Shown in pieces: positions 1-64,000 of a stretch of 64,000 bases of DNA. Within the stretch, counting starts at the first letter, position 1. Each line of letters starts with the position of its first letter. The notes under the pieces are model-generated. The model did no database searches. It was not told where the DNA came from and saw nothing but the letters and a program-made list of their open reading frames with translations. Origin of the DNA: Actinomycetales bacterium (GTDB taxonomy: Bacteria > Actinomycetota > Actinomycetes > Actinomycetales > Cellulomonadaceae); the NCBI GenBank assembly GCA_020444245.1, contig JAHLLI010000005.1, positions 1-64,000 of the forward strand. Direction: 5' to 3'. The translations under genes and the position numbers were made by a program.

Positions 1-2
1 CG

Positions 3-2129
3 CGCGCGATGGGCGACTTCTGGGAGTTCCCCACCGTGAGCCTGGGGATCGGGCCTCTAAACGCCGTCCACCAGGCCCGGATGAATCGGTACCTGGCCGC
101 GCGCGGGCTGGTGGACACCGACGCCGCGCACGTGTGGTGCTTCGTGGGCGACGGTGAGACCGACGAGCCCGAGACGTTGGCGGCGATCCGGCTGGCGGCA
201 CGTGAACGGCTGGACAACCTGACGTTCGTGGTCAGCTGCAACCTCCAGCGCCTGGATGGGCCGGTCCGTGGGAACACGAGGATCGTCGACGAGCTCGAGG
301 GCGTTTTCCGTGGAGCCGGGTGGCGTGTGGTCAAGGTGCTGTGGGGCAGGGAGTGGGAGCCGCTCTTCGCCGATCCTGCGGGCCAGCGGTTGCAGGCCCG
401 GCTGGAGGCGATGAACGACGGCGACCTGCAGCGGCTCACCGTCCTGGAGCCGGCCGAGCTGCGCGCCGAGCTGTTCGGCGACGACCCGGCCCTGGCGCGA
501 CTGGGAGCATCCCTCGACGAGGCCACGTTGCGGGGTCTGCGGCGCGGCGGTCACGACGCGCGTCTGGTCCACGCCGCCTATGCCGACGCACTGGCACACC
601 GTGACGGACCCACCGTCGTGCTCGCGCAGACCGTCAAGGGCTACGCCCTGGGCCCGAACTTCGAGGGCCGCAACGCGACGCACCAGATGAAGAAGATGAC
701 CGCGCCCCAGCTCAAAATCTTCCGCGACGTCCTCGACGTGCCGATCACCGACGCCGAGCTCAGCGACGGCCTGCCCCCCTACCTGCCGCTGCCCGAAGGG
801 TCCGACGAGCTTCGCTACCTGCGCGAGCGTCGCGCGGCGCTCGGCGGGGTAGTGCCCCGCCGCCCCGAGGCGGCCACGGTCCTGCCCGCCCAGCCCGACG
901 CGCGGGTGTTCGATGAGTTCGACGCAGGGTCCTCCGGGCGAGCCACGTCCACGACCGTGGCCTACACCCGGCTGCTACGCGGCCTGATGCGCGACCCGGT
1001 GCTCGGCCCACGCGTGGTACCCGTCGTGCCGGACGAAGGGCGCAGCTTCGGGTTCGAGGTGCTCTACAGCGAGTTCGGCATCTACGCCCCCGGCGGGCAG
1101 CGCTACACCCCGGTCGACGCTGGGCTCCCGCTGACCTACCGCGAGGCCGCGGCGGGCCAGGTGCTCCAGGTCGGCATCACCGAGGCCGGCGGGCTCGGCG
1201 ACTTCACCGCCGCGGCCACCGCGGGCGCGACCTGGGACACGGCCGTGATCCCCTTCTTCACCTACTACTCGATGTTCGGGTTCCAGCGTGTCGGCGACCT
1301 GATCTGGGCGCTGGCCGACGCGCGAGGCCGGGGCTTCCTCGTGGGCGCGACCGCGGGTCGGACCACCCTGTCCGGTGAGGGCGTCCAGCACACCGACGGC
1401 TCGTCGCACCTCGCGGCCCTGGCCGTGCCGTCGTGCCGGGCCTACGACCCCGGATACGCCTACGAGACCGCCACGATCGTGCGCGACGGGATCCGGCGGA
1501 TGTACGGCCAGGGCGAGGAGTGCTTCTACTACCTCACGCTCTACAACGAGAACTACGCCCAGCCCGCCAAGCCGGCGGTCTCGGGTGTTGCCGGTGTCGA
1601 CGTCGACGAGGCGATCGTCGCAGGCCTGTACCGGCTCGACGCGGCTCCCGACGGCCGGCCGGCGCAGGTGCGCCTGCTCGCATCCGGCCCCTCGGTGGTC
1701 GCCGCGCGCCAGGCCAGGGATCGCCTTGCGCAGGAGCACGGGATCGCGGCCGAGGTCTGGTCGGTCACCAGCTGGAAGGCGCTGCGCGACGACGCCCTGG
1801 ACGCCGAGCGGTGGAACCGCGAGCACACCTCCGGGCCCCGACGCACAAGCTACCTACGACGGGCCCTGTCGACGCCGGTCCCCACGGTCGCCGTGACCGA
1901 CTACGTCACTGCCCTGCCGGACCAGCTCGCCAGGTTCGTGCGCGCCCCGTTCACCGCACTGGGGACCGACGGGTACGGGTGGTCGGACACGCGCGAGGCC
2001 CTGCGCGCCCACTTCGGGACCGACCCCGACGGTATCGTCGCGGCGTCCGCGGCGCTCCTCGCCGAGAACGACGACACGGGCGACCTGCCCTGGTCCGAGC
2101 CGAACGCGACGATCCCGCTCGTCGCGTGA
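3..2129 (+). CDS. aceE: pyruvate dehydrogenase E1 component, homodimeric type (5'-partial)
   Basis: Thiamine-diphosphate-dependent E1 of the pyruvate dehydrogenase complex, which decarboxylates pyruvate and acetylates the E2 lipoyl group. The visible 708 codons lack the first roughly 180-200 residues of the usual ~890-920-residue protein; the reading frame is open to the window edge, so the ATG at position 9 is internal. The ThDP/Mg site is seen as GDGETDEP followed by the NLQRLDGPVRGN segment; the pyrimidine-domain landmarks FGFE, PFFTYYSMFGFQR and GRTTLSGEGVQH follow, and the C-terminus carries the ALGTDGYGWSD block. This is the AceE (single-chain) family, not the two-subunit E1. A GTG-started AhpD-like gene follows after 12 bp, so the two are probably co-transcribed. 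It may be a second aceE carried on an integrated element (see the tRNA fragment at 2994). Confidence 0.95.
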   Translation, partial: RAMGDFWEFPTVSLGIGPLNAVHQARMNRYLAARGLVDTDAAHVWCFVGDGETDEPETLAAIRLAARERLDNLTFVVSCNLQRLDGPVRGNTRIVDELEGVFRGAGWRVVKVLWGREWEPLFADPAGQRLQARLEAMNDGDLQRLTVLEPAELRAELFGDDPALARLGASLDEATLRGLRRGGHDARLVHAAYADALAHRDGPTVVLAQTVKGYALGPNFEGRNATHQMKKMTAPQLKIFRDVLDVPITDAELSDGLPPYLPLPEGSDELRYLRERRAALGGVVPRRPEAATVLPAQPDARVFDEFDAGSSGRATSTTVAYTRLLRGLMRDPVLGPRVVPVVPDEGRSFGFEVLYSEFGIYAPGGQRYTPVDAGLPLTYREAAAGQVLQVGITEAGGLGDFTAAATAGATWDTAVIPFFTYYSMFGFQRVGDLIWALADARGRGFLVGATAGRTTLSGEGVQHTDGSSHLAALAVPSCRAYDPGYAYETATIVRDGIRRMYGQGEECFYYLTLYNENYAQPAKPAVSGVAGVDVDEAIVAGLYRLDAAPDGRPAQVRLLASGPSVVAARQARDRLAQEHGIAAEVWSVTSWKALRDDALDAERWNREHTSGPRRTSYLRRALSTPVPTVAVTDYVTALPDQLARFVRAPFTALGTDGYGWSDTREALRAHFGTDPDGIVAASAALLAENDDTGDLPWSEPNATIPLVA

Positions 2130-2141
2130 GAGGAGCGCACC

Positions 2142-2492
2142 GTGACGCAACCGATGTTTCCCGAGCCCACGCCCCGGATCGCGTCGCGGCGCCGGGAGCT
2201 TGCGCCGCAGGTCCACGAGGCCTGGGACCGGTTCAGCTCGGCGGTGTTCGCTGACGGGGCCCTGGACGAGGTGACCAAGCAGCTCATCGCGGTCGCGGTC
2301 GCTCACGTCACCCAGTGCCCGTACTGCATCACCGGTCACACCCGGCTCGCGCGGCGCAAGGGTGCCTCCGACAGCCAGATCATGGAGGCCGTGTGGGTCG
2401 CCGCGGAGATGAGAGCAGGCGGAGCCTTCGCTCACTCGACGGTGGCGCTCCATGCACTCGACGGTGACGTGGGCGGGGCGCAAGGCCGATGA
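2142..2492 (+). CDS. AhpD-like / carboxymuconolactone decarboxylase family protein
   Basis: Small all-alpha protein (116 aa) of the CMD/AhpD family. The AhpD-type active site is visible as C59-P-Y-C62 with H66 four residues on, the arrangement that supports peroxidase or disulfide-reductase activity. In AhpD this dithiol is reduced by lipoylated E2 of 2-oxoacid dehydrogenases, so the position right behind an E1 gene is suggestive. Start is GTG, preceded by GAGGAGCG. The stop overlaps the next start by 4 bp (ATGA), which implies translational coupling. The exact substrate cannot be read from sequence. Confidence 0.85.
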   Translation: MTQPMFPEPTPRIASRRRELAPQVHEAWDRFSSAVFADGALDEVTKQLIAVAVAHVTQCPYCITGHTRLARRKGASDSQIMEAVWVAAEMRAGGAFAHSTVALHALDGDVGGAQGR

Positions 2493-2827
2493 CCGAGCTG
2501 GGGGCTGCGCCCGGCCGCGAGCCGGAGACTCCCAGTGATGGGGTATCGGCCGGTTTCGCAGGGGACGGGGTCCGGCCGGGAGGCGGTGACGCGGTGGTCC
2601 GAGAATCGCTGCCGGGGCGGGTCGGCGACCGGTCGCCCGGCGACCTGGTTGACGTGCTCTCGCGGTGGGCGGACTCGGGTGGCCATTGGCGGATCCTCGA
2701 GGAGGCCGATCACTGGCTCACGGTCGGGCTGTACAGCTGCGACGGCGGCGAGGAGATGACCCGCGTCACCGGAGCGCGCACCGCCGTGCTCACGGCATAC
2801 CTCATGGGCAGGACCGAGAGCTGCTGA
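2489..2827 (+). CDS. small conserved hypothetical protein
   Basis: 112 codons overlapping the AhpD-like gene by ATGA. The N-terminal half is Gly/Pro/Arg-rich and probably disordered. The C-terminal half (about residues 52-110) is compositionally folded, with LSRWADSGGHWRILEE, a VGLYSCDGG segment and a Thr-containing helix. I do not recognise a named domain. The tight coupling to the upstream gene and the ordinary codon use of the C-terminal half argue that it is expressed. Confidence 0.6.
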   Translation: MTELGAAPGREPETPSDGVSAGFAGDGVRPGGGDAVVRESLPGRVGDRSPGDLVDVLSRWADSGGHWRILEEADHWLTVGLYSCDGGEEMTRVTGARTAVLTAYLMGRTESC

Positions 2828-2853
2828 GCCGTCGCGACCCACCCCTCCTTGCC

Positions 2854-2874
2854 GTTGGTATGCGGTTGGTATGC
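2854..2874 (+). repeat. tandem 10-bp direct repeat upstream of the tRNA fragment
   Basis: GTTGGTATGC occurs twice with a 1-bp spacer, giving an 11-bp (one helical turn) period, in the non-coding stretch between the small ORF and the tRNA fragment. Phased short direct repeats next to a tRNA-derived attachment core resemble integrase or excisionase arm sites. That reading is inferred; the bases are seen. Confidence 0.45.
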
Positions 2875-2993
2875 AGACGCGGGTGGACCCGGGCGGACCG
2901 CAGTGGATCAGTCTGGAACCGGACGAGGCGCTGACCTGCGACGACGCCGGTATCGACGCTGGTCAGCGGGTTGGGATCGGGCGACGACCACGT

Positions 2994-3035
2994 CTCATAA
3001 CCCAGAGGTCGCAGGTTCAAATCCTGCCCCCGCTA
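2994..3035 (+). other. 3' half of initiator tRNA-Met (CAT), probable attachment-site copy
   Basis: The stretch reads as the exact 3' half of an actinobacterial initiator tRNA: anticodon loop CTCATAA (CAT at 2996-2998), 3' anticodon stem CCCAG, variable loop, T-arm GCAGG-TTCAAAT-CCTGC, 3' acceptor strand CCCCGCT and discriminator A at 3035. The 5' half is missing: the five bases before the loop do not pair with CCCAG and no D-arm is found. A strong terminator hairpin follows directly. An intact tRNA 3' end without its 5' half, still in front of a terminator, is the signature of the displaced copy made when an element integrates into a tRNA gene. On that reading the element lies to the left and native chromosome to the right. 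Confidence 0.75.
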
Positions 3036-3043
3036 CTTGTGAA

Positions 3044-3075
3044 CGAAGGCCCGGACCACGTGGTCCGGGCCTTCG
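3044..3075 (+). terminator. terminator hairpin after the tRNA fragment
   Basis: A perfect 32-bp palindrome (16 bp + 16 bp; CGAAGGCCCGGACCAC and its complement) begins 8 bp after the tRNA 3' end. It is the usual position of a tRNA terminator, which supports the view that this flank is the original downstream side of the tRNA gene. The palindrome works in both directions; the nearest minus-strand gene (NERD, stop at 3228) also runs toward it. Confidence 0.75.
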
Positions 3076-3227
3076 TCGTGCGGATCTAGGGCCGCTTCGA
3101 TGCTCGAATCGACGCGGCTGTAGCGAGGCGAGGGCGATTCGTCCTGGTGCGCGGATGCGCCCCGGGCTGACGTCAGGCGCGTGTCCATTCCTTGTCGCCG
3201 CGAGTCCGCTCGGCAAGCGCAGCCTCC

Positions 3228-4085
3228 CTACCTGCCGAGAATGCTGATGAGGGCGCCGAGCAACCACATCGCGGTGATCAGTCCTGCGACTGTGACGAGA
3301 CACCCCGTGAGCGCCCTGCGCGCCGACCCCGCGCCCTGACGTTCGGGGCCCTCAGGGTGCGATCGAGTGCTGCGTCGCTCGTTCGTGGTCCGGGTCCGCG
3401 ATCGGTTCGGCCGCCTTCGTGGGGCGCGTGCCAACTCGGCGGTCGTGAGGAGCTCGGGGCTCTTCGGGCCCCCGAGCTCACGCCCGAGCAGGAGCGCGAT
3501 GTCGGCGACATCGAACGGCGTGAGGCACGGAGGCAGTGCGACCAGCGTCTTAGCGAGTTGGTACCTGCCCACCACCATGGATCCCGGCCGTGCCTTGATC
3601 GGCTCCTGATCCTGTGCGACGAGGCATAGCACCGGGGCCACGCGCATGCGGTGCTCGGGTGCCAGCAGCGCGGTGACTGCGTCGCAGGCTCGCAGGACGC
3701 CGGCCACCTCCTCGGTCCGCCGGTATCCGTTCTGGAAGAGCTCGGCGTCGCGCACCTCGACGCGACCCGACCAGTTCTTCGCGTCGATGATGCAGACGCC
3801 GCCGGGCCCGATGGCGATGTGGTCGATGTTCCCTTGCGGTCGCCCGGGCCAGTGGACGTCGTGCAACGCGATCCAGCCGTACCTGGCCAGCGCGCCCAGC
3901 GTGTCGGCGACGAGCCGTTCGCCCTCGGCGCCTTGTGACCAGCGGCGCATGTCCTCTTGCGCCCGGGCGATCTGCTCTTGGGCGGCCGCGTCGGCTACGT
4001 CCTGCGCCGCCTGCTCACGCTTGAGCCTCTCGAGACGACGTGCCTTCCTGCTCGCCTGCTCCTCGGCGCTATAGCCGGCTTCCAT
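3228..4085 (-). CDS. NERD (nuclease-related) domain membrane-anchored protein
   Basis: 285 aa. After an Arg/Glu/Ala-rich helical, probably coiled-coil, N-terminus (1-50), a NERD domain spans about residues 50-170 with the expected pieces: GAEGE (52-56), NIDHI (86-90, Asp88) and the D101-x-K103 pair in IIDAKNW, the PD-(D/E)xK-like core. A basic linker follows, then one C-terminal membrane helix (about 258-282). NERD proteins are predicted DNA-processing or signalling proteins; the activity of this one is unknown. It lies on the native-chromosome side of the tRNA fragment, next to a divergent-family HNH nuclease gene on the same strand 96 bp upstream; the pair could be a small defence or DNA-maintenance module. 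Confidence 0.85.
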   Translation of the reverse strand: MEAGYSAEEQASRKARRLERLKREQAAQDVADAAAQEQIARAQEDMRRWSQGAEGERLVADTLGALARYGWIALHDVHWPGRPQGNIDHIAIGPGGVCIIDAKNWSGRVEVRDAELFQNGYRRTEEVAGVLRACDAVTALLAPEHRMRVAPVLCLVAQDQEPIKARPGSMVVGRYQLAKTLVALPPCLTPFDVADIALLLGRELGGPKSPELLTTAELARAPRRRPNRSRTRTTNERRSTRSHPEGPERQGAGSARRALTGCLVTVAGLITAMWLLGALISILGR

Positions 4086-4181
4086 AGCTCCCCCCGCTCG
4101 CTGGGCCGAAATGCCCGGCGCTTGATCATCGGCCTCGGCGTTCGCGTGCTTGAGCGCCCGGAAGAGGCGCCAGCACCGTGG

Positions 4182-5069
4182 TTAGGCGCGTGTGAACCGT
4201 TCCCAGCGCCACGCCAACCCGTCCCGGTCCGGCCGGTCCTTGGCCCGTGTCGGGACGACGATCGTCCGACCGTGCATCTCCTGTAGGCCGTGCTTGAGCA
4301 TTGGGCCGTCGATCTCTTCGAGCACTGCGTGGTTGATCGCAACGCGGTAATCCGGCGAGACGCCGAGCATGTTCTGGTCGTAGGCGGCGTGGTGGATCTT
4401 GCACAGCGCCAGACCGTTGGACGTGGTCGGCAGCCCCAGCGGCTCCGAGTCCGGGACGATGTGCGCCGCGTCGAGCAGGGAACCGTGGCGTAGCTCGCAG
4501 ATGGCGCAGCGGGTCTCGTAGGCGAGCAGCACCCGGGTGCGGAAGGCCGGCTGGTGCAGCCGCTGCTTGGCCAGGCGCCGGGCGTACTCGCGCTGCGGTT
4601 CTGACAGCTCGCGCACGTCGCCCATGTAGCGGAACGACTCGTCGAGCGCGATGACGAACTGCCGGTTCTCGGGCTCGTCGTCCACGACATACACCGGCAT
4701 CACAGGTGTGAGGATGTTGGGCTGCTCCTTGCGGAACAGGATCAACGGCTGGCCGGTCTCCATCGCAGTGCGCAGCTTGCGGTTGTCACCCGTCCAGGGG
4801 TCACCCTTGCGGTAGGCGTAGTGGAGCAGGCCGTCGTCGGACTCGGCGTCGTCGTAGGGTCCGCTGGCCGACGTCACGATCGACAGGGTCGAGCTGAACT
4901 CCGCAGGGTTCCGGATGCCGCGTGAGAAGTCGATGATCGGCAGGTCGTGGCCGTCGATGCGGAAGCTCAGCAGCTCCTGGCGGTGCAGGAATCCGCCGTT
5001 GGCCTCGGCGCGCTCGCGCACCCAGTCGAGGATCTGCAGCCGTAGCCGCGCCTCGAGTGCCGTGTCCAC
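4182..5069 (-). CDS. HNH endonuclease (predicted restriction endonuclease family)
   Basis: 295 aa. The C-terminal HNH module is complete: C188-x2-C191, DAAHI with H203, N218 and HH at 226-227, which matches the beta-beta-alpha-metal fold. The N-terminal ~150 residues carry the GLLHYAYRKGDP ... DNRKLRTAM ... QPLILF pattern seen in the COG3440-like predicted restriction endonucleases, a probable DNA- or modified-base-recognising domain. No methyltransferase lies nearby, so a modification-dependent nuclease is more likely than a classical restriction pair (inference). ATG start is the only good one. Confidence 0.88.
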   Translation of the reverse strand: MDTALEARLRLQILDWVRERAEANGGFLHRQELLSFRIDGHDLPIIDFSRGIRNPAEFSSTLSIVTSASGPYDDAESDDGLLHYAYRKGDPWTGDNRKLRTAMETGQPLILFRKEQPNILTPVMPVYVVDDEPENRQFVIALDESFRYMGDVRELSEPQREYARRLAKQRLHQPAFRTRVLLAYETRCAICELRHGSLLDAAHIVPDSEPLGLPTTSNGLALCKIHHAAYDQNMLGVSPDYRVAINHAVLEEIDGPMLKHGLQEMHGRTIVVPTRAKDRPDRDGLAWRWERFTRA

Positions 5070-5150
5070 GGGTCGAGCTCACCAGGTGCGGGTCTGCGCG
5101 GCAAGAGCCGTCTGGGTGTGCCAGCGCGGCTCGCAGCCCCGAGCCTCCCT

Positions 5151-6341
5151 CTACGACTCGTGAATCGGCGTCTTCGGCAGCTTCCTCACCCGCCGGGACC
5201 GTCGGCGCCGGCTTGGGATGAGGTCGCGCATCTGTTCGAGGTTGCCGAAGCACAGCAACCGGTCCCCGTCCTCGAGCACGTGCCGTCCGCCGGGGTTGGG
5301 GATGACCCCGGTACCCCGGTGCAAGGTGAGCACCGAGATGTCCCGCTCCGCCAGCCCCGACTCCGAGATGGGCTTGCCGACCATCGTCGAGGCGGAGTGC
5401 ACGACGATCTCGGCGACGCCGTACTTGGTGGAGATGGTCAGCCGCTGCCGCACGTCGATCTCGGGGAAGGCGACCTGGTTGTCGATGAAGTCGATGATCG
5501 CCCCGGCCACGTCGAGCTTGGTCGCGGCCTCCACGCCTTCCAGGCCGGGGGAGGAGTTGACCTCCATGACCAGGGGGCCGTCCTCGCCCTCCAGCATGTC
5601 GACCCCTGCCACCCGCAGACCCATGATCTGCGCGGCCCGCACGGCGGTCTCCTCGTAGTCGCTGTCGAGGGTCACGGCCTCGACCGAGCCGCCCCGGTGC
5701 ACGTTGGAGCGGAACTCGTCGCCCTGGGCGGTGCGGCGCATCGCGGCGACCACCCGGTCCCCGACGACCAGGGCGCGGATGTCGCGGCCCTTGCTCTCCG
5801 CCACGAAGCTCTGGATCAGCACGTTCTGCCGGGTGCTCTGCAGGGTCTCGATGATCGCCTCGGCGACGCCCTGGTCGGGGGCGAGGATCACGCCGATGCC
5901 CTGGGTGCCCTCCAGGAGCTTGATCACCACCGGGGCGCCGCCGACCCGCTGGATGGCCGGGCGCACGTCGGCACGCTCGCGCACGAACGTCGTCGGCGGC
6001 ATGCCGATGTGGTGCCGCGCGAGGATCTGGGTGGCGCGCAGCTTGTCCCGGGAGTTGGAGATTCCGTTCGCCGTATTCGGGGTGTAGACGTCCATCTGCT
6101 CGAACTGGCGCACGACGGCGGTGCCGAAGTAGGTGATCGAGTTGCCGATGCGCGGCAGCACCGCGTCGTACTGCGAGAGCTGCCGGCCGCGGAACAGCAG
6201 GTCTGGTTCGTCCCCCGACAGGTCGATGGCGAACCGCATCGTGTTGAGCACCTTGACGACGTGCCCCCGGTCGAGGGCCGCGGTCCGCAGCCGCTGGGTC
6301 GAGTAGCTGCGTGGCGCGCGGGACAGGATGGCGAGCTTCAC
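5151..6341 (-). CDS. rimK: RimK-type ATP-grasp alpha-L-glutamate ligase with C-terminal RCK_C domain
   Basis: 396 aa, about 95 longer than ordinary RimK (~300). Residues 1-290 are the RimK pre-ATP-grasp and ATP-grasp fold: NSRDKLRATQIL, VVIKLLEGTQGIGV (ATP-binding loop), and MEVNSSPGLEGVE (metal-binding). RimK adds glutamates to the C-terminus of ribosomal protein S6, or makes related amide bonds. Residues about 305-372 form a TrkA-C/RCK_C-like ligand-binding domain (VHSASTMVGKPISES ... RLLCFGN), followed by a very basic tail. A fused ligand-sensing domain suggests allosteric control of the ligase. It is divergent from a RimB-like protease gene only 24 bp away, so the two promoters and leaders must overlap. 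Confidence 0.92.
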   Translation of the reverse strand: MKLAILSRAPRSYSTQRLRTAALDRGHVVKVLNTMRFAIDLSGDEPDLLFRGRQLSQYDAVLPRIGNSITYFGTAVVRQFEQMDVYTPNTANGISNSRDKLRATQILARHHIGMPPTTFVRERADVRPAIQRVGGAPVVIKLLEGTQGIGVILAPDQGVAEAIIETLQSTRQNVLIQSFVAESKGRDIRALVVGDRVVAAMRRTAQGDEFRSNVHRGGSVEAVTLDSDYEETAVRAAQIMGLRVAGVDMLEGEDGPLVMEVNSSPGLEGVEAATKLDVAGAIIDFIDNQVAFPEIDVRQRLTISTKYGVAEIVVHSASTMVGKPISESGLAERDISVLTLHRGTGVIPNPGGRHVLEDGDRLLCFGNLEQMRDLIPSRRRRSRRVRKLPKTPIHES

Positions 6342-6365
6342 TGGGCTTCCCGGAATAATGTCGGC

Positions 6366-6869
6366 GTGGCAGAGCCCGCCAATTCAAACACCGTCGACGG
6401 CCTCCCCGAGCCAGGCGCGGTCGCCGGATGGCGCGAGTGGGTGAGGCTGCCAGAGGTGCCCGTCCGGTGGATCAAGGCCAAGCTCGACACTGGGGCCCGA
6501 TCCAGTGCCATCCACGCCTTCAACGTCGAGGAGCGCACCGTGGACGGCGAGCCGTGGGTGAGCTTCTCCATCCACCCCTGGCAGCGCTCCGACGAGGACG
6601 CGGCGCGGCTGGACGCCCCGGTCATCGACCGGCGTCTGGTGCGCTCGTCCAACGGTGGCAGTGAGGAACGCCTGGTGGTGCCCATGGTGATCCGGCTGCT
6701 CGGGCGCGACGTCACCACCGAGATGACCCTGTCCAACCGGGACGAGATGGGGTTCCGGCTGCTCATCGGCCGTGACGCCCTGAGCCAGGGCTTCCTGGTC
6801 GACCCCGCCCGGTCCTACGTCGGCGGGCGGCCCCGTCGCGTCATCCGCCGCAAGAACTGGGGGCGGTGA
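6366..6869 (+). CDS. RimB-like 'ATP-dependent zinc protease' family (retropepsin-like) protein
   Basis: 167 aa from GTG at 6366; earlier in-frame codons run antisense through rimK and are not real. The family hallmark KAKLDTGARSSAIHA (Asp41-Thr-Gly-Ala) is the retropepsin-like aspartic motif, and LLIGRDAL follows near the C-terminus. These small proteins are regularly encoded beside rimK and in Pseudomonas belong to the RimABK system that tunes S6 glutamylation. The stop codon touches the GTG of the next gene (TGAGTG), so the two are translationally linked. Confidence 0.88.
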   Translation: MAEPANSNTVDGLPEPGAVAGWREWVRLPEVPVRWIKAKLDTGARSSAIHAFNVEERTVDGEPWVSFSIHPWQRSDEDAARLDAPVIDRRLVRSSNGGSEERLVVPMVIRLLGRDVTTEMTLSNRDEMGFRLLIGRDALSQGFLVDPARSYVGGRPRRVIRRKNWGR

Positions 6870-7844
6870 GTGGCCCGCGACTCCCTGCCGATCGGCAGCG
6901 TCCGGGTTCGGGCCGGCACGGCCGCCGAGGTCGGCCTGCTCATCACCCGGCTGGTCACCGGCGGCGACGTCACGCTGCCCGTCCGGGTGGTGCACGGCCG
7001 GCTGGACGGGCCGGTCGTGTGGCTCGACGCGGCGGTCCACGGTGACGAGGTGGTCGGCGTCGAGGTGATCCGCCAGGTGCTGCGCACCCTGCAGCCCAAG
7101 CGGCTCCGCGGCACCGTGATCGCCGTCCCGATCGTCAACGTGCTGGGCTTCATGACCGGGGACCGGTACCTGCCCGACCGGCGCGACCTCAATCGGTCCT
7201 TCCCCGGTTCGGCCCGGGGGTCACTGGCCGCCAGGGTCGCCCACCTGTTCATGACCGAGGTGGTGAGCAAGTGCAGCGTCGGGATCGACATGCACACCGG
7301 GGCCGACCGCCGGGCGAACCTGCCCCAGATCCGCGCCGACCTCGACGACCCGGGCACCCTCGAGCTCGCCCGGGCGTTCGGCGCTCCGGTCATCCTGCAC
7401 GCCCGGTTGCGCGACGGCTCGATCCGTCACGCGGCCGCGGAGTCCGGGGCACGGGTGCTGCTCTACGAGGGCGGGGAGAATCTGAGGCTCGACGAGTACG
7501 CCGTCGACGCGGGCGTCCGCGGGGTGCGGCGGGTGCTCGCCGCGCTGGGCATGACCGACCCCGTGGTCGAGGACGTGCCGCCGACGCTCGAGTGCCGGGG
7601 CAGCGGCTGGGTCCGGTCCCGGCGCACCGGGATCGCGCATCTCGACGTCGAGCTTGGCCAGCACGTCGTGGTGGGGGAGCGGCTGGGGTCGGTGTTCGAC
7701 TCGTACGGCAAGACCCTGCGCACGGTGCGCGCCGACCGGGACGGCGTGGTGATCGGCCGGGCCAACGCCCCGATCGTCAATCCCGGCGACGCCCTGGTGC
7801 ACATCGCCTCGCCCATCGCGGCTGCGGCGGCGGAGCCGGGGTAG
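6870..7844 (+). CDS. succinylglutamate desuccinylase/aspartoacylase family zinc hydrolase
   Basis: 324 aa, GTG start immediately after the previous stop. Zinc ligands of the M14-like AstE/AspA fold are visible: VHGDE (H57, E60) and DMHTG (H142), with DRRDLNRSFPG between them supplying the Arg/Asn substrate residues. Residues about 240-324 make the beta-rich C-terminal lid (GSGWVRSRRTGIAHLDVELGQ...). Family members cleave N-acyl bonds on Glu or Asp, or related amides. No ast operon is present; linkage to a RimK ligase and a RimB-like protein suggests it removes or processes a glutamyl-type conjugate made by the ligase (inference). Confidence 0.87.
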   Translation: MARDSLPIGSVRVRAGTAAEVGLLITRLVTGGDVTLPVRVVHGRLDGPVVWLDAAVHGDEVVGVEVIRQVLRTLQPKRLRGTVIAVPIVNVLGFMTGDRYLPDRRDLNRSFPGSARGSLAARVAHLFMTEVVSKCSVGIDMHTGADRRANLPQIRADLDDPGTLELARAFGAPVILHARLRDGSIRHAAAESGARVLLYEGGENLRLDEYAVDAGVRGVRRVLAALGMTDPVVEDVPPTLECRGSGWVRSRRTGIAHLDVELGQHVVVGERLGSVFDSYGKTLRTVRADRDGVVIGRANAPIVNPGDALVHIASPIAAAAAEPG

Positions 7845-7976
7845 CGCCGGGCTCGGGCAGAGGCGAGTGCCGCCCGCCGCCATGTGCGCCCGGGCGGGAG
7901 CTGCGCGGCAGGAAGGCCTGGTAGCGTTCACGCCCGCGGCTGATCTTGAGCCGACAGGAATCAGTAGGGGGCAGCG

Positions 7977-8972
7977 GTGCGTGGTTCACGGGAGTCGGTT
8001 CTTGCCTGCGTCGTGGCGGTGGCGATCGTCGCCGCTATCGGGAGCTCGGCCCAGGCGGAGACGCCTCCGGACCCGACGGAGCGTGTCGTCGACGCGCTCA
8101 AGGTCGCGCCTGACCTCGGGGCTGTTGCCCGGCCATCGGAGCGCGCTGAGGGCGAGCTTGTCGCGGCGCTCCCGGACAGCCCCGTCGTGGAGATGAGTGC
8201 GAACGGCGACGAGGTGTCGCTCGCTTCGCCGGGTGGCCCCGCGATCGCCCTCACGCTCCCCGACGAGGTCGAGACCGGGAAAGCCGTTGTTGCCGCCGAT
8301 GGGACAGTCGTCTACGCCAGTGCGACCGCCCTCGGCGCCGACGTCGCCGTGCAGGCGCTTGACGGAGCGGTCTCGATCCAGACGGTCATCCCCGACAAGC
8401 GAAGCGTGCACGCGTTCACGTACCGACTCGGTGACGATGTGTCTCCGCGGCTCAGGGATGACGGTGGCGTGGACCTGCTGGGGAATGTCGACGGGGCGGT
8501 CACGATCGTCGGCCAGATTGCGGCGCCCTGGGCGGTCGCCGCGGACGGCTCCCCCGTGGCGACCACGTACGAGGTCGCAGGTGGGAAGGTCGTTCAGGTG
8601 GTCGCGACGACAGATGCCACCGCATACCCGGTTGTCGCTGACCCTCTGTTGACCTATGGGTGGGGCGTCTACCTGAACCTCCGCGGCTACGCGTGGAAGG
8701 CCGTCGCCGCGACACTGGTGGGCGCTGCGGTGGGTGTCACGACCGCAGCCTGCCTGGGTGCGAAGCTGCCCGCGGCGTGGGCGAAGGCCGTGGGGGCCGG
8801 ATGCACGCTCCTTGGGGTGAGTACGGGTGTCTCCGCGCTCATGTCGGCGATCAAGCAAGTGCGCAACATGAGTGTGCAGTCGACGGGCTGCTACCAGATC
8901 ATGCTTCTGAACATCGCGCACAAGCCGAACGTCGGACGTCTGACCAAGGTGGCCTCGTCGCAGTGTGCGTAG
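7977..8972 (+). CDS. secreted hypothetical protein with 'YPVVADP' motif and hydrophobic Cys-containing C-terminal domain
   Basis: 331 aa from GTG with GGGGGCAG upstream. A Sec signal peptide occupies residues 1-27 (hydrophobic core, cleavage after AQA). The middle (about 40-215) is a beta-rich, Val/Asp-rich region ending in AYPVVADPLL. The C-terminal ~110 residues begin GWGVYLN and continue as Ala/Gly-rich hydrophobic helices with four cysteines (ACLG, GAGC, TGCY, SQC). As I recall, the YPVVADP hinge precedes varied short C-terminal domains in many secreted actinobacterial proteins of unknown role. A cysteine-stabilised hydrophobic exported domain could be a bacteriocin-like effector; this is inference. 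The following gene encodes a small membrane protein. Confidence 0.75.
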   Translation: MRGSRESVLACVVAVAIVAAIGSSAQAETPPDPTERVVDALKVAPDLGAVARPSERAEGELVAALPDSPVVEMSANGDEVSLASPGGPAIALTLPDEVETGKAVVAADGTVVYASATALGADVAVQALDGAVSIQTVIPDKRSVHAFTYRLGDDVSPRLRDDGGVDLLGNVDGAVTIVGQIAAPWAVAADGSPVATTYEVAGGKVVQVVATTDATAYPVVADPLLTYGWGVYLNLRGYAWKAVAATLVGAAVGVTTAACLGAKLPAAWAKAVGAGCTLLGVSTGVSALMSAIKQVRNMSVQSTGCYQIMLLNIAHKPNVGRLTKVASSQCA

Positions 8973-9021
8973 CGCCGCGCCGCGGAGCGGGCAGCGGGGA
9001 ATCGAGCGGCAGGGGAACGAG

Positions 9022-9426
9022 ATGACACCCGACGACGGCACACCGACCGCGCCTCCCGTGACGGAGCCGCGACGCAGCGCACCGGCACGTCGCGAGTGGT
9101 GGAGGTGGTGGCCGCTCGTCGCGGGCGCCGCCGCGGTGTGGGCGTGGTTCGCCTTCGGCGTCGACGTCCTCTACGCGGTCGTCGTCACCAGCGTCGCCGT
9201 CTATGCCCTCGTGGACGCCCTCGAGCGCGGCCGATCGGCAATCCGCACCGCGGTGGAAGCCGTCGCCTGGTCGGCGGGGGCGTGGCTCGCCAGCATCGTC
9301 CTTGGCGCTGCGACGGGCTGGGGGACAGGCAACCGGGTGGTTCTTGGCGCGTGGGGCGTCGCCGCCGGTGCTCTGATCGTCGTGCTCGTCCTGGTGCTCA
9401 GGAGGGCGGTGCGGCGGATCGGCTGA
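9022..9426 (+). CDS. small multi-spanning membrane protein
   Basis: 134 aa, ATG at 9022 preceded by GGGGAACG. After a short Pro/Thr-rich cytoplasmic N-terminus and a WWRWW membrane-entry motif, four hydrophobic helices follow (about 29-46, 48-64, 76-98, 106-127) and a basic tail ends the protein. No family is recognised. It follows the secreted protein by 49 bp on the same strand, so it could be its immunity or export partner, or just a neighbour. Confidence 0.7.
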   Translation: MTPDDGTPTAPPVTEPRRSAPARREWWRWWPLVAGAAAVWAWFAFGVDVLYAVVVTSVAVYALVDALERGRSAIRTAVEAVAWSAGAWLASIVLGAATGWGTGNRVVLGAWGVAAGALIVVLVLVLRRAVRRIG

Positions 9427-9474
9427 ACGTCAGGCGGCGTGACCGAGTCTCGTGGCCCGCCGGGACGGCGGTCG

Positions 9475-9894
9475 TCACGACGTGGGAGGCCGAACCGAAC
9501 GACTGACGTCCGGCCACTCGCCCGCACTGTCGTCGGAGGGCACGTCGTCCTGCGGCGTCGACCCGTCCGCGCTCGCGGCAGCGTCGCTGCGCTCGCCCTC
9601 GAACGCCTTGCGCACCCCCTCGGACACCTCGCTGAGGGTGGCCGCCATGGCGTCGGCCACCGACCGTCCGGTCTGCTTGACCTCGTCCTTGACCGCCGGG
9701 TCCTTCGCCGCGGAGGCCAGTGCATCGAAAGCGCCTTGCAGGGCTTCACCGACGCGGGCGAACGCGTCGGCCACGGGCTTGTCCTCGGGCGCGACCTCGG
9801 CCTCCTGCCGCGCCTCGTAGTGCTGCTTGAGGGAGGCGCCCAACCCCGTCAGGCGTTCTCCGGCGTCGTTCCAGGCAGAGCGTGCATCCGTCAT
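9475..9894 (-). CDS. helical conserved hypothetical protein
   Basis: 139 aa. The region 1-100 is rich in Ala, Glu, Lys and Val with a heptad-like pattern (SLKQHYEARQEAE, VADAFARVGEALQGAFDALASAA, VADAMAATLSEVSEGVRKAFEG), predicted as amphipathic helices. The C-terminal 35 residues are acidic, Ser/Pro-rich and probably disordered. No signal peptide, no enzyme motif. Similar small helical proteins are widespread in actinomycetes without known function. Confidence 0.75.
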   Translation of the reverse strand: MTDARSAWNDAGERLTGLGASLKQHYEARQEAEVAPEDKPVADAFARVGEALQGAFDALASAAKDPAVKDEVKQTGRSVADAMAATLSEVSEGVRKAFEGERSDAAASADGSTPQDDVPSDDSAGEWPDVSRSVRPPTS

Positions 9895-10006
9895 GACTCC
9901 ACCTCACCCCCATCTGCGCGCGGCGTCCAGTGCCCGAAGGCCTGGTCTCGCCCTCGTCGCGAACTCCGCTCCGCCCCCGACCCCCCGCACGTGGGATACC
10001 GTCGCG

Positions 10007-10020
10007 TCGAACCAGTTCGA
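10007..10020 (+). promoter_or_regulatory. LacI-type operator in front of its own gene
   Basis: TCGAACCAGTTCGA, a 14-bp near-perfect palindrome ending 13 bp before the LacI start codon. It matches the triple operator at 11112-11170 (core CGAACCGGTTCG) except for one central base, which argues for autorepression by the same protein. Confidence 0.75.
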
Positions 10021-10033
10021 CAAAGGAAGACTC

Positions 10034-11074
10034 ATGGTCAACATCGGGGATGTCGCGCGCATGGCGGGGGTCTCCCGCAGCACCGCGTCCTACGCACTGT
10101 CGGGCAAGCGGCCGACGTCGCCGGACGTCCAGGCTCGCGTTGCGGCGGCCGTGCAGGAGCTCGGCTACACGCCCAACGCCGGTGCGCGGGCTCTGGCCAC
10201 CGCGCAGACGCGGGTGATCGGGCTGCTCGCGCAGTTCTACGAGGACGAGTTCGCCCCCGCGATGCTCCAGTACATCCTCGCCGTGTCCAACACCGCGCGT
10301 GAGCTGGGGTACGACGTCCTGCTGGTGACCGAGGAGAGCGGGGTGCAGGCCCTGCGTCGCATCACCGACTCCCGCATGGTGGACGGCATCGTCCTGCTGA
10401 ACGTCGCCGAGGACGACCAGCGTCTGCCGGTGCTGCGCGACGCGGCGCAGCCCGGCGCCCTGGTGGGCCTGCCGGGAGACTGCACCGGCGTCGACGTCTT
10501 CGACCTCAGCTTCGAGGAGGCCGGGCGCCTGATGGTCGACCACCTCGCCGACCTGGGGCACCGCGACGTCCTGCTCGTCTCCCAGCCCGAGCACGTGATC
10601 GAGCGCGGCGGCGCCTACGTCTGGCGCCTGCAGAACGCCGCGGTGGCCGCCGCGGCCGAACGGGGCGTGAGGTTGCTCACCACGTTCGCCTCCACGCACC
10701 AGCCGGAGGTCGGCGCGGAGCTGCACGGCCTGCTGGACGCGCACCCGGAGGTGACCGGTCTGCTGGTGCACAACGAGGCCGCGGTGGCCGCGCTGCCCAG
10801 CGTGATGCACGCGCGCGGCATGGAGGCGCCCCGCGACCTCTCGGTGATCGGGCGGTACTCCGACGAGTTCGCCCGCACCTTCTCCCTGCCGTACTCGTCG
10901 GTGGAGAGCGCGGCGGACCTGCTCGGCGCCATGGCGGTGCGGCACGTGGTCCGCAGGATCGAGGTCGCCGCCGCCCGCGACGAGCCCTACGTCGTGGAGC
11001 TGGTCGCGCCACGCCTCGTGGACCGCGGCAGCACCGGTGTGCCGCCGCACGTCGTACCCGCCGCCGGCGCCTGA
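10034..11074 (+). CDS. LacI-family transcriptional regulator of the downstream oligosaccharide operon
   Basis: 346 aa from ATG at 10034 (AAAGGAAGA upstream). The LacI HTH is at residues 4-25 (IGDVARMAGVSRSTASYALSG), followed by the hinge helix NAGARALA that inserts into the operator centre and a periplasmic-binding-protein-like effector domain. It controls the ABC transporter/GH31/GH127 operon starting at 11312: the same palindrome occurs once before this gene and three times before the operon. The inducer is most likely a sugar released from the imported oligosaccharide. Confidence 0.94.
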   Translation: MVNIGDVARMAGVSRSTASYALSGKRPTSPDVQARVAAAVQELGYTPNAGARALATAQTRVIGLLAQFYEDEFAPAMLQYILAVSNTARELGYDVLLVTEESGVQALRRITDSRMVDGIVLLNVAEDDQRLPVLRDAAQPGALVGLPGDCTGVDVFDLSFEEAGRLMVDHLADLGHRDVLLVSQPEHVIERGGAYVWRLQNAAVAAAAERGVRLLTTFASTHQPEVGAELHGLLDAHPEVTGLLVHNEAAVAALPSVMHARGMEAPRDLSVIGRYSDEFARTFSLPYSSVESAADLLGAMAVRHVVRRIEVAAARDEPYVVELVAPRLVDRGSTGVPPHVVPAAGA

Positions 11075-11111
11075 GCCGGGAGCGCGCTGTTATCGAACTG
11101 AAACCAAAGTG

Positions 11112-11170
11112 GCGAACCGGTTCGCTTGACCGGCGAACCGGTTCGCTGACATGGTTGTCGAACCGGTTCG
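11112..11170 (+). promoter_or_regulatory. triple LacI operator upstream of the sugar operon
   Basis: Three palindromes: GCGAACCGGTTCGC at 11112-11125 and 11133-11146, and CGAACCGGTTCG at 11159-11170. Centres are 21 bp (two helical turns) and 25 bp apart. The array lies between the LacI stop and the binding-protein gene (start 11312), where it would cover the operon promoter. Site 10007-10020 is a fourth copy. Confidence 0.88.
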
Positions 11171-11311
11171 CCGACGCTGTCGGCAGCGGCGTTCCAGGCA
11201 GCACGACGGGCGCGACTGCGCCGCCCGGGCCCCGGCCCGGGCCGGCCCAGGCCACCCGGGAGTGACCGGCTGACCGACGAGGCCGATCTCAACGACGAGA
11301 GGAATCACACG

Positions 11312-12580
11312 ATGGCAACGATCAGCGCGCGTACCGCGGCTGGGATCGGCGCGGTTGCGGCCGCGGGCCTGCTCCTGACCGCCTGCTCCGGCGGCGGGGG
11401 AGTGGCGACCCCCGGCGAGACGGGGGCGGCCTCGGAGGGCACCACCACCGCGGAGATCACCTTCTGGGACCCGTACCCGCAGCGTGAGGCGGGGTCGGAC
11501 TGGGACAACCTCGTCAAGGCCTGCGCCCCCGAGGGCTCCACGATCACCCGCACCAGCGCCCCGCAGACCGACCTGTTCAACCAGCTCACCACCGCGGTCA
11601 AGGAGGGCAACGCGCCCGACGTCGTGCTGCTGGACAACCCGCTGACGCCCGACGCAGCCGCCTCCGGCCTGCTCGCCACCGCTGAGCAGGCCGGGATCGA
11701 CACCACGGGCATCGACGAGAACCTGCTCGGCCCGGGCATCGTCGACGGCGTCACCTACGGCGTCCCGATGGGTTCCAACGCCCTCGCGCTGTACTACAAC
11801 AAGGACATCCTCGACGCTGCCGGGGTGGACCCCGCGAGCATCAAGGACTGGGACTCGCTCAACGCCGCCATCGAGAAGGTCGTGGCCAGCGGTTCCAAGG
11901 GCATCACGTTCTCCGGCATCGCCGGCGAGGAGGGCAGCTTCCAGTTCGAGCCGTGGTTCTGGGGTGCGGGCGCCGACTTCTCCGACCTCGCCTCGCCCGA
12001 GGCGATCAGCGCCGGCCAGCTGCTCTCGGACTGGGTCGGCAAGGGTTGGGCGCCGCGCTCGGCGCTGAACGACAACCAGTCGGCGTCCTGGGACCTGTTC
12101 CTCACCGGTGAGTACGGCTTCGCGGAGAACGGCTCCTGGTTCGCCGCGGCCGCCGCGGACAACGAGGACTTCACGGTGGGCATGGTGCCGATCCCCGGCA
12201 AGGACGGTGGGCTGGCCCCGGTGCCGACCGGTGGCGAGTTCGCGGTCGCTCCGCTGCAGTCGAAGGACGCCTCGGACCACTACGCCAACGCGGCCGCCGT
12301 CATCGACTGCCTGGTCGGCGGGGACAACGCCGCCAAGACCAGCGAGACGCTGGGCTACCTGTCCGCCAACCCGGAGATCCGGGCCGCCCAGGTGTCGTCC
12401 AACGACCTGTGGACGCCGTGGGTGGACATCATCACCGGTGCCCAGGGCCGCACCACCGAGCTCGGTGCGGACTACCCGGCCGTCTCCGGGAAGCTCTCCG
12501 AGGCCGAGCAGGCTGCGCTCAACGCCGCCGGTGACGCCGCCGCGGTCGAGACCGCCTTCAAGGACGCCGCCGGCAGCTGA
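11312..12580 (+). CDS. ABC transporter sugar-binding lipoprotein
   Basis: 422 aa. Signal peptide with lipobox LLTAC (Cys25), then a Gly/Ser linker and a family-1 extracellular solute-binding fold (ITFWDPYPQ..., DVVLLDNP, YGVPMGSNALALYYNKD, GSWFAAAA). It is lipid-anchored outside the membrane and delivers an oligosaccharide to the two permeases that follow. With alpha-xylosidase-like GH31 and arabinofuranosidase partners, a xylose- or arabinose-substituted oligosaccharide is the likely ligand (inference). No ATPase is encoded here, as is usual for this transporter class, which shares an MsiK-type ATPase. Confidence 0.93.
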   Translation: MATISARTAAGIGAVAAAGLLLTACSGGGGVATPGETGAASEGTTTAEITFWDPYPQREAGSDWDNLVKACAPEGSTITRTSAPQTDLFNQLTTAVKEGNAPDVVLLDNPLTPDAAASGLLATAEQAGIDTTGIDENLLGPGIVDGVTYGVPMGSNALALYYNKDILDAAGVDPASIKDWDSLNAAIEKVVASGSKGITFSGIAGEEGSFQFEPWFWGAGADFSDLASPEAISAGQLLSDWVGKGWAPRSALNDNQSASWDLFLTGEYGFAENGSWFAAAAADNEDFTVGMVPIPGKDGGLAPVPTGGEFAVAPLQSKDASDHYANAAAVIDCLVGGDNAAKTSETLGYLSANPEIRAAQVSSNDLWTPWVDIITGAQGRTTELGADYPAVSGKLSEAEQAALNAAGDAAAVETAFKDAAGS

Positions 12581-12585
12581 CGCCT

Positions 12586-12620
12586 CGTGGTGGGGCGTGC
12601 GGACCTCACGCCCCACCACG
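12586..12620 (+). promoter_or_regulatory. intercistronic hairpin after the binding-protein gene
   Basis: A perfect 13-bp stem (CGTGGTGGGGCGT / ACGCCCCACCACG) with a 9-nt loop lies 5 bp after the binding-protein stop and before the permease genes. Such hairpins attenuate read-through and protect the upstream mRNA, so the binding protein is made in excess over the permeases. Confidence 0.7.
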
Positions 12621-12661
12621 GTCACCGGCCCGACCCACCCACCCCGAGCTCAGGACTGGAC

Positions 12662-13612
12662 ATGACGAACGCAGCGGGCGCGCTGGTCGCCGAGGCGACC
12701 ACCACCGGCGAGGCCGTGCCGCCCAGGCCCCGCAGGTCGCGGGCGCGATGGGCAGCGGTCGCCTTCGTCGCACCACTGCTGGTCTACCTGGTGGTGTTCT
12801 ACGCCTTCCCGCTGGTGCAGAACGTCGCGATGAGCGTGCAGCGCTACGACCGGGGCACCTTCGTCAGCGGGGGAGCGCCGTTCGTCGGGCTGGACATCTA
12901 CCGCGAGGTGATCGGGCAGCCGAAGTTCTGGCGCATCGTGGGCCAGACCGCGACGTTCACCCTGGTCTCCATCACCTTCCAGTACGTGATCGGGCTCGCG
13001 CTCGCCGTGTTCTTCCACCGCAGCTTCAAGCTCTCGGCGACCCTGCGGGCGATGTTCCTGGTCCCGTGGCTGCTGCCGGTGATCGTCTCGGCCACCACCT
13101 GGCAGTGGATGATGAACCCGGACAACGGCGCCATGAACACCCTCGTCGGCTGGTTCGGGATCGAGCCGGTGTGGTGGCTCAACGCCCAGCACTCGCTGAT
13201 GTCGGTGACCATCGCCAACATCTGGCTGGGCATCCCGTTCAACCTGGTGATCCTGTACTCGGGCCTGCAGAACATCCCGACCACGCTGTACGAGGCGGCG
13301 GCGATCGACGGCGCCGGCCCGTGGCGCCGCTTCTGGTCGATCACCATGCCGCTGCTGCGTCCGGTGACCCTGGTGACCCTCCTGCTCGGCCTCGTCTACA
13401 CGATCAAGGTCGTCGACATCATCTGGATCATGACGACCGGCACGGGGACCTCCCAGACGCTGGCCACCTGGTCCTACGGCATGGCGTTCGGCAAGGGGAC
13501 CTCGGGGGTCATCCAGTACTCCGAGGCCTCGGCGGTGGGCAGCATCCTGCTCGTGATCGCCCTGGCGTTCGGGCTGATCTACGTCGCCGTCCAGCGGCAC
13601 GAGGAGGGCTGA
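12662..13612 (+). CDS. ABC sugar transporter permease (MalF-like)
   Basis: 316 aa from ATG at 12662. Six membrane helices after a basic Arg-rich N-terminus. The ATPase-contacting EAA loop is visible as YEAAAIDGAGPWRRFWSITMPLLRP. Together with the next gene it forms the heterodimeric channel for the sugar delivered by the upstream lipoprotein. Second gene of the LacI-controlled operon, following the intercistronic hairpin. Confidence 0.93.
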   Translation: MTNAAGALVAEATTTGEAVPPRPRRSRARWAAVAFVAPLLVYLVVFYAFPLVQNVAMSVQRYDRGTFVSGGAPFVGLDIYREVIGQPKFWRIVGQTATFTLVSITFQYVIGLALAVFFHRSFKLSATLRAMFLVPWLLPVIVSATTWQWMMNPDNGAMNTLVGWFGIEPVWWLNAQHSLMSVTIANIWLGIPFNLVILYSGLQNIPTTLYEAAAIDGAGPWRRFWSITMPLLRPVTLVTLLLGLVYTIKVVDIIWIMTTGTGTSQTLATWSYGMAFGKGTSGVIQYSEASAVGSILLVIALAFGLIYVAVQRHEEG

Positions 13613-13615
13613 GCC

Positions 13616-14425
13616 ATGCCTCGCGCCTGGTGGAAGACGCCCCTGGCCCTCGTCCTGACCGGGATCATGCTCTTCCCGGTGTACTGGATGGTGAACGTCT
13701 CGTTCACCCGGCGGGAGTCCATCCGCAAGAGCCAGCCGTTCCCGTTCGACTTCACCGTCGACCACTACCGGGTGGTCCTGCACGAGCAGCTGCCGTTCCT
13801 CGGCACCAGCCTGGCGGTGGGGGTCGGCACCGTGGCGCTCACCCTGGTGATCGCCGCGCCGGCGGCCTTCGGGCTCGCCAAGCTGCGGATGCCGGGCGGG
13901 CGGGCGCTCAGCTTCGTGCTGATCGTCGCCCAGATGATCCCGGCCGTGGTCATGGCGTTGGGGTTCTACTCGATCTACAACCGGCTCGGCCTGCTGGACA
14001 CGATCCCCGGCCTGATCCTCGCCGACTCCACCATCGCGGTGCCGTTCGCCGTGATGCTCTTCACCGCCTTCATGCGAGGCATCCCGGACGAGCTCATCGA
14101 GGCCGCGAAGCTCGACGGTGCCTCGCACTGGCGGACCTTCCGGTCGGTGGTGATACCGATCTCGCGCAACTCGGCCATCACCGTCGCGCTGTTCGCCTTC
14201 CTGTGGGCGTGGTCGGACTTCCTGTTCGCCTCGACCCTGGACCGCGAGGGGGGCCCGCTCCGCCCGATCACCATGGGCATCTACAACTACATCGGCGCCC
14301 AGAACCAGGAGTGGGGGCCGATGATGGCGACCGCCGTCGTGGCGTCGATCCCTACCGCACTGCTGCTGATCCTCGCCCAGAAGTACGTCGCCGCCGGCGT
14401 CACCGCCGGCGCCGTCAAGGACTGA
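13616..14425 (+). CDS. ABC sugar transporter permease (MalG-like)
   Basis: 269 aa, starting 3 bp after the previous stop. Six membrane helices and an EAA loop IEAAKLDGASHWRTFRSVVIPISRN; the C-terminus ends in the typical MalG-type TAGAVKD. Partner of the MalF-like permease. The same arrangement recurs at 52.0-53.9 kb in a second sugar transporter with different regulation. Confidence 0.93.
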   Translation: MPRAWWKTPLALVLTGIMLFPVYWMVNVSFTRRESIRKSQPFPFDFTVDHYRVVLHEQLPFLGTSLAVGVGTVALTLVIAAPAAFGLAKLRMPGGRALSFVLIVAQMIPAVVMALGFYSIYNRLGLLDTIPGLILADSTIAVPFAVMLFTAFMRGIPDELIEAAKLDGASHWRTFRSVVIPISRNSAITVALFAFLWAWSDFLFASTLDREGGPLRPITMGIYNYIGAQNQEWGPMMATAVVASIPTALLLILAQKYVAAGVTAGAVKD

Positions 14426-14489
14426 CCTCATCCCTGTCCGCGTGCACCGCCCGGCGACGGGCAGTGCCGGTCGACCCCGGAGAAACACT

Positions 14490-16538
14490 GTGTCGAGCAC
14501 GAGCTTCGAGTCCCTCGCCGACGGCGTCGTCTGGCGCGGCGACGGCGAGACCCTCATGGTCCAGGCGTGGGGCCCCGACAGCCTGCGCGTCCGCGCGACC
14601 CGGGCCGGCGCCGTCGTCGAGACCGGCTTCGCCCTGCTCGAGCCCGCGCCCACCCCGGTCGAGGTCACGGTCGACGGCGACGTCGCGACCGTGCGCAACG
14701 GCCGGATCACCGCCGTGCTGCGGGCCCGCCGGTTCCTGGACGTCGCGCTCGGCTACGAGGTCGGGCGGTGCACCGTGGAGTACCTCGACGCGGCCGGCGC
14801 GACCCTGCTCAAGGAGCTCGACGCGGGCGGCTCGCTGCGGCTCAAGGCACGCACCTTCACCCCGATCATCGGCGGCGACCACAAGGTCGCGGCGGCGTTC
14901 GAGCCGAACCCCGGCGAGAAGCTCTACGGGATGGGCCAGTACCAGCAGGACATCCTCGACCTCAAGGGCAGCACGTTCGAGCTCGCCCACCGCAACTCCC
15001 AGGCCAGCGTCCCGTTCGTGCTCTCCAGCGCCGGGTACGGGTTCTTCTGGCACAACCCCGCGATCGGCCGCGCCACGTTCGCCGCGAACCGCACCGAGTG
15101 GGTCGCGGAGTCCGCGGTCCAGCTCGACTACTGGATCACGGCCGGTGACACGCCCGCGCAGATCACGGCGGCGTACGCGGACGCGACCGGGCACGCGCCG
15201 ATGATGCCCGAGTACGGGCTGGGCTACTGGCAGTGCAAGCTGCGGTACTGGAATCAGGAACAGCTCCTCGAGGTCGCGCGCGAGCACAAGCGCCGCGGCC
15301 TGCCGATGGACGTCATCGTCGCGGACTTCTTCCACTGGCCGAAGATGGGCGACTACCGGTTCGAGGAGGAGTTCTGGCCCGACCCGGCGGCGATGGTCGC
15401 CGAGCTGGCCGACCTGGGCATCGAGCTGATGGTCTCCGTGTGGCCGCAGGTCTCGCTGGAGTCGGAGAACTTCTCCGACTTCAAGCGCCGCAACCTGCTG
15501 GTCAACGCCGAGCGCGGCATCGACGTCCACATGGGCTTCGAGGGTCCCAGCGTGTTCCTCGACACGACCAACCCCGAGACCCGCGCCGCGGTGTGGGACC
15601 TGTGCCGTGCCAACTACCACGACCTGGGCATCAAGGTCTTCTGGCTGGACGAGGCCGAGCCCGAGTACGGCGTCTACGACTTCGACAACTACCGCTACCA
15701 CCTGGGCTCCAACCTCCAGGTCGGCAACCTGTACCCGCAGGCCTACGCCCGCGCGTTCTACGAGGGCCAGGTCGCCGCCGGACAGGAGGGTGTGGTCAAC
15801 CTGCTGCGGTGCGCCTGGGCCGGGAGCCAGCGGTACGGCGCCCTGGTGTGGTCCGGCGACATCCACTCCAGCTGGACGGACCTGCGCCGCCAGCTCACCG
15901 CCGGCCTCCACATGGGGGTCGCGGGCATCCCGTGGTTCACCACCGACATCGGTGGCTTCCACGACGGCGACATCACCGACCCCGCGTTCCACGAGCTGCT
16001 GGTGCGCTGGTTCCAGTTCGGCGCGTTCTGCCCCGTGATGCGCATGCACGGCGACCGCAAGCCCACCGAGCGGGTCGCCGCCGCGGACGGCAGCCGCAGG
16101 GCCGACAGCGGTGCGGACAACGAGCTGTGGAGCTTCGGCGAGGACGTCTACCGGATCCTCGCCCGCTACGTGCACCTGCGTGAGGACCTGCGCGACTACT
16201 CGCGCTCGGTGATGCGGGCCGCCCACGAGGCCGGGCAGCCGGTGATGCGCGCGATGTTCCACGAGTTCCCCGACGACCCCGCCTGCTGGGACCTCGCCGA
16301 CCAGTACATGTACGGGCCCGACCTGCTGGTCGCCCCCGTCCTGGAGCCCGGCGTCACGTCCCGCGAGGTCCACCTGCCTGCCGGCGCCGCGTGGACGGAG
16401 CTGGCGACCGGCAGGGTGCTCGACGGCGGGCGGCGGGTCACCGCCGAGGCGCCGATCGACGTCATCCCGGTCTTCCTCCGGGACGGTGCCCAGCCCGGGC
16501 TCGTCACGGCCTTCGGCGCCGACGCGGGTGCACGATGA
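14490..16538 (+). CDS. glycoside hydrolase family 31, probable alpha-xylosidase
   Basis: 682 aa from GTG at 14490, preceded by GGAGAA; the earlier ATG at 14442 lacks such a site. GH31 (beta/alpha)8 retaining enzyme. The nucleophile is Asp387 in FWLDEAEPE and the acid/base Asp522 in MHGDRKP. The N-terminal beta domain contains YGMGQYQQ and the FELAHRNSQASVPFVLS pattern common to alpha-xylosidases and related enzymes of the family; no signal peptide, so it acts on imported oligosaccharide in the cytoplasm. Alpha-xylosidase is favoured by context, but alpha-glucosidase-type activity cannot be excluded. Overlaps the GH127 start by ATGA. It is only distantly like the YicI-type GH31 at 49.8 kb. Confidence 0.9.
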   Translation: MSSTSFESLADGVVWRGDGETLMVQAWGPDSLRVRATRAGAVVETGFALLEPAPTPVEVTVDGDVATVRNGRITAVLRARRFLDVALGYEVGRCTVEYLDAAGATLLKELDAGGSLRLKARTFTPIIGGDHKVAAAFEPNPGEKLYGMGQYQQDILDLKGSTFELAHRNSQASVPFVLSSAGYGFFWHNPAIGRATFAANRTEWVAESAVQLDYWITAGDTPAQITAAYADATGHAPMMPEYGLGYWQCKLRYWNQEQLLEVAREHKRRGLPMDVIVADFFHWPKMGDYRFEEEFWPDPAAMVAELADLGIELMVSVWPQVSLESENFSDFKRRNLLVNAERGIDVHMGFEGPSVFLDTTNPETRAAVWDLCRANYHDLGIKVFWLDEAEPEYGVYDFDNYRYHLGSNLQVGNLYPQAYARAFYEGQVAAGQEGVVNLLRCAWAGSQRYGALVWSGDIHSSWTDLRRQLTAGLHMGVAGIPWFTTDIGGFHDGDITDPAFHELLVRWFQFGAFCPVMRMHGDRKPTERVAAADGSRRADSGADNELWSFGEDVYRILARYVHLREDLRDYSRSVMRAAHEAGQPVMRAMFHEFPDDPACWDLADQYMYGPDLLVAPVLEPGVTSREVHLPAGAAWTELATGRVLDGGRRVTAEAPIDVIPVFLRDGAQPGLVTAFGADAGAR

Positions 16539-18499
16539 CCGCTGTCCAGCGTGCCGCCGCGGCCCCGGCCGGTCTCGCTCCGGTCGTGGCCGCGGGCGGA
16601 CGCCGCGGCATCGGGGTGGGCGAGCTCACCCTGTCGGGAGGCTTCTGGGGCACCCGCCAGCAGGTCAACGGGGACGCGACCCTCGAGCACTGCCTCTCCT
16701 GGATGGAGCGACTCGGCTGGCTCGCCAACTTCGACCGGGTGGCGACCGGGACCACCGACGAGTGCCGCCCGGGCTGGCAGTTCTCCGACTCCGAGGTCTA
16801 CAAGCTCATGGAGGCCATGGTGTGGCAGGAGGTGCGGACCGGCGACCCCTGGGTGTCGCGCCAGCTGGCCGCCCTCACCGCCCGGATCGGCGCCGCCCAG
16901 GACGAGGACGGCTACCTCAACACCGCCTACGGGCACGCCGGCCAGGCGCCGCGCTACAGCGACATGTCCTCGGGGCACGAGCTGTACTGCACCGGCTTCC
17001 TCCTGCAGGCGGCCGTCGCGCGGTTCCGCACCGCGGGGCCGGACCCGTTGGTCGAGATCGCGCGCCGTGCCGCCGACCACGTCTGCCGCGAGTTCGGGCC
17101 CGAAGGGACGGTCGCGATCTGCGGCCACCCGGAGATCGAGCTCGGCCTGGTCGAGCTCGGACGGGCGCTCGACGAGCCGCGCTACGTCGAGCAGGCCCGG
17201 CTGTTCCTCGAGCGGCGGGGCCGGGGACTCCTCGACCCGATCCCGCTGCTCGGGCCCGCGTACTTCCAGGACGACCAGCCGGTCCGGGAGGCCGAGGTGT
17301 GGCGTGGCCACGCCGTGCGGGCCCTGTACCTCGCCGCCGCGGCCGTCGACGTCGCGGTGGACACCGGCGACGCCGAGCTGGTGGACGCCGTCGAGCGGCA
17401 GTGGACCCGGACGGTCGAGCGGCGCACCTACCTCACCGGCGGCATGGGGTCGCGGCACCAGGACGAGGGGTTCGGCGAGGACTGGGAGCTCCCCGCTGAC
17501 CGGGCGTACTGCGAGACCTGCGCCGGCATCGCCTCGGTCATGGTCAGCTGGCGGCTCTACCTGGCCACCGGGGACGTGCGGTACCCCGACCTCATCGAGC
17601 GCACGATGTTCAACATCATCGCGACCTCGCCGCGGGCGGACGGTCGAGCGTTCTTCTACGCGAACCCGCTCCAGCAGCGCACGGCGGGTACGGAGGCGGA
17701 CGCCGAGCAGGTCAACCCCCGGGCGGAGGGTGGGCTCCGCGCGCCCTGGTTCGAGGTGTCCTGCTGCCCGACGAACGTCGCCCGCACGCTCGCGGCCTGG
17801 CAGGCCTACGCCGCCTCCGTCGAGGGCGACACGCTGACCCTGATGCAGTACGCGACCGGCGAGCTGCGCGTCGAGCTCGACTCGGGCGTCCTGGTGCTCC
17901 AGGTGCGGACCGAGTACCCGGCGGCGGGGACCGTCGAGCTCGAGGTGGTCCAGACGCCCGGACCGCGGGCCTCGCTCCGGCTGCGCGTGCCGGACTGGGC
18001 GCACGGGGCCACGCTGACGCGGGTTCCGGCGCCCGGCCACGCGACGGACCCGGGCCGCGTCGTCGACCCCGGGTGGGCCGTGCTCGACGACCTGCGCGTC
18101 GCGGACGTGTGGCGCCTGGACCTCCCGACCGCGCCGCGCCTGACCTGGCCGGACCCGCGGATCGACGGCCTGCGCGGCACGGTGGCCGTCGAACGCGGCC
18201 CCGTGGTGCTCTGCCTCCAGTCGCGTGACCTGCCCGGTGCGCCCGACCTCACCGACCTGTGCCTAGACGTCGACGCACCGCTCGCGGACACGGGCGACGG
18301 GGCGGCGGTGACGCTGGTGTCCGCCGCGGACCGTCCCGCGCGCCCCGGCCACCCGCCGTACGGTCCGGCCGAGGTGTCCGGCGGCGCCGGGCGCGGGTCT
18401 CAGCATGCCCGGCTCGTCCCGTACCACTCGTGGGCCCAGGACGGGCCGACGGCCATGCGGGTGTTCCTGCCGGTCGCCACGGACGTCGGCTCGGGCTAG
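16535..18499 (+). CDS. glycoside hydrolase family 127, beta-L-arabinofuranosidase
   Basis: 654 aa, ATG overlapping the GH31 stop. DUF1680/GH127 fold: (alpha/alpha)6 barrel plus beta domains. The zinc-cysteine catalytic centre is complete: E327-T-C329 (YCETCAG) and C410-C411 (VSCCPTNV), matching the Glu/Cys/Cys/Cys set of HypBA1, where the second cysteine pair supplies the nucleophile. Cytoplasmic (no signal). It would remove beta-linked L-arabinofuranose from an oligosaccharide, complementing the GH31 step. Last gene of the LacI operon. Confidence 0.92.
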   Translation: MTAVQRAAAAPAGLAPVVAAGGRRGIGVGELTLSGGFWGTRQQVNGDATLEHCLSWMERLGWLANFDRVATGTTDECRPGWQFSDSEVYKLMEAMVWQEVRTGDPWVSRQLAALTARIGAAQDEDGYLNTAYGHAGQAPRYSDMSSGHELYCTGFLLQAAVARFRTAGPDPLVEIARRAADHVCREFGPEGTVAICGHPEIELGLVELGRALDEPRYVEQARLFLERRGRGLLDPIPLLGPAYFQDDQPVREAEVWRGHAVRALYLAAAAVDVAVDTGDAELVDAVERQWTRTVERRTYLTGGMGSRHQDEGFGEDWELPADRAYCETCAGIASVMVSWRLYLATGDVRYPDLIERTMFNIIATSPRADGRAFFYANPLQQRTAGTEADAEQVNPRAEGGLRAPWFEVSCCPTNVARTLAAWQAYAASVEGDTLTLMQYATGELRVELDSGVLVLQVRTEYPAAGTVELEVVQTPGPRASLRLRVPDWAHGATLTRVPAPGHATDPGRVVDPGWAVLDDLRVADVWRLDLPTAPRLTWPDPRIDGLRGTVAVERGPVVLCLQSRDLPGAPDLTDLCLDVDAPLADTGDGAAVTLVSAADRPARPGHPPYGPAEVSGGAGRGSQHARLVPYHSWAQDGPTAMRVFLPVATDVGSG

Positions 18500-18541
18500 T
18501 CGGCTACGGCGCCGGTGGGACCGACGCAGGTCCGTCCGCAG

Positions 18542-18676
18542 TCACTTCCCGGCGGACGTCCCCTTGGTGCCCTTGCCGCCCAGATCGGTGACAGCCCCGG
18601 TCGCTCCGTGGACCTTGGGCTTCTTCTCCTGCTTGGGCTTGCGGGCCTCGCGGCCGCCCTTGTTCTTCGACGCCAT
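18542..18676 (-). CDS. 44-residue basic small protein
   Basis: Open frame of 44 codons from ATG at 18676 with a strong GGAGGGA ribosome binding site 6 bp upstream. The protein starts MASKNKGGREARKPKQEKK and has 12 Lys/Arg within the first 22 residues; the rest is Gly/Thr/Ser-rich. I recognise this as a recurring actinobacterial small protein of unknown function; its charge suggests nucleic-acid or ribosome association (inference). It lies downstream of, and on the same strand as, the heliorhodopsin gene, separated by a short hairpin. Confidence 0.8.
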   Translation of the reverse strand: MASKNKGGREARKPKQEKKPKVHGATGAVTDLGGKGTKGTSAGK

Positions 18677-18777
18677 CGGATGTCCCTCCGTCGCAACACG
18701 TGCCGTGGTGCTGGGCGCCGCGGTCTGAGGTGGCTCACGCTACGCCCGTCGGTGAACCCGGGCGCCCGCTCCCTCGA

Positions 18778-18793
18778 CCGGACCCACGTCCGG
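18778..18793 (-). terminator. short hairpin after the heliorhodopsin gene
   Basis: CCGGAC-CCAC-GTCCGG, a 6-bp stem with a 4-nt loop, 7 bp past the heliorhodopsin stop. Possible weak terminator between it and the 44-aa gene. Confidence 0.45.
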
Positions 18794-18800
18794 CCGACCC

Positions 18801-19583
18801 TCAGGGCGCGAGCGTGTTCGCGAACACCTGCCACGCCAGCAGCGACTTCGCGACCAGGCTCAGCGTGATGTAGGCGCGCTCACCCACCAGGTAGTCCTTC
18901 CAGCGGCCGACCTGCTTGTACTGCAGCCACTGGTTGATCGCGAAGGTGTTGAACAGCAGGAAGATCGACACGATGATCCCGTAGACGAAGGCCGGCGGCT
19001 CGGCGCCGGACGTCGAACCGGGCGCGATCAGCAGGAACACCACGGCGAGCCACGGGACGATGCCGACCATGCTGCCGAAGACGAAGGGCAGCATCCCGCC
19101 CTCGCCGGGCACCTCGTACTTCTCCTGGACCCAGCCGAACAGGATCATCGCCGCGTTGACGGCGAAGATCGCGCTGAGCGCGATGATGTCGGTGATCCCG
19201 GTGATCTGTGCGATGAGGAAGATCATGATCGAGGACGACAGCCCGTACTCGACCCATCTGGCGATGTTGCGCTGCTGGGCCAGGCCCGCGGCGTAGCGCC
19301 GGAAGCCGGCGGGGGTGACGAGCCACAGGTGGGCGATCGCGCTCAGCGCGAAGAAGCCGAACACGCCCCAGGCCAGCTGCACGTCGAACAGCGCGACGCG
19401 CTCGAAGTTCGTCGACCCGGGCGGCCCGCCCAGGTACTGGGCGGTGACCGGCAGGCGGAAGTCGGTGGCGAGCAGCACGATCGCGACGGCCTGGACCGCG
19501 TGCACCACCCCGGCGACCAGGTTGTAGCGGCGCAGGCCGGCGAGTCTCTCGGCCGGGATCTCGATCGGGGTACGGGTGGCCAT
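18801..19583 (-). CDS. heliorhodopsin
   Basis: 260 aa, seven membrane helices, no signal peptide. It is a heliorhodopsin and not a type-1 pump: the retinal Schiff-base lysine is K246 in SLVAKSLLAWQ (helix G), the counterion is Glu112 in RWVEYGLSSS (helix C), and the conserved heliorhodopsin histidines are at H28 and H85. The stretches NAAMILFGWVQEKY, APGSTS and GERAYITLSLVAK match the founding actinobacterial heliorhodopsin closely. The pump motifs DTD/DTE/NTQ are absent. Heliorhodopsins sit inverted in the membrane and have slow photocycles; their role is unresolved (signalling, enzyme regulation or transport in different reports). No retinal-synthesis gene is in the window. Confidence 0.97.
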   Translation of the reverse strand: MATRTPIEIPAERLAGLRRYNLVAGVVHAVQAVAIVLLATDFRLPVTAQYLGGPPGSTNFERVALFDVQLAWGVFGFFALSAIAHLWLVTPAGFRRYAAGLAQQRNIARWVEYGLSSSIMIFLIAQITGITDIIALSAIFAVNAAMILFGWVQEKYEVPGEGGMLPFVFGSMVGIVPWLAVVFLLIAPGSTSGAEPPAFVYGIIVSIFLLFNTFAINQWLQYKQVGRWKDYLVGERAYITLSLVAKSLLAWQVFANTLAP

Positions 19584-19602
19584 GGCTGGTTCTCCTGGGA
19601 TC

Positions 19603-19630
19603 GGGACCGTGTCGAGTCCGGGACCGTGTC
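19603..19630 (-). repeat. paired 11-bp direct repeat upstream of heliorhodopsin
   Basis: GGGACCGTGTC at 19603-19613 and again at 19620-19630 (17-bp period), just 20 bp before the heliorhodopsin start codon. It could be a tandem binding site for a regulator. Only the repetition is seen; the role is inferred. Confidence 0.4.
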
Positions 19631-19634
19631 CTGC

Positions 19635-19815
19635 TCAGGGCTCCCCGTTGAGCAGCGCCGTGAGCTCGTCGACCTCGTGCCTACGGTGCTCAGGATGGCG
19701 CAGCGGGTGGTGCTGCGCGACCCGGTAGTGCGGGCGCAGCCCGAGCACGGCGAAGGTGCTCGCGGTGAACACCAGGACAGGCAGCACCGCGCCTGCGGCG
19801 ACGAACGCGCCTGAG
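19635..19815 (-). pseudogene. chimeric remnant of a TerC + HTH regulator locus
   Basis: Three segments match the intact TerC/HTH locus at 22.5-23.9 kb in the same order on the minus strand: 19783-19811 matches 23496-23524 (TerC, 28/29), 19735-19776 matches 23157-23198 (TerC, about 40/42), and 19651-19732 matches 22524-22605 (HTH 3' end, about 70/82). Two deletions of roughly 300 and 550 bp joined them. The three pieces are in one frame (GAFVAAGAVL, then VFTASTFAVLGLR, then HPLRHPEHRRHEVDEL, stop at 19635), but there is no recognisable start or complete domain, so I call it a pseudogene. Confidence 0.8.
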
Positions 19816-19873
19816 GCGCGGCCCTCGCCCGCTAGTCTCGCCCCGGACGACCCCCGGCGACCTGGAGGTGCGC

Positions 19874-20755
19874 ATGGCGGCGGATCCGCTCCAGCTCTTC
19901 CCCGGCAAGGTGTTCATCTCCACCGCGCTCGAGGCGCTGGTGACCAAGACCCACATGTCCGGTGAGCTGCGCAACCGCTACCTGCAGCGTGCGGCGATGG
20001 CGGGGTTCCTCATCGGGCTGTTCTACGTGACGTCGTACGGGGTGCGCGTCGCGTTCGAGCAGCTGCCGGCCGCGGGCGCGGGCTCCTTCGCCGGGGTCGG
20101 AGCGGTGGCCGGGGCGTTGACCTTCGGCTGGGCCCTGGTGTTCATCTACTACACCAAGTCCGAGCTGCTGACCTCCAACATGATGCTGGTGATGGTCGGC
20201 GCGTACTACCGGCGCACCGGGTGGCGCCACGCGCTGCGCCTGCTGACCCTGTGCTACCTCGGCAACCTCGTGGGCGGGCTGGTGCTCGCCGGGCTGCTGC
20301 GGCTGTCGTCGCTCACCGACGGTGCGGTGATGGACCTCATGGTCGCCTCGGTGGACCACAAGCTCGACTACGTGGCCTCGGGCCCCGGCGGCTGGGGCGA
20401 CCTGCTGGTCCGGGCCATCCTGTGCAACTTCTGCATCAACATCGCGATGCTCATGGTCTACAACGGCCTCATCAAGGACGACCTCACGCGGTCGCTGGTG
20501 ATGATCGTCGCGGTGTTCATCTTCGCGTTCCTCGGCCTGGAGCACTCGGTGGCCAACACGGTGCTGTTCCTGGTGGTCGGCCTGGCGCACGGCGTGCATG
20601 TCGGGCTCGCGGCGGGCAACGTGGCGATCGCGCTGGTGGGCAACTTCATCGGCGGCGGGCTGCTGATCGGCACCTACTACGCCTACGTCAACGACGACCG
20701 GAAGTGGCATCCGCGCAGCGCCAACGAGGGTGCGCTGCCTGACACGGAGGCGTGA
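19874..20755 (+). CDS. formate/nitrite transporter (FNT) family channel
   Basis: 293 aa. GGAGG at 19864-19868 favours ATG 19874 over the GTG at 19868 that it overlaps. FNT fold with six membrane helices: PGKVFISTALEALVTKT at the N-terminus, the Omega-loop region YYTKSELLTSNMML, the helix break LCNFCINIAML, and FLGLEHSVANTVLF, where the conserved channel histidine would be expected in NxxH-like form. FocA/NirC/HSC members pass formate, nitrite or hydrosulfide. No pfl, nir or asr gene is adjacent, so the anion is not defined. Confidence 0.9.
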   Translation: MAADPLQLFPGKVFISTALEALVTKTHMSGELRNRYLQRAAMAGFLIGLFYVTSYGVRVAFEQLPAAGAGSFAGVGAVAGALTFGWALVFIYYTKSELLTSNMMLVMVGAYYRRTGWRHALRLLTLCYLGNLVGGLVLAGLLRLSSLTDGAVMDLMVASVDHKLDYVASGPGGWGDLLVRAILCNFCINIAMLMVYNGLIKDDLTRSLVMIVAVFIFAFLGLEHSVANTVLFLVVGLAHGVHVGLAAGNVAIALVGNFIGGGLLIGTYYAYVNDDRKWHPRSANEGALPDTEA

Positions 20756-20785
20756 CGGAGCGCGGCGTCCAGGGCCGCAGCGCCG

Positions 20786-21109
20786 TCAGGCCGTCCCCTC
20801 GCCGTCGAGGACGGCGTCCAGCAGGCCGGGGAAGGCGGAGTCGAGGTCCTCGCGCCGCAGGGAGACGATGCGGTTGCGCCCGCGGGGCTCGTTGCGGATC
20901 ACGCCGGCCTCGCGCAGCACCTTCATGGTGTGCGACTTGGTCGACTTCGGCAGCGGGGGCTCGACGGCGAGACAGTCGGCCATCTCCTGGGGGCCCGATG
21001 CGAGCTGGCGGACCAGGTCCAGGCGTACCGGGTCGCTCAGGGCGAAGAGCACCTGGGTGAGCTCGAGGTCGTCCCGCGCCGGGTGTGGGAGGGGCCGGCC
21101 GCTCGTCAT
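20786..21109 (-). CDS. ArsR-family winged-helix regulator
   Basis: 107 aa. The wHTH spans about residues 17-90: LSDPVRLDLVRQLA, STKSHTMKVLREAGVI (recognition helix), RGRNRIVSLRRED (wing). No CxC metal site of the ArsR/SmtB type; the single Cys45 makes a metal sensor unlikely. It is divergent from an MFS exporter gene, so it probably represses that gene and itself from the shared 78-bp intergenic region. Confidence 0.92.
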   Translation of the reverse strand: MTSGRPLPHPARDDLELTQVLFALSDPVRLDLVRQLASGPQEMADCLAVEPPLPKSTKSHTMKVLREAGVIRNEPRGRNRIVSLRREDLDSAFPGLLDAVLDGEGTA

Positions 21110-21110
21110 G

Positions 21111-21179
21111 GTTCGATTCTAGTTGAACGATCGTCGACAGGCGCCTACGCTCAGACAGTTCCAGAAGTATCGAACGATA
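21111..21179 (+). promoter_or_regulatory. putative ArsR operator region
   Basis: The 78-bp gap between the divergent arsR and MFS genes is AT-richer than its surroundings and holds related GAACGAT-type words: GTTCGAT at 21111 (inverted GAAC), TGAACGAT at 21124-21131 and CGAACGAT at 21171-21178, the last in the palindrome-like TATCGAACGATA. This is the natural place for the shared operator. Confidence 0.5.
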
Positions 21180-21187
21180 GGACTGCC

Positions 21188-22387
21188 ATGTCGGTCAGCA
21201 CGGTCCCCCTCAGCAGCCCGTCGACGCGCCGGGCCGCGTCCTTCGGCCTCGCCGCCGTCGTGCCCGTCGCCGTGCTCGTCGGAGCCAGCGCACCCTCGCC
21301 CTTCTACCCGGTCCTCCAGGACCAGCTGGGGTTCTCGACGTCGACCCTGACCGGCATCTTCGCGGTCTACGCCGGCGCCCTCCTGGTGGCGCTCCTGGTC
21401 GCCGGCTCGCTGTCGGACCACGTCGGACGCCGGCCCGTCCTCTCGGGCGGCCTGGTCGCCCTCGCGGGCAGCATGCTCCTGTTCGGCGCGGCGCGGTCCA
21501 CCGGCGCCCTGCTGGTCGCCCGGGTGGTCCAAGGCGTCGCGACCGGGGTGCTCACCGCCACGATGGCCGCCGCGGTGGCGGACCTTGCGCCGGCCGACCG
21601 GCCGGTGCGCGGCACGCTGGTCAACAGCGCCGGCCCGTTCGTGGGCCTGGCGATCGGCGCCCTGGTCGGCGGGTTCCTGCTGGACCGGGTGCCCGGGGTG
21701 CGCGGCGAGCTCTTCGCGACGGTCGCCGCCGTGCACCTGCTGCTGGCCGCGCTGGTGTGGGCGCTGCCGGAGACCTCGCCGCGGCACTCCGAGGTGTGGC
21801 GCTCGCTGCGACCCCGGGTCGGGGTGCCGGCCGGGGCGCGCTCGGTGTTCTGGCGCAGCGTCCCCGCCCTGGTCGCGACCTGGGCCACCGGCGGCCTGTA
21901 CCTCTCGCTCGGCGCGCCGCTGGCCGGGAGCGTGCTGCACGTGACGAGCCACGTGGGTCAGGCGGCGGTGGTGGCGCTGCTGATGGCCGCCGGGGCGGTC
22001 GCCGCCTTCGTCGCGGTGGGCGCGCGGCACCCGCGCAATGTCGCCCTGACCGGCACGACGCTGCTCGCGGTCGGTAGTGCCCTCACGGCCGGTGCGGTGG
22101 TGGACGCGTCCGCCGCCCTCGTCGCGATCGGCACCGTCGTCGCCGGCGCCGGGTTCGGCTCGGCGTTCAACGGGGTGCTGCGCGCACTGTCGCCCACCGT
22201 CCCCACGGAGCAGCGAGGTGAGCTGTTCGCGGCGGTCTACATCGTGAGCTACCTCGCCTTCGGGCTGCCGACGATCGTGGCCGGGCTCGTGGTGGCGCAC
22301 GCGGGGCTGCCGACGACGGTGGTGCTCTACGGCGCGACGGTCGCCGCCCTGGCCGCGACCGCGGCCTTGCTGCGGGTGCGTGACTGA
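21188..22387 (+). CDS. major facilitator superfamily exporter
   Basis: 399 aa from ATG at 21188, 12 membrane helices. The MFS loop-2/3 signature is seen as GSLSDHVGRRPVLSGG, and the motif-C-like stretch GPFVGLAIGALVGGFLLD marks it as a drug/H+ antiporter type. It is divergent from an ArsR regulator. Efflux of a small toxic compound is likely; the substrate is unknown. Confidence 0.9.
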   Translation: MSVSTVPLSSPSTRRAASFGLAAVVPVAVLVGASAPSPFYPVLQDQLGFSTSTLTGIFAVYAGALLVALLVAGSLSDHVGRRPVLSGGLVALAGSMLLFGAARSTGALLVARVVQGVATGVLTATMAAAVADLAPADRPVRGTLVNSAGPFVGLAIGALVGGFLLDRVPGVRGELFATVAAVHLLLAALVWALPETSPRHSEVWRSLRPRVGVPAGARSVFWRSVPALVATWATGGLYLSLGAPLAGSVLHVTSHVGQAAVVALLMAAGAVAAFVAVGARHPRNVALTGTTLLAVGSALTAGAVVDASAALVAIGTVVAGAGFGSAFNGVLRALSPTVPTEQRGELFAAVYIVSYLAFGLPTIVAGLVVAHAGLPTTVVLYGATVAALAATAALLRVRD

Positions 22388-22508
22388 CGGTCGAAGGCCG
22401 CTGCGCCGGTGGTCTCGGCGCGGAGGCGTCGGGCGCTGGGACCGGATCGGCCCCGGGTGGTCTCGGTCGGTCGTCGGCGGCAAGCGTCGCCACGGCTCAC
22501 GGCCGCGC

Positions 22509-22832
22509 TCAGGTCTGCGGCTTCAGCACCGCGATGAGCTCGTCGATCTCGTGCCCGCGGTGCTCGGGGTGGCGCAGCGGGCGGTGTCGCGCGACGCGGT
22601 AGTGCGTCCGCCGACCCACCCGCTCGCGGGTGAGGTATCCCGACTCCTCCAGGTCGCCCAGGATCGTCAGGGTGGCTCGTTCGCTGATGCCCACCCGGGC
22701 GGCGATATCGGCCACCCGGGTGGTGCGGTCCGCGGCCACGACCAGCAGGACCTGCGCGTGGTGGGTCAGGAACGTCCACCGGGGTACCTCGGGTCGGGGC
22801 CGGTCCTCGGGCTCTGGCACGGAAGCCATCAT
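22509..22832 (-). CDS. winged-helix (MarR/ArsR-like) regulator
   Basis: 107 aa beginning MMASVPEP at 22832; its ATG overlaps the TerC stop (ATGA), so the two are coupled. The wHTH is FLTHHAQVLLVVAADRTTRVADIAARVGISERATLTILGDLEESGYLTRERVGRRTHYRV. The last 30 residues are His/Arg-rich (HRPLRHPEHRGHEIDEL), a possible metal-binding tail. It may sense the condition handled by TerC. A decayed copy of its 3' end lies at 19651-19732. Confidence 0.85.
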   Translation of the reverse strand: MMASVPEPEDRPRPEVPRWTFLTHHAQVLLVVAADRTTRVADIAARVGISERATLTILGDLEESGYLTRERVGRRTHYRVARHRPLRHPEHRGHEIDELIAVLKPQT

Positions 22833-23866
22833 GGCGTCGGCGCCCCCTCCCGCGCGGGCCGCCGACGCCCCCACACGGGCTCGAGCTCGTCGAGCTCGGC
22901 GGCGGTGGCGAACCGGAAGGGCGGCTCGGCCGGCGCTGCCACGGACCGCCGACCCTGACCGCGGGTGGCCCGCAGGCTCGCAGCCAGCGCGACCGCCAGG
23001 ATCGTCACGATCACCGCGAGCGACACCCAGGTGGGCACGTAGTAGAGGTCGATCTTGAGGATCATCTTGAGGCCCACCCACACCAGGACCAGGGCCAGGC
23101 CCGTCTTGAGGTAGACGAACCGGTGGACCAGATCGGCCAGCAGGAAGTACATCGCGCGCAGCCCGAGCACGGCGAAGGCGTTCGCGGTGAACACCAGGAA
23201 CGGCTCGTCGGTCACCGCGAAGATCGCCGGGATCGAGTCGACCGCGAAGATGATGTCGGTGACCTCGACCAGCACGAGCACCGCCAGCAGCGGGGTTGCG
23301 AGCAGCACCCCACCACGCCGCACCACGAACCGCTGCCCGTGGTAGGCGTCGGTCATCGGCACCCAGCGGCGGAACAGCCGCAACGTGCGCGAGCGCGTGG
23401 GATCGATGTGCTCGTCGCGTGCCCGCAGCATGCGGTAGCCCGTGACCAGCAGGAACGCCCCGAAGAGGTACAGGACCCAGGAGTAGCGCTCGATGAGCAC
23501 CGCGCCCGCGGCGACGAACGCGCCGCGGAACACCAGCGCGCCGACCACCCCCAGGAACAGCACCCGGTGCTGGTACTGCCGGGGCACGGCGAAGTAGGTG
23601 AGCAGGATCGCCCAGATGAAGACGTTGTCCACCGCGAGCGACTTCTCGATGAGGTACCCGGCGAAGTACTCGCCGCCTCGATCGGCGCCGTAGACCTGCC
23701 AGACGAAGGCCCCGAAGCCGACGCCGACGGCCACCCACGCCGCCGACCAGGCGGCGGCCTCGCGCACGCCGATGACGTGGGCGCGGCGGTGGGCGAGAAG
23801 GTCGACGGCGAGCATCGCGACGATCAGCCCGATCACCGCGAGCCAGAGCCAGAAGGGTGTGTCCAC
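22829..23866 (-). CDS. TerC/Alx-family integral membrane protein
   Basis: 345 aa with about nine membrane helices. TerC signatures: VDNVFIWAILLTYFAVP (the acidic Asp/Asn intramembrane motif), DIIFAVDSIPAIFAVT and FTANAFAVLGLRAMYFLL. TerC/Alx/MeeF proteins export Mn2+ or support metalation of exoenzymes, and some members were first linked to tellurite resistance. The C-terminal ~50 residues are cytoplasmic. Co-transcribed with the downstream HTH gene. Confidence 0.92.
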   Translation of the reverse strand: MDTPFWLWLAVIGLIVAMLAVDLLAHRRAHVIGVREAAAWSAAWVAVGVGFGAFVWQVYGADRGGEYFAGYLIEKSLAVDNVFIWAILLTYFAVPRQYQHRVLFLGVVGALVFRGAFVAAGAVLIERYSWVLYLFGAFLLVTGYRMLRARDEHIDPTRSRTLRLFRRWVPMTDAYHGQRFVVRRGGVLLATPLLAVLVLVEVTDIIFAVDSIPAIFAVTDEPFLVFTANAFAVLGLRAMYFLLADLVHRFVYLKTGLALVLVWVGLKMILKIDLYYVPTWVSLAVIVTILAVALAASLRATRGQGRRSVAAPAEPPFRFATAAELDELEPVWGRRRPAREGAPTP

Positions 23867-23873
23867 CGGAGCC

Positions 23874-25022
23874 TCAGAACCTGTCGAGGACGGTCAGGGC
23901 GACACCGTCGTGCTCGCCGAGCGCGCCGTCGGACACCAGGGCGACCCAGCCGCCGCGGTGCAGCACGGTCTCGATGAGCTCGTCGACCAGGTCGTCGATG
24001 ACGTCGGGGTGGTCGACGTCGGCCGCGGGGGTCAGATGGTCGCCGTCGGGGCTGAGCCGGGCCGGCACGAAGAGCCCTTCCTCCACCGCGAGCATCTCCG
24101 GGCGCTCGCGTCGGGCCGCGAGCCACGCCGCGGCCATCCCGCTCACCGCGCGCCCCTCGCCGACCCGGCGGTCCACGAGGGCCAGGGCCTCCGTCTCCCG
24201 GGAGCGCAGGTACGACTCGACGACCGGGCGGATCCGGGCGGCCAGCTGGTCCAGCGGTGCGCCGGCGAGGTTGCCGGTCACGGTGCCGGCCAACCGCCCC
24301 AGGTGCCGCGAGAGGCCCGTGAAGATCGTCAGGAGCTTGGCCGGACCGACCACGATCAGAGGCATGGGGCGGGCGGCGAGGTGCGCGCCGAGCGCGTCGT
24401 CGACGTCGCGCAGGAACGCGGTCACCTCGGCGTCGCGCAGCCGCGGCCGGTCGGGGTGCCGGCCCCGGGGAGCGCGGTCGTCGCGCCCCCGCTCGAGCGG
24501 GAAGCGGCGCCCGGGTGCCGGGCGCACGCTGCCGAACACCCCTTCGTACAGCTGGACCTGCCGCTCGGAGAGGACAAGGACGCTGTGCCGCGGCGTGCGG
24601 TGCATCGCGCGCACGAGGTCGCGGGTGGCGAACGTGGGATCCACGACGGCGCGGTCGACCACCTCGACGGGAAGCGTGAGCCGCAGCGAGGTCGAGGCGT
24701 TCACGAAGAGCGCCACCGCGGCTCCGGTCGGGTCGGCCGCGGCCGCGTCGACCACCCGGTCGACCTCGTGGAGCAGGTGCTGGTGCGCGTCCGACCCGGC
24801 GTCCTCCGCCGCGATCCGGTCGGCGACCTGTCGCGCCAGCCCGCGCAGCCGGGAACGGTCGGTCTGGTGCATCGACGCGCCGGGTCGGGTGTGCATGAGG
24901 ATCGACACCGACGGGTAGGCGCGCGCCCCCTGCAGGCGCAGGACGAGGGCGGGGTCGGGCGGGCCGACCTGCGGCGACGTCGCCGCGGACGGGCGTGCGA
25001 GAGCAGCTTGCGTGGTGGTCAT
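23874..25022 (-). CDS. BaeRF-family protein (bacterial archaeo-eukaryotic release factor-like)
   Basis: 382 aa from ATG at 25022 with a good GGAGGAAC site; upstream in-frame codons lack one. The fold is suggested by RAYPSVSILMHTRPG, LVLSERQVQLYEG (eRF1 domain-2-like strand), PLIVVGPAKLLTIF and the C-terminal GGWVALVSDGALGEHDGVALTVLDRF, which fits domain 3. BaeRFs are thought to act at the ribosome under stress, but none in this subfamily has a firmly established reaction. It runs in the same direction as TerC-HTH, 7 bp upstream of terC, so the three may form one stress operon. Confidence 0.85.
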   Translation of the reverse strand: MTTTQAALARPSAATSPQVGPPDPALVLRLQGARAYPSVSILMHTRPGASMHQTDRSRLRGLARQVADRIAAEDAGSDAHQHLLHEVDRVVDAAAADPTGAAVALFVNASTSLRLTLPVEVVDRAVVDPTFATRDLVRAMHRTPRHSVLVLSERQVQLYEGVFGSVRPAPGRRFPLERGRDDRAPRGRHPDRPRLRDAEVTAFLRDVDDALGAHLAARPMPLIVVGPAKLLTIFTGLSRHLGRLAGTVTGNLAGAPLDQLAARIRPVVESYLRSRETEALALVDRRVGEGRAVSGMAAAWLAARRERPEMLAVEEGLFVPARLSPDGDHLTPAADVDHPDVIDDLVDELIETVLHRGGWVALVSDGALGEHDGVALTVLDRF

Positions 25023-25112
25023 CGGTTCCTCCGGTCCAGCGGTGACCGGAGGTCTCTCCCGGCCCTCAGGGCCCGGCTCGCCGGGCCGGCATGGGCCGGC
25101 CGTCCTGACGAC

Positions 25113-25164
25113 GAAGCACGCTCGGGGATACTCCCCTCCTGGGAGATAAGTGAAGCACGCTTCA
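25113..25164 (-). promoter_or_regulatory. repeat/palindrome upstream of the BaeRF gene
   Basis: GAAGCACGCT occurs at 25113-25122 and 25152-25161 (39-bp spacing); the second copy is embedded in the palindrome TGAAGC-AC-GCTTCA (25151-25164). This is 91-142 bp before the BaeRF start, consistent with regulator binding. The 473-bp gap 25023-25495 between the BaeRF and acyl-ligase genes holds no convincing gene, only this and the next site. Confidence 0.45.
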
Positions 25165-25364
25165 TGTGTTTGCGCCAGACGAGCCGCGTGTGACGCCCGG
25201 CGCATGCCGAGGTGGATGGGCAGGAGGGCCGCGGCTCTCGGGCGGACCGAGAGGAGGCGGCCTGAGGCGGACTCCGCTCACCCGACCGACGTGGGCCGAT
25301 CGGGCGATTCGGGTCGAACGTCATTGCTGCTGTCCGTTTTGCCCGAGTACGGTCCAGGGAGCAG

Positions 25365-25379
25365 GTTCCCCAAGGGAAC
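25365..25379 (+). promoter_or_regulatory. inverted repeat upstream of the biosynthetic operon
   Basis: GTTCCC-CAA-GGGAAC, a perfect 6-bp inverted repeat, 117 bp before the acyl-ligase start. It lies in the AT-enriched part of the gap (CATTGCTGCTGTCCGTTTTG just before it), where the operon promoter would be expected. Confidence 0.4.
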
Positions 25380-25495
25380 GCCATGAGATCGGTATCACGA
25401 AGGGGGCAGGGGGGTGGTGCGGGGGCGGACGATCTCAGCGGCCGGTCCGCTGCCCGCACGGCCGCGACGCCCAGCCACCGATGGGAGCTCGTGAC

Positions 25496-26992
25496 ATGAC
25501 CGCGACCGACGCCGGGCCTGCCGATGTCTGGACCATGTTCCTGGCGACGGCCCAGAGGTCGCCGGCGGCCGTGGCCATCGAGTCGCCCGGTGCCTCCCTG
25601 ACGTTCGAGGAGGTCGTCGCGGCCTCCCGCCGGCTGGCCGCCGCCTTCGGCGACGCCGGCCTGGGCTCGGGCTCGGTGGTTCACCTGGCGCTGGGGAACA
25701 CCCCGACGTTCCTCCCGGCCTTCCTGGCGCTGCGCTCGATGGGCGTCACCGTGGGGCTGGTCTCCTCCCGCTCCCGGGACTCCGAGCTCCAGGCGGTGTC
25801 GGAGCAGATGCCGCCGGACGCCTTCCTCGTGGCCTCCGACCTGGTCCCGGTGGTCCTGCACGCCGTGGGCGGGACCGAGGTGGCGGTGGGCTCCCTGGGC
25901 GCCGGGCACCCCGACCTCACGCTCGTGCGGCAGCAGCCGTCGGAGCCCCGGCCGGCCGGGGACCTCGCCATCGTGAAGTTCACCTCGGGATCCACCGGCA
26001 GGCCCAAGGGCGTGGGCATGACCGAGCGGAGCCTGGTCGCCGAGGCGCACAACTGCGTGGCGACCTTCGGGCTGCGAGCCGGTGACCGGGTGGTCGCGCC
26101 GGTGCCGCTCTCGCACGCCTACGGCTTCCACCTCGCGATCCTGCCCGTCCTCCTCGCGGGCACGTGTGCGGTGGCCCACGCCTCGTTCATCCCCAAGCTC
26201 GTCCTCGGCGCGCTCGCGCACCCGGCCACGGCGATGTTCCTCGGCGTGCCGAGCATGTACCGGGTGCTGCTCGAGACCGGCCGCGCCGACGCCCCGGACC
26301 TGTCGCACGTGCGCTACATGGCGTCGGCCGCAGCCCCGCTCCCGCCCAGCCTCGTGGCGCGGTTCCACGAGGCGTGGGGCATCGCGGTCTGCAACGTCTA
26401 CGGGTCCTCCGAGACCGGCTTCGCGGCCGCGAACGTGCCCAGCGAGGCGCTCGACCACCCCGGGTCCGTCGGCCGGCAGGCGATCGCCGTGCAGGTCCGG
26501 GCCATCGACGAGGACGGCAACACGCTTCCCCCCGGCGAGGAGGGCGAGATCGCGGCCAGCGGCCGCGGCGTGGGCAGCGGCTACGTCAGCGGCGAGCGCG
26601 CCGAGGCCTTCATCGACCTCGGCGACGGCGTCACGGAGTACCGGACCGGCGACATCGGGGTGATCGATGCCGACGGCTATATCTTCCTGCTCGGCCGTCG
26701 TGACCACGTCATCAACGTCGGCGGCCTCAAGGTCTATCCCGCCGAGGTCGTGCGCGCGCTGGAGCAGGTCCCCGGGGTGACCGGCGCGCGCGCCTTCGCC
26801 GCCAAGGACCCGCAGGGCGAGGAGGTCGTGCACGCCGCCGTCACCGTCTCCGGTCCCACGTCCGAGTCGGAGATCCTCGCGTTCTGCCGGTCGAACCTCG
26901 CCGAGCACAAGGTGCCCCGGCAGGTGCAGGTCGTCGACTCCCTCGAGTCCGCGGAGGAGACCAAGATGAGCAAGCTGAGCGGAGGCGCGTGA
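25496..26992 (+). CDS. acyl/aryl-AMP ligase (ANL superfamily)
   Basis: 498 aa from ATG at 25496 (GGGAG 8 bp upstream). ANL signatures in order: FTSGSTGRPKGVGM (P-loop-like A3, about 161), SHAYGFHLAI, VYGSSETGF (A5), YRTGDIG (A7), GRRDHVINVGGLKVYPAEV (A8) and a C-terminal ETKMSK lysine (A10). It activates a carboxylic acid as acyl-AMP and, since a free-standing carrier protein gene overlaps its stop (TGATG), should load it there. It is shorter than fatty-acyl-AMP ligases and lacks their insertion. The acid is not predictable here. Confidence 0.9.
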   Translation: MTATDAGPADVWTMFLATAQRSPAAVAIESPGASLTFEEVVAASRRLAAAFGDAGLGSGSVVHLALGNTPTFLPAFLALRSMGVTVGLVSSRSRDSELQAVSEQMPPDAFLVASDLVPVVLHAVGGTEVAVGSLGAGHPDLTLVRQQPSEPRPAGDLAIVKFTSGSTGRPKGVGMTERSLVAEAHNCVATFGLRAGDRVVAPVPLSHAYGFHLAILPVLLAGTCAVAHASFIPKLVLGALAHPATAMFLGVPSMYRVLLETGRADAPDLSHVRYMASAAAPLPPSLVARFHEAWGIAVCNVYGSSETGFAAANVPSEALDHPGSVGRQAIAVQVRAIDEDGNTLPPGEEGEIAASGRGVGSGYVSGERAEAFIDLGDGVTEYRTGDIGVIDADGYIFLLGRRDHVINVGGLKVYPAEVVRALEQVPGVTGARAFAAKDPQGEEVVHAAVTVSGPTSESEILAFCRSNLAEHKVPRQVQVVDSLESAEETKMSKLSGGA

Positions 26993-27264
26993 TGGAGACC
27001 GCACAGGTCGTGGACCGGCTGCGCACCGTGCTGTCGGCGTCGGTCCTCGGCGACCGGGGTGGCGAGGTGGCCGGCGACGTGCCCTTCGGCCACGAGGGGG
27101 TCGGTCTCGACTCGCTCGCGCTCGTGCACCTGCTGACCAGGATCGAGAAGGAGTTCGACGTCGAGCTGCCCTACGACATGTGGGCCGACGCCTCGCGCCT
27201 CTCGCTGGACGACTGCGCCGCCGCGATCACGCGGGTGCGAACCCCAGGAGGCCCGCCCGGGTAG
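26992..27264 (+). CDS. acyl carrier protein
   Basis: 90 aa; ATG 26992 chosen over GTG 26989 because GGAGG (26981-26985) spaces better. A four-helix carrier protein with the phosphopantetheine serine S41 in VGLDSLALVHLL. It accepts the acyl group from the ligase and presents it to the NRPS condensation domain encoded next. No phosphopantetheinyl transferase is in the window. Confidence 0.9.
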   Translation: METAQVVDRLRTVLSASVLGDRGGEVAGDVPFGHEGVGLDSLALVHLLTRIEKEFDVELPYDMWADASRLSLDDCAAAITRVRTPGGPPG

Positions 27265-27306
27265 CCCGCCCACCCCACCACCGCTCTCCGAGCGAGGAGA
27301 CGTTCC

Positions 27307-30300
27307 ATGCCACCCCCACCTCTGGCTGCCGGAACCGCCACCGTCCGAGACCTCACGCGCAACCAGCTGAACATCTGGCTGGGTCAGCAGGCTGCCCCCG
27401 GGCTCCCCGTGTTCAACGAGCTCGCCGTGGTCGTCATCGACGGGCACGTCGATCGCGGCCTCTTCGACCGAGCGTTCCAGGCGGTCATCGACGGGACCGA
27501 CGCGCTGCGCCTCGCCGTCGACGACGAGGCCCCCGAGCCGCGGTTCCGGGTGCGCGAGCGGCTGAGCTACCGCTCGCCCCTGGTCGACCTGTCCGGCGAG
27601 CCCGACGCGGAGGTGGCGCTGGAGGAGTGGGCCAGGGGCTATGCGGACCTGATGCTCGACCTCTCCGACCGGCTGTTCGACTCGACCCTGGTGCGGCTGT
27701 CGGAGGACCGGTGGGCGTGGGCCCTGCTCCAGCACCACCTCGTGACGGACGCGACCTCCCTGACCCTCCTCGTCGAGCGGCTCAGCGACCGGTACCGGCA
27801 GCTCGCGGACACCGGCGAGCTGCGGCCGGTGGACCACCCGCAGCTGGTCGACTACATGTCCGGGCTCGAGGAGCTCACGAGCGCTCCCGGGTACGCCGCG
27901 ACCGAGGCGTTCTGGCAGGAGCGGATGACCGGCGCCCCGCCGCCGATGGTCTTCTTCGACGGCCGGTCGCTCGCGCGGGACTCGCTGCACCGTCGTGAGC
28001 GTCACGACGTCGCCCTGGGCGCCGAGATGTCCCGCCGCATCCGGGACCTCGCCGGGCAGGACGGTATCCGCCTGGTGTCCGAGGACTTCTCGCTGTTCAG
28101 CGTGTTCGCGGCGGCGTTGTTCACCCAGCTGTACCGCACCAGCGGCGAGCCGCGGCGCTCCATCGGCGTGCCGTGGCAGAACCGGCCGTCCGAGGCGGCG
28201 GACACCGTCGGGCTGCTGATGGAGCAGGACCCGTTCACCGTCACGGTGGGTGACGACGACTCCTTCCGCAGCGTCGTCGCCAAGGTGCACCGCGAGGCGC
28301 TCACCGTGATGCGCCACCTGCCCTACGCCGCCGGCAACCCCGGCGGCCGGCTGTACGACGTCGCCCTCAACGTGGTCAAGGTCGCGGTCGGTGACGTCGC
28401 CGGCATGCCGGCGCACACGCGCTGGTACCGGCCCACGTGGGGCGAGGGGAGCGTCCTCCTGCACGTGCACGACCTGGCCGGCACCGGCGAGCTGACGCTC
28501 TCGTTCGACTTCAACACCGAGCTGTTCAGCCCGACCCAGCGCGAGTCGTGGATCGCCCAGTTCCGCCGGCTCCTGGAGTCGTGCACCCGCGACCCGGGGA
28601 CACCGATCGCGGCGATGGAGATCCTGCCGGACGAGGAGCGTGCGCGCCTCGCCGCCTGGAACGAGACGGGCCGTGACTACCCTCGCGGATCGACCACGAT
28701 CGACCTGGTCGAGGCCCGGGCGGCCGAACGCCCGCAGGACCGGGCGGTCACCTTCGGCGAGGAGACGGTCACCTACGCCGAGCTCCTGCGGCGGGTGGAC
28801 CGCCTGGCGGGGGAGCTGCAGGCGCACGGCGCCGGTCGAGGCACGTTCGTGGGGGTGTGCCTGCACCGTTCGATCGACATGCTCGTCGCGGTCCTGGGCG
28901 TCATGCGGTCCGGGGCCGCCTACGTCCCCCTGGACCCGGCCTTCCCCGCCGACCGCCTGGACTTCATGCTCGAGGACTCGGGGAGCACCGTCCTGGTCAC
29001 CCAGCGTGCCCTGGCCGGGGCGGTCTCCGCGGACGGGTGCGCCGTCCTGATGGTCGAGGACGTCGCCGACGCGGCGACCGGCGCGGGGGAGGGACGCGCG
29101 CCGAGCCCCGTCCGGGCGACTCCGGACGACCTGGCCTACGTGCTGTACACCTCCGGTTCGACCGGACGGCCCAAGGGCGTCGAGGTGCCGCACCGCGCGC
29201 TGACCAACTTCCTGTGGTCCATGCGTGAGACGCCCGGCTGCGGCCCGGACGACTCGCTGCTCGCGGTCACCACGCTGTCCTTCGACATCGCCGGGCTCGA
29301 GCTGTTCCTGCCGCTGATCAGTGGCGGGCACGTCGAGATCGCCTCCCGCGCCGACGCGATCGACGGCCGGCGGCTGCGCGAGCGGCTGGACCGCGGCGGC
29401 ATCACGATCCTGCAGGCCACCCCGGCGACCTTCCGGATCCTGCTGGACGCCGGCTGGACCGGCACGCCCGGCCTCACCGTGCTGGTGGGCGGCGAGCCCC
29501 TGCCGCCGGAGCTGGTGGGCCCGCTGCTCGACGGCACGGAAGCGCTGTGGAACATGTACGGCCCGACGGAGACCACCATCTGGTCCTCCGTCGACCGGAT
29601 CGTCTCGCCCGACGACCCGATCACCGTTGGCCACCCGATCGCGAACACCACGTTCCACGTCCTGGACCGGGGCGGCCGGCCCACCCCCGTCGGCGTGCCC
29701 GGCGAGCTGTACATCGGCGGGGACGGGCTCGCCCGCGGCTACCACGACCGACCCGAGCTCACGGCCGAGCGCTTCGTCACCGTCCCGACCTCCACCACGC
29801 CCGACGCGCGGCTGTACCGCACCGGCGACCTGGTCCGCTTCGCCGAGGACGGCAAGGTCGTCCACCTCGGGCGCCTGGACAACCAGGTCAAGATCCGCGG
29901 CTTCCGCATCGAGCTCGGGGAGATCGAGACGATCCTCGGCGAGCACCCGGCGGTCCGCCAGGCGGTGGTCGACGCCCGCTCGGTCGGCGCCGCCACCCCG
30001 GTCCTGGTCGCGTACTACGTCGCCCGGGACGGCGAGGAGCCCACGGCGCAGGACCTGCGCGAGCACCTGCGCGCCGCCCTGCCGGACTACATGGTGCCGA
30101 GCCACATCGTCGCGCTCGACAGCGTGCCCCTGACGCCCAACGGGAAGGTCGACCGCAAGGCCCTGCCGGACGTCGACGACGCCCAGGCCGCCGTCGGCCG
30201 CAGCCTGGTCCCGCCGCGCACGCCGGTCGAGCGGCAGCTCGCCGGGATCTGGGCGCAGGTGCTGCACACCGAGCGGATCGGGGTGCACGACGACTTCTTC

Positions 30301-31596
30301 GAGATCGGCGGTCACTCGCTGCTCGCGTTGCAGATGCTCAACAAGGTGGTGGCGGAGCTGGGGGTCGACGTCCCGCTGGACCGGATGATCGAGGCCTCGA
30401 CGGTCGAGGCCCTCGCGGCCGTTGTCGAGTCGATGCGCGGCCCGGACGCCGACGACGGCTACGTGGAGGCTCTCACCGGGGTGTGGCGCGAGGTCCTGGG
30501 CGTCCAGGACGTCTCGCCGGACGACGACTTCCTGGCGCTCCAGGGCGACCGCGACCTGGTCGACGAGCTGCTGGCTCGGACCCGCCGGGCCGTCGGGGTC
30601 GTGGCCGAGGGCCTGTCGGCGGGCGACTTCCGGCGCCGGCCGACCATCCGCGCGATGGCCGAGACCCTGCGCCGCAACGAGGCGCCGACGCCCTCGCTGG
30701 TCGTGCCGCTGCGATCGACCGGGTCCAAGACCCCGCTGTTCCTGGTGCACGCCGGGGGCGGCTACGTGTTCTTCTACCGGGCGCTCGCCGAGGAGCTCGA
30801 CCCCGAGCGGCCCGTCTACGGCGTGCGCGCCGAGTCCGCACGGGACGCCGGCGGACGGGCCTTCGTCGACGCGCCCCGCCTCGAGGACGTGGCGGCGCAC
30901 TACGTCGAGGAGGTCGTCGCGGTGCAGCCCACCGGTCCGTACCTGCTCGGCGGTGCGTGCGCCGGAGGGATCATCGCGTTCGAGATGGCCCGCCAGCTGC
31001 TGGCCCGGGGTGAGACGCTGGCCGGCCCGGTCCTCCTGTTCGACTCGTTCCTGAGCAACAACCCCTACGTCGAGGGGGAGGACCTCACGGCGCTGCGCGC
31101 CGCGCGGCTCTACCCCGAGCCGAGGGTGGCACGGGTGGCGCGCAGCGCGCGGCGCGCGCTGGCGGAGGCGAGGTCGCTGGGGCTCGTCGCGGGCGCGGCC
31201 CACGCCCTCCGCACCGGGTTCCGCTTCGCCGGGCGAGCGCTGCGCCGGGTCGTGCGGCCGTCGGGCCCCCGGCTCCTGCCGGGCGAGGTGGCGATCCCGG
31301 ACGCCGGGCCGGCCACGGCCGGGTCCAGCCCGGACGCGCTGCGGGTCCGCGAGATGGCCGAGTCGGTGAACGTTGCGGTCCGGCTGTCCAACGGCTACCA
31401 CCCGCAACGGTTGCCGGTGGGTCTGGTGTGCTTCGAGGCCCCGCAGCTCGGACCGTCCGGGTTGTCGTGGAGCGGCGTCGCGGCCGGTGGGATCGTGGTG
31501 CACCGCGCCGTCGGCGACCACTTGGACATGGTGGAGCACCCCGAGGTGACCCGGACCGCGAGCCTGGTGGACGAGGCGCTGGCCGGCGTCGTGTGA
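27307..31596 (+). CDS. single-module NRPS: C-A-T-T(degenerate)-TE
   Basis: 1429 aa. Condensation domain about 12-430 with active site H143-H144-LVT-D148 (an HHxxxDA variant of HHxxxDG). Adenylation domain about 460-960: TYAEL, LYTSGSTGRPKG, LSFDIAGLELF, NMYGPTETTIW, LDNQVKIRGFRIELGE, NGKVDRKAL. Its pocket residues read roughly D-I-L-Q-L-G-M-I-W-K, which as I recall resembles glycine codes. Carrier domain with S1004 (GGHSLLALQ). A second carrier-like domain (about 1055-1120) has R1082 where the serine should be (LQGDRDLV), so it cannot be phosphopantetheinylated. Type I thioesterase about 1135-1429 whose nucleophile is Cys1218 (GGACAGG) instead of Ser, with H1405. Product: an acylated amino acid or a cyclised derivative released by the Cys-TE. 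Confidence 0.93.
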   Translation: MPPPPLAAGTATVRDLTRNQLNIWLGQQAAPGLPVFNELAVVVIDGHVDRGLFDRAFQAVIDGTDALRLAVDDEAPEPRFRVRERLSYRSPLVDLSGEPDAEVALEEWARGYADLMLDLSDRLFDSTLVRLSEDRWAWALLQHHLVTDATSLTLLVERLSDRYRQLADTGELRPVDHPQLVDYMSGLEELTSAPGYAATEAFWQERMTGAPPPMVFFDGRSLARDSLHRRERHDVALGAEMSRRIRDLAGQDGIRLVSEDFSLFSVFAAALFTQLYRTSGEPRRSIGVPWQNRPSEAADTVGLLMEQDPFTVTVGDDDSFRSVVAKVHREALTVMRHLPYAAGNPGGRLYDVALNVVKVAVGDVAGMPAHTRWYRPTWGEGSVLLHVHDLAGTGELTLSFDFNTELFSPTQRESWIAQFRRLLESCTRDPGTPIAAMEILPDEERARLAAWNETGRDYPRGSTTIDLVEARAAERPQDRAVTFGEETVTYAELLRRVDRLAGELQAHGAGRGTFVGVCLHRSIDMLVAVLGVMRSGAAYVPLDPAFPADRLDFMLEDSGSTVLVTQRALAGAVSADGCAVLMVEDVADAATGAGEGRAPSPVRATPDDLAYVLYTSGSTGRPKGVEVPHRALTNFLWSMRETPGCGPDDSLLAVTTLSFDIAGLELFLPLISGGHVEIASRADAIDGRRLRERLDRGGITILQATPATFRILLDAGWTGTPGLTVLVGGEPLPPELVGPLLDGTEALWNMYGPTETTIWSSVDRIVSPDDPITVGHPIANTTFHVLDRGGRPTPVGVPGELYIGGDGLARGYHDRPELTAERFVTVPTSTTPDARLYRTGDLVRFAEDGKVVHLGRLDNQVKIRGFRIELGEIETILGEHPAVRQAVVDARSVGAATPVLVAYYVARDGEEPTAQDLREHLRAALPDYMVPSHIVALDSVPLTPNGKVDRKALPDVDDAQAAVGRSLVPPRTPVERQLAGIWAQVLHTERIGVHDDFFEIGGHSLLALQMLNKVVAELGVDVPLDRMIEASTVEALAAVVESMRGPDADDGYVEALTGVWREVLGVQDVSPDDDFLALQGDRDLVDELLARTRRAVGVVAEGLSAGDFRRRPTIRAMAETLRRNEAPTPSLVVPLRSTGSKTPLFLVHAGGGYVFFYRALAEELDPERPVYGVRAESARDAGGRAFVDAPRLEDVAAHYVEEVVAVQPTGPYLLGGACAGGIIAFEMARQLLARGETLAGPVLLFDSFLSNNPYVEGEDLTALRAARLYPEPRVARVARSARRALAEARSLGLVAGAAHALRTGFRFAGRALRRVVRPSGPRLLPGEVAIPDAGPATAGSSPDALRVREMAESVNVAVRLSNGYHPQRLPVGLVCFEAPQLGPSGLSWSGVAAGGIVVHRAVGDHLDMVEHPEVTRTASLVDEALAGVV

Positions 31597-31618
31597 CGGC
31601 GGCGCGCGGCGCCGGCGG

Positions 31619-32215
31619 TCACACGGCGCGTGCGCCCTCGGGTGCAGGGTCGGTGCTGATGCGCGCGTGCAGGTGCATGTCGTGCCAGCCGTCCGCGTGG
31701 AGCACCGCGCTGCGCAGCGTCCCCTCCGCGCGGAAGCCCGCGGCCAGCGCGACACGGCACGACCCCGGATTGGCCGTGGAGTGCATGAGGTCGAGCCGAT
31801 GGAACCCCGTCTCGAACGCCCACCCGACGAGGGCCTCGACGGCGGCCCGTGCCACACCCCGGCCTCGCGCGGCGGGCATGGTCCAGTAGACGAGCTCGCC
31901 GGACCCGTCCCCGGGGTGCATGACCCGGAACCCGACGCGCCCGAGAACACGGTCCTCGTCGCCGGCGACGGCCCAGCTGGCGGCGTTCTCGGCGCGCCAC
32001 CCGGCGCGCCAGCGTTCGATGGTCTGCGCCGCCTCCTGCGGGTCGAGCGTGAGCGCGTGCCAGCGGCGGATCGCGTCGTCGGAGTAGGCCGCGACGAGCT
32101 CGGCGACGTCCGTGTCCCGCCAGGGTCGAAGCACGACACCCCGGCCCGAGACGGTCGGCTGCGCCGCAGCCCCGAGGGTGCCCGACGCGATCACGGGAGC
32201 GACGAGGAAGCTCAT
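31619..32215 (-). CDS. GNAT-family N-acetyltransferase (RimJ/RimL-like)
   Basis: 198 aa. GNAT fold with VLRPWRDTDVAEL (beta1), VGFRVMHPGDGSGELVYWTMPAARGRGVARAAVEAL (acetyl-CoA loop RGRGVA) and HRLDLMHSTANPGSCRVALAAGFRAEGTLR, the RimJ/L-type ending. It acetylates a protein N-terminus or a small amine. It converges on the NRPS gene with a 22-bp gap, so it is probably not part of that operon. Confidence 0.9.
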   Translation of the reverse strand: MSFLVAPVIASGTLGAAAQPTVSGRGVVLRPWRDTDVAELVAAYSDDAIRRWHALTLDPQEAAQTIERWRAGWRAENAASWAVAGDEDRVLGRVGFRVMHPGDGSGELVYWTMPAARGRGVARAAVEALVGWAFETGFHRLDLMHSTANPGSCRVALAAGFRAEGTLRSAVLHADGWHDMHLHARISTDPAPEGARAV

Positions 32216-32280
32216 GCGGCCATCCTCGCGCGTCGCCCCCGGGCCACCTACTCATCGAGGGCGAGTACGCCTGGCGGGTC

Positions 32281-33330
32281 CTACCGCATCAGCGCGCGAG
32301 GGAACGCGAGCGCCGCGAGCACCGACGCCGCGGTCGCGGCGGCCAGCACCCAGAAGACGCGGATCACCGTCGCGTCGGTGATCGCCAGCCCCAGGGCCAG
32401 GACCAGCAGGGCACCGATCCCGTTCGCCAGCCCGAGGGCGATCCCGGATCCCATCGAGCGGTTCTCGGGGAAGATGTCCTGCCCGATGAGCACGCCGGGA
32501 GAGGCGGTGAGGAACAGCGCGGGCCCCAGGAATGCCGCGGCGGCCCACACCGCGGGGCCGTCCAGGTAGGCCACCGGCAGGATCAGCGCCGCCGTCGCCA
32601 CCGCCGAGACGACCAGCACCGGCCGGCGGCCGAACCGGTCGGCGAGGTGGCCGCCCGCGAGGTCGCCGATCACCCCTGACACGATGATCGTCGTGATGAG
32701 CGAGGCGCCGGCGACCAGGCTGCTGCCTCGCACGTGCCACAGCACCGGCAGGAAGGTGACCAGCCCGAAGCTGGTCAGCGCGCGGGTCCCGCGATAGCCG
32801 AGCAGCAGCGCGAGCGGACGGCCGTGCTCGCGCCAGCGGATCCGGCCCACCGCGCGCGGCCGGGCCGGCAGGTCCGGGGCCCAGCGCAGCAGCAGGGCGA
32901 CGGTCACCAGCCCCGGGATCGCGATGATCCACAGGTACTCCAGCCCCAGGTGGGTGGCGACGAGGCTCGCGGCCACCGGCCAGATGCCCCTGCCGAGCTC
33001 GCCGCCGACCAGGAACACGGAGGTGGGCAGGCCCTGCCTGCCGCGGAGCAGGCTCCGCACGCCGGACAGCGCCTGGGGGTGGAAGAGGGCGCTGCCCAGT
33101 CCGATCATCAGCAGCAGCACGATGAGCATGCCCAGGTCGTGGGTCACGCCGAGCAGCGCCCCGCCCGCCGAGCTCAGCAGCAGGCCCAGGACCACCAGCC
33201 AGCGGCCTCCGACCCGGTCTGCCACCCACCCGAGCAGCGGCTGCAGCGCCTGGCCGACCGTCAGCGACGCGATCAGGACGCCGGCCATCTGGACGGGCTG
33301 GTGCACCGCGACGAGCACGGCCGGCAGCAC
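32281..33330 (-). CDS. MFS transporter (fosmidomycin-resistance-like), start uncertain
   Basis: At least 349 codons, 11-12 membrane helices; LGWVADRVGGRWLVVLG is the MFS signature loop and GHLADRFGRRPVLVVS its repeat. The first usable start is GTG 33330, but the frame upstream encodes a convincing N-terminus (RRLAGLTWAHLLNDGAANYL) that the family normally has and that contains no ATG, GTG or TTG before an in-frame stop. An ATG at 33439 in another frame would join it if one G of the G5 run in the 33402-33431 hairpin were absent. So either a real frameshift, a sequence error or a non-standard start applies. Confidence 0.8.
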   Translation of the reverse strand: MLPAVLVAVHQPVQMAGVLIASLTVGQALQPLLGWVADRVGGRWLVVLGLLLSSAGGALLGVTHDLGMLIVLLLMIGLGSALFHPQALSGVRSLLRGRQGLPTSVFLVGGELGRGIWPVAASLVATHLGLEYLWIIAIPGLVTVALLLRWAPDLPARPRAVGRIRWREHGRPLALLLGYRGTRALTSFGLVTFLPVLWHVRGSSLVAGASLITTIIVSGVIGDLAGGHLADRFGRRPVLVVSAVATAALILPVAYLDGPAVWAAAAFLGPALFLTASPGVLIGQDIFPENRSMGSGIALGLANGIGALLVLALGLAITDATVIRVFWVLAAATAASVLAALAFPRALMR

Positions 33331-33401
33331 CCCGGGCAGGTAGTTCGCCGCACCGTCGTTGAGCAGGTGCGCCCAGGTGAGGCCGGCGAGCCTGCGCGCG
33401 G

Positions 33402-33431
33402 GCGAGGGGGAGCCGTCCGGCTCCCCCTCGC
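33402..33431 (-). terminator. terminator of the subtilase gene
   Basis: A perfect 13-bp stem GCGAGGGGGAGCC / GGCTCCCCCTCGC with loop GTCC, beginning 12 bp past the subtilase stop. It lies immediately upstream of the MFS coding region. Confidence 0.75.
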
Positions 33432-33442
33432 TCCGTCATGTG

Positions 33443-35560
33443 TCAGCGGTTGACGACCGCCCCCCACGGGAGGTGGTAGCTGCCGTCGGCCCCGCAGTCG
33501 ACGTCCACGTAGCCGTCGTACAGACCGGTCGCGGCCGCCCGGGCTCCGATGAAGTCGACGGTGAGCGTCGACCCGGCGATGCTGGCGCTCGCGTACGCCG
33601 AACCCGTCGTGTCGACGACCGAGCAGGCGCTGCTGCTCATCGCGATGTCGACCGAGCCGTTCGCCGGAGCGTTGCCCTTGAACACCCCGAACGAGGCGTT
33701 CGCCGGGTAGAACGTCACCGCCGCGGCGTCGGCCGCCGGGAGGCTGATCAGGCCGCCGCCCTGCTCCCACACCGAGCCGCCGGGCTTGGAGGCGTCGGCG
33801 GTGGTGACCAGCGCGGACTTCACGTCCTGCGGCGTCCAGGTCGGGTGTGCGCCCAGGAGTGCCGCGGCTGCCCCGGCGACGTGCGGGGACGCCATCGACG
33901 TGCCGTTGTACAGCTCCCAGCTGGTCCCGGTGATGCCTGCGTAGGTGAACTGGACCGTCGAGGACAGGATGTTCACGCCGGGGGCCACCACGTCGGGCTT
34001 GACCGCGTAGGTGAACGGCACGGGCCCGCGGCTGGAGAAGTCGGCCAGCAGGTCCGGCGTCTCGGGCACGATCACCGGCGCGGTGATGACCGCGTCGGCT
34101 CCGGCCTCGAGCGCCTTGCCGGCGTCGTAGCTGACCATGACGGCCGGGATCTGGTCGTCGTAGCCCGGGGTCGTCGCCATGCCGATCGGGTCCTGGCCGG
34201 CGTAGGTGTAGACGATCGCACCGGCCGCGCCCGCCGCCTTGGCGTTGGCGATCTTCTGGCTGAACGAGCAGGTGCCGCGGGCGATCACGACGACCTGGCC
34301 GGTGTGGTCACCGGCTCCGGCCGCCGAGCACGCCTCGTTGTCCGTGCCGCTCCAGTCGACGATGTGGTAGGTGCTGCCGTCGAAGTCCGGGAAGTCGCCG
34401 GGCACGGCCGCGTAGGTCGGACCGTTGTCGACGACCTTGATCTGCACACCCATGCCGCGGTTGTTGGTGCTCGCGCCGACCGCGATGACCTCCGACGCAC
34501 TGCCGGGCGAGCCGACCGTGTAGCTGCCGGGGCCCTCGTTGCCGGCCGAGGTCACCACGACGACGCCGGCCTGGACGGCCTCGTTGGACACCTCGGCGAG
34601 GAAGTCGTGCGGGCCCTGCGGGGTACCGCCGAGGCTCATGTTGATGACGTCCATGCCGTCCTTGACGGCGTCCTCGATGGCGTGCGCGATGTCGTGCGAG
34701 AACGCCGAGCCGCCGAAGGCGACGTAGCCGGCGCCGAACATCGGGAACACGTTGTAGTCGTACAGCTCGGCGCCGGGGGCGACGCCGGACAGCGTGGTGC
34801 CGGCCGAGGCCCACGGCTCGAGGTCCGTGATCGTCGTGCCGGCGCAGCCGCCGATCGTGCCGGCCACGTGCGTGCCGTGCGAGGAGGAGAAGTAGAACGG
34901 GTCGCCGGGGGACGGGATGTAGCCGGGGCCGGCGATGGCGGGCAGCGCGGGGACCTTGGGCATGACGCCGACGCCGCTGTAGTAGATGCCGCCGAAGTGG
35001 ATGGTCTTGCAGGCGAAGAACGGGTGGCTCGGGTCGATGCCGGAGTCGATCACGCCGACCTTGACGCCCTTGCCGGCGTTGTCCGCGCCTCCGATCGTGC
35101 TCCAGAACTGGTCTGCGCCGATGAGGCCGACGCTCTGGTCCATGTCGAGGGAGTACAGGTTCGAGGTCTGGGTGCGCTCGACGCCGGAGATCTTCGCGAC
35201 GTTCGACAGGCTCGCGCCGTTCAGCTTGACCGCGACGGCGTTCGCCGTGACGTAGTACTGGTCCACGATCTCGGCGCTCGGCGCCACCTTGGCGAGCTGG
35301 GCGGCGAAGCGCTCGTGCTGCCGCTCCATGCGGGACAGCGCCTTGGCGTAGCCCTGCGAGGTCGGGTCGAAGCGACCGTTGGTCTTGGTCGCGTCGTCGG
35401 CTGCCGCGGGTTGGCCGTTCAGCGTGATGACGACGTAGTCGTCACTCGCCGTCGTGGTCGTCGGATCGTCGGTCGTCGTCTGGGCGCTCGCCGCGGCAGG
35501 TGCGAGTGCGCCTGCTGCGAGCACGAGAGCCGCGAGCACTGTTGTCAGTCGTCGTGACAC
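33443..35560 (-). CDS. secreted S8-family subtilase with PA domain
   Basis: 705 aa from GTG at 35560; the earlier ATG at 35710 would place 50 non-signal residues before a textbook Sec signal (RRLTTVLAALVLAAGALAPAAASA). An I9-like propeptide (DYVVITLNGQP..., about 35-140) precedes the catalytic domain. The triad is Asp172 (VGVIDSGID), His228 (SHGTHVAGT) and Ser555 (NGTSMASPHVAG); a protease-associated insert lies between His and Ser (about 355-465). A C-terminal beta domain ends the protein at LPWGAVVNR. Extracellular protein degradation. It has its own terminator. A DosR-like box lies 98 bp upstream. Confidence 0.92.
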   Translation of the reverse strand: MSRRLTTVLAALVLAAGALAPAAASAQTTTDDPTTTTASDDYVVITLNGQPAAADDATKTNGRFDPTSQGYAKALSRMERQHERFAAQLAKVAPSAEIVDQYYVTANAVAVKLNGASLSNVAKISGVERTQTSNLYSLDMDQSVGLIGADQFWSTIGGADNAGKGVKVGVIDSGIDPSHPFFACKTIHFGGIYYSGVGVMPKVPALPAIAGPGYIPSPGDPFYFSSSHGTHVAGTIGGCAGTTITDLEPWASAGTTLSGVAPGAELYDYNVFPMFGAGYVAFGGSAFSHDIAHAIEDAVKDGMDVINMSLGGTPQGPHDFLAEVSNEAVQAGVVVVTSAGNEGPGSYTVGSPGSASEVIAVGASTNNRGMGVQIKVVDNGPTYAAVPGDFPDFDGSTYHIVDWSGTDNEACSAAGAGDHTGQVVVIARGTCSFSQKIANAKAAGAAGAIVYTYAGQDPIGMATTPGYDDQIPAVMVSYDAGKALEAGADAVITAPVIVPETPDLLADFSSRGPVPFTYAVKPDVVAPGVNILSSTVQFTYAGITGTSWELYNGTSMASPHVAGAAAALLGAHPTWTPQDVKSALVTTADASKPGGSVWEQGGGLISLPAADAAAVTFYPANASFGVFKGNAPANGSVDIAMSSSACSVVDTTGSAYASASIAGSTLTVDFIGARAAATGLYDGYVDVDCGADGSYHLPWGAVVNR

Positions 35561-35657
35561 TTCCCGATACCTTCCCTCGTTCCAGGGAGCGGCCGACACC
35601 ACCGGAGTCCGGTGGAAGTCGGCGGACCGGTCACCCTTGATCGGTGAGGTCACCATA

Positions 35658-35677
35658 TTCGGGACAAAAGTCCCGTA
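35658..35677 (+). promoter_or_regulatory. DosR/DevR-like box between divergent genes
   Basis: TTCGGGAC-AAAA-GTCCCGTA matches the mycobacterial DosR consensus TTSGGGACTWWAGTCCCSAA at 18 of 20 positions, including both GGGAC/GTCCC half-sites. It stands 98 bp before the subtilase start and 45 bp before the gene at 35722. Regulation by a hypoxia/NO-type response regulator is inferred from the motif alone. Confidence 0.6.
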
Positions 35678-35721
35678 GGTAACGTTGCGGACGTCAATCT
35701 TCAGCGCCACGCGGGGGGTCC

Positions 35722-36030
35722 ATGAATCAGCAACCGGCGGTCCCCGGGACGAACGGGCCGGTCGCGGCCGCGGTCGCGGACCTCGCGTCCACGCTCGGGA
35801 TCGCCCCGTCCGGCGTCACCGTGAGATCGCTGGAGGACGTCACGTGGCGCGACGGGAGCCTCGGGTGCCCCGCACCGGGGATGATGTACACGCAGGCGCT
35901 CGTCGCAGGGTCGCGGCTCGTGCTCGAGGCCGCGGGCGCGACGTACGAGTACCACGCGGCGGCCGGCGGGCCGTTCTTCCACTGCCCGAACCCGGCGCCG
36001 CCGTTCCAGGGCCACAGCGCCGCCCGGTAG
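35722..36030 (+). CDS. conserved hypothetical protein (small, Cys-containing)
   Basis: 102 aa. It has the pattern AAAVADLASTLGIAPSGVTVRSLEDVTWRDGSLGCPAPGMMYTQALV, which I recognise as a widespread small protein of unknown function (often with a signal peptide; none here). The conserved WxDGSLGCPxPGMxYTQ core suggests one compact domain with two cysteines (SLGCP and FHCP). Its upstream region carries the DosR-like box; the IclR gene follows after 36 bp. Confidence 0.75.
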   Translation: MNQQPAVPGTNGPVAAAVADLASTLGIAPSGVTVRSLEDVTWRDGSLGCPAPGMMYTQALVAGSRLVLEAAGATYEYHAAAGGPFFHCPNPAPPFQGHSAAR

Positions 36031-36066
36031 AGGATGGGCACACCGGGCCGGACGGAGGTGGGTGCG

Positions 36067-36855
36067 ATGGGGCAGGGGCCCCCGGCGGCACGTGCCGCGC
36101 TCGCGGTGCTCACCCACCTCGCCCGCCAGGCGGCGCCGGTGGGGGCCGCGGCCGTGGCCCGCGACCTGGGGCTGCCGCGCTCCACGGCGTACGAGCTGCT
36201 CCAGGCGCTCGTCAGCGAGGGGTACGTCGTCCACCTCGCCGACGAGCACGCCTACGGGCTCGGGCTGAGCGCCCTCGACCTCGGCGCGGCGTACGCCCGT
36301 CAGGCACCGCTCGCCCGGATCGCCCGTCCCGTGCTCGCGGCCATGGTCGACGAGACCGGGCTGCACGCGCACCTGTCGGTGCTGCACGGCCGGGACACCC
36401 TGTACCTCGTGGAGCAGCGTGCGACCCGCGGGCCGACGCTGGTCACCGACGTCGACGTGCGGTTGCCGGCCCACCTCACGGCCAGCGGTCGCGCCGTGCT
36501 CGCGGCGCTGCCCGCCTCGCACGTGCGGGCGCTGTTCCCCAGCTCGGCCGCGCTCGTCGACCGCAACGGCTCGGGGCCCCGGACGCTCGCGGAGCTGCGG
36601 GCCGTGCTGCGCCGGGTCCGGGCCCGCGGCTGGGCCGAGGAGGACGGTGAGATCACCGAGGGCCTGGCGTCCGTGGCCGTGCCGGTGCGTGACCACCTCG
36701 ACTACCCGGTCGCCGCGGTCGCGCTGACCTTCCGTGCGGACCTCGTCGCCGCGGAGCGCAGGGCAGAGCTCGCGGCGGCGGCCCGGGGCGCGGCGACGCT
36801 GATCTCCCGGCGGCTCGGCGGGCACGACCCCCTCACCGCGCCGCGCCCCCGCTGA
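36067..36855 (+). CDS. IclR-family regulator, probably of the hut operon
   Basis: 262 aa from ATG at 36067, preceded by GGAGG with a good spacing; the earlier ATG 36034 has AGAGG touching it and is less likely. wHTH at about 8-60 (VGAAAVARDLGLPRSTAYELLQALVSEGYVV) and an IclR effector domain (LPAHLTASGRAVLAALPASHV, ITEGLASVAVPVRDHLDYPVAAV). It lies directly before hutH with a probable operator between, so it should control histidine degradation, with urocanate or a later intermediate as effector (inference). Confidence 0.9.
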   Translation: MGQGPPAARAALAVLTHLARQAAPVGAAAVARDLGLPRSTAYELLQALVSEGYVVHLADEHAYGLGLSALDLGAAYARQAPLARIARPVLAAMVDETGLHAHLSVLHGRDTLYLVEQRATRGPTLVTDVDVRLPAHLTASGRAVLAALPASHVRALFPSSAALVDRNGSGPRTLAELRAVLRRVRARGWAEEDGEITEGLASVAVPVRDHLDYPVAAVALTFRADLVAAERRAELAAAARGAATLISRRLGGHDPLTAPRPR

Positions 36856-36868
36856 GGCCGCCGGCGAG

Positions 36869-36888
36869 GTGTCCAGGATCTCGGACAC
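36869..36888 (+). promoter_or_regulatory. probable IclR operator of the hut operon
   Basis: GTGTCC-N8-GGACAC, a perfect inverted repeat centred 62 bp before the hutH ATG. It falls in the 85-bp gap between the regulator and hutH, which has no other notable structure. Confidence 0.6.
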
Positions 36889-36940
36889 TTCGCGGCTCTG
36901 AGGCCTTCTGCGGGGCCCGCGCGAGGGTTTGACTGACGCC

Positions 36941-38533
36941 ATGCTCACCCAGCCGACCCTCGCGCGCAGCGACCTGGCGGTCATGGTCGACGTCGGCCCG
37001 CTCCGGCCCGAGGACGTCGTCGCCGTGGCCAGGCGCGGCGCACCCGTGCGGCTCACCGACGCCGCGCGCGCCGCCGTCGCCGCAGGCCGCGCCGTGATCG
37101 ACGAGCTCGCCGCCGACTCCCGTCCGCACTACGGCGTCTCGACCGGGTTCGGGGCGCTCGCCACCACGAGCATCCCGGCCGAGCGGCGTCAGGACCTGCA
37201 GCGGTCCCTGGTCCGCTCGCACGCCGCGGGCTCAGGCGCCGAGGTCCCGCGTGAGGTCACCCGGGCGCTGATGCTGCTGCGCCTGTCGACACTGGCCACC
37301 GGGCGCACCGGGGTCCGGCCGGTGGTCGCGCAGACCTACGCCGACCTGCTGTCGGCCGGGATCACGCCGGTGGTGCACGAGTACGGCTCGCTCGGGTGCT
37401 CGGGTGACCTGTCCCCGCTCGCGCACTGCGCCCTGGCGGTCATGGGCGAGGGCACGGTGCGCGACGCGACCGGTGCCCTGCTGCCGGCCGCCGACGCCCT
37501 GGCCGCGGCGGGCATCGAGCCGGTCACCCTGGTCGAGAAGGAGGGCCTGGCCCTGGTCAACGGCACCGACGGCATGCTCGGCATGCTGCTGCTGGCCGCG
37601 CACGACCTGTCGGTCCTGATCTCCACCGCTGACCTCGCCGCGGCGCTGACCATCGAGGCGCTACGCGGCTCGTCCACGGTGTTCGACGCCGACCTGCAGG
37701 AGCTGCGCCCCCACCCGGGCCAGGCCGCGTCGGCCGCCAACCTGCGCCACGTGCTGCACGACTCCGCGCTGGTCCAGCACCGCACCGACGGCGTGTTCAC
37801 CCGGGTCCAGGACGCCTACTCGCTGCGCTGCGCCCCGCAGGTGCACGGCGCGGCGCGGGACACCCTCGACCATGCCCTGACCGTGGCGCGCCGCGAGCTC
37901 GCGTCCGCGATCGACAACCCGGTGGTCACGCTCGACGGGCGGCTGGAGTCCAACGGCAACTTCCACGGCGCACCCATCGCCTACGTGCTCGACTTCCTCG
38001 CGATCGCGGTGGCGGACCTCGCCTCGATCAGCGAACGACGCAGCGACCGGATGCTCGACACCGCCCGCAGCCACGGCCTGCCGCCGTTCCTCGCCGACGA
38101 CCCCGGCGTGGACTCCGGCCACATGATCGCCCAGTACACCCAGGCCGGGATCGTCTCCGAGCTCAAGCGGCTGGCCGTGCCGGCGAGCGTGGACTCGATC
38201 CCGTCCTCGGCCATGCAGGAGGACCACGTCTCGATGGGCTGGTCCGCCGGCCTCAAGCTGCGCCGGGCGGTCGACGGCCTGCGCGACGTGCTCGCCGTCG
38301 AGATCCTCACCGCATGCCGGGCGCTGGACCTGCGCGCCCGCACCGACCCCGACGCCGCGCCGTCCCGGACGGCCGCCGCGGTGCTCGCCGCCCTGCGCGA
38401 GCGCGTCGCCGCGCCCGGCCCTGACCGGTTCCTGTCCCCGCAGATCGAGGCCGCCGTGGACCTGGTCCGCGACGGCAGCCTGCTGGCCGCCGCCCGCACC
38501 GCGCTCGCCGCCGACGGCCACGAGCTGCTCTGA
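36941..38533 (+). CDS. hutH: histidine ammonia-lyase
   Basis: 530 aa from ATG at 36941 (GAGGG lies 13 bp upstream; TTG 36929 is too close to it). Converts L-histidine to urocanate and ammonia. The MIO-forming triad is C153-S154-G155 in [16 protein letters not shown], the Cys-Ser-Gly form as in streptomycete HAL, and [17 protein letters not shown] and [13 protein letters not shown] (active-site loops) are present. First gene of hutH-hutU-M20-hutF-hutI; no earlier promoter-proximal transporter is encoded. Confidence 0.96.
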
Positions 38534-38567
38534 CCACATGTCCGCCGCACCCCGGAAGGACCCCGCG

Positions 38568-40235
38568 ATGACCGACCTGTCCGTCCCGCACACCGTGCGC
38601 GCCCCGCGCGGCACCACCCTGACCGCCCGCGGCTGGGGCCAGGAGGCAGCGCTGCGGATGCTGCAGAACAACCTCGACCCGGAGGTGGCCGAGCACCCCG
38701 AGGAGCTCGTGGTCTACGGCGGCTCGGGCAAGGCGGCCCGGGACTGGCCGTCCTACGCGGCGCTGGTGCGCACCCTGACCACGCTCGGCGACGACGAGAC
38801 GATGCTCGTCCAGTCCGGCCGGCCGGTCGGCGTGATGCGCACCCACGAGTGGGCGCCGCGCGTGATCCTGGCGAACTCCAACCTGGTCGGGGACTGGGCG
38901 ACCTGGGACGAGTTCCGCCGGCTCGAGGCGCTCGGCCTGACCGCCTACGGCCAGATGACCGCCGGGTCGTGGATCTACATCGGTACCCAGGGCATCCTGC
39001 AGGGCACGTACGAGACGTTCGCGGCCGTGGCGCGCAAGCGGTTCGGCGGCACGCTCGAGGGCACCGTCACCCTCACCGGTGGGCTCGGCGGGATGGGCGG
39101 CGCCCAGCCGCTCGCCATCACCATGAACGGCGGCGTGGCGATCTGCGTGGACGTCGACGAGTCCCGGATCCGCCGTCGCATCGAGCAGCGGTACCTGGAC
39201 GTCGCGGCCGACTCGCTCGAGCACGCCCTGGATCTCGCGGCCGAGGCCAGGCGCGCGCGGCGCCCGCTGAGCATCGGCGTGCTCGGCAACAGCGCGGACG
39301 TCGTCCCGGCGCTCCTGGCCGGCGGCGCCGAGATCGACGTGGTCACCGACCAGACCTCCGCGCACGACCCGCTGGCCTACCTGCCGCTCGGGATCGCCTT
39401 CGAGGACTGGCACGAGGCGCGCACCACCGACCCGGTCGGCTTCGCCAAGGCCGCTCGGGAGTCGATGGCTCGCCACGTCGAGGCGATGGTCGGGTTCCAG
39501 CGGGCCGGCGCCGAGGTGTTCGACTACGGCAACAACATCCGCACCGAGGCCAAGGCGGCGGGCTACGCCGACGCGTTCGAGTTCCCCGGGTTCGTGCCCG
39601 CCTACATCCGGCCGCTGTTCTGCGAGGGCAAGGGCCCGTTCCGCTGGGCGGCGCTGTCCGGGGATCCGAAGGACATCCACGCGACCGACCAGGCGATCCT
39701 CGACCTCTTCCCGGAGAACGAGTCCCTGACGCGCTGGATCCGGCTCGCGCAGGAGAAGGTCGCGTTCCAGGGCCTGCCGGCGCGGATCTGCTGGCTGGGC
39801 TACGGCGAGCGCGACCGCGCGGGCCTCCGGTTCAACGAGCTGGTCGCCTCCGGGGAGGTGTCCGCGCCGATCGTGATCGGCCGCGACCACCTGGACTCCG
39901 GCTCGGTCGCCAGCCCGTACCGGGAGACCGAGGCCATGCTCGACGGGTCCGACGCGATCGCCGACTGGCCGCTGCTCAACGCGATGGTCAACACCGCCTC
40001 GGGCGCGACCTGGGTGTCCATCCACCACGGCGGCGGGGTCGGCATCGGCCGCTCCATCCACGCCGGCCAGGTCACCGTCGCCGACGGCACCCCGCTCGCG
40101 GCGGAGAAGATCGCGCGCGTGCTGACCAACGACCCGGGGACGGGCATCATCCGGCACGTGGACGCCGGGTACCCCGAGGCGCAGGCGGCCGCCGCCGAGC
40201 ACGGCGTGCGCATCCCGATGCAGGAGGGCCGGTGA
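38568..40235 (+). CDS. hutU: urocanate hydratase
   Basis: 555 aa; ATG 38568 has GGAAGGA 7 bp upstream and is preferred to ATG 38538. Adds water to urocanate, with bound NAD+ as electrophile, to give 4-imidazolone-5-propionate. Signatures: [62 protein letters not shown] and [17 protein letters not shown], the last two being strict family blocks. Full length. The next gene's GTG overlaps the stop. Confidence 0.97.
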
Positions 40236-41575
40236 TCGGCGACGCGACGACCAGCGCGGCGTCCGGCATGGCACCCGGCGGCCCGGTCCTCGACCCCGTG
40301 GCGCTGCTCGCCGAGATCGACGACGTCGGCCGCGCGGCCGGCGGCGGGTGGTCCAGGCTGGTGCACACCGACGCCGAGCGGACCCTGCGCGACTGGTTCA
40401 CCGAGCACGCCACCCGCCTCGGCCTGGACGTCGAGGAGGACCGCAACGGCAACCTGTGGGCCTGGTGGGGTGGCGACCTGCCCGGCGCCGACGCGCCCGG
40501 CGCGGTGCTGCAGGTCGGCTCGCACCTGGACTCGGTGCCGGCCGGCGGCGCGTACGACGGACCGCTCGGCGTCGTGACCGCGCTCGCCGCCGTCTCCCGG
40601 CTGCGGGCCGAGGCTTTCACGCCGCACCGGCCCGTCGTGGTGCCGGTGTTCGCCGAGGAGGAGGGTGGCCGGTTCGGCATCGCCTGCGCCGGGTCGCGCC
40701 TGATGACCGGGGCGCTGGACCCGGTGCGCGCGGGCGCCCTGGCCGACCCGGACGGCACCACGGCTGCCGACGCCGCGCGCCGGGTCGGTGCTGACCCGAC
40801 GGCCTGGGGTCCCGACCCGGTACGGGTGGCCCGGATCGGCGAGGCCGTCGAGCTGCACGTCGAGCAGGGGCACCTGCCGACCTCGGGCGGCTGCCGGCAC
40901 GGTGCGATGGGCCTGGCCGAGGCGGGCGCACCGCTCGGCCTGCTCACCGAGATCTGGCCGCACGGACGCTGGCGGTTCGACCTGGTGGGCGAGCCCAACC
41001 ACGCCGGGACCACGCCGCTGGACCGCCGCGTCGACCCGATGCTCGCGCTCGCCGAGGGTGTGCTGGCCGCACGCCGGGCGGCCGAACGGCACGGTGTGCT
41101 CGCCACGGTCGGCAAGGTCAGGGTGGATCCTGGCGCGGTGAACGCGATCCCGTCGGCCGCCACGTTCTGGCTCGACGCGCGCGGCGCGGACCCGGCGGCC
41201 GTCGACGCGGCCGTGGCCGACATCGCCGCGGCACTCGGCGCGGCACCGGTGCGCGAGTCCTGGACACCGGTCACGCGGTTCGACGCCGGGCTGGGCGCCC
41301 GCCTGGCCGGCCCGGTCCGCGCGGCGCTCACCGCCGCGGGCGCGCCGACCGGCACGGACGGGCAGCCGCTGCTGCCTACCCTGCCCTCCGGCGCCGGGCA
41401 CGACGCCGGGGTCCTCGCCGAGGCGGGCGTGCCCACCGCGATGCTCGTGGTGCGCAACCCGTCGGGGATCTCGCACGCCCCGGGCGAGCACGCCGAGGAC
41501 GGTGACGTCCGCCTCGGGGCGGCCGCGCTCGTCGAGATCATCCGCGACCGGGCCGACGCAGGCTGGCAGGGATGA
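40232..41575 (+). CDS. M20-family amidohydrolase (allantoate amidohydrolase-like), probable N-formylglutamate hydrolase
   Basis: 447 aa, GTG start overlapping the hutU stop with AGGAGGG just upstream. M20 dizinc hydrolase of the allantoate/N-carbamoyl-amino-acid branch: H98 (GSHLDSV), D109 (AYDGPLG) and EEE 142-144 ([10 protein letters not shown]), ELHVEQG and GAGHDAGVL. Because it lies inside a hut operon that has HutF (which makes N-formylglutamate) but no HutG, the simplest role is hydrolysis of N-formylglutamate to glutamate and formate. Family annotations call it allantoate amidohydrolase, but no other ureide gene is here. Confidence 0.85.
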
Positions 41576-42942
41576 CGACGACGACCCGACCGGCCGGCAC
41601 CGAGGGGGCCTACTGGCTCCCCGCGGCCTGGCTGGGCCGGCCACCCACCGGGCGGGTCGCGGCCGGGGTCCGGGTGCGGCACGGCGCCGGTCTGGTGGTC
41701 GGGGTCGACGAGGGCGTCGAACCCTCGCCCGGCGACGTCGTGCTCGACGGGCTCGGGCTGCCGGCGTTCGCCGACGCGCACTCCCACGCGTTCCACCGCG
41801 CGCTGCGCGGGCGCACGCACGCCGGGGGCGGCACGTTCTGGACCTGGCGCGAGCAGATGTACGCGGTCGCCGCCCGGCTCACCCCGGAGATCTACCTCGA
41901 CCTGGCGACCGCGGTGTACGCCGAGGCCGCGCTGGCCGGTGTCGGCGTGGTGGGGGAGTTCCACTACGTGCACCACCGCCCCGACGGCACGCCGTACCTG
42001 CCCGGCACCGCGATGGCCGAGGCGCTGGTCGAGGCCGCGGCCCGGGCCGGGGTGCGGCTGACGCTGCTCGACACGCTGTACCGGCGCGGGGGCGTGGACG
42101 AGGCCGGGCGGCCGGTCCCGCTCTCCGCCGAGCAGCGCCGCTTCGACGACGGCTCGGTCGAGGCCTGGGCAGCGAGGCGCGCCGGACTGCCCACGGCCGC
42201 GCACGTCCGCCAGGCGCGTGCGCTGCACTCGGTGCGCGCCGTCGGCGCCGCGGACCTGGCGGCGGTCGCCGCGCTCGGCGAGAGCGGTCCGCTGCACGTG
42301 CACGTCGCCGAGCAACCCGCCGAGGTGACCGCGTGCCTGGCCGAGCACGGCGTCACGCCGGTCGGGCTGCTCGACCGTCACGGCCTGCTCGGGCCGGACC
42401 TGGTCGCGGTGCACGCCAACCACGTGACCGACGCCGACGTCGCGCTGCTCGCCGAGCGGGGCGCCGGCGTGTGCGCGTGCCCGACCACCGAGCGTGACCT
42501 CGCCGACGGTCCGGGTCGCGGCGGCGACCTCGCCGCGGCCGGGGTGCCCCTGAGCCTGGGCACCGACCAGCACGCCGTGCTCGACATGCTCGAGGAGGCG
42601 CGGGGGCTGGAGATGCACGAGCGGTTGCGCACCGGCCGGCGCGGCACCTTCACCCCCGCCGCCCTGCTGGCCGCCGCGACCGCCGATGGCTACGCCGCCC
42701 TCGGGTGGGACGGCGGCCGGATCGAGGTGGGTGCGCCGTGCGATCTCACGGTCCTGGACGCCGCGTCGGTGCGTACGGCGGGAGCCCGGGCGGATCAGCT
42801 GTGGCTGGCCGCGTCGGCCGCGGACGTGCGGCACACCGTCGTGGCGGGACGGCCCGTGGTGCGCGACGGACGCTCGATCGTCGGCGACCCGGCCGAGCTG
42901 CTCACGCGGGCGCTCGCGGCGCTGCAGGATGGGTCGCCATGA
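41572..42942 (+). CDS. hutF: formimidoylglutamate deiminase
   Basis: 456 aa, ATG overlapping the previous stop. Amidohydrolase superfamily TIM barrel: metal ligands [12 protein letters not shown] at residues ~61-72, [22 protein letters not shown] and [10 protein letters not shown]. Converts N-formimidoyl-L-glutamate to N-formyl-L-glutamate plus ammonia. This fixes the pathway as the HutF route, which needs a formylglutamate hydrolase next. Its stop overlaps hutI by ATGA. Confidence 0.94.
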
Positions 42943-44210
42943 GCCCCGCCCTCGCGCTGCCGGTCGAGATCCCGACACCGGCCCCGGGCCGCTCCCTGCT
43001 CCTGGACGACATCGGTGTGCTCGTCACCAACGACCCCGCGCGTGGCCTCTGGACCGCCCCGCTGCACGATGCGGCGGTCGTCGTGGCGGACGGGCGCATC
43101 GCCTGGGTGGGACGATCGGCGGACGCGCCCGCCTGCGACCACCGGTGGAGCGCCGAGGGGTCGACCGTGCTGCCGGGCTGGGTCGACTCGCACGCGCACC
43201 TGGTGTTCGCGGGCGACCGCGCGGCGGAGTTCGCCGCCCGGATGGCCGACCAGCCCTACACCGCGGGCGGCATCCGCACCACGGTCGCCGCGACCCGCGC
43301 CGCTCCAGACGACGTGCTGCGGGCCCGGGCGGTCGCGCTGGTGGCGGAGATGCGCCGACAGGGCACCACGACCGTCGAGATCAAGTCCGGGTACGGCCTG
43401 GACGTCGAGACCGAGCGGCGCTCGCTCGCGATCGCCCGCGAGCTCACCGACGAGACGACGTTCCTGGGTGCGCACGTCGTGCCCGAGGAGTACGCGGGGC
43501 GGACGGACGACTACGTCGACCTCGTGGTCGGCGAGATGCTCGACGCCTGCGCGCCGCTGGCCCGGTGGATCGACGTGTTCTGCGAGGTCGGCGCGTTCGA
43601 CGTGGACCAGTCGCGCCGCGTGCTCGAGGCCGGGCTGGCCCGCGGGCTCGGCGCACGCGTGCACGGGCACCAGTTGTCGCGGACCGGCGCCGTGGGCCTG
43701 GCCGTCGAGCTGGGTGCGGCGAGCGTGGACCACTGCACCGAGCTGGACCCCGAGGACGTGGCGCTGCTGGCCGGTGCGGCACCGGTCGTGGCCGACGGTG
43801 CGGCGACGGCCCAGGGCGCCGCGGGGCGCGGCACGGTCGCGACCCTGCTGCCGGTGGTCGAGCTGTCGACGCGTCGGCCGATGCCGGACGCCCGGGCGCT
43901 GCTCGACGCCGGCGCGACGGTCGCGCTCGCCACGGACTGCAACCCCGGGTCGGGGTACTCGTCCTCGATGCCGCTCGCCGTGGCCCTCGCCGTCATCCAG
44001 CTGCGGATGACCCCGGCGGAGGCGGTGTGGGCCGCGACCGCCGGCGGCGCGGCCGCGCTGCGCCGCCAGGACGTCGGTCGGGTCGCGGTCGGCGCACGCG
44101 CGGACCTGCAGGTGCTCGACGCCCCGGACCCGGTGCACCTGGCCTACCGGCCCGGCGTGCCGCTGGTCAGGGCCGTGCTGGGCGGGTTCGCGGGGTCGCA
44201 GCCGGCCTGA
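42939..44210 (+). CDS. hutI: imidazolonepropionase
   Basis: 423 aa from ATG at 42939. Hydrolyses imidazolonepropionate to N-formimidoyl-glutamate. Amidohydrolase fold with [42 protein letters not shown] (a family block), [15 protein letters not shown] and [18 protein letters not shown]. Last hut gene; it converges on the GntR gene with only 27 bp between them. Confidence 0.96.
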
Positions 44211-44237
44211 CGGAGGCGTCGCCGTGCCCGCACGCGG

Positions 44238-44885
44238 TCAGGGCGTGCGCGCCTCGACGCCCCTGACCAGGGCGTCACGGGCCCCCTCGAGGTGCTCGCG
44301 CATCAGCCGCTCCGCGGTCTCGCCGTCGCCGCGCTGCATGGCCTCGAGCACGGCGCGGTGCTCGCTGGCGATCCGGTCGCGCCCCAGCGCCTCCCTGCTC
44401 TGGATCATCGACAGGTGGATCTCGCCGCTCAGCGCGCCGTACATCCGTGACAGCCGGGGGCTGCCCACGGCGTCCACGAGCGCGCGGTGGAAGCCGAGGT
44501 CCGCCTCGACGAACACGCTGTGCCGCGCGTCGGGCGGGACGCTCGCCAGCGCGGCGACCGCGTCGCCGGCCCCGCTGGGCACCCCGCCGCCCTGCATGAG
44601 CGCGTGCACCACCGCGACCTCCAGCGGGACGCGGACCAGGAAGAGGTCCTCGACGTCCGCGCTGGTCAGCGCGGGGACGCGGGCCGACCTGTGCGGGTCG
44701 CGGCGCAGCAGGCCCTCCTGCACGAGAGCGGCCAGCGCTGCCTTGGCGGTGGGGCGCGACACGTCGTACTCGACGGCGACGTCGTTCTCGGCCAGGCCGA
44801 CGCCCGGGTCCACGAGCCCGTCGAGCACCCGGGCGCGCAGGGTGTCGGTCAGGGCGTCGACGAGCGAGACGGTGCGCAGCTTCAT
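44238..44885 (-). CDS. GntR/FadR-family regulator of lactate utilisation
   Basis: 215 aa, starting MKLRTVS at 44885 with GGGGGAGA upstream. wHTH at about 5-75 (LTDTLRARVLDGLVDPGVGLAENDVAVEYDVSRPTAKAALAAL) and an all-helical FCD ligand domain with metal-binding Asp/His positions (FVEADLGFHRALVDAVG, EHRAVLEAMQRGD). It is divergent from lactate permease and D-lactate dehydrogenase genes, as LldR regulators are, so lactate is the likely ligand. The TGTCA-CGT-TGACA palindrome lies between. Confidence 0.9.
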   Translation of the reverse strand: MKLRTVSLVDALTDTLRARVLDGLVDPGVGLAENDVAVEYDVSRPTAKAALAALVQEGLLRRDPHRSARVPALTSADVEDLFLVRVPLEVAVVHALMQGGGVPSGAGDAVAALASVPPDARHSVFVEADLGFHRALVDAVGSPRLSRMYGALSGEIHLSMIQSREALGRDRIASEHRAVLEAMQRGDGETAERLMREHLEGARDALVRGVEARTP

Positions 44886-44963
44886 GGGTCTCCCCCCGAT
44901 GGTCCGCGCCGACGGTTGTCCGGCCTTCACCCAGCCTAGTGACTGCCGACCAGTCCGTGAGAT

Positions 44964-44976
44964 TGTCACGTTGACA
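44964..44976 (+). promoter_or_regulatory. GntR operator overlapping the lactate promoter
   Basis: TGTCA-CGT-TGACA, perfect inverted repeat whose right half is the promoter's -35 box. FadR-subfamily regulators bind short palindromes of this size, and occupancy here would block RNA polymerase. Confidence 0.7.
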
Positions 44977-44999
44977 GACAAGTTATCTCGTCATACTTT
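44971..44999 (+). promoter_or_regulatory. near-consensus promoter of the lactate operon
   Basis: TTGACA (44971-44976), 17-bp spacer, TACTTT (44994-44999), 48 bp before the permease ATG. The -35 is perfect; it is the best housekeeping-sigma promoter I see in the window. Confidence 0.75.
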
Positions 45000-45046
45000 G
45001 AGGACCCTCGTCCTGCGAGACACACATTGGCCCAAGGGAGTGCCAC

Positions 45047-46738
45047 ATGTTCCAGCCTGTCTCCGACCCCGTCGCGGGGTCACTCGTCCTCTCCGCCCTC
45101 GTCGCGGCCCTGCCCCTCGTGACCCTCTTCGTCCTGCTCGGCGGGTTGCGCTGGAAGGCATGGCAGGCCGGTCTGGCCTCGCTCGCCGTCGCACTGGGCG
45201 TCGCGGTCTTCGCGTTCGGCATGCCGGCCGGCCAGGCCATGCTCGCCGCGAGCGAGGGAGCCGCGTTCGGTCTCTTCCCGATCATCTGGATCGTGCTCAC
45301 GGCGATCTGGATCTTCCGGCTCACCGAACTGACCGGCTACGACCTGGTGCTGCGCCGGGCGTTCGGCACGGTCTCGCCGGACCACCGGGTCCAGGCGATC
45401 CTCATCGCGTTCTGCTTCGGCGCGCTGCTCGAGGCGCTCGCGGGCTTCGGCACGCCGGTCGCGGTCACCGCCGTGATGCTCATCGCGGTGGGCCTGCGCC
45501 CGCTCAAGGCCTCGGCCGTGGCCCTCGTCGCGAACACCGCGCCGGTCGCCTTCGGCGCCATCGCGGTGCCGATCACGACGCTCGCCAAGATCACCGGCCT
45601 GGACGCCGACACGCTCGGCGCGATGGTCGGACGCCAGACGCCGGTGCTCGCGGCGGTCGTCCCGCTGGTGCTCGTGTTCATGGTCGACGGCCGCCGCGGG
45701 CTGCGGCAGGCCTGGCTGCCCGCCACCGTCGCCGGTCTGGCGTTCGCGGTCGCCCAGTTCGTCAGCGCGAACTTCATCTCGTACCAGATCACCGACATCC
45801 TCGCCGCAGTGGTCGGCGCCCTCGCGGTCGTCCTCCTGCTGCGCGTGTGGCAGCCGCCCGTGGCCGAGGACCAGACCGGCGCCGCTGGCACCTACACGCC
45901 CGCCCCGGGCGCGCCCGACGGCCCCGCGCCGTCCGGCGGCGAGGGCGGCACCGTCACCGTGACCGCCGTGGAGTCCGTGACCGGCACCGTCACCGCGCGT
46001 CGGGCGCTCATGGCCTTCGCGCCCTACCTGGTGGTCGTGGTCCTGTTCACGCTCGTGTCGATCGAGCCGTTCAAGACGTTCGTCGGCGAGCACTCCGGGT
46101 GGAAGTTCGCCTGGCCAGGGCTCGCGGTCGCGGGTGCAGACGGTGCCCCGCTCGGCGCCGCGACGTTCAACTTCAACCTGTTCTCCGCCGCCGGCACCAC
46201 GCTGCTCGTGGCAGGCGTCATCACCGCGGCGCTGCTGCGGGTGCGGGCCGGCGAGGCGGCGCGGGCGCTGGTCGGCGTCGTGGTCCAGTTCCGGTTCACC
46301 ATCCTCACCGTCGTCGCCGTGCTCGCCCTGGCCTACGTGATGAACTTCTCCGGCCAGACCGTGACCCTCGGCCTCGCGCTCGCCTCAACAGGCGGCTTCT
46401 TCGCCTTCCTGTCGCCGGTGGTCGGCTGGATCGGCGTCGCGGTCACCGGGTCGGACACGTCGTCCAACTCGCTGTTCGGCCTCCTGCAGACCACGGCGGC
46501 CGAGCAGACCGGCATCAGCCCCTACCTGCTCGCGGCCGCGAACACCTCCGGCGGCGTGCTGGGCAAGATGATCTCCCCGCAGAACCTCGCGATCGCCGCT
46601 GCCGTGGTGGGCATGGAGGGCCGCGAGAGCCTGCTGTTCCGCCGGGTCGTCGGCTGGAGCCTCGGGCTGCTGCTGGTGATGTGCCTGCTCGTGCTGCTGC
46701 AGTCCACGCCGGTGCTCGGCTGGATGGTGGTGAGCTGA
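45047..46738 (+). CDS. lldP: L-lactate permease family transporter
   Basis: 563 aa, ATG with AAGGGAG upstream. LctP family, about 13 membrane helices. Family blocks: LLEALAGFGTPVAVTAVMLIAVG, VALVANTAPVAFGAI, FSGQTVTLGLALA, TGSDTSSNSLFG and AANTSGGVLGKMISPQNLAIA. Imports lactate (and glycolate) with protons. The D-lactate dehydrogenase GTG follows 2 bp after its stop, so D-lactate is the relevant substrate here. Confidence 0.95.
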   Translation: MFQPVSDPVAGSLVLSALVAALPLVTLFVLLGGLRWKAWQAGLASLAVALGVAVFAFGMPAGQAMLAASEGAAFGLFPIIWIVLTAIWIFRLTELTGYDLVLRRAFGTVSPDHRVQAILIAFCFGALLEALAGFGTPVAVTAVMLIAVGLRPLKASAVALVANTAPVAFGAIAVPITTLAKITGLDADTLGAMVGRQTPVLAAVVPLVLVFMVDGRRGLRQAWLPATVAGLAFAVAQFVSANFISYQITDILAAVVGALAVVLLLRVWQPPVAEDQTGAAGTYTPAPGAPDGPAPSGGEGGTVTVTAVESVTGTVTARRALMAFAPYLVVVVLFTLVSIEPFKTFVGEHSGWKFAWPGLAVAGADGAPLGAATFNFNLFSAAGTTLLVAGVITAALLRVRAGEAARALVGVVVQFRFTILTVVAVLALAYVMNFSGQTVTLGLALASTGGFFAFLSPVVGWIGVAVTGSDTSSNSLFGLLQTTAAEQTGISPYLLAAANTSGGVLGKMISPQNLAIAAAVVGMEGRESLLFRRVVGWSLGLLLVMCLLVLLQSTPVLGWMVVS

Positions 46739-46740
46739 CC

Positions 46741-49662
46741 GTGTCCCGCCCCGCCCCGCTGCCCCCCGCAGGGCTGGCCGCAGCGCTCGCCGACCCGTCG
46801 CGGGTCTCCGTCCGGGCGATCGACCGGCTCCGGATGGGCCACGACGCCTCGCACTACGCGATGACCCCGTCGGTGGTCGCCTCGCCGGTGGACGCCGAGG
46901 AGGTCGGGCGTCTGTTCGCCGCCTCGGTCGCCTCGGGCATGCCGCTCACCTTCCGGTCCGGCGGCACGAGCCTCAGCGGGCAGGCCAGCACGTCCGGCCT
47001 GCTCGTGGACACCCGGCGCCACTTCCGGTCCATCGAGGTGCTCGACGACGGCGCGCGGGTGCGGGTGGGGCCGGGCGCGACGGTCCGGGCGGTCAACGCC
47101 CGGCTCGTCCGGTACGGCCGCAAGCTGGGCCCCGACCCGGCCAGCGAGATCGCCTGCACGCTCGGCGGGGTGGTCGCCAACAACTCCAGCGGGATGGCGT
47201 GCGGGACGGTCGCGAACACGTACCACACGCTCGAGTCGCTCGTGCTGGTGCTGCCCAGCGGCACGGTCGTCGACTCGGCGGCGCGGGACGCGGACGAGCG
47301 GCTGCGCGCGCTCGAGCCGGAGCTGTACGAGGGGCTCGCCCGGCTGCGGGACCGGGTGCGCGGCGACCGGGAGTCGGTGCGCACCATCGAGCGCCTCTTC
47401 GCGATGAAGAACACGATGGGCTACGGCGTCAACGCATTCCTCGACCACACCAGGCCGGTCGACGTGCTGGCCCACCTGGCGGTCGGGAGCGAGGGGACGC
47501 TGGGCTTCATCGCCTCCGTGGTGATGCGGACCGTGCCGCTCACCAAGCACGCCGTCACCGGCCTGCTCGTGTTCGATGACCTCGCCGGCGCGACGGGCGC
47601 GCTGCCCGACCTCGTGGCGACCGGGCCGGCGACCGTCGAGCTCATGGACGCCGCCGCCCTGCGGGTGGGGCAGCGCGACCCCGAGGCCGACGAGTCGCTG
47701 CGCCGGATCGACGTGCGCCGCCACGCCGCGCTGCTCGTGGAGTACCAGGGCGCCGACCCCGCCGACGTGGCCCGGCGGGCCGCCGAGGCCGAGCCGACGC
47801 TCACCGGCCTCGGCGCGCGCGGCCCGGTGGCGCTCACCGCCGACGCCGGCGCCCGCGCCCGGCTCTGGCACACCCGCAAGGGGCTGTACGCGACCGTCGC
47901 CGGCGCCCGGCCCACGGGCACCACCGCGCTGCTCGAGGACATCGTCGTGCCGGTGCCGGCGCTGCTGGACACGTGCGAGCGCCTCATCGGCCTGTTCGAC
48001 AGGCACGGCTACACCGACAGCGTGATCTTCGGCCACGCCAAGGACGGGAACGTCCACTTCATGCTCACCGAGGACCTCTCGGCCGGGCGTCCGCGACGGT
48101 TCGACGCGTTCACCGAGGACATGGTGCAGGTGGTGCTCGACGCCGGCGGCTCGCTCAAGGCGGAGCACGGCACCGGCCGGATGATGGCCGGCTACGTCGA
48201 GCGGCAGTACGGGCCCGAGCTCTACGACGTGATGAAGCAGGTCAAGGCGCTGTGCGACCCCCGCGGGGTGCTCGCGCCAGGGGTCATCATCACCGTCGAG
48301 GGAGAGCCCGCCGAGCCCGACCTCAAGGTCACCCCACCGGTGGACGAGGAGGTCGACGAGTGCGTCGAGTGCGGCTACTGCGAGCCGGTGTGCCCGAGCC
48401 GCGACGTGACCACCACGCCCCGCCAGCGGATCGCGCTGCGCCGCGAGATGGCCAGGCTGCGCGCCGCCGGTGACCTGGAGACCCTGCGCGAGGTCGAGGC
48501 GGACTACGCGTACGACGCCGTCGACACCTGCGCGGTCGACGGCATGTGCGCCACGGCCTGCCCGCTGCGGATCAACACCGGCGACCTGATGAAGCGCCTG
48601 AGGTCCGAAACGGTCGGTCCGGCGGTCCGCAGCGGGTGGTCGCTCGCCGGGCGGCACTGGGGGCTCACCACCCGCGCCGCCTCCCTGGCCCTGAGCGCCG
48701 CACGGCTCGCCCCCCGACTGACCGCCAGGATCACGCGCGCCGCACGTCGGGTGGGCGACCCCGACGTGGTGCCGCTGTGGTCGCCCGACCTCCCGGGCGG
48801 CGGCAGCGCCCGGGCGCCGGGGGCACGCCCCGGCCCGGCCCGGCACACCGCCGGCGACCGGGACGGCGCCCCCGAGGTCGTGTACTTCAGCGCCTGCGTG
48901 CAGACGATGTTCGGGCCCAGCGAGGCGGGCCCCGGCGTGCGGACCGCGTTCGGCGAGGTGTGCGAGCGCGCCGGCGTCGAGCTCATCCAGCCTGCGGGGC
49001 GGACAGCCCTGTGCTGCGCTACGCCCTGGCGGTCCAAGGGCATGGTCGACGGCGCCCGCGCGATGGAGGAGCAGGTGGTCGAGGCCCTGTGGCACGCCAC
49101 CCGCGGCGGCGAGCTGGACGTGGTGTGCGACGCCGCGTCCTGCACCGAGGGCCTGCGCCAGACCCTGGAGCACGTGACCCCGCCAGGCGGCCCCGGCTCG
49201 ATCCGGGTGGTCGACGCGGTCCAGTTCGCCGCCGACCGGCTGCTCCCGTTGCTCCCGGAGCCGGAGCGGATCGGTTCGCTGGTGCTGCACCCGACGTGCT
49301 CCACCGCGCGGATGGGCATCGACGACACGCTGCGCAAGGTCGCCGAGGCGGTCGCCGACGAGGTGGTCGTGCCGCCGTCCGCCGGGTGCTGCGCGTTCGC
49401 GGGCGACCGGGGCATGCTGCACCCGGAGCTGACCGCCGGTGCCACGCGCGCCGAGGCGGCCGAGGTGTCGGGGGTGTGCGCCGACGCGTACGCCTCGGCG
49501 AACCGGACCTGCGAGCTCGGGATGTCCCGGGCCACCGGCCAGCAGTACCAGCACGTCATCGAGCTGCTCGAGGCCACCACCAGACCCGCCGGGGCCGGCG
49601 CAGGCACGCGGACGCCTGTTCGGGAGTCGGTCGCCGGCGCGTCAGGAGGAGCCCAGGGCTGA
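46741..49662 (+). CDS. FAD-linked D-lactate dehydrogenase fused to Fe-S (GlcF/CCG) domains
   Basis: 973 aa from GTG at 46741. N-terminal FAD-binding oxidase (about 40-530): FRSGGTSLSGQAST, GGVVANNSSGMACGT, GYGVNAFLDH, VGSEGTLGFIASV, HAKDGNVHF and EHGTGRM. Two 4Fe-4S motifs follow: C541VECGYCEPVCP and C598AVDGMCATACP. The C-terminal ~270 residues carry CCG-type cysteine motifs (FSACVQTMFGPSE, CCATPW, LHPTCST, SAGCCAFAGDRG). This is the fused membrane-associated D-lactate:quinone oxidoreductase type found with LldP. YdiJ-like relatives oxidise other 2-hydroxyacids, so substrate rests on context. Confidence 0.92.
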   Translation: MSRPAPLPPAGLAAALADPSRVSVRAIDRLRMGHDASHYAMTPSVVASPVDAEEVGRLFAASVASGMPLTFRSGGTSLSGQASTSGLLVDTRRHFRSIEVLDDGARVRVGPGATVRAVNARLVRYGRKLGPDPASEIACTLGGVVANNSSGMACGTVANTYHTLESLVLVLPSGTVVDSAARDADERLRALEPELYEGLARLRDRVRGDRESVRTIERLFAMKNTMGYGVNAFLDHTRPVDVLAHLAVGSEGTLGFIASVVMRTVPLTKHAVTGLLVFDDLAGATGALPDLVATGPATVELMDAAALRVGQRDPEADESLRRIDVRRHAALLVEYQGADPADVARRAAEAEPTLTGLGARGPVALTADAGARARLWHTRKGLYATVAGARPTGTTALLEDIVVPVPALLDTCERLIGLFDRHGYTDSVIFGHAKDGNVHFMLTEDLSAGRPRRFDAFTEDMVQVVLDAGGSLKAEHGTGRMMAGYVERQYGPELYDVMKQVKALCDPRGVLAPGVIITVEGEPAEPDLKVTPPVDEEVDECVECGYCEPVCPSRDVTTTPRQRIALRREMARLRAAGDLETLREVEADYAYDAVDTCAVDGMCATACPLRINTGDLMKRLRSETVGPAVRSGWSLAGRHWGLTTRAASLALSAARLAPRLTARITRAARRVGDPDVVPLWSPDLPGGGSARAPGARPGPARHTAGDRDGAPEVVYFSACVQTMFGPSEAGPGVRTAFGEVCERAGVELIQPAGRTALCCATPWRSKGMVDGARAMEEQVVEALWHATRGGELDVVCDAASCTEGLRQTLEHVTPPGGPGSIRVVDAVQFAADRLLPLLPEPERIGSLVLHPTCSTARMGIDDTLRKVAEAVADEVVVPPSAGCCAFAGDRGMLHPELTAGATRAEAAEVSGVCADAYASANRTCELGMSRATGQQYQHVIELLEATTRPAGAGAGTRTPVRESVAGASGGAQG

Positions 49663-49663
49663 G

Positions 49664-49705
49664 GCCGGTCGGGCGGGCGTCACGGGAGGCGCCCGTCCGA
49701 CCGGC
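49664..49705 (+). terminator. terminator of the lactate operon
   Basis: GCCGGTCGGGCGGGCG and its complement form a 16-bp stem (one G-T pair) with a 10-nt loop, beginning 2 bp after the dehydrogenase stop. Confidence 0.75.
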
Positions 49706-49707
49706 GG

Positions 49708-49748
49708 GCCCGACGCGGCCGCCGACCGGACGGCCGACCGCGTCGGGC
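49708..49748 (-). terminator. terminator of the yicI-type GH31 gene
   Basis: GCCCGACGCGG / CCGCGTCGGGC, an 11-bp stem whose loop can itself fold (GGCCG...CGGCC), ending 7 bp before the GH31 stop on the plus map. The two convergent operons thus each have a terminator in a 92-bp gap. Confidence 0.7.
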
Positions 49749-49754
49749 GTCCCC

Positions 49755-52025
49755 TCAGCGCACCCGGACCCGCGCCGTCCGCCCGTCCGCCGCCACGGCC
49801 GCGACGTCCGCGCCCGACCCGGTGACCAGGAACGTGACGCGCTCGCCGTCGACGGTGACCACGTCGACCTCGCGCCGGATCTCCTTGCCGCCGCTGAACA
49901 CCTCGAGCACCAGCCCGTCGAGGTAGTCGTAGTCGGGGCGGTCGTCGCGCGCCCCGCGCGCCAGCACGGCGCCGTCGCGCACGTACAGCGGCAGCGAGTC
50001 GAAGCCGTGGGTCTCGCGCAGCCAGCGCCCGCCGGTGACGTGCTCGCCGGTGAGCAGGTGGGTCCAGGTCCCGGCGGGCAGGTACACCTCGACGGTCCCG
50101 TCCACGGAGAACACCGGGGCGACCAGCAGGTCCGGGCCCAGCATGTACTGCCGGTCCAGGTAGGTCACGGCCGGGTCGTCGGGGAACTCGAACAGCATCG
50201 GCCGGGCCACCGAGACCCCGGTCGCCGCGGCGTCGGCGCCGACGGTGTACAGGTACGGCATCAGCGAGTTCTTCAGCCTGGCGAACTGCCGGGTGACGGC
50301 AACCGCCTCGTCGTCGAACGCCCACGGCACCCGGTAGCTGTCCGAGCCGTGCAGCCGCGAGTGGCTGGACAGCAGCCCGAACGGCACCCAGCGCTTGAAC
50401 ACGGCCGCGTCCGGGGTGCCCTCGAAGCCGCCGATGTCGTGGCTCCAGTAGCCGAACCCCGACGCGGCTAGCGACAGCCCGCCACGCAGCGTCTCGGCCA
50501 TCGACGGGAAGGTCGAGGTGTTGTCCCCGCCCCAGTGCACCGGGAACTGCTGGCCGCCGGTGGTCGCCGAGCGGGCGAACAGCACGGCCTCGCCCTCGCC
50601 GCGCACCTCGCGCACCACGTCGAAGACGGCGCGGTTGTACAGCTGGGTGTACAGGTTGTGCATGGTGGCGGGGTCGGTGCCGTCGTGCCAGACCACGTCG
50701 GTCGGGATCCGCTCGCCGAAGTCGGTCTTCAGTGCGTCCACACCCTGCGCGAGCAGCCGGCGCAACTTGTCCTGGAACCAGCGCACCGCCTCCGGGTTGG
50801 TGACGTCGAGCAGGCCCATGCTGGCGACCCACATGTCCCACTGCCACACCGACCCGTCGGCGCGTCGCACCAGGTAGCCCCGCTCGGCCGCCTCGGAGAA
50901 CAGCACCGACCGCTGGGCGATGTAGGGGTTGATCCACACCGAGACGTGCAGGTCGCGGTCGTCGTGCAGCCGCTTGAGCATGCCCTCCGGGTCGGGGAAC
51001 ACCCGGCTGTCCCACTCCAGGTCGGTCCAGCTGAACTCGCGCATCCAGAAGCAGTCGAAGTGGAAGACGCTCAGCGGGATCTCGCGCTCGCGCATCCCGT
51101 CGACGAACGAGTTGACCGTGGCCTCGTCGTAGTCCGTGGTGAACGAGGTCGACAGCCACAGGCCGTAGGACCAGGCGGGCACCACGGCCGGCCGGCCGGT
51201 GAGGCGGGTGTACCGGTCGATGACGTCCTTGGGGGTCGGGCCGTCGACGACCAGGTACTCGAGCACCTCGCCGGGGACCGAGAACTGCACCCGCTCCACG
51301 GACTCCGAGCCGACCTCGAACGACACGTGCTCGGGGTGGTTGACCAGCACGCCGTAGCCGCGGTTGGTGAGGTAGAACGGCACGTTCTTGTACGCCATCT
51401 CCGAGCTGGTGCCGCCGTCGGCGTTCCAGATATCGATGCTCTGGCCGTTCTTGACCAGCGGCCCGAAGCGCTCGCCGAGGCCGTACACCGCCTCGCCGAT
51501 GCCCAGGTCGAGCTGCGCGTGCACGTAGGGGCCGGGTGCGGCGAGCCCGGTCGTGCTCGCGCCGGTCAGCCCGGCGGGCTCGGCGCCCACCGTGGCGTGG
51601 GGGTCGAGGGTGAGGTACCCGAGCGACTTGTGACCCGAGCCGGTCAGCCGGGTCTCGTCGTGCCAGAACGACAGGTCCCACGGCTCGCCGCGGCGGACCT
51701 CGGCCCGCAGCGAGCCGGACGTGAGTGCCGCCCCGAACGCGGTGGCCTCGACGGTGACCGGGCCCCCGGTCTCGTCCAGCTCGAACCCGCGCACGGGGCG
51801 GCCGCCGGTGTGGTGCTCGACGCGCACCTTGATCACGCCCTCGGCCGGCGCGGAGAGCGTGACGGTGAGCACCGGCGTGTTGAGCACGTTGCCGCGCGAC
51901 CGGATGGGCCGCGTCGGTGCGGTCACCACGAGCCGGTCGTCCTCGGCGGTCAGGTCGTAGGCCTCCTGGGCGTAGGCGGCGGTCACGCCGGGCCGCACGG
52001 CCCAGAACCCATCGGTGAACTTCAC
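49755..52025 (-). CDS. yicI: GH31 alpha-xylosidase (YicI type)
   Basis: 756 aa. GTG at 52025 overlaps the permease stop and has AGGAG 8 bp upstream. YicI-type GH31: the nucleophile Asp435 in LKTDFGERIP and the acid/base region WGGDNTSTFPSMAETLRGGLSLAASGFGYWSHDIGGFEG. N-terminal beta-sandwich (YGLGERFGPLVKNGQSIDIWN) and C-terminal DLLVAPVF are as in E. coli YicI, which removes alpha-1,6-linked xylose from isoprimeverose-type units. Cytoplasmic. It pairs with the transporter just upstream (MalG-type permease, MalF-type permease, binding lipoprotein), suggesting import of xyloglucan oligosaccharides. Confidence 0.94.
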   Translation of the reverse strand: MKFTDGFWAVRPGVTAAYAQEAYDLTAEDDRLVVTAPTRPIRSRGNVLNTPVLTVTLSAPAEGVIKVRVEHHTGGRPVRGFELDETGGPVTVEATAFGAALTSGSLRAEVRRGEPWDLSFWHDETRLTGSGHKSLGYLTLDPHATVGAEPAGLTGASTTGLAAPGPYVHAQLDLGIGEAVYGLGERFGPLVKNGQSIDIWNADGGTSSEMAYKNVPFYLTNRGYGVLVNHPEHVSFEVGSESVERVQFSVPGEVLEYLVVDGPTPKDVIDRYTRLTGRPAVVPAWSYGLWLSTSFTTDYDEATVNSFVDGMREREIPLSVFHFDCFWMREFSWTDLEWDSRVFPDPEGMLKRLHDDRDLHVSVWINPYIAQRSVLFSEAAERGYLVRRADGSVWQWDMWVASMGLLDVTNPEAVRWFQDKLRRLLAQGVDALKTDFGERIPTDVVWHDGTDPATMHNLYTQLYNRAVFDVVREVRGEGEAVLFARSATTGGQQFPVHWGGDNTSTFPSMAETLRGGLSLAASGFGYWSHDIGGFEGTPDAAVFKRWVPFGLLSSHSRLHGSDSYRVPWAFDDEAVAVTRQFARLKNSLMPYLYTVGADAAATGVSVARPMLFEFPDDPAVTYLDRQYMLGPDLLVAPVFSVDGTVEVYLPAGTWTHLLTGEHVTGGRWLRETHGFDSLPLYVRDGAVLARGARDDRPDYDYLDGLVLEVFSGGKEIRREVDVVTVDGERVTFLVTGSGADVAAVAADGRTARVRVR

Positions 52026-52921
52026 TTCACTGCTCCTGCCGTGATGCCGCGCGTGAGGGTGCGCTGGAAGATGATGAAGAAGACGATCGTCGGGATGACG
52101 CTGAGCAACGTCGCGGAGATCAGGGTGGTGACGTCGGTCTGCCGCTCGCCGGACAGCTGCTCGAGCACGAGCGGCACCGTCAGTGAGCTCGGCCGGTTGA
52201 GGAACGACAGCGGCAGCAGGAACTCGTTCCACGTCCAGATGAAGAAGAAGACCATCAGCACGTTGAGCGTCGGCCGAGAGATCGGCACGATCACCGAGCG
52301 CAGCGTGCGCCACCGGCTCGCGCCGTCCAGGGCGGCGGCCTCGAGGATCTCCTTGGGGAACGTGCCGTACAGGCTCGCCAGCAGATACGTGCCGAACGCG
52401 CCCTGGATCACGGTGAACGTGATGATCACCGACCACGGGTTCGACAGCAGGTGAGCCTTGTCGTACATCGTGAACAGCGGGTAGACGAGCATCTCCTGCG
52501 GGAGCAGGTTCGCCATCAGGAACAGCAGGGTGAGCCAGGTGCGGCCCTTGACCCGCCCGATGCCGATCGCGAACGCGTTGAGCACCGAGACCGTGACGGC
52601 CAGCACCGCGACCATCCCGGCGATGAAGAACGAGTTCCACAGCGCGAGCGGGAAGTTCTTGTCGTTCCAGAAGTTCACGACGCCGTCGGTGTAGAACGAC
52701 CGCGGGAAGTCCAGCGGCCCCGACGTCGAGTAGTCCTGCGGCGACTTGAACGCGTTGAGCAGCAGCATGATCAGCGGGAACGCGATGACCAGCGCGAGCA
52801 CGATCGCCAGCGCCACGAGCAGCCACTCGCCGACGGTGTGCGGGCGGCGCCGGCCGCGGGACCGGGGCGGGGCCGCCGGCCGGTCGGTGCCGGTGGGGGT
52901 GGAGAGGTCGAGGGTCGCCAT
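52022..52921 (-). CDS. ABC sugar transporter permease (MalG-like)
   Basis: 299 aa, ATG at 52921. A Pro/Arg-rich N-terminal 30 residues precede six membrane helices; EAA loop LEAAALDGASRWRTLRSVIVPISRP; C-terminus GITAGAVK. It pairs with the MalF-like permease 5 bp upstream. Its stop overlaps the GH31 start, coupling transporter and enzyme. Confidence 0.93.
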   Translation of the reverse strand: MATLDLSTPTGTDRPAAPPRSRGRRRPHTVGEWLLVALAIVLALVIAFPLIMLLLNAFKSPQDYSTSGPLDFPRSFYTDGVVNFWNDKNFPLALWNSFFIAGMVAVLAVTVSVLNAFAIGIGRVKGRTWLTLLFLMANLLPQEMLVYPLFTMYDKAHLLSNPWSVIITFTVIQGAFGTYLLASLYGTFPKEILEAAALDGASRWRTLRSVIVPISRPTLNVLMVFFFIWTWNEFLLPLSFLNRPSSLTVPLVLEQLSGERQTDVTTLISATLLSVIPTIVFFIIFQRTLTRGITAGAVK

Positions 52922-52926
52922 GTCGC

Positions 52927-53907
52927 TCAGGCCTCCTTCTGCTCGGCCCGGCGCTGGGCGCGCAGGAACGCGATCGCGACGACCGAGACGACGATGGTCA
53001 CCGAGGTCGCGATCGCCGCCGCGTAGCCCTTGTCGGTGCCGTTGCCGAAGAACTCGATGTACGCGTAGTACGACGGGACGTAGGTGGCCTTGTTCGGCCC
53101 GCCCTGGGTGAGGATGAACACGGGGCCGAAGACCTTGAGCGCGGCGATCGTGGTGGTCAGGGTCACGACGAAGATCTCCGGGCGGATCATCGGGCGGGTG
53201 ATCGCCTGGAAGCGCCGGAACCAACCGGCGCCGTCGAGCTCGGCCGCCTCGTAGAGCTCGGGGTCGACCCGCTGCAGGGCGGCCATGAAGATCACCGTCG
53301 GGTAGCCGATCTGGATCCAGACCATCAGGAGCATGACCGAGAACAGCGCTGTCGACCCGGTGCCGCCGACCCAGTTCACCGACACGTCATGGCCGGTGAT
53401 CGTGGACAGGAACTGGTTGAGCACGCCGCTGGAGTCCGGGTAGAGGATCCAGCCGAACAGCACGCCCGCCACGGCGATCGGGATCACCTGCGGCAGGTAG
53501 TACGTCGCCCGCAGGAAGCTCGCGAGCTTGCCCGAGAACCGCCGGCCGATGACGTCGAAGAGGATGGCGGCCAGCACGAGGCCCACCAGCGTCGGGATGA
53601 TCACCATCGCGATGATCATGAAGACGATGTTGCGGAACGACATCCAGAAGGCGGCGTCGCCCATCAGCTTCGTCCAGTTCGCCAGGCCGACGAACTCCGG
53701 CGTGGTGAACCCGCCGCGCCAGGACATGAAGCTCAGCGAGACGTTGTAGACCACCGGGTACACCACGATCGCCAGGGTCAGCAGGATCCCGGGGATGAAG
53801 TAGACCCAGTACCCGATCGACCGGCCGCCGCCGGTCGGGATGCGTGGTGCGTCGTCGGTGGACCGGGTGCGCGGTGCGCGTGTCCGGACCCGTGCCGGTG
53901 CGCTCAT
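52927..53907 (-). CDS. ABC sugar transporter permease (MalF-like)
   Basis: 326 aa, ATG at 53907. Basic N-terminus, then six membrane helices with EAA loop YEAAELDGAGWFRRFQAITRPMIRP. Sequence unlike the first transporter's MalF (12.7 kb) beyond the family motif, so the two systems are not a recent duplication. Separated from the binding-protein gene by a strong hairpin. Confidence 0.93.
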   Translation of the reverse strand: MSAPARVRTRAPRTRSTDDAPRIPTGGGRSIGYWVYFIPGILLTLAIVVYPVVYNVSLSFMSWRGGFTTPEFVGLANWTKLMGDAAFWMSFRNIVFMIIAMVIIPTLVGLVLAAILFDVIGRRFSGKLASFLRATYYLPQVIPIAVAGVLFGWILYPDSSGVLNQFLSTITGHDVSVNWVGGTGSTALFSVMLLMVWIQIGYPTVIFMAALQRVDPELYEAAELDGAGWFRRFQAITRPMIRPEIFVVTLTTTIAALKVFGPVFILTQGGPNKATYVPSYYAYIEFFGNGTDKGYAAAIATSVTIVVSVVAIAFLRAQRRAEQKEA

Positions 53908-53923
53908 GATGTCGGCTCCGTCC

Positions 53924-53961
53924 GGCGGTGCCCGAGCCCCCGTAGGAGCCCGGGCACCGCC
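53924..53961 (-). promoter_or_regulatory. intercistronic hairpin between binding protein and permeases
   Basis: GGCGGTGCCCG / CGGGCACCGCC, an 11-bp perfect stem between the binding-protein stop and the MalF start, with a Gly/Cys-codon-rich 16-nt loop that can extend pairing. Same layout as 12586-12620; it would lower permease expression relative to the lipoprotein. Confidence 0.7.
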
Positions 53962-53989
53962 TGATGTCAGGTCGGTGCTGCGGTGCGGC

Positions 53990-55327
53990 TCAGCGGTACT
54001 GCTCGGTACCCGAGTCGTAGTCGGACTGCAGCTGGCTCTCGGTCTGGTCGACGCTGAGCGAGCCGTTGATCAGCCCCTGCATGCCGGCGTTCAGGTCGTC
54101 GTAGAACGTCGAGGTCGGCCAGTCGGGGTAGAACGACAGGCCGTCACGGTCCAGGACGGTGTTGAACAGCGTGATGAGCGACTGCGCGTCCGGGTCGGTG
54201 ATGTCGTCCGGGTTGGCCGCGACCGGCAGGCCGCCGCTGTTGCCCAGGATCGCCTGGATCTCGGGTCGCATCGTGATGTCGATGAAGTCCGCCGCCATCT
54301 GGGTGTGGACGTCGTCGGTCACCGTCGGGATCACCCAGATGTTGCCCGAGCTGCCCGGGACCAGGGTGGAGCCGGGGAAGTCGGTGATGCCGAACGTGAA
54401 GTCGGTGATGTCGGTGAGCATCCGGCCGTACCACCACGAGCCCGAGTAGAAGAACGGTGACTCACCGTTGATGAACGCCAGGCCGGCGTCCTCGGCGGTC
54501 ATGCCGGTCGAGGCCTTGGCGACGTAGCCCTTGTCCACCCAGTCGGCCAGCGTCTGGGTGCCCGCGGCGACCGGGTCGGCGGTGAAGTCGACCGGGTTGT
54601 CGTAGAGCTGGTAGTCGTTGACGAACTGCCGGTCGGCGTTGTTCAGGACGAGCTGGTACCACAGCTGCCCGGAGGGGTACTCCTGGGCCGACGTGGTCAT
54701 CGGCGTGATGCCCTTGTCGACGAAGGCCTGCATCTCGGACTCGAGCTCGGCCTGGGTCGTCGGCGGCTTCATGCCGTTCGCGTCGAGCATGTCCTTGTTG
54801 TAGTAGAGGAAGACGAACTCGCCGTAGTTCGGGACGCCGTAGTGCGTGCCGGACCCCATGACGCCGTTCTCGTCGTACATGGTCGTGGTCTGCAGCGACT
54901 CGGCGAGCTTGTCGCTCCACCCGTAGGAGTCGTAGAAGCCGTCCAGGGACTGCAGCACGCCGAGGGTCGACAGGGCGCCGGCCGTGCCGTTGCCCTTGTT
55001 GTACTCGGACAGGTCCGGCGCGTCGGACGAGACGAACAGCTGGCTCGCGGTGTCGCTCAGGTCCTCGAAGGAGGTGATCTGGTAGTCGACCGTCGCGCCG
55101 GTCTCCTTCTCGAACGCGTCGGCGGCGGCGCGCCAGGCCTTGCCCATCGCGGACTCGTCGTTCTCGTAGACCAGCACGGTGAGCGTCTGGCCCGAGAAGT
55201 CGGTCTCCCCGGACGGCGTGGCCGCCGGACCGCTGGACTCCGATGAGCCGCCGCCCGACGAGCAGGCCGCGAGTGACAGCGCTCCGACGGCGAGGGCCGC
55301 CACCAGCGCGTGCTTGCGGTGCTTCAT
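53990..55327 (-). CDS. ABC transporter sugar-binding lipoprotein
   Basis: 445 aa. Lipobox LSLAAC (Cys22) followed by a Ser/Gly linker. Family-1 binding fold: TLTVLVYENDES, DAPDLSEYNKG, YGVPNYGEFVFLYYNKDML, ESPFFYSGSWWYGRM, GLPVAANPDD. Delivers the oligosaccharide for the permeases and the YicI-type xylosidase. First gene of the second LacI operon; a 22-bp palindrome stands 55 bp upstream. Confidence 0.93.
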   Translation of the reverse strand: MKHRKHALVAALAVGALSLAACSSGGGSSESSGPAATPSGETDFSGQTLTVLVYENDESAMGKAWRAAADAFEKETGATVDYQITSFEDLSDTASQLFVSSDAPDLSEYNKGNGTAGALSTLGVLQSLDGFYDSYGWSDKLAESLQTTTMYDENGVMGSGTHYGVPNYGEFVFLYYNKDMLDANGMKPPTTQAELESEMQAFVDKGITPMTTSAQEYPSGQLWYQLVLNNADRQFVNDYQLYDNPVDFTADPVAAGTQTLADWVDKGYVAKASTGMTAEDAGLAFINGESPFFYSGSWWYGRMLTDITDFTFGITDFPGSTLVPGSSGNIWVIPTVTDDVHTQMAADFIDITMRPEIQAILGNSGGLPVAANPDDITDPDAQSLITLFNTVLDRDGLSFYPDWPTSTFYDDLNAGMQGLINGSLSVDQTESQLQSDYDSGTEQYR

Positions 55328-55381
55328 GGTTCCTACCTCCTCGTAGTTGGCCCAAGGGCCGGGTGGGGTCGTGTGGTCAGG

Positions 55382-55403
55382 ATCGTCGAAGCGCTTCGAC
55401 GAT
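55382..55403 (-). promoter_or_regulatory. LacI operator of the second sugar operon
   Basis: A perfect 22-bp palindrome whose core is TCGAAGCGCTTCGA, extended on both sides by ATCG/CGAT, 55-76 bp before the binding-protein start and right after the LacI stop. The same core precedes the LacI gene (56488-56503). Confidence 0.88.
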
Positions 55404-55429
55404 GAACAGGGGAGAAGGCGCGCGGCGCA

Positions 55430-56458
55430 TCACGCGACCTCCGTGGGGTGCGGCTGCGGCGCTCGCGCGACCGAGCCACGGGACAGGCGCACGGGGGGCA
55501 CCAGCGTGACGCCGCCGGGGGCGACGGTGCCGTCGAGGATGCCCACCAGCGCGTCCACGGCGACCGGGCAGGTCAGGGCCGGGTCGAGGGGGAAGGAGTC
55601 GAAGGGCAGTGGCGCCCGGCCGGGAGCGGGGGTCATGCCGACGGCGATCACCGAGACGTCGTCCGGCACGCGCAGCCCGTGGCGCTGCAGGGCGGCCGTC
55701 AGCGCGAGCCCGACGTCCGTCAGGGTGCTGAGCACGATGCCGCTCAGGCCCGGGAGGCGCTCGAGGAGCTCGTCGACGACGGCGTCGGCGCCGGCCGCAC
55801 GGGGGTGCACGATGGTGTGGGCGATGCCGAGCTCCGCGGCGCGCCGGGCGAAGGCCTCCTCGATGCGCAGCGGGTAGTTCGACTCCCGGTCCATCACACC
55901 GGGGAGGTGGGAGATCAACCCGACGGTCCGGTGCCCGGCGGCGTGGAGCGCGTCCACCGCATGCGTCACGGCGGCATCGAAGTCCAGGTCGACGCAGGTC
56001 AGGCCGTCGGTGTCGGCCGGCAGGCCGATGAACACCACCGGGCAGTCCAGCCGGCGGGCGAGGTCGGCGCGCTCGTCGTGGGCGGCGACGTCGAGCACCA
56101 CGATCCCGTCCGCGAGCGAGGTCGCGGCGGACCGGCGCATGCCCTCCACCGCGTCGTCGTGGACCAGCAGGAGGGTGTCGTAGTCGTGCTCGCGCGCGGC
56201 CGTGGTGACCGCCATCGTGAACGCCATGTGGGCGGTGTGGTCGGTGTCCGGGTGCAGCGGGGTGGTCACGGCGATGATCTGCGAGCGCCGCGCGGCGAGG
56301 GCGCGCGCCGCGGCCTGCGGCGCGTAGCCGAGCCGGCCGGCCGCGGCCAGCACGCGCCGACGGGTGTCCTCGCTGATGGCGCGCTTGCCGGAGAGGGCGT
56401 ACGACACGGTCGAGATCGACACGCCCGCCTCGCGGGCGACGTCCTCGATGGTCGCCAT
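55430..56458 (-). CDS. LacI-family regulator of the second sugar operon
   Basis: 342 aa from ATG at 56458. HTH at residues 3-24 (IEDVAREAGVSISTVSYALSG), hinge helix QAAARALA, and a sugar-binding domain. It differs from the first LacI (10.0 kb) in the recognition helix (SISTVS against SRSTAS) and the two operators differ at the centre (AAGCGCTT against AACCGGTT), so the regulators should not cross-bind. It controls the transporter/YicI operon and, through a site 30 bp upstream, itself. Confidence 0.94.
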   Translation of the reverse strand: MATIEDVAREAGVSISTVSYALSGKRAISEDTRRRVLAAAGRLGYAPQAAARALAARRSQIIAVTTPLHPDTDHTAHMAFTMAVTTAAREHDYDTLLLVHDDAVEGMRRSAATSLADGIVVLDVAAHDERADLARRLDCPVVFIGLPADTDGLTCVDLDFDAAVTHAVDALHAAGHRTVGLISHLPGVMDRESNYPLRIEEAFARRAAELGIAHTIVHPRAAGADAVVDELLERLPGLSGIVLSTLTDVGLALTAALQRHGLRVPDDVSVIAVGMTPAPGRAPLPFDSFPLDPALTCPVAVDALVGILDGTVAPGGVTLVPPVRLSRGSVARAPQPHPTEVA

Positions 56459-56487
56459 GTCCGTGACCTCGTTGTTCCGGATGAGTG

Positions 56488-56503
56488 TCGAAGCGCTTCG
56501 ACG
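56488..56503 (-). promoter_or_regulatory. LacI operator before its own gene
   Basis: GTCGAAGCGCTTCGAC, perfect 16-bp palindrome, 30 bp before the LacI start; identical core to 55382-55403, indicating autoregulation. Confidence 0.85.
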
Positions 56504-56678
56504 TGGCCCGACCATAGGTCCAGTGGCGGCACAGACGCAAGGGGCCGTTGCGGGATCGTGATGTTCGCGAACCTGCCCGTCCGCCGCCGGGCCCGGCGGT
56601 AGGGTCGCCGGGGAAGTCGCCAGACTCAGAGTCGAGTCGAAGCCCGCCCCTCGGGGTCCGGGCGGAGGATGGAGCCAC

Positions 56679-58517
56679 GTGACCGACGTCGCACAGGTGC
56701 TGCACGAGGCAGGGCTGGACAACCCGGCGGCCCAGGAGTTCGTCGCCCACTGGGCGGCGCACACCGGGGCGGCTCGCGTGGAGGTGGTCAGCGCCGCTGA
56801 CGACCCCCGCCTGATCGCCGAGTCCCTGGAGGCGGGGGAGATCGTGCCCGCGGGGGAGGGTCGCTACTACTCGCGCAGCTACCACAAGGACACCGCGCGC
56901 TCGGAGGAGCGCACGGTCGTCGCGACCAGCAGGCCGCAGGACAAGGGCGTCTACAACAACTGGCGCCACGCCGACGAGATCCGTCCCGTCGTCGAGGCGG
57001 AGATGAAGGACGCGCTGCGCGGCCGGACGATGTACGTCATCCCGTACCTCATGGCCCCGCCCGGAGCGCCGCTGGAGGCCTACGGCGCCGGGATCCAGCT
57101 CACCGACCACCGCACCGTGGTGCTGCACATGATCCGGATGGCGCGGGTGGGCGTCGACCTGTTCAACAGCCTCGCCGACCCCCGGATGTTCGTGCGGGCG
57201 GTGCACGTCACCGGGGACCTGGAGAACCTGGGCCACGGCACGCCGGACGACCGGCGCTACTTCGTCACGGTCGCCGACGAGCGCACCATCCTGCACTTCG
57301 GCTCGTCCTACGGCGGCAACGCCTTGCTCGGCAAGATCGCCCATGGGCTGCGCCAGGCCTGCTACGACGGCTGGGCGCAGGGCGAGTTCCTGGGCGAGCA
57401 GTTCATGCTGCTGGGCATCACCGACAAGCAGACCGGGAAGAAGTACCACATCTGCGGGGGCTTCCCGAGCGCGTCGGGCAAGACGAACCTCGCGATGACC
57501 CTGGCCCCGGACGCACTGGGCGACCGCTACCACGTCGACTTCTACGGCGACGACATCGCGTGGCTCTGGGTCGCGGACGACGGGCGCCTGTACGGCATGA
57601 ACCCCGAGTTCGGCGTGTTCGGGGTCGCCAAGGACACCAACGAGCTCACCAACCCCACCGCGCTGGACGCCGTGTCCGAGGGCACGCAGGCGCTGTTCAC
57701 CAACGTCGCCTACAACGAGAAGACCCACGAGGTGTGGTGGGAGGGCCGGACGCCGGAGCCGCCCGGGGACCTCGACGGGTGGCGGGACTGGAAGGGTGAG
57801 CTGGTCGCCGAGCGCGCGCCCGAGGACGCCGGCGCGCCGTGGGCGCACCCGAACAGCCGGTTCACCACGACCCTGGCCAACGTGCCCAACGTCGCCGACG
57901 ACTTCGACAAGCCCGGGGGCGTGCCGATCGACGCGATCATCTTCGGCGGGCGGGCGCGGGACCGCGAGCCGCTGATCCGGGCGATCACCGACCTCGCCGA
58001 GGGCGTCTACGACGGCCTGACCCTGGGCGCCGAGGCCACGTTCGCGGCCGAGGGGCTGGACGGCCGGCTGCGCTACGACCCGATGTCGATGCGCCCGTTC
58101 ATGGCCTACCCCGAGGGCGCGTACGCCGCGCACTGGCTGAAGATCGTCGGCGCGGCGGCCCCCCAGCCGATCTTCGCCCACGTCAACTGGTTCCAGCGCG
58201 CCGCCGACGGGCACTTCCGTTGGCCCGGCTACCGGGAGAACCTGCGCGCCCTGCTGTGGCTGATGCGGCTGCGCGACGGCGAGGTCACCGGCCGGCCCAC
58301 GGCCGTAGGGATCGTGCCGACCGCCGAGGAGCTCGACCTGACCGGGCTCGACCTGCCCCAGGAGGACCTCGACGCGCTGCTGACCATCGACGTGCCCCGC
58401 TGGCGGCAGGAGATGGAGCGGCGCCAGGCGCACCTGGAGCAGTTCCACGACCTGCCCGAGGAGATCTGGGCCGCGCACCGGCGGGTCGCCGCGGCGCTGG
58501 ACGCCGCGGAGGGCTGA
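56679..58517 (+). CDS. pckG: phosphoenolpyruvate carboxykinase (GTP)
   Basis: 612 aa from GTG with GGAGG upstream. GTP-dependent PEPCK: oxaloacetate + GTP to PEP + GDP + CO2, the first step of gluconeogenesis (for growth on lactate, glutamate and other C4 sources present in this region). P-loop GGFPSASGKTNLAM (residues 261-274), DFYGDDIAW metal site, and NPEFGVFGVA (guanine-pocket side). The usual reactive cysteine of the P-loop (PSACGKT) is serine 266 here; a cysteine stands at 259 (HICGG). The substitution suggests a divergent but probably active clade. Confidence 0.94.
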   Translation: MTDVAQVLHEAGLDNPAAQEFVAHWAAHTGAARVEVVSAADDPRLIAESLEAGEIVPAGEGRYYSRSYHKDTARSEERTVVATSRPQDKGVYNNWRHADEIRPVVEAEMKDALRGRTMYVIPYLMAPPGAPLEAYGAGIQLTDHRTVVLHMIRMARVGVDLFNSLADPRMFVRAVHVTGDLENLGHGTPDDRRYFVTVADERTILHFGSSYGGNALLGKIAHGLRQACYDGWAQGEFLGEQFMLLGITDKQTGKKYHICGGFPSASGKTNLAMTLAPDALGDRYHVDFYGDDIAWLWVADDGRLYGMNPEFGVFGVAKDTNELTNPTALDAVSEGTQALFTNVAYNEKTHEVWWEGRTPEPPGDLDGWRDWKGELVAERAPEDAGAPWAHPNSRFTTTLANVPNVADDFDKPGGVPIDAIIFGGRARDREPLIRAITDLAEGVYDGLTLGAEATFAAEGLDGRLRYDPMSMRPFMAYPEGAYAAHWLKIVGAAAPQPIFAHVNWFQRAADGHFRWPGYRENLRALLWLMRLRDGEVTGRPTAVGIVPTAEELDLTGLDLPQEDLDALLTIDVPRWRQEMERRQAHLEQFHDLPEEIWAAHRRVAAALDAAEG

Positions 58518-58563
58518 GCGCGCACGGGCGCTACCCGATGGACGCCCCGGTCACGATGTGATT

Positions 58564-58584
58564 ATATGGATGCAGCGTTCATAT
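58564..58584 (+). promoter_or_regulatory. probable TetR operator before the SDR gene
   Basis: ATATGGATGC-A-GCGTTCATAT, an imperfect palindrome (8 of 10 paired) ending 17 bp before the SDR start, in an unusually AT-rich spot. A TetR gene lies just downstream of the SDR gene. Confidence 0.6.
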
Positions 58585-58601
58585 CAGTCACAGGAGGACC
58601 C

Positions 58602-59345
58602 ATGACCACCACCACGACAGCACGCCGCGTCGCCCTGGTCACCGGCGGCAGCGGCGGCATCGGGCGTGCCGTCGTGGAGCGGTTGGCCGCCGACGGCCTC
58701 GCGGTCGTCGTGCACTACGCCGGCAACCGCGCCAAGGCCGAGGCGCTGGTCGACCGGGTCGCGGCGGCGGGCGGCGAGGCGATCGCCGTCGGCGGCGACG
58801 TGGCGGACGAGCACGCGATGGCGGCGGCGTTCGACGCCGCGGAGGCGATGCTCGGCGGCGTCGACGTCGTGGTGAACACCGCGGGCATCATGCTGCTCTC
58901 GCCGATCGCGACGCTCGACCTTGCCGACCTCGACCGGATGCACCGGACGAACGTCCGCGGCACCTTCGTGGTGTCCCAGCTCGCGGCGAACCGGCTGCGC
59001 GCCGGGGGAGCGCTGGTCAACGTCTCCACGAGCGTGACCCGGACGCACTTCCCGACGTACGGCGCCTACGCCGCGAGCAAGGCCGCCGTCGAGAGCCTGA
59101 CCCCGGTCCTCGCCCGCGAGCTGCGCGGCAGGGACGTCACCGTCAACGCCGTCGCGCCCGGGCCGACCGCCACGCCCCTGTTCCTGGACGGCAAGGACGA
59201 GCAGGCCGTCGCGGCCCTCGCCAAGGCCGCGCCCCTGGAGCGCCTCGGGACGCCCGAGGACATCGCGGAGGCGGTCTCGTTCCTGGCCGGTCCGGCGCGC
59301 TGGGTCAACGGTCAGGTCCTGTTCGCCAACGGCGGCCTGGCCTGA
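58602..59345 (+). CDS. short-chain dehydrogenase/reductase
   Basis: 247 aa; ATG 58602 has CAGGAGGACCC. Classical SDR: TGGSGGIG cofactor loop (14-21), NTAGIM, active site around S142-S144 and Y156-x3-K160 (YGAYAASK). NAD(P)-dependent oxidation or reduction of an alcohol/ketone; the substrate is unknown. It is followed by a TetR gene in the same direction (60 bp gap), which probably represses both through the palindrome at 58564. Confidence 0.9.
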   Translation: MTTTTTARRVALVTGGSGGIGRAVVERLAADGLAVVVHYAGNRAKAEALVDRVAAAGGEAIAVGGDVADEHAMAAAFDAAEAMLGGVDVVVNTAGIMLLSPIATLDLADLDRMHRTNVRGTFVVSQLAANRLRAGGALVNVSTSVTRTHFPTYGAYAASKAAVESLTPVLARELRGRDVTVNAVAPGPTATPLFLDGKDEQAVAALAKAAPLERLGTPEDIAEAVSFLAGPARWVNGQVLFANGGLA

Positions 59346-59405
59346 GGCGCGCCCTAGACTCGCCGCGCGACCGCCCGCCACCCCGCCGAGCACAGGAAGC
59401 CCACG

Positions 59406-60008
59406 GTGCCGACCACCCCTGACGCCCCCGCTCCCCGCCGTGGTCGCGGGCGCCGCCCCGCCGACGAGGTGCGCGCCGACGTCCTCCGTGCGGTCGGCGC
59501 GATCCTGCTCGACGAGGGTCTGGGCGGCCTGACGTTCGAGCGGGTCGCGCGCGAGTCGGGCGTGAGCAAGACGACCCTGTACAAGTGGTGGCCGTCGGCC
59601 GGCGCCCTCGCGCTCGACGGGTACTTCCACGCGGTCGAGGACACCCTGGCCTTCCCGGACACCGGGGACATCAGGGCGGACGTCACGGCCCAGCTGCGCA
59701 GCTTCGTCGCGTTGATGACGCGCACGCCGGCCGGCCGGCTGCTCACCGAGCTGATCGGCCAGGCCCAGACCGACCCCGACCTCGCGGTGCAGTACAGGCG
59801 GCTGTACTCCTCGCAGCGGCGCCGGCTCGCCGTCGACCGGTTCCGCGCCGCCCAGCAGGTCGGGCAGCTCCGCGCGGACGTCGACCCGCAGGTGCTCGTC
59901 GACCAGCTGTGGGGCGCGGTCTACCACCGGCTCCTCGTCCCCGACGAGCCGGTGGGCGAGGAGCTCGCCGACGCGCTGGTGCGCAACCTCTTCGACGGGG
60001 TCGCCTGA
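59406..60008 (+). CDS. TetR-family regulator
   Basis: 200 aa, GTG start. TetR HTH at about 20-65 (ADEVRADVLRAVGAILLDEGLGGLTFERVARESGVSKTTLYKWWPS), then a helical ligand domain ending LVRNLFDGVA. Basic Arg-rich N-terminus (PRRGRGRRP). Likely controls the SDR gene before it. Confidence 0.92.
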   Translation: MPTTPDAPAPRRGRGRRPADEVRADVLRAVGAILLDEGLGGLTFERVARESGVSKTTLYKWWPSAGALALDGYFHAVEDTLAFPDTGDIRADVTAQLRSFVALMTRTPAGRLLTELIGQAQTDPDLAVQYRRLYSSQRRRLAVDRFRAAQQVGQLRADVDPQVLVDQLWGAVYHRLLVPDEPVGEELADALVRNLFDGVA

Positions 60009-60571
60009 GCCGGGGTGCCCGCCCTCGCTGAGGGCATCCCATTCGGGGGCGACTGCGGTGTCGATGGTCACGATCCGGCGCATGTCGTCTTCCAGCGACC
60101 TGCCCGATGAGCCGGGGGCTGTCGTGGCCCGAGGTGACCCGGCACGTGGCCTACCAGCGCCCGCGTAGGCGGACGTCCCTCCGGGGCGGAGGGATTCAGC
60201 TCCGCCCGAAGATCTGGCGGATCCACCTGGCGCGTCCCAGCCCCTGGTCGCTCGAACGCACCTCGTTCGTGGGACCGGCGCGCGCGAGCTGCGGCAGACA
60301 GAGTCGGCACCGTCCGGCCGGGCGGGATCGTGGAACTTCCGGCGCGGTATTCGTGCCGGAAGTTCCACGTTGGTGGGTGGAGGGCGCGTTCCTCGCCATG
60401 AGTGCCCGGTGCGCGGCAGGTGGGAGGCGTGGGACCAGGCCGTCCAAGATCGCCGGTTCTGGGCGCGGATCGGCGTCGATCGCGCCAGGTCCGGCCGAGA
60501 GGTGGCGATCATGGAAGGGAAGGGGAGCGCGCGCACATCGGTTACCCCGGATGCGACCGCGGAACAGCCAG
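60009..60571. other. gene-poor gap of 563 bp
   Basis: Between the TetR stop and the NAD-kinase-like stop (converging). Short open frames here have no start context, no motif and non-native composition; I see no gene. The notable structure is the 15-bp hairpin at 60329-60369. Confidence 0.6.
60329..60369. repeat. 15-bp perfect inverted repeat
   Basis: CGTGGAACTTCCGGC and GCCGGAAGTTCCACG flank an 11-nt AT-containing loop (GCGGTATTCGT). It could be a bidirectional terminator between the converging genes, though it is far from both stops (over 200 bp), or a repeat-element end. Confidence 0.6.
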
Positions 60572-61462
60572 TCACATCACGAGCCGCAGCCGCCGGTCCG
60601 ATGCGGTGAGCTGCACGGTCTGGCCCCAGGTGGCGGTCAGGCGGTCGGCCTCGAGGCCGTCGCCGAACGCCACGAGCGCCTCGGACCGGACGACGACCTC
60701 GAGGGTGTCGCCCGGCGTGAGGGCGCCGACGGTGAGGTCGGTGCCGGTCGCGGGCGAGGGCCATGCCTCGCGGACGAACCACGCGAGCGCGTCGGACGCG
60801 GCGCCGGGGAGCTCCACGCCGCCGCGCTCGCGGGCGATCGAGGCGGCCCACCCGGTGGCACCCGTGCCGGTCGCGATGACCAGCCCCGACGAGGACTGGC
60901 GCTCGCGGCGCCCGTCGGGCAGGTGCAGCTCGTAGCGCGCGGACTGGTGGCCGACGTGGCCGAGGTAGACGTCGTTGAGCGCGTCGAGGGCCGAGCCGTC
61001 GTCCAGCGCCGCGCGGACCATCGTGCGGTCCTGCCACCGGGCCCGCCCCGCGGCGACGGCCGCGACCACGGCCCCGATCCGGTCGACGGGGTGGCGGACC
61101 AGCACGCCGGGGTTGAGCCCGGGGTCGGGGTCCACGCCGATCACCGGCTGACCGGTGAGGTACTTCGCGGTGTTCGCGACGAGCCCGTCCTGCCCGACCA
61201 CCAGGACGACGTCCTCGGGGGAGAAGGCGAAGCGGTGCAGGTCGCCGCGCTCGACGCCGCCGCGCCGCCAGTCGCGCGGGATCGCGGCCGACGCGGCGCG
61301 CAGCGCGTCGGTCAGCGCGTCGTGCCGGGCCTGGACCTCGTCGAGCGACCGGCCCCGCGACCGGAGGAAGAACTCGGCCTGGCCGCGGGTGCCGTGGCGG
61401 TCCACCAGCTGGTCCAGCTCGCTGGCACGGTGGACCACCACGGCGCGGGGTGCGAGGGCCAT
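60572..61462 (-). CDS. NAD-kinase-like (DAGK/NADK fold) protein
   Basis: 296 aa; ATG 61462 with GGGAG upstream (GTG 61468 overlaps the SPFH stop). The NAD-kinase fold is indicated by VVLVVGQDGLVAN (G90-Q-D-G in place of GGDG), the conserved NDVYLGH and the ATGTGATGWAASIARERGG block. The GGDG-to-GQDG change keeps the catalytic Asp92 but alters the loop, so it may bind NAD(H) or a related dinucleotide or act as a divergent NAD kinase. Transcribed with the SPFH gene and facing an NrtR-type regulator, whose domain reads NAD metabolites; together this points to NAD(P) homeostasis. Confidence 0.75.
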   Translation of the reverse strand: MALAPRAVVVHRASELDQLVDRHGTRGQAEFFLRSRGRSLDEVQARHDALTDALRAASAAIPRDWRRGGVERGDLHRFAFSPEDVVLVVGQDGLVANTAKYLTGQPVIGVDPDPGLNPGVLVRHPVDRIGAVVAAVAAGRARWQDRTMVRAALDDGSALDALNDVYLGHVGHQSARYELHLPDGRRERQSSSGLVIATGTGATGWAASIARERGGVELPGAASDALAWFVREAWPSPATGTDLTVGALTPGDTLEVVVRSEALVAFGDGLEADRLTATWGQTVQLTASDRRLRLVM

Positions 61463-61464
61463 GG

Positions 61465-62466
61465 TCACTCCCGGTGCCCGGTCAGGCCCGCGAGCGCACC
61501 GGTCAGCACGTCGGGCGTCACGGTGAGCTGGCCGATGTCGGGCAGGTGGCTCGCGAGCTCGCGGAGCGCGAGGACCCGCAGCACGTCGGTCGGGATCTCG
61601 GCGAACGCCGCCAGGCGCGCGCGCTCCGCTGCCCCGTCGGCCTCGCCGCGGATCCGCACGGCGTCGGCGTCCGCCGCGGCGAGGACGCCGCGCTGCTCCG
61701 CCGTCGCCCGGGTCTCGATGAGCGCCGCCGCCGCAGCCTCGTCGGCCCTGGCCCGAGCGTTGGCGCCCTCCTGGGCGACGAGGTGCTGCTCGCGGGTGGC
61801 GAGCTCGATCCGGGTGGCGAGCTCGTTCTCGGCGATCGCGCGCTCGCGCTCGACGGCCAGCGCACGACGCTCGTAGGTCGAGCGGTCGGCCTCGGACTGA
61901 GCGGCCTCGCGCGCCGGCGTCTGCAGCGCGCGTTCCAGGTCGGCGTCCGCGCGCACCGCGCTGACCCGGGCGCCGAGGACCTCGAGCCCGGTGGCCGCGC
62001 CTCGCTCGTCGTGGCGCAGCGCGGTGCCGACCTGCACGCCGAGCGCACCGGTCGGGGCGGACACCGCCTCGGCGAGGCTCATGGGGGCCAGGGCGTCCAT
62101 GACGTGGCCCGCGGCCAGCTCGCCGAGCAGGCGTGCCACCTGCTCGAGCGGCGTCGCGGTCCAGCGACCGGTGGCCGGGTCGATGCCGAAGTCGAGGCGG
62201 CGGGCGGCGAGCTCCGGGTCGGCGAACCGGTAGCTCACGGTCACCTGGGCGGTGACCTGCTGCAGGTCCGCGGTGCGGGCGTGCGCCACGAGCGGGAGCT
62301 CACGGTCGTCGACCGGGACCTCGGACAGCACGGCCGACAGCGGCCGGAACCAGAAGGACAGGCCGGCGGCCGAACGGCGGACGACGCCGCCGGAGGCTTG
62401 GACCACGTGGGCGGTCGGGGCGGCGCGCAGGTGCCGCAGGAACGGGTAGCGGGTGATGGTGGCCAT
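61465..62466 (-). CDS. SPFH (band 7/stomatin-like) domain protein
   Basis: 333 aa from ATG at 62466 (AAGGAGG upstream). No N-terminal membrane helix. SPFH core about 15-190 (GLSFWFRPLSAVLSEVPVDDRELPLVAHARTAD, VTVSYRF) followed by a long Ala/Glu/Arg coiled coil (about 190-290: RRALAVERERAIAENELATRIELATREQHLVAQEGANARARADEAAAAALIE). Such proteins oligomerise into membrane or soluble scaffolds. Its stop overlaps the next start region, so it is translated with the NAD-kinase-like protein. Confidence 0.85.
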   Translation of the reverse strand: MATITRYPFLRHLRAAPTAHVVQASGGVVRRSAAGLSFWFRPLSAVLSEVPVDDRELPLVAHARTADLQQVTAQVTVSYRFADPELAARRLDFGIDPATGRWTATPLEQVARLLGELAAGHVMDALAPMSLAEAVSAPTGALGVQVGTALRHDERGAATGLEVLGARVSAVRADADLERALQTPAREAAQSEADRSTYERRALAVERERAIAENELATRIELATREQHLVAQEGANARARADEAAAAALIETRATAEQRGVLAAADADAVRIRGEADGAAERARLAAFAEIPTDVLRVLALRELASHLPDIGQLTVTPDVLTGALAGLTGHRE

Positions 62467-62482
62467 GTGCCCTCCTTGTTTG

Positions 62483-62532
62483 TCGTCATCTCGACGATAA
62501 AGGAGATGGTTGTTTCTCGTCAAGGTGACGAG
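62483..62532 (+). promoter_or_regulatory. two operator palindromes between NrtR and the SPFH/NADK-like operon
   Basis: TCGTC-ATCTC-GACGA (62483-62497) and CTCGTCA-AGG-TGACGAG (62516-62532) lie in the 80-bp gap between the divergent start codons. Their shared [T/C]CGTC...GACGA core points to one regulator controlling both directions. Confidence 0.75.
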
Positions 62533-62546
62533 ATAAGGTCGGGCTC

Positions 62547-63254
62547 ATGACCACCGGATCTGGCTATGACCCGGACGAGTACCCCCGGGTGGCGGTGACC
62601 GTCGACCTGGTCGTGCTCACCCTGCGCGACGGGGAGCTCTGCGTGCTCCTGGTCGAGCGGGGGGAGGAGCCCTGGCGCGGGGCGCGCGCCCTGCCGGGCG
62701 GGTTCGTCCGCCCGGACGAGACGCTGGACGCGGCAGCCGCGCGCGAGCTCGTCGAGGAGACGGGGCTGCGTGACGTGCCGGGCCACCTCGAACAGCTGCG
62801 CTCCTACGGCGACCCGGAGCGCGACCCGCGGATGCGGGTGGTCTCGGTCGCCTACCTCGCCCTGGCCCCCGATCTGCCGGAACCCGCGGCCGGCTCCGAC
62901 GCCGCGGGCGCGAGCTGGGTGCCGGTGGACCAGGCGTCGGCGGGGCCGCTGGCCTTCGACCACGCGCGGATCCTGGCCGACGGCCTCGAGCGCGCCCGCG
63001 CCAAGCTCGAGTACACCTCGCTCGCCACCGCGTTCTGCCCGCCGGAGTTCACCGTCTCAGACCTGCGTGCGGTCTACGAGGCGGTCTGGGGGCGTCCGCT
63101 GGACCCCCGGAACTTCCACCGCAAGGTGACCGGCACCCCGGGGCTCCTCGCCGACACCGGCCGCACCCGGGCCGAGGGGCGAGGCAGGCCGGCCACCGTC
63201 TACCGCGCCGGGCCTGCGACGGGCCTGCACCCACCGCTGACCCGGGACGGCTAG
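62547..63254 (+). CDS. nrtR: NrtR-type regulator: Nudix domain + wHTH
   Basis: 235 aa. Nudix domain residues 1-150 with a complete Nudix box (51-74: GGFVRPDETLDAAAARELVEETGL, both catalytic Glu present), so ADP-ribose hydrolysis may be retained. C-terminal wHTH about 155-225 (AFCPPEFTVSDLRAVYEAVWGRPLDPRNFHRKVTGTPGLL) is the NrtR DNA-binding domain. NrtR represses NAD genes and is released by ADP-ribose. Operators stand 15 bp and more upstream, between it and the SPFH gene; no nad biosynthesis gene is in the window, so its targets may be this divergent operon. Confidence 0.9.
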   Translation: MTTGSGYDPDEYPRVAVTVDLVVLTLRDGELCVLLVERGEEPWRGARALPGGFVRPDETLDAAAARELVEETGLRDVPGHLEQLRSYGDPERDPRMRVVSVAYLALAPDLPEPAAGSDAAGASWVPVDQASAGPLAFDHARILADGLERARAKLEYTSLATAFCPPEFTVSDLRAVYEAVWGRPLDPRNFHRKVTGTPGLLADTGRTRAEGRGRPATVYRAGPATGLHPPLTRDG

Positions 63255-63322
63255 GCCTGCCCGGGCCGGTAGCGTGCGAGGCGCAGCACTGCGAACGCCC
63301 CCACCGCGACCGGAAGGTGCAC

Positions 63323-63970
63323 ATGACCGACCACTTCCCAGCCGAAGCCGTCCTCTTCGACTCCGACGGCGTGCTCGTCGACTCCAAGGAGGCGGGGGAG
63401 CGGGCGTGGGTCACGTGGTCCCGCCGGTACGGCGTCGACCCCGACGTCGTGCTCACCGGGCTGCACGGCCGCCGGTCGCGCGAGACGGTCGCGCTGTACG
63501 TCGCCCCCGAGCTGGCCGAGGCCGCGACGGCGGTGATCGACGGGCTCGAGCTCGACAGCGCGGACGAGACCCGCGGGCTGCCGGGCGCGGCCGCGCTCGT
63601 CGCGTCGATCCCCGACGCGCGGCGCGCCGTGGTGACCTCCGCGCCGCGGGCGCTGGGCGTGGCGCGGCTCGGTGCCGCCGGCGTCCCGGTGCCGGGCGTG
63701 CTCGTCACCTCCGAGGCGGTCGAGCGCGGCAAGCCCGCGCCGGACCCCTACCTCGCGGCGGCGGTCGCGCTCGGGCTGCCGATCGAGCGCTGCCTGGTCT
63801 TCGAGGACTCCGAGCACGGGATCGGCGCGGCCCGCGCCGCGGGCGCCGGGGTGGTCATCGGGGTCGGCGCCTCGGCGCTCGGCCTCGGCTGCGACGCCGT
63901 GGTGCCGGACCTGGCCGCGGCGCGGTGGGTGGGCGACGGGATCGAGATCTCGCGGCGGCTCAGCGGGTGA
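63323..63970 (+). CDS. HAD-superfamily hydrolase (beta-phosphoglucomutase-like)
   Basis: 215 aa; ATG 63323 has GGAAGG. HAD motif I FDSDGVLVDS (Asp13, Asp15), motif II VVTSAPRA, motif III K in ERGKPAPDPY, motif IV FEDSEHGI. The helical cap sits between motifs I and II. Sugar-phosphate phosphatase or phosphomutase; the substrate is not clear. Not obviously co-transcribed with NrtR (68-bp gap). Confidence 0.9.
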   Translation: MTDHFPAEAVLFDSDGVLVDSKEAGERAWVTWSRRYGVDPDVVLTGLHGRRSRETVALYVAPELAEAATAVIDGLELDSADETRGLPGAAALVASIPDARRAVVTSAPRALGVARLGAAGVPVPGVLVTSEAVERGKPAPDPYLAAAVALGLPIERCLVFEDSEHGIGAARAAGAGVVIGVGASALGLGCDAVVPDLAAARWVGDGIEISRRLSG

Positions 63971-64000
63971 CCTTCCCGAACGCCGCCCCCAGCGGCCTCA

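Follow-up and report, generated by a model that had tools for sequence, protein, structure and literature searches.

A predicted carrier-fold domain lacking the carrier serine precedes a cysteine thioesterase in a single-module synthetase of an Actinomycetales bacterium

Described systems and the layout of the locus

The closest known system to the locus described here is AB3403 (A1S_0115) of Acinetobacter (PDB 4ZXH/4ZXI), encoded in the acinetin 505 operon. AB3403 is reported to prefer glycine, and its operon also codes for an ACP and for an acyl ligase (PMC5376624); its thioesterase (TE) has the triad Asp at position I (PMC11298585). In ObiF1 and SulM the triad Asp is at position II, with Gly at position I in ObiF1 (PMC6668435, PMC11298585). 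A different type of element is known from TomB (tomaymycin), in which a PCP-like adaptor domain reportedly recruits a loaded carrier to the condensation (C) domain (PMC11186497). For cysteine thioesterases and dead carriers, searches of the open-licence PMC literature offered, among the matches listed, nothing beyond these four papers and PMC7804268.

The window analysed here is a stretch of 64,000 nucleotides, positions 1 to 64,000 of contig JAHLLI010000005.1. Three genes lie on its plus strand between 25496 and 31596. The first (25496 to 26992) encodes an AMP-forming acyl ligase (PF00501 and PF13193) with the motifs FTSGSTGRPKG, RTGD and GRRDHVINVGG; its catalytic lysine is tentatively the one near the C-terminus. 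The second (26989 to 27264) is a free-standing ACP (PF00550) with its GLDSL serine at 27112. It starts at GTG 26989 or ATG 26992 and overlaps the ligase stop. The third (27307 to 31596) encodes a single-module nonribosomal peptide synthetase of 1429 aa with matches to PF00668, PF00501, PF13193, PF00550 in two stretches, and PF00975. The open reading frames and Pfam matches thus bear out the gene content and the domain order C-A-T-T*-TE given in the initial annotation, T* denoting a second, carrier-like domain without serine.

At the level of sequence, AB3403 shares with the query the C-A-T-TE order, to which the query adds T*, and a glycine-like adenylation (A) domain. An acyl ligase and a free ACP are likewise present in both operons. 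Whereas the single carrier of AB3403 adjoins the TE, T* stands between the two in the query. The acinetin operon also has A1S_0113 (a dehydrogenase) and A1S_0116 (possibly for secretion), neither of which was found among the 20 neighbouring proteins scanned with Pfam, a subset of the window's open reading frames. These neighbours, two of them without a family, include TerC, baeRF, GNAT, MFS and subtilase proteins among others and show no evident tie to the cluster, for which reason a wider cluster was rejected. A promoter and terminator scan gave no promoter-like sequence and one terminator-like sequence against 0.9 expected.

Condensation, adenylation and thioesterase domains

The C domain (27325 to 28626, plus strand; PF00668) carries HHLVTDA at 27733. 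Among solved or characterised domains its top phmmer row is RzmA-Cs, followed by ObiF1 and CdaPS1; AB3403 was absent among the C-domain matches at E 1e-6. The C domain of ObiF1, among the nearest to that of the query, is presumably of the starter type. RzmA-Cs and CdaPS1-Cs are described as starter C domains in PMC7804268. Judged by sequence, the query domain is closest to the lipid-starter C domains and would belong with them.

The A domain (28687 to 30171, plus strand) has AB3403 as the closest solved relative of its core. We read its code, DILQLGMIWK, by visual inspection of motifs alignable with AB3403, and take it to resemble the known glycine code. Glycine is therefore the putative substrate, in keeping with the expectation of the initial annotation. 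The first carrier (30214 to 30432, plus strand; PF00550) retains its serine, S1004 (codon at 30316).

The TE (30697 to 31593, plus strand; PF00975) has the cysteine nucleophile that had been proposed, Cys1218 (TGC at 30958, in GGACAGG), together with Asp1246 (31042) and His1405 (31519). Asp1246 directly follows strand 277-280 of the structure model, which is position I, as in AB3403, whose TE also uses a Cys (GGWCFGG). At position II the model has strand 408-412 (LVCFE) followed by APQLGP, without an Asp. In a VIA-align comparison of the TE fold, AB3403 (Z 24.7) tied with NocB (25.4), EntF and another TE, and in a whole-protein search LgrA ranked above AB3403.

Cysteine thioesterases had been called rare in the initial annotation, a claim that did not hold among the relatives. 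The nucleophile was Cys in 39 and Ser in 50 of 91 distinct TE cores, with two unread; these proportions are no census, because the sample was drawn from the query's relatives. Three cores (one Ser, two unread) were dropped as short, and a tree was built from the other 88. At least 17 changes between Ser and Cys were required on this tree as drawn, 15 when branches with support below 80 were collapsed and 3 when those below 95 were collapsed. Support was below 80 for 43 of the 85 inner branches, and the number of Cys origins is unsure. Cys TEs are nonetheless common among these relatives.

The same annotation had linked the TE to strained rings such as beta-lactones and beta-lactams. In favour of a Cys TE that closes such a ring, or a macrocycle, are the TE fold and the Cys nucleophile, which lies in a GxCxG motif as in ObiF1 and SulM. 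In ObiF1 and SulM, however, the triad Asp is at position II, whereas that of the query is at position I, and the query has Ala-Cys-Ala where SulM has Gln-Cys-Asn. The ObiF and SulM type also goes with an A domain for a residue that bears a beta nucleophile, whereas the code predicted here is glycine-like. Glycine offers no beta nucleophile for closing a beta-lactone or beta-lactam ring. The frequency of Cys TEs in the relatives speaks against this reading as well. We consider a ring-forming TE very improbable, and the strained-ring reading was rejected because of the Asp at position I and the glycine-like A code.

The serine-less carrier-fold domain

T* (30451 to 30684, plus strand) contains the motif LQGDRDL and extra residues at VAEG. 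R1082 (codon CGC at 30550) occupies the carrier-serine position, so the Ser-to-Arg change noted earlier stands. By itself T* clears the PF00550 cut-off (23.9 versus 20.8 bits). Since the VIA-align table barely tests T*, the domain was folded separately, giving a model with a pLDDT of 88.5. In Foldseek the majority of the 50 listed matches to this model were carrier domains, many with a TM of 0.7-0.77; the E-values for T* alone were weak (best 0.012, none below 0.001). The TomB adaptor (PDB 8QSX) was among these matches (E 0.098, TM 0.71). In searches that took in its neighbours as well, the sequence closest to T*-TE was that of AB3403, with an alignment covering T* and the TE's first half (E 5e-24), and AB3403 was also the first Foldseek match of T1-T*-TE. 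T* is thus predicted to retain the fold of a functional carrier and lacks the phosphopantetheine serine. This predicted fold lends support to the proposal in the initial annotation that the second carrier may serve for docking or spacing.

The loss of the serine was found in 2 of 298 distinct carriers from 148 loci, 294 keeping it and 2 being incomplete at that position; because the profile was built from the carriers of 31 relatives, carriers too diverged would escape this count. The two, which scored 42 and 21.5 bits with the carrier profile, are the T* of the query and that of one other locus, L003, in a Verrucomicrobiia MAG (JAHCLO010000027), and both sit before a Cys TE. The genomes of the query and L003 belong to two phyla.

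L003 encodes A-T-T*-TE, with LQGQVDL in T*, Val at the carrier-serine position and a Cys TE (GGACVGG) in which the His is kept. The initial annotation had held that serine at both positions in close relatives would count against its interpretation; with Val in the carrier and Cys in the TE, L003, the closest relative, leaves the interpretation in place. On the TE tree, the TE of L003 (row L113) is nearest to that of the query, with a path of 0.74 against 1.86 for the next and a branch support of 90. The context differs: a C-A-T gene and a PPTase come before L003 in place of a ligase and an ACP, its C domain is a different one (22% identical to that of the query), and no open reading frame in its 24-kb locus was matched best by the query's ligase or ACP.

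Is T* then merely what is left of a tandem carrier pair, without a present role, in an otherwise ordinary acyl-glycine synthetase? The serine was replaced differently in the two members (Arg in the query, Val in L003), and T* is less conserved than its neighbours, with 33% identity between query and L003 as compared with 57% for A, 48% for T1 and 45% for TE. Moreover, the T* of L003 no longer matches Pfam, no family being found at E 0.01. Against a dead remnant are the open reading frames of T* in both members, the confident carrier-fold model of the query T*, and derived residues and an insertion that are shared across the two phyla. Among 280 carriers of at least 55 residues, own duplicate loci excluded, the two T* have in common a Q in the GG motif, a D after the Ser position and, within an insertion, an A and an E, and each of these four states occurs in 0 of the 278 other carriers. 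A further G common to both is present in 0.7% of the others. We regard a remnant as unlikely, with the qualification that the conservation of T*-TE rests on one comparison, since only two members are known here. The carrier tree was used for the shared residues only, because it has too few columns. On it each T* has its top identity to another carrier (44% and 43%) and not to the other T*, and the path from the query T* to that of L003 (1.84) nearly ties with that to an ordinary carrier (1.88).

Further members were sought with a profile of the T*-TE alignment. Among 396 genomes of the query's phylum the window scored 721 bits and the next match 154, with 34 passing E 1e-15; among 387 genomes of the phylum of L003, the L003 genome scored 788 bits and the next match 157, with 42 passing E 1e-20. 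Phylum names were inferred where the search centres came from loci. At E 1e-45, further sets gave 0 of 264, 0 of 339, 2 of 277 and 2 of 281 genomes; the two empty results are uninformative, since those sets contained no known positive. The four matches (157-170 bits) are included in the 148 loci of the carrier count. Two smaller sets, each of seven selected genomes, were searched with laxer limits, which 6 and 3 of the seven passed, respectively; the best apart from that of L003 itself was 187 bits in the genome of locus L017. Known positives were recovered in the 396- and 387-genome searches and one seven-genome set only, and a T*-TE member could be missed in the sampled searches, as mostly 4-7 candidates were scored per genome. 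In 18 other genomes of the genus no full-length match was among the matches listed, the best spanning residues 454-1039. A contig scan with six exact peptide patterns kept at least 78 loci. For plasmids, ten matches were listed, of 2291 records, at 32-34% identity, and the tally adds one record at 60-80%.

Proposed role of the serine-less domain

We give somewhat better than even chances to an operon for an acylated glycine. In this reading T*, a domain of predicted PCP fold without the serine, would serve as a spacer or adaptor through which the first carrier is brought to the TE. The ligase would activate a carboxylic acid and load it onto the free ACP. As the family and the code suggest, the A domain would activate glycine, the first carrier would hold it on S1004, and the starter-type C domain would join the acyl group to it. 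The TE, with its position-I Cys-Asp-His triad, would then take the acyl-glycyl group onto Cys1218 and release it by hydrolysis or by transfer to a nucleophile. T*, without a phosphopantetheine serine at the normal site, may help the loaded first carrier to reach the TE.

The PCP-like adaptor of TomB provides a precedent for this role. Both domains are carrier-like in fold, T* by prediction, and each lies next to a carrier-using catalytic domain. They differ in position: the TomB adaptor stands before a C domain and acts for a carrier on another protein, whereas T* lies between a carrier and the TE of one and the same chain. Alternatively, T* could gate the TE by carrier mimicry, occupying the carrier site of the TE until the first carrier, once loaded, takes its place, and so slowing premature hydrolysis. 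The predicted carrier fold immediately before the TE, the lost Ser and the changed residue after the Ser position would suit such a gate, but searches of the open-licence PMC literature gave no precedent for it, and we think it improbable.

The observations of the initial annotation were therefore confirmed and its interpretation was supported in part. The presence of T* in two phyla and in differing biosynthetic contexts raises a possibility that we put forward tentatively and consider doubtful, namely that T* represents a distinct class of serine-less carrier-fold adaptors for thioesterases, which would recruit or gate the loaded carrier. The unusual part of this synthetase is T* and not the Cys TE, and a Cys in the TE motif alone is no pointer to strained-ring products. 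Should T* assist the transfer to the TE, synthetase engineering would gain a small, portable element for improving or timing product release, a counterpart of the TomB adaptor, which acts at a condensation step.

A three-gene cluster and its surroundings

The cluster at 25496-31596 consists of three plus-strand genes: an AMP-forming acyl ligase, which comes first, a free ACP with its serine present, and an NRPS of 1429 residues with the architecture C-A-T-T*-TE. The first carrier (T1) retains S1004, the second, carrier-like domain (T*) has R1082 in the serine column, and the thioesterase (TE) contains C1218, D1246 and H1405. This agrees with the initial annotation, which had read three genes, a dead second carrier and a Cys thioesterase. 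The ligase is closest to feruloyl-CoA and fatty-acyl-CoA synthetases, a likeness that does not fix its substrate. The best solved matches of the C domain were RzmA-Cs, then ObiF1 and CdaPS1; we take the ObiF1 C domain to be of the starter type. RzmA-Cs and CdaPS1-Cs are starter domains (excerpt of PMC7804268). Two ACPS-family matches lie elsewhere in the genome; a frame of 252 codons contains one of them, which may be an Sfp-type PPTase.

Opposite the NRPS, the minus strand has an open frame of 1801 codons (26734-32139), most likely an effect of the 73% G+C. Upstream lie a heliorhodopsin gene (18801-19583, minus; PF18761, E 2.9e-96) with an adjoining formate/nitrite transporter (19868-20755, plus), and a baeRF family 3 release-factor-like protein (23874-25205, minus), divergent from the NRPS operon and adjoining a TerC-family gene. 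An IclR regulator, an aromatic amino acid lyase, a urocanase and an amidohydrolase, with some ORFs between them (36034-42939, plus), are probably histidine-use genes.

The serine-less carrier and its counterpart

Among 298 distinct carriers from 148 loci, as found by a profile of the relatives' carriers that more diverged ones can escape, 294 have Ser in the serine column, two are incomplete there and two lack it: the window T* (Arg) and one (Val) in L003, a Verrucomicrobiia MAG locus (JAHCLO010000027). Both directly precede a Cys-type TE, so that L003 runs against the possibility, raised initially, of serine being kept at both positions in relatives. The two T* share Gln for Gly of the GG motif, Asp for the hydrophobic residue after the serine position, and Ala and Glu inside an insertion (each 0/278 in other carriers), followed by a Gly found in 0.7% of the others. 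Against a common type stand the sample size of two and the distance in sequence between the two T*: either one is most similar in identity to another carrier, and by tree path the window T* is in a near-tie between the L003 T* and an ordinary carrier. The window T* passes the Pfam carrier cut-off; the L003 T* matched no Pfam family. Modelled alone, T* reached pLDDT 88.5. Of the 50 structural matches listed for it most were carrier domains, SulM PCP-TE and the TomB adaptor among them, though the E-values were weak (best 0.012). A less probable rival explanation is that T* is a remnant; the residues common to both T* speak against it.

Identity between window and L003 was 22% for C, 57% for A, 48% for T1, 33% for T* and 45% for TE, and in a tree of 88 TE cores the L003 TE was by far the nearest to the window TE (support 90). 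In L003 a C-A-T gene and a PPTase adjoin. With the C domain and gene context differing, A-T-T*-TE would seem to be one unit that occurs behind different front ends. Among the matches listed from the genus (18 further genomes) none was full-length. No third T*-TE member emerged when six phylum samples, of 396, 387, 264, 339, 277 and 281 genomes, were searched by profile, mostly scoring 4-7 candidates per genome and with a known positive only in the 396- and 387-genome samples.

The thioesterase

The Cys nucleophile is common among relatives, not rare as the initial annotation had supposed, with Cys in 39, Ser in 50 and an unread residue in 2 of the relatives' 91 distinct TE cores. Ser/Cys changes number at minimum 17 on the TE tree as drawn, 15 with branches below 80 support collapsed and 3 with those below 95 collapsed. 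The suggested link to strained rings was not upheld either: in the beta-lactone and beta-lactam synthetases ObiF1 and SulM, ring formation is linked to Cys plus a triad Asp shifted to position II (excerpts of PMC6668435 and PMC11298585), whereas the window Asp sits at position I.

In 32 aligned T-TE stretches (35 places minus L046, L080, the second L010 and the second, short L004, plus the window), which are kin and therefore not independent, 11/19 Cys-type TEs (L017, L035, L040, L021, L005, L009, L012, L011, L022, L025 and L075) had no triad His at the usual position or one column to either side, against 0/13 Ser-type TEs; allowing three columns either side left 10/19.

Relation to AB3403 and a proposed mechanism

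AB3403, the Acinetobacter NRPS of the acinetin 505 operon, was the first match of T*-TE by sequence and by Foldseek, and ranked first for the A core alone. For the T1-T*-TE model (mean pLDDT 82.9, lid poorly modelled) VIA-align tied it with NocB and others, and in the whole-protein search LgrA, with two modules matched, ranked above it. Its TE motif is GGWCFGG; its A domain favours glycine, and its operon includes an acyl ligase and an ACP that are required for acinetin 505 (excerpt of PMC5376624). Where the window A domain aligns with AB3403, its specificity code was read by eye as DILQLGMIWK.

The ligase would pass an acyl group to the free ACP, the starter C domain would join it to glycine held on T1, and the acyl-glycyl group would move to Cys1218 and be released. 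T*, without serine, could not carry cargo at the usual site. For its role the best precedent comes from TomB, whose PCP-like adaptor brings a loaded carrier to a C domain (excerpt of PMC11186497); T* may give the TE help of that kind. Alternatively, and with lower probability, T*, placed between T1 and TE, would gate the TE. We lean slightly towards an acyl-glycine synthetase with T* as a TE-side adaptor.

In the AB3403 system no T* stands between carrier and TE, whereas one intervenes here, and two genes of its operon (A1S_0113 and A1S_0116) were not found among 20 neighbour proteins scanned with Pfam; for these reasons the cluster is not counted as an AB3403-type member. Judged from sequence, it would function like the AB3403 system; the cluster is a variant of an already known, AB3403-like kind.
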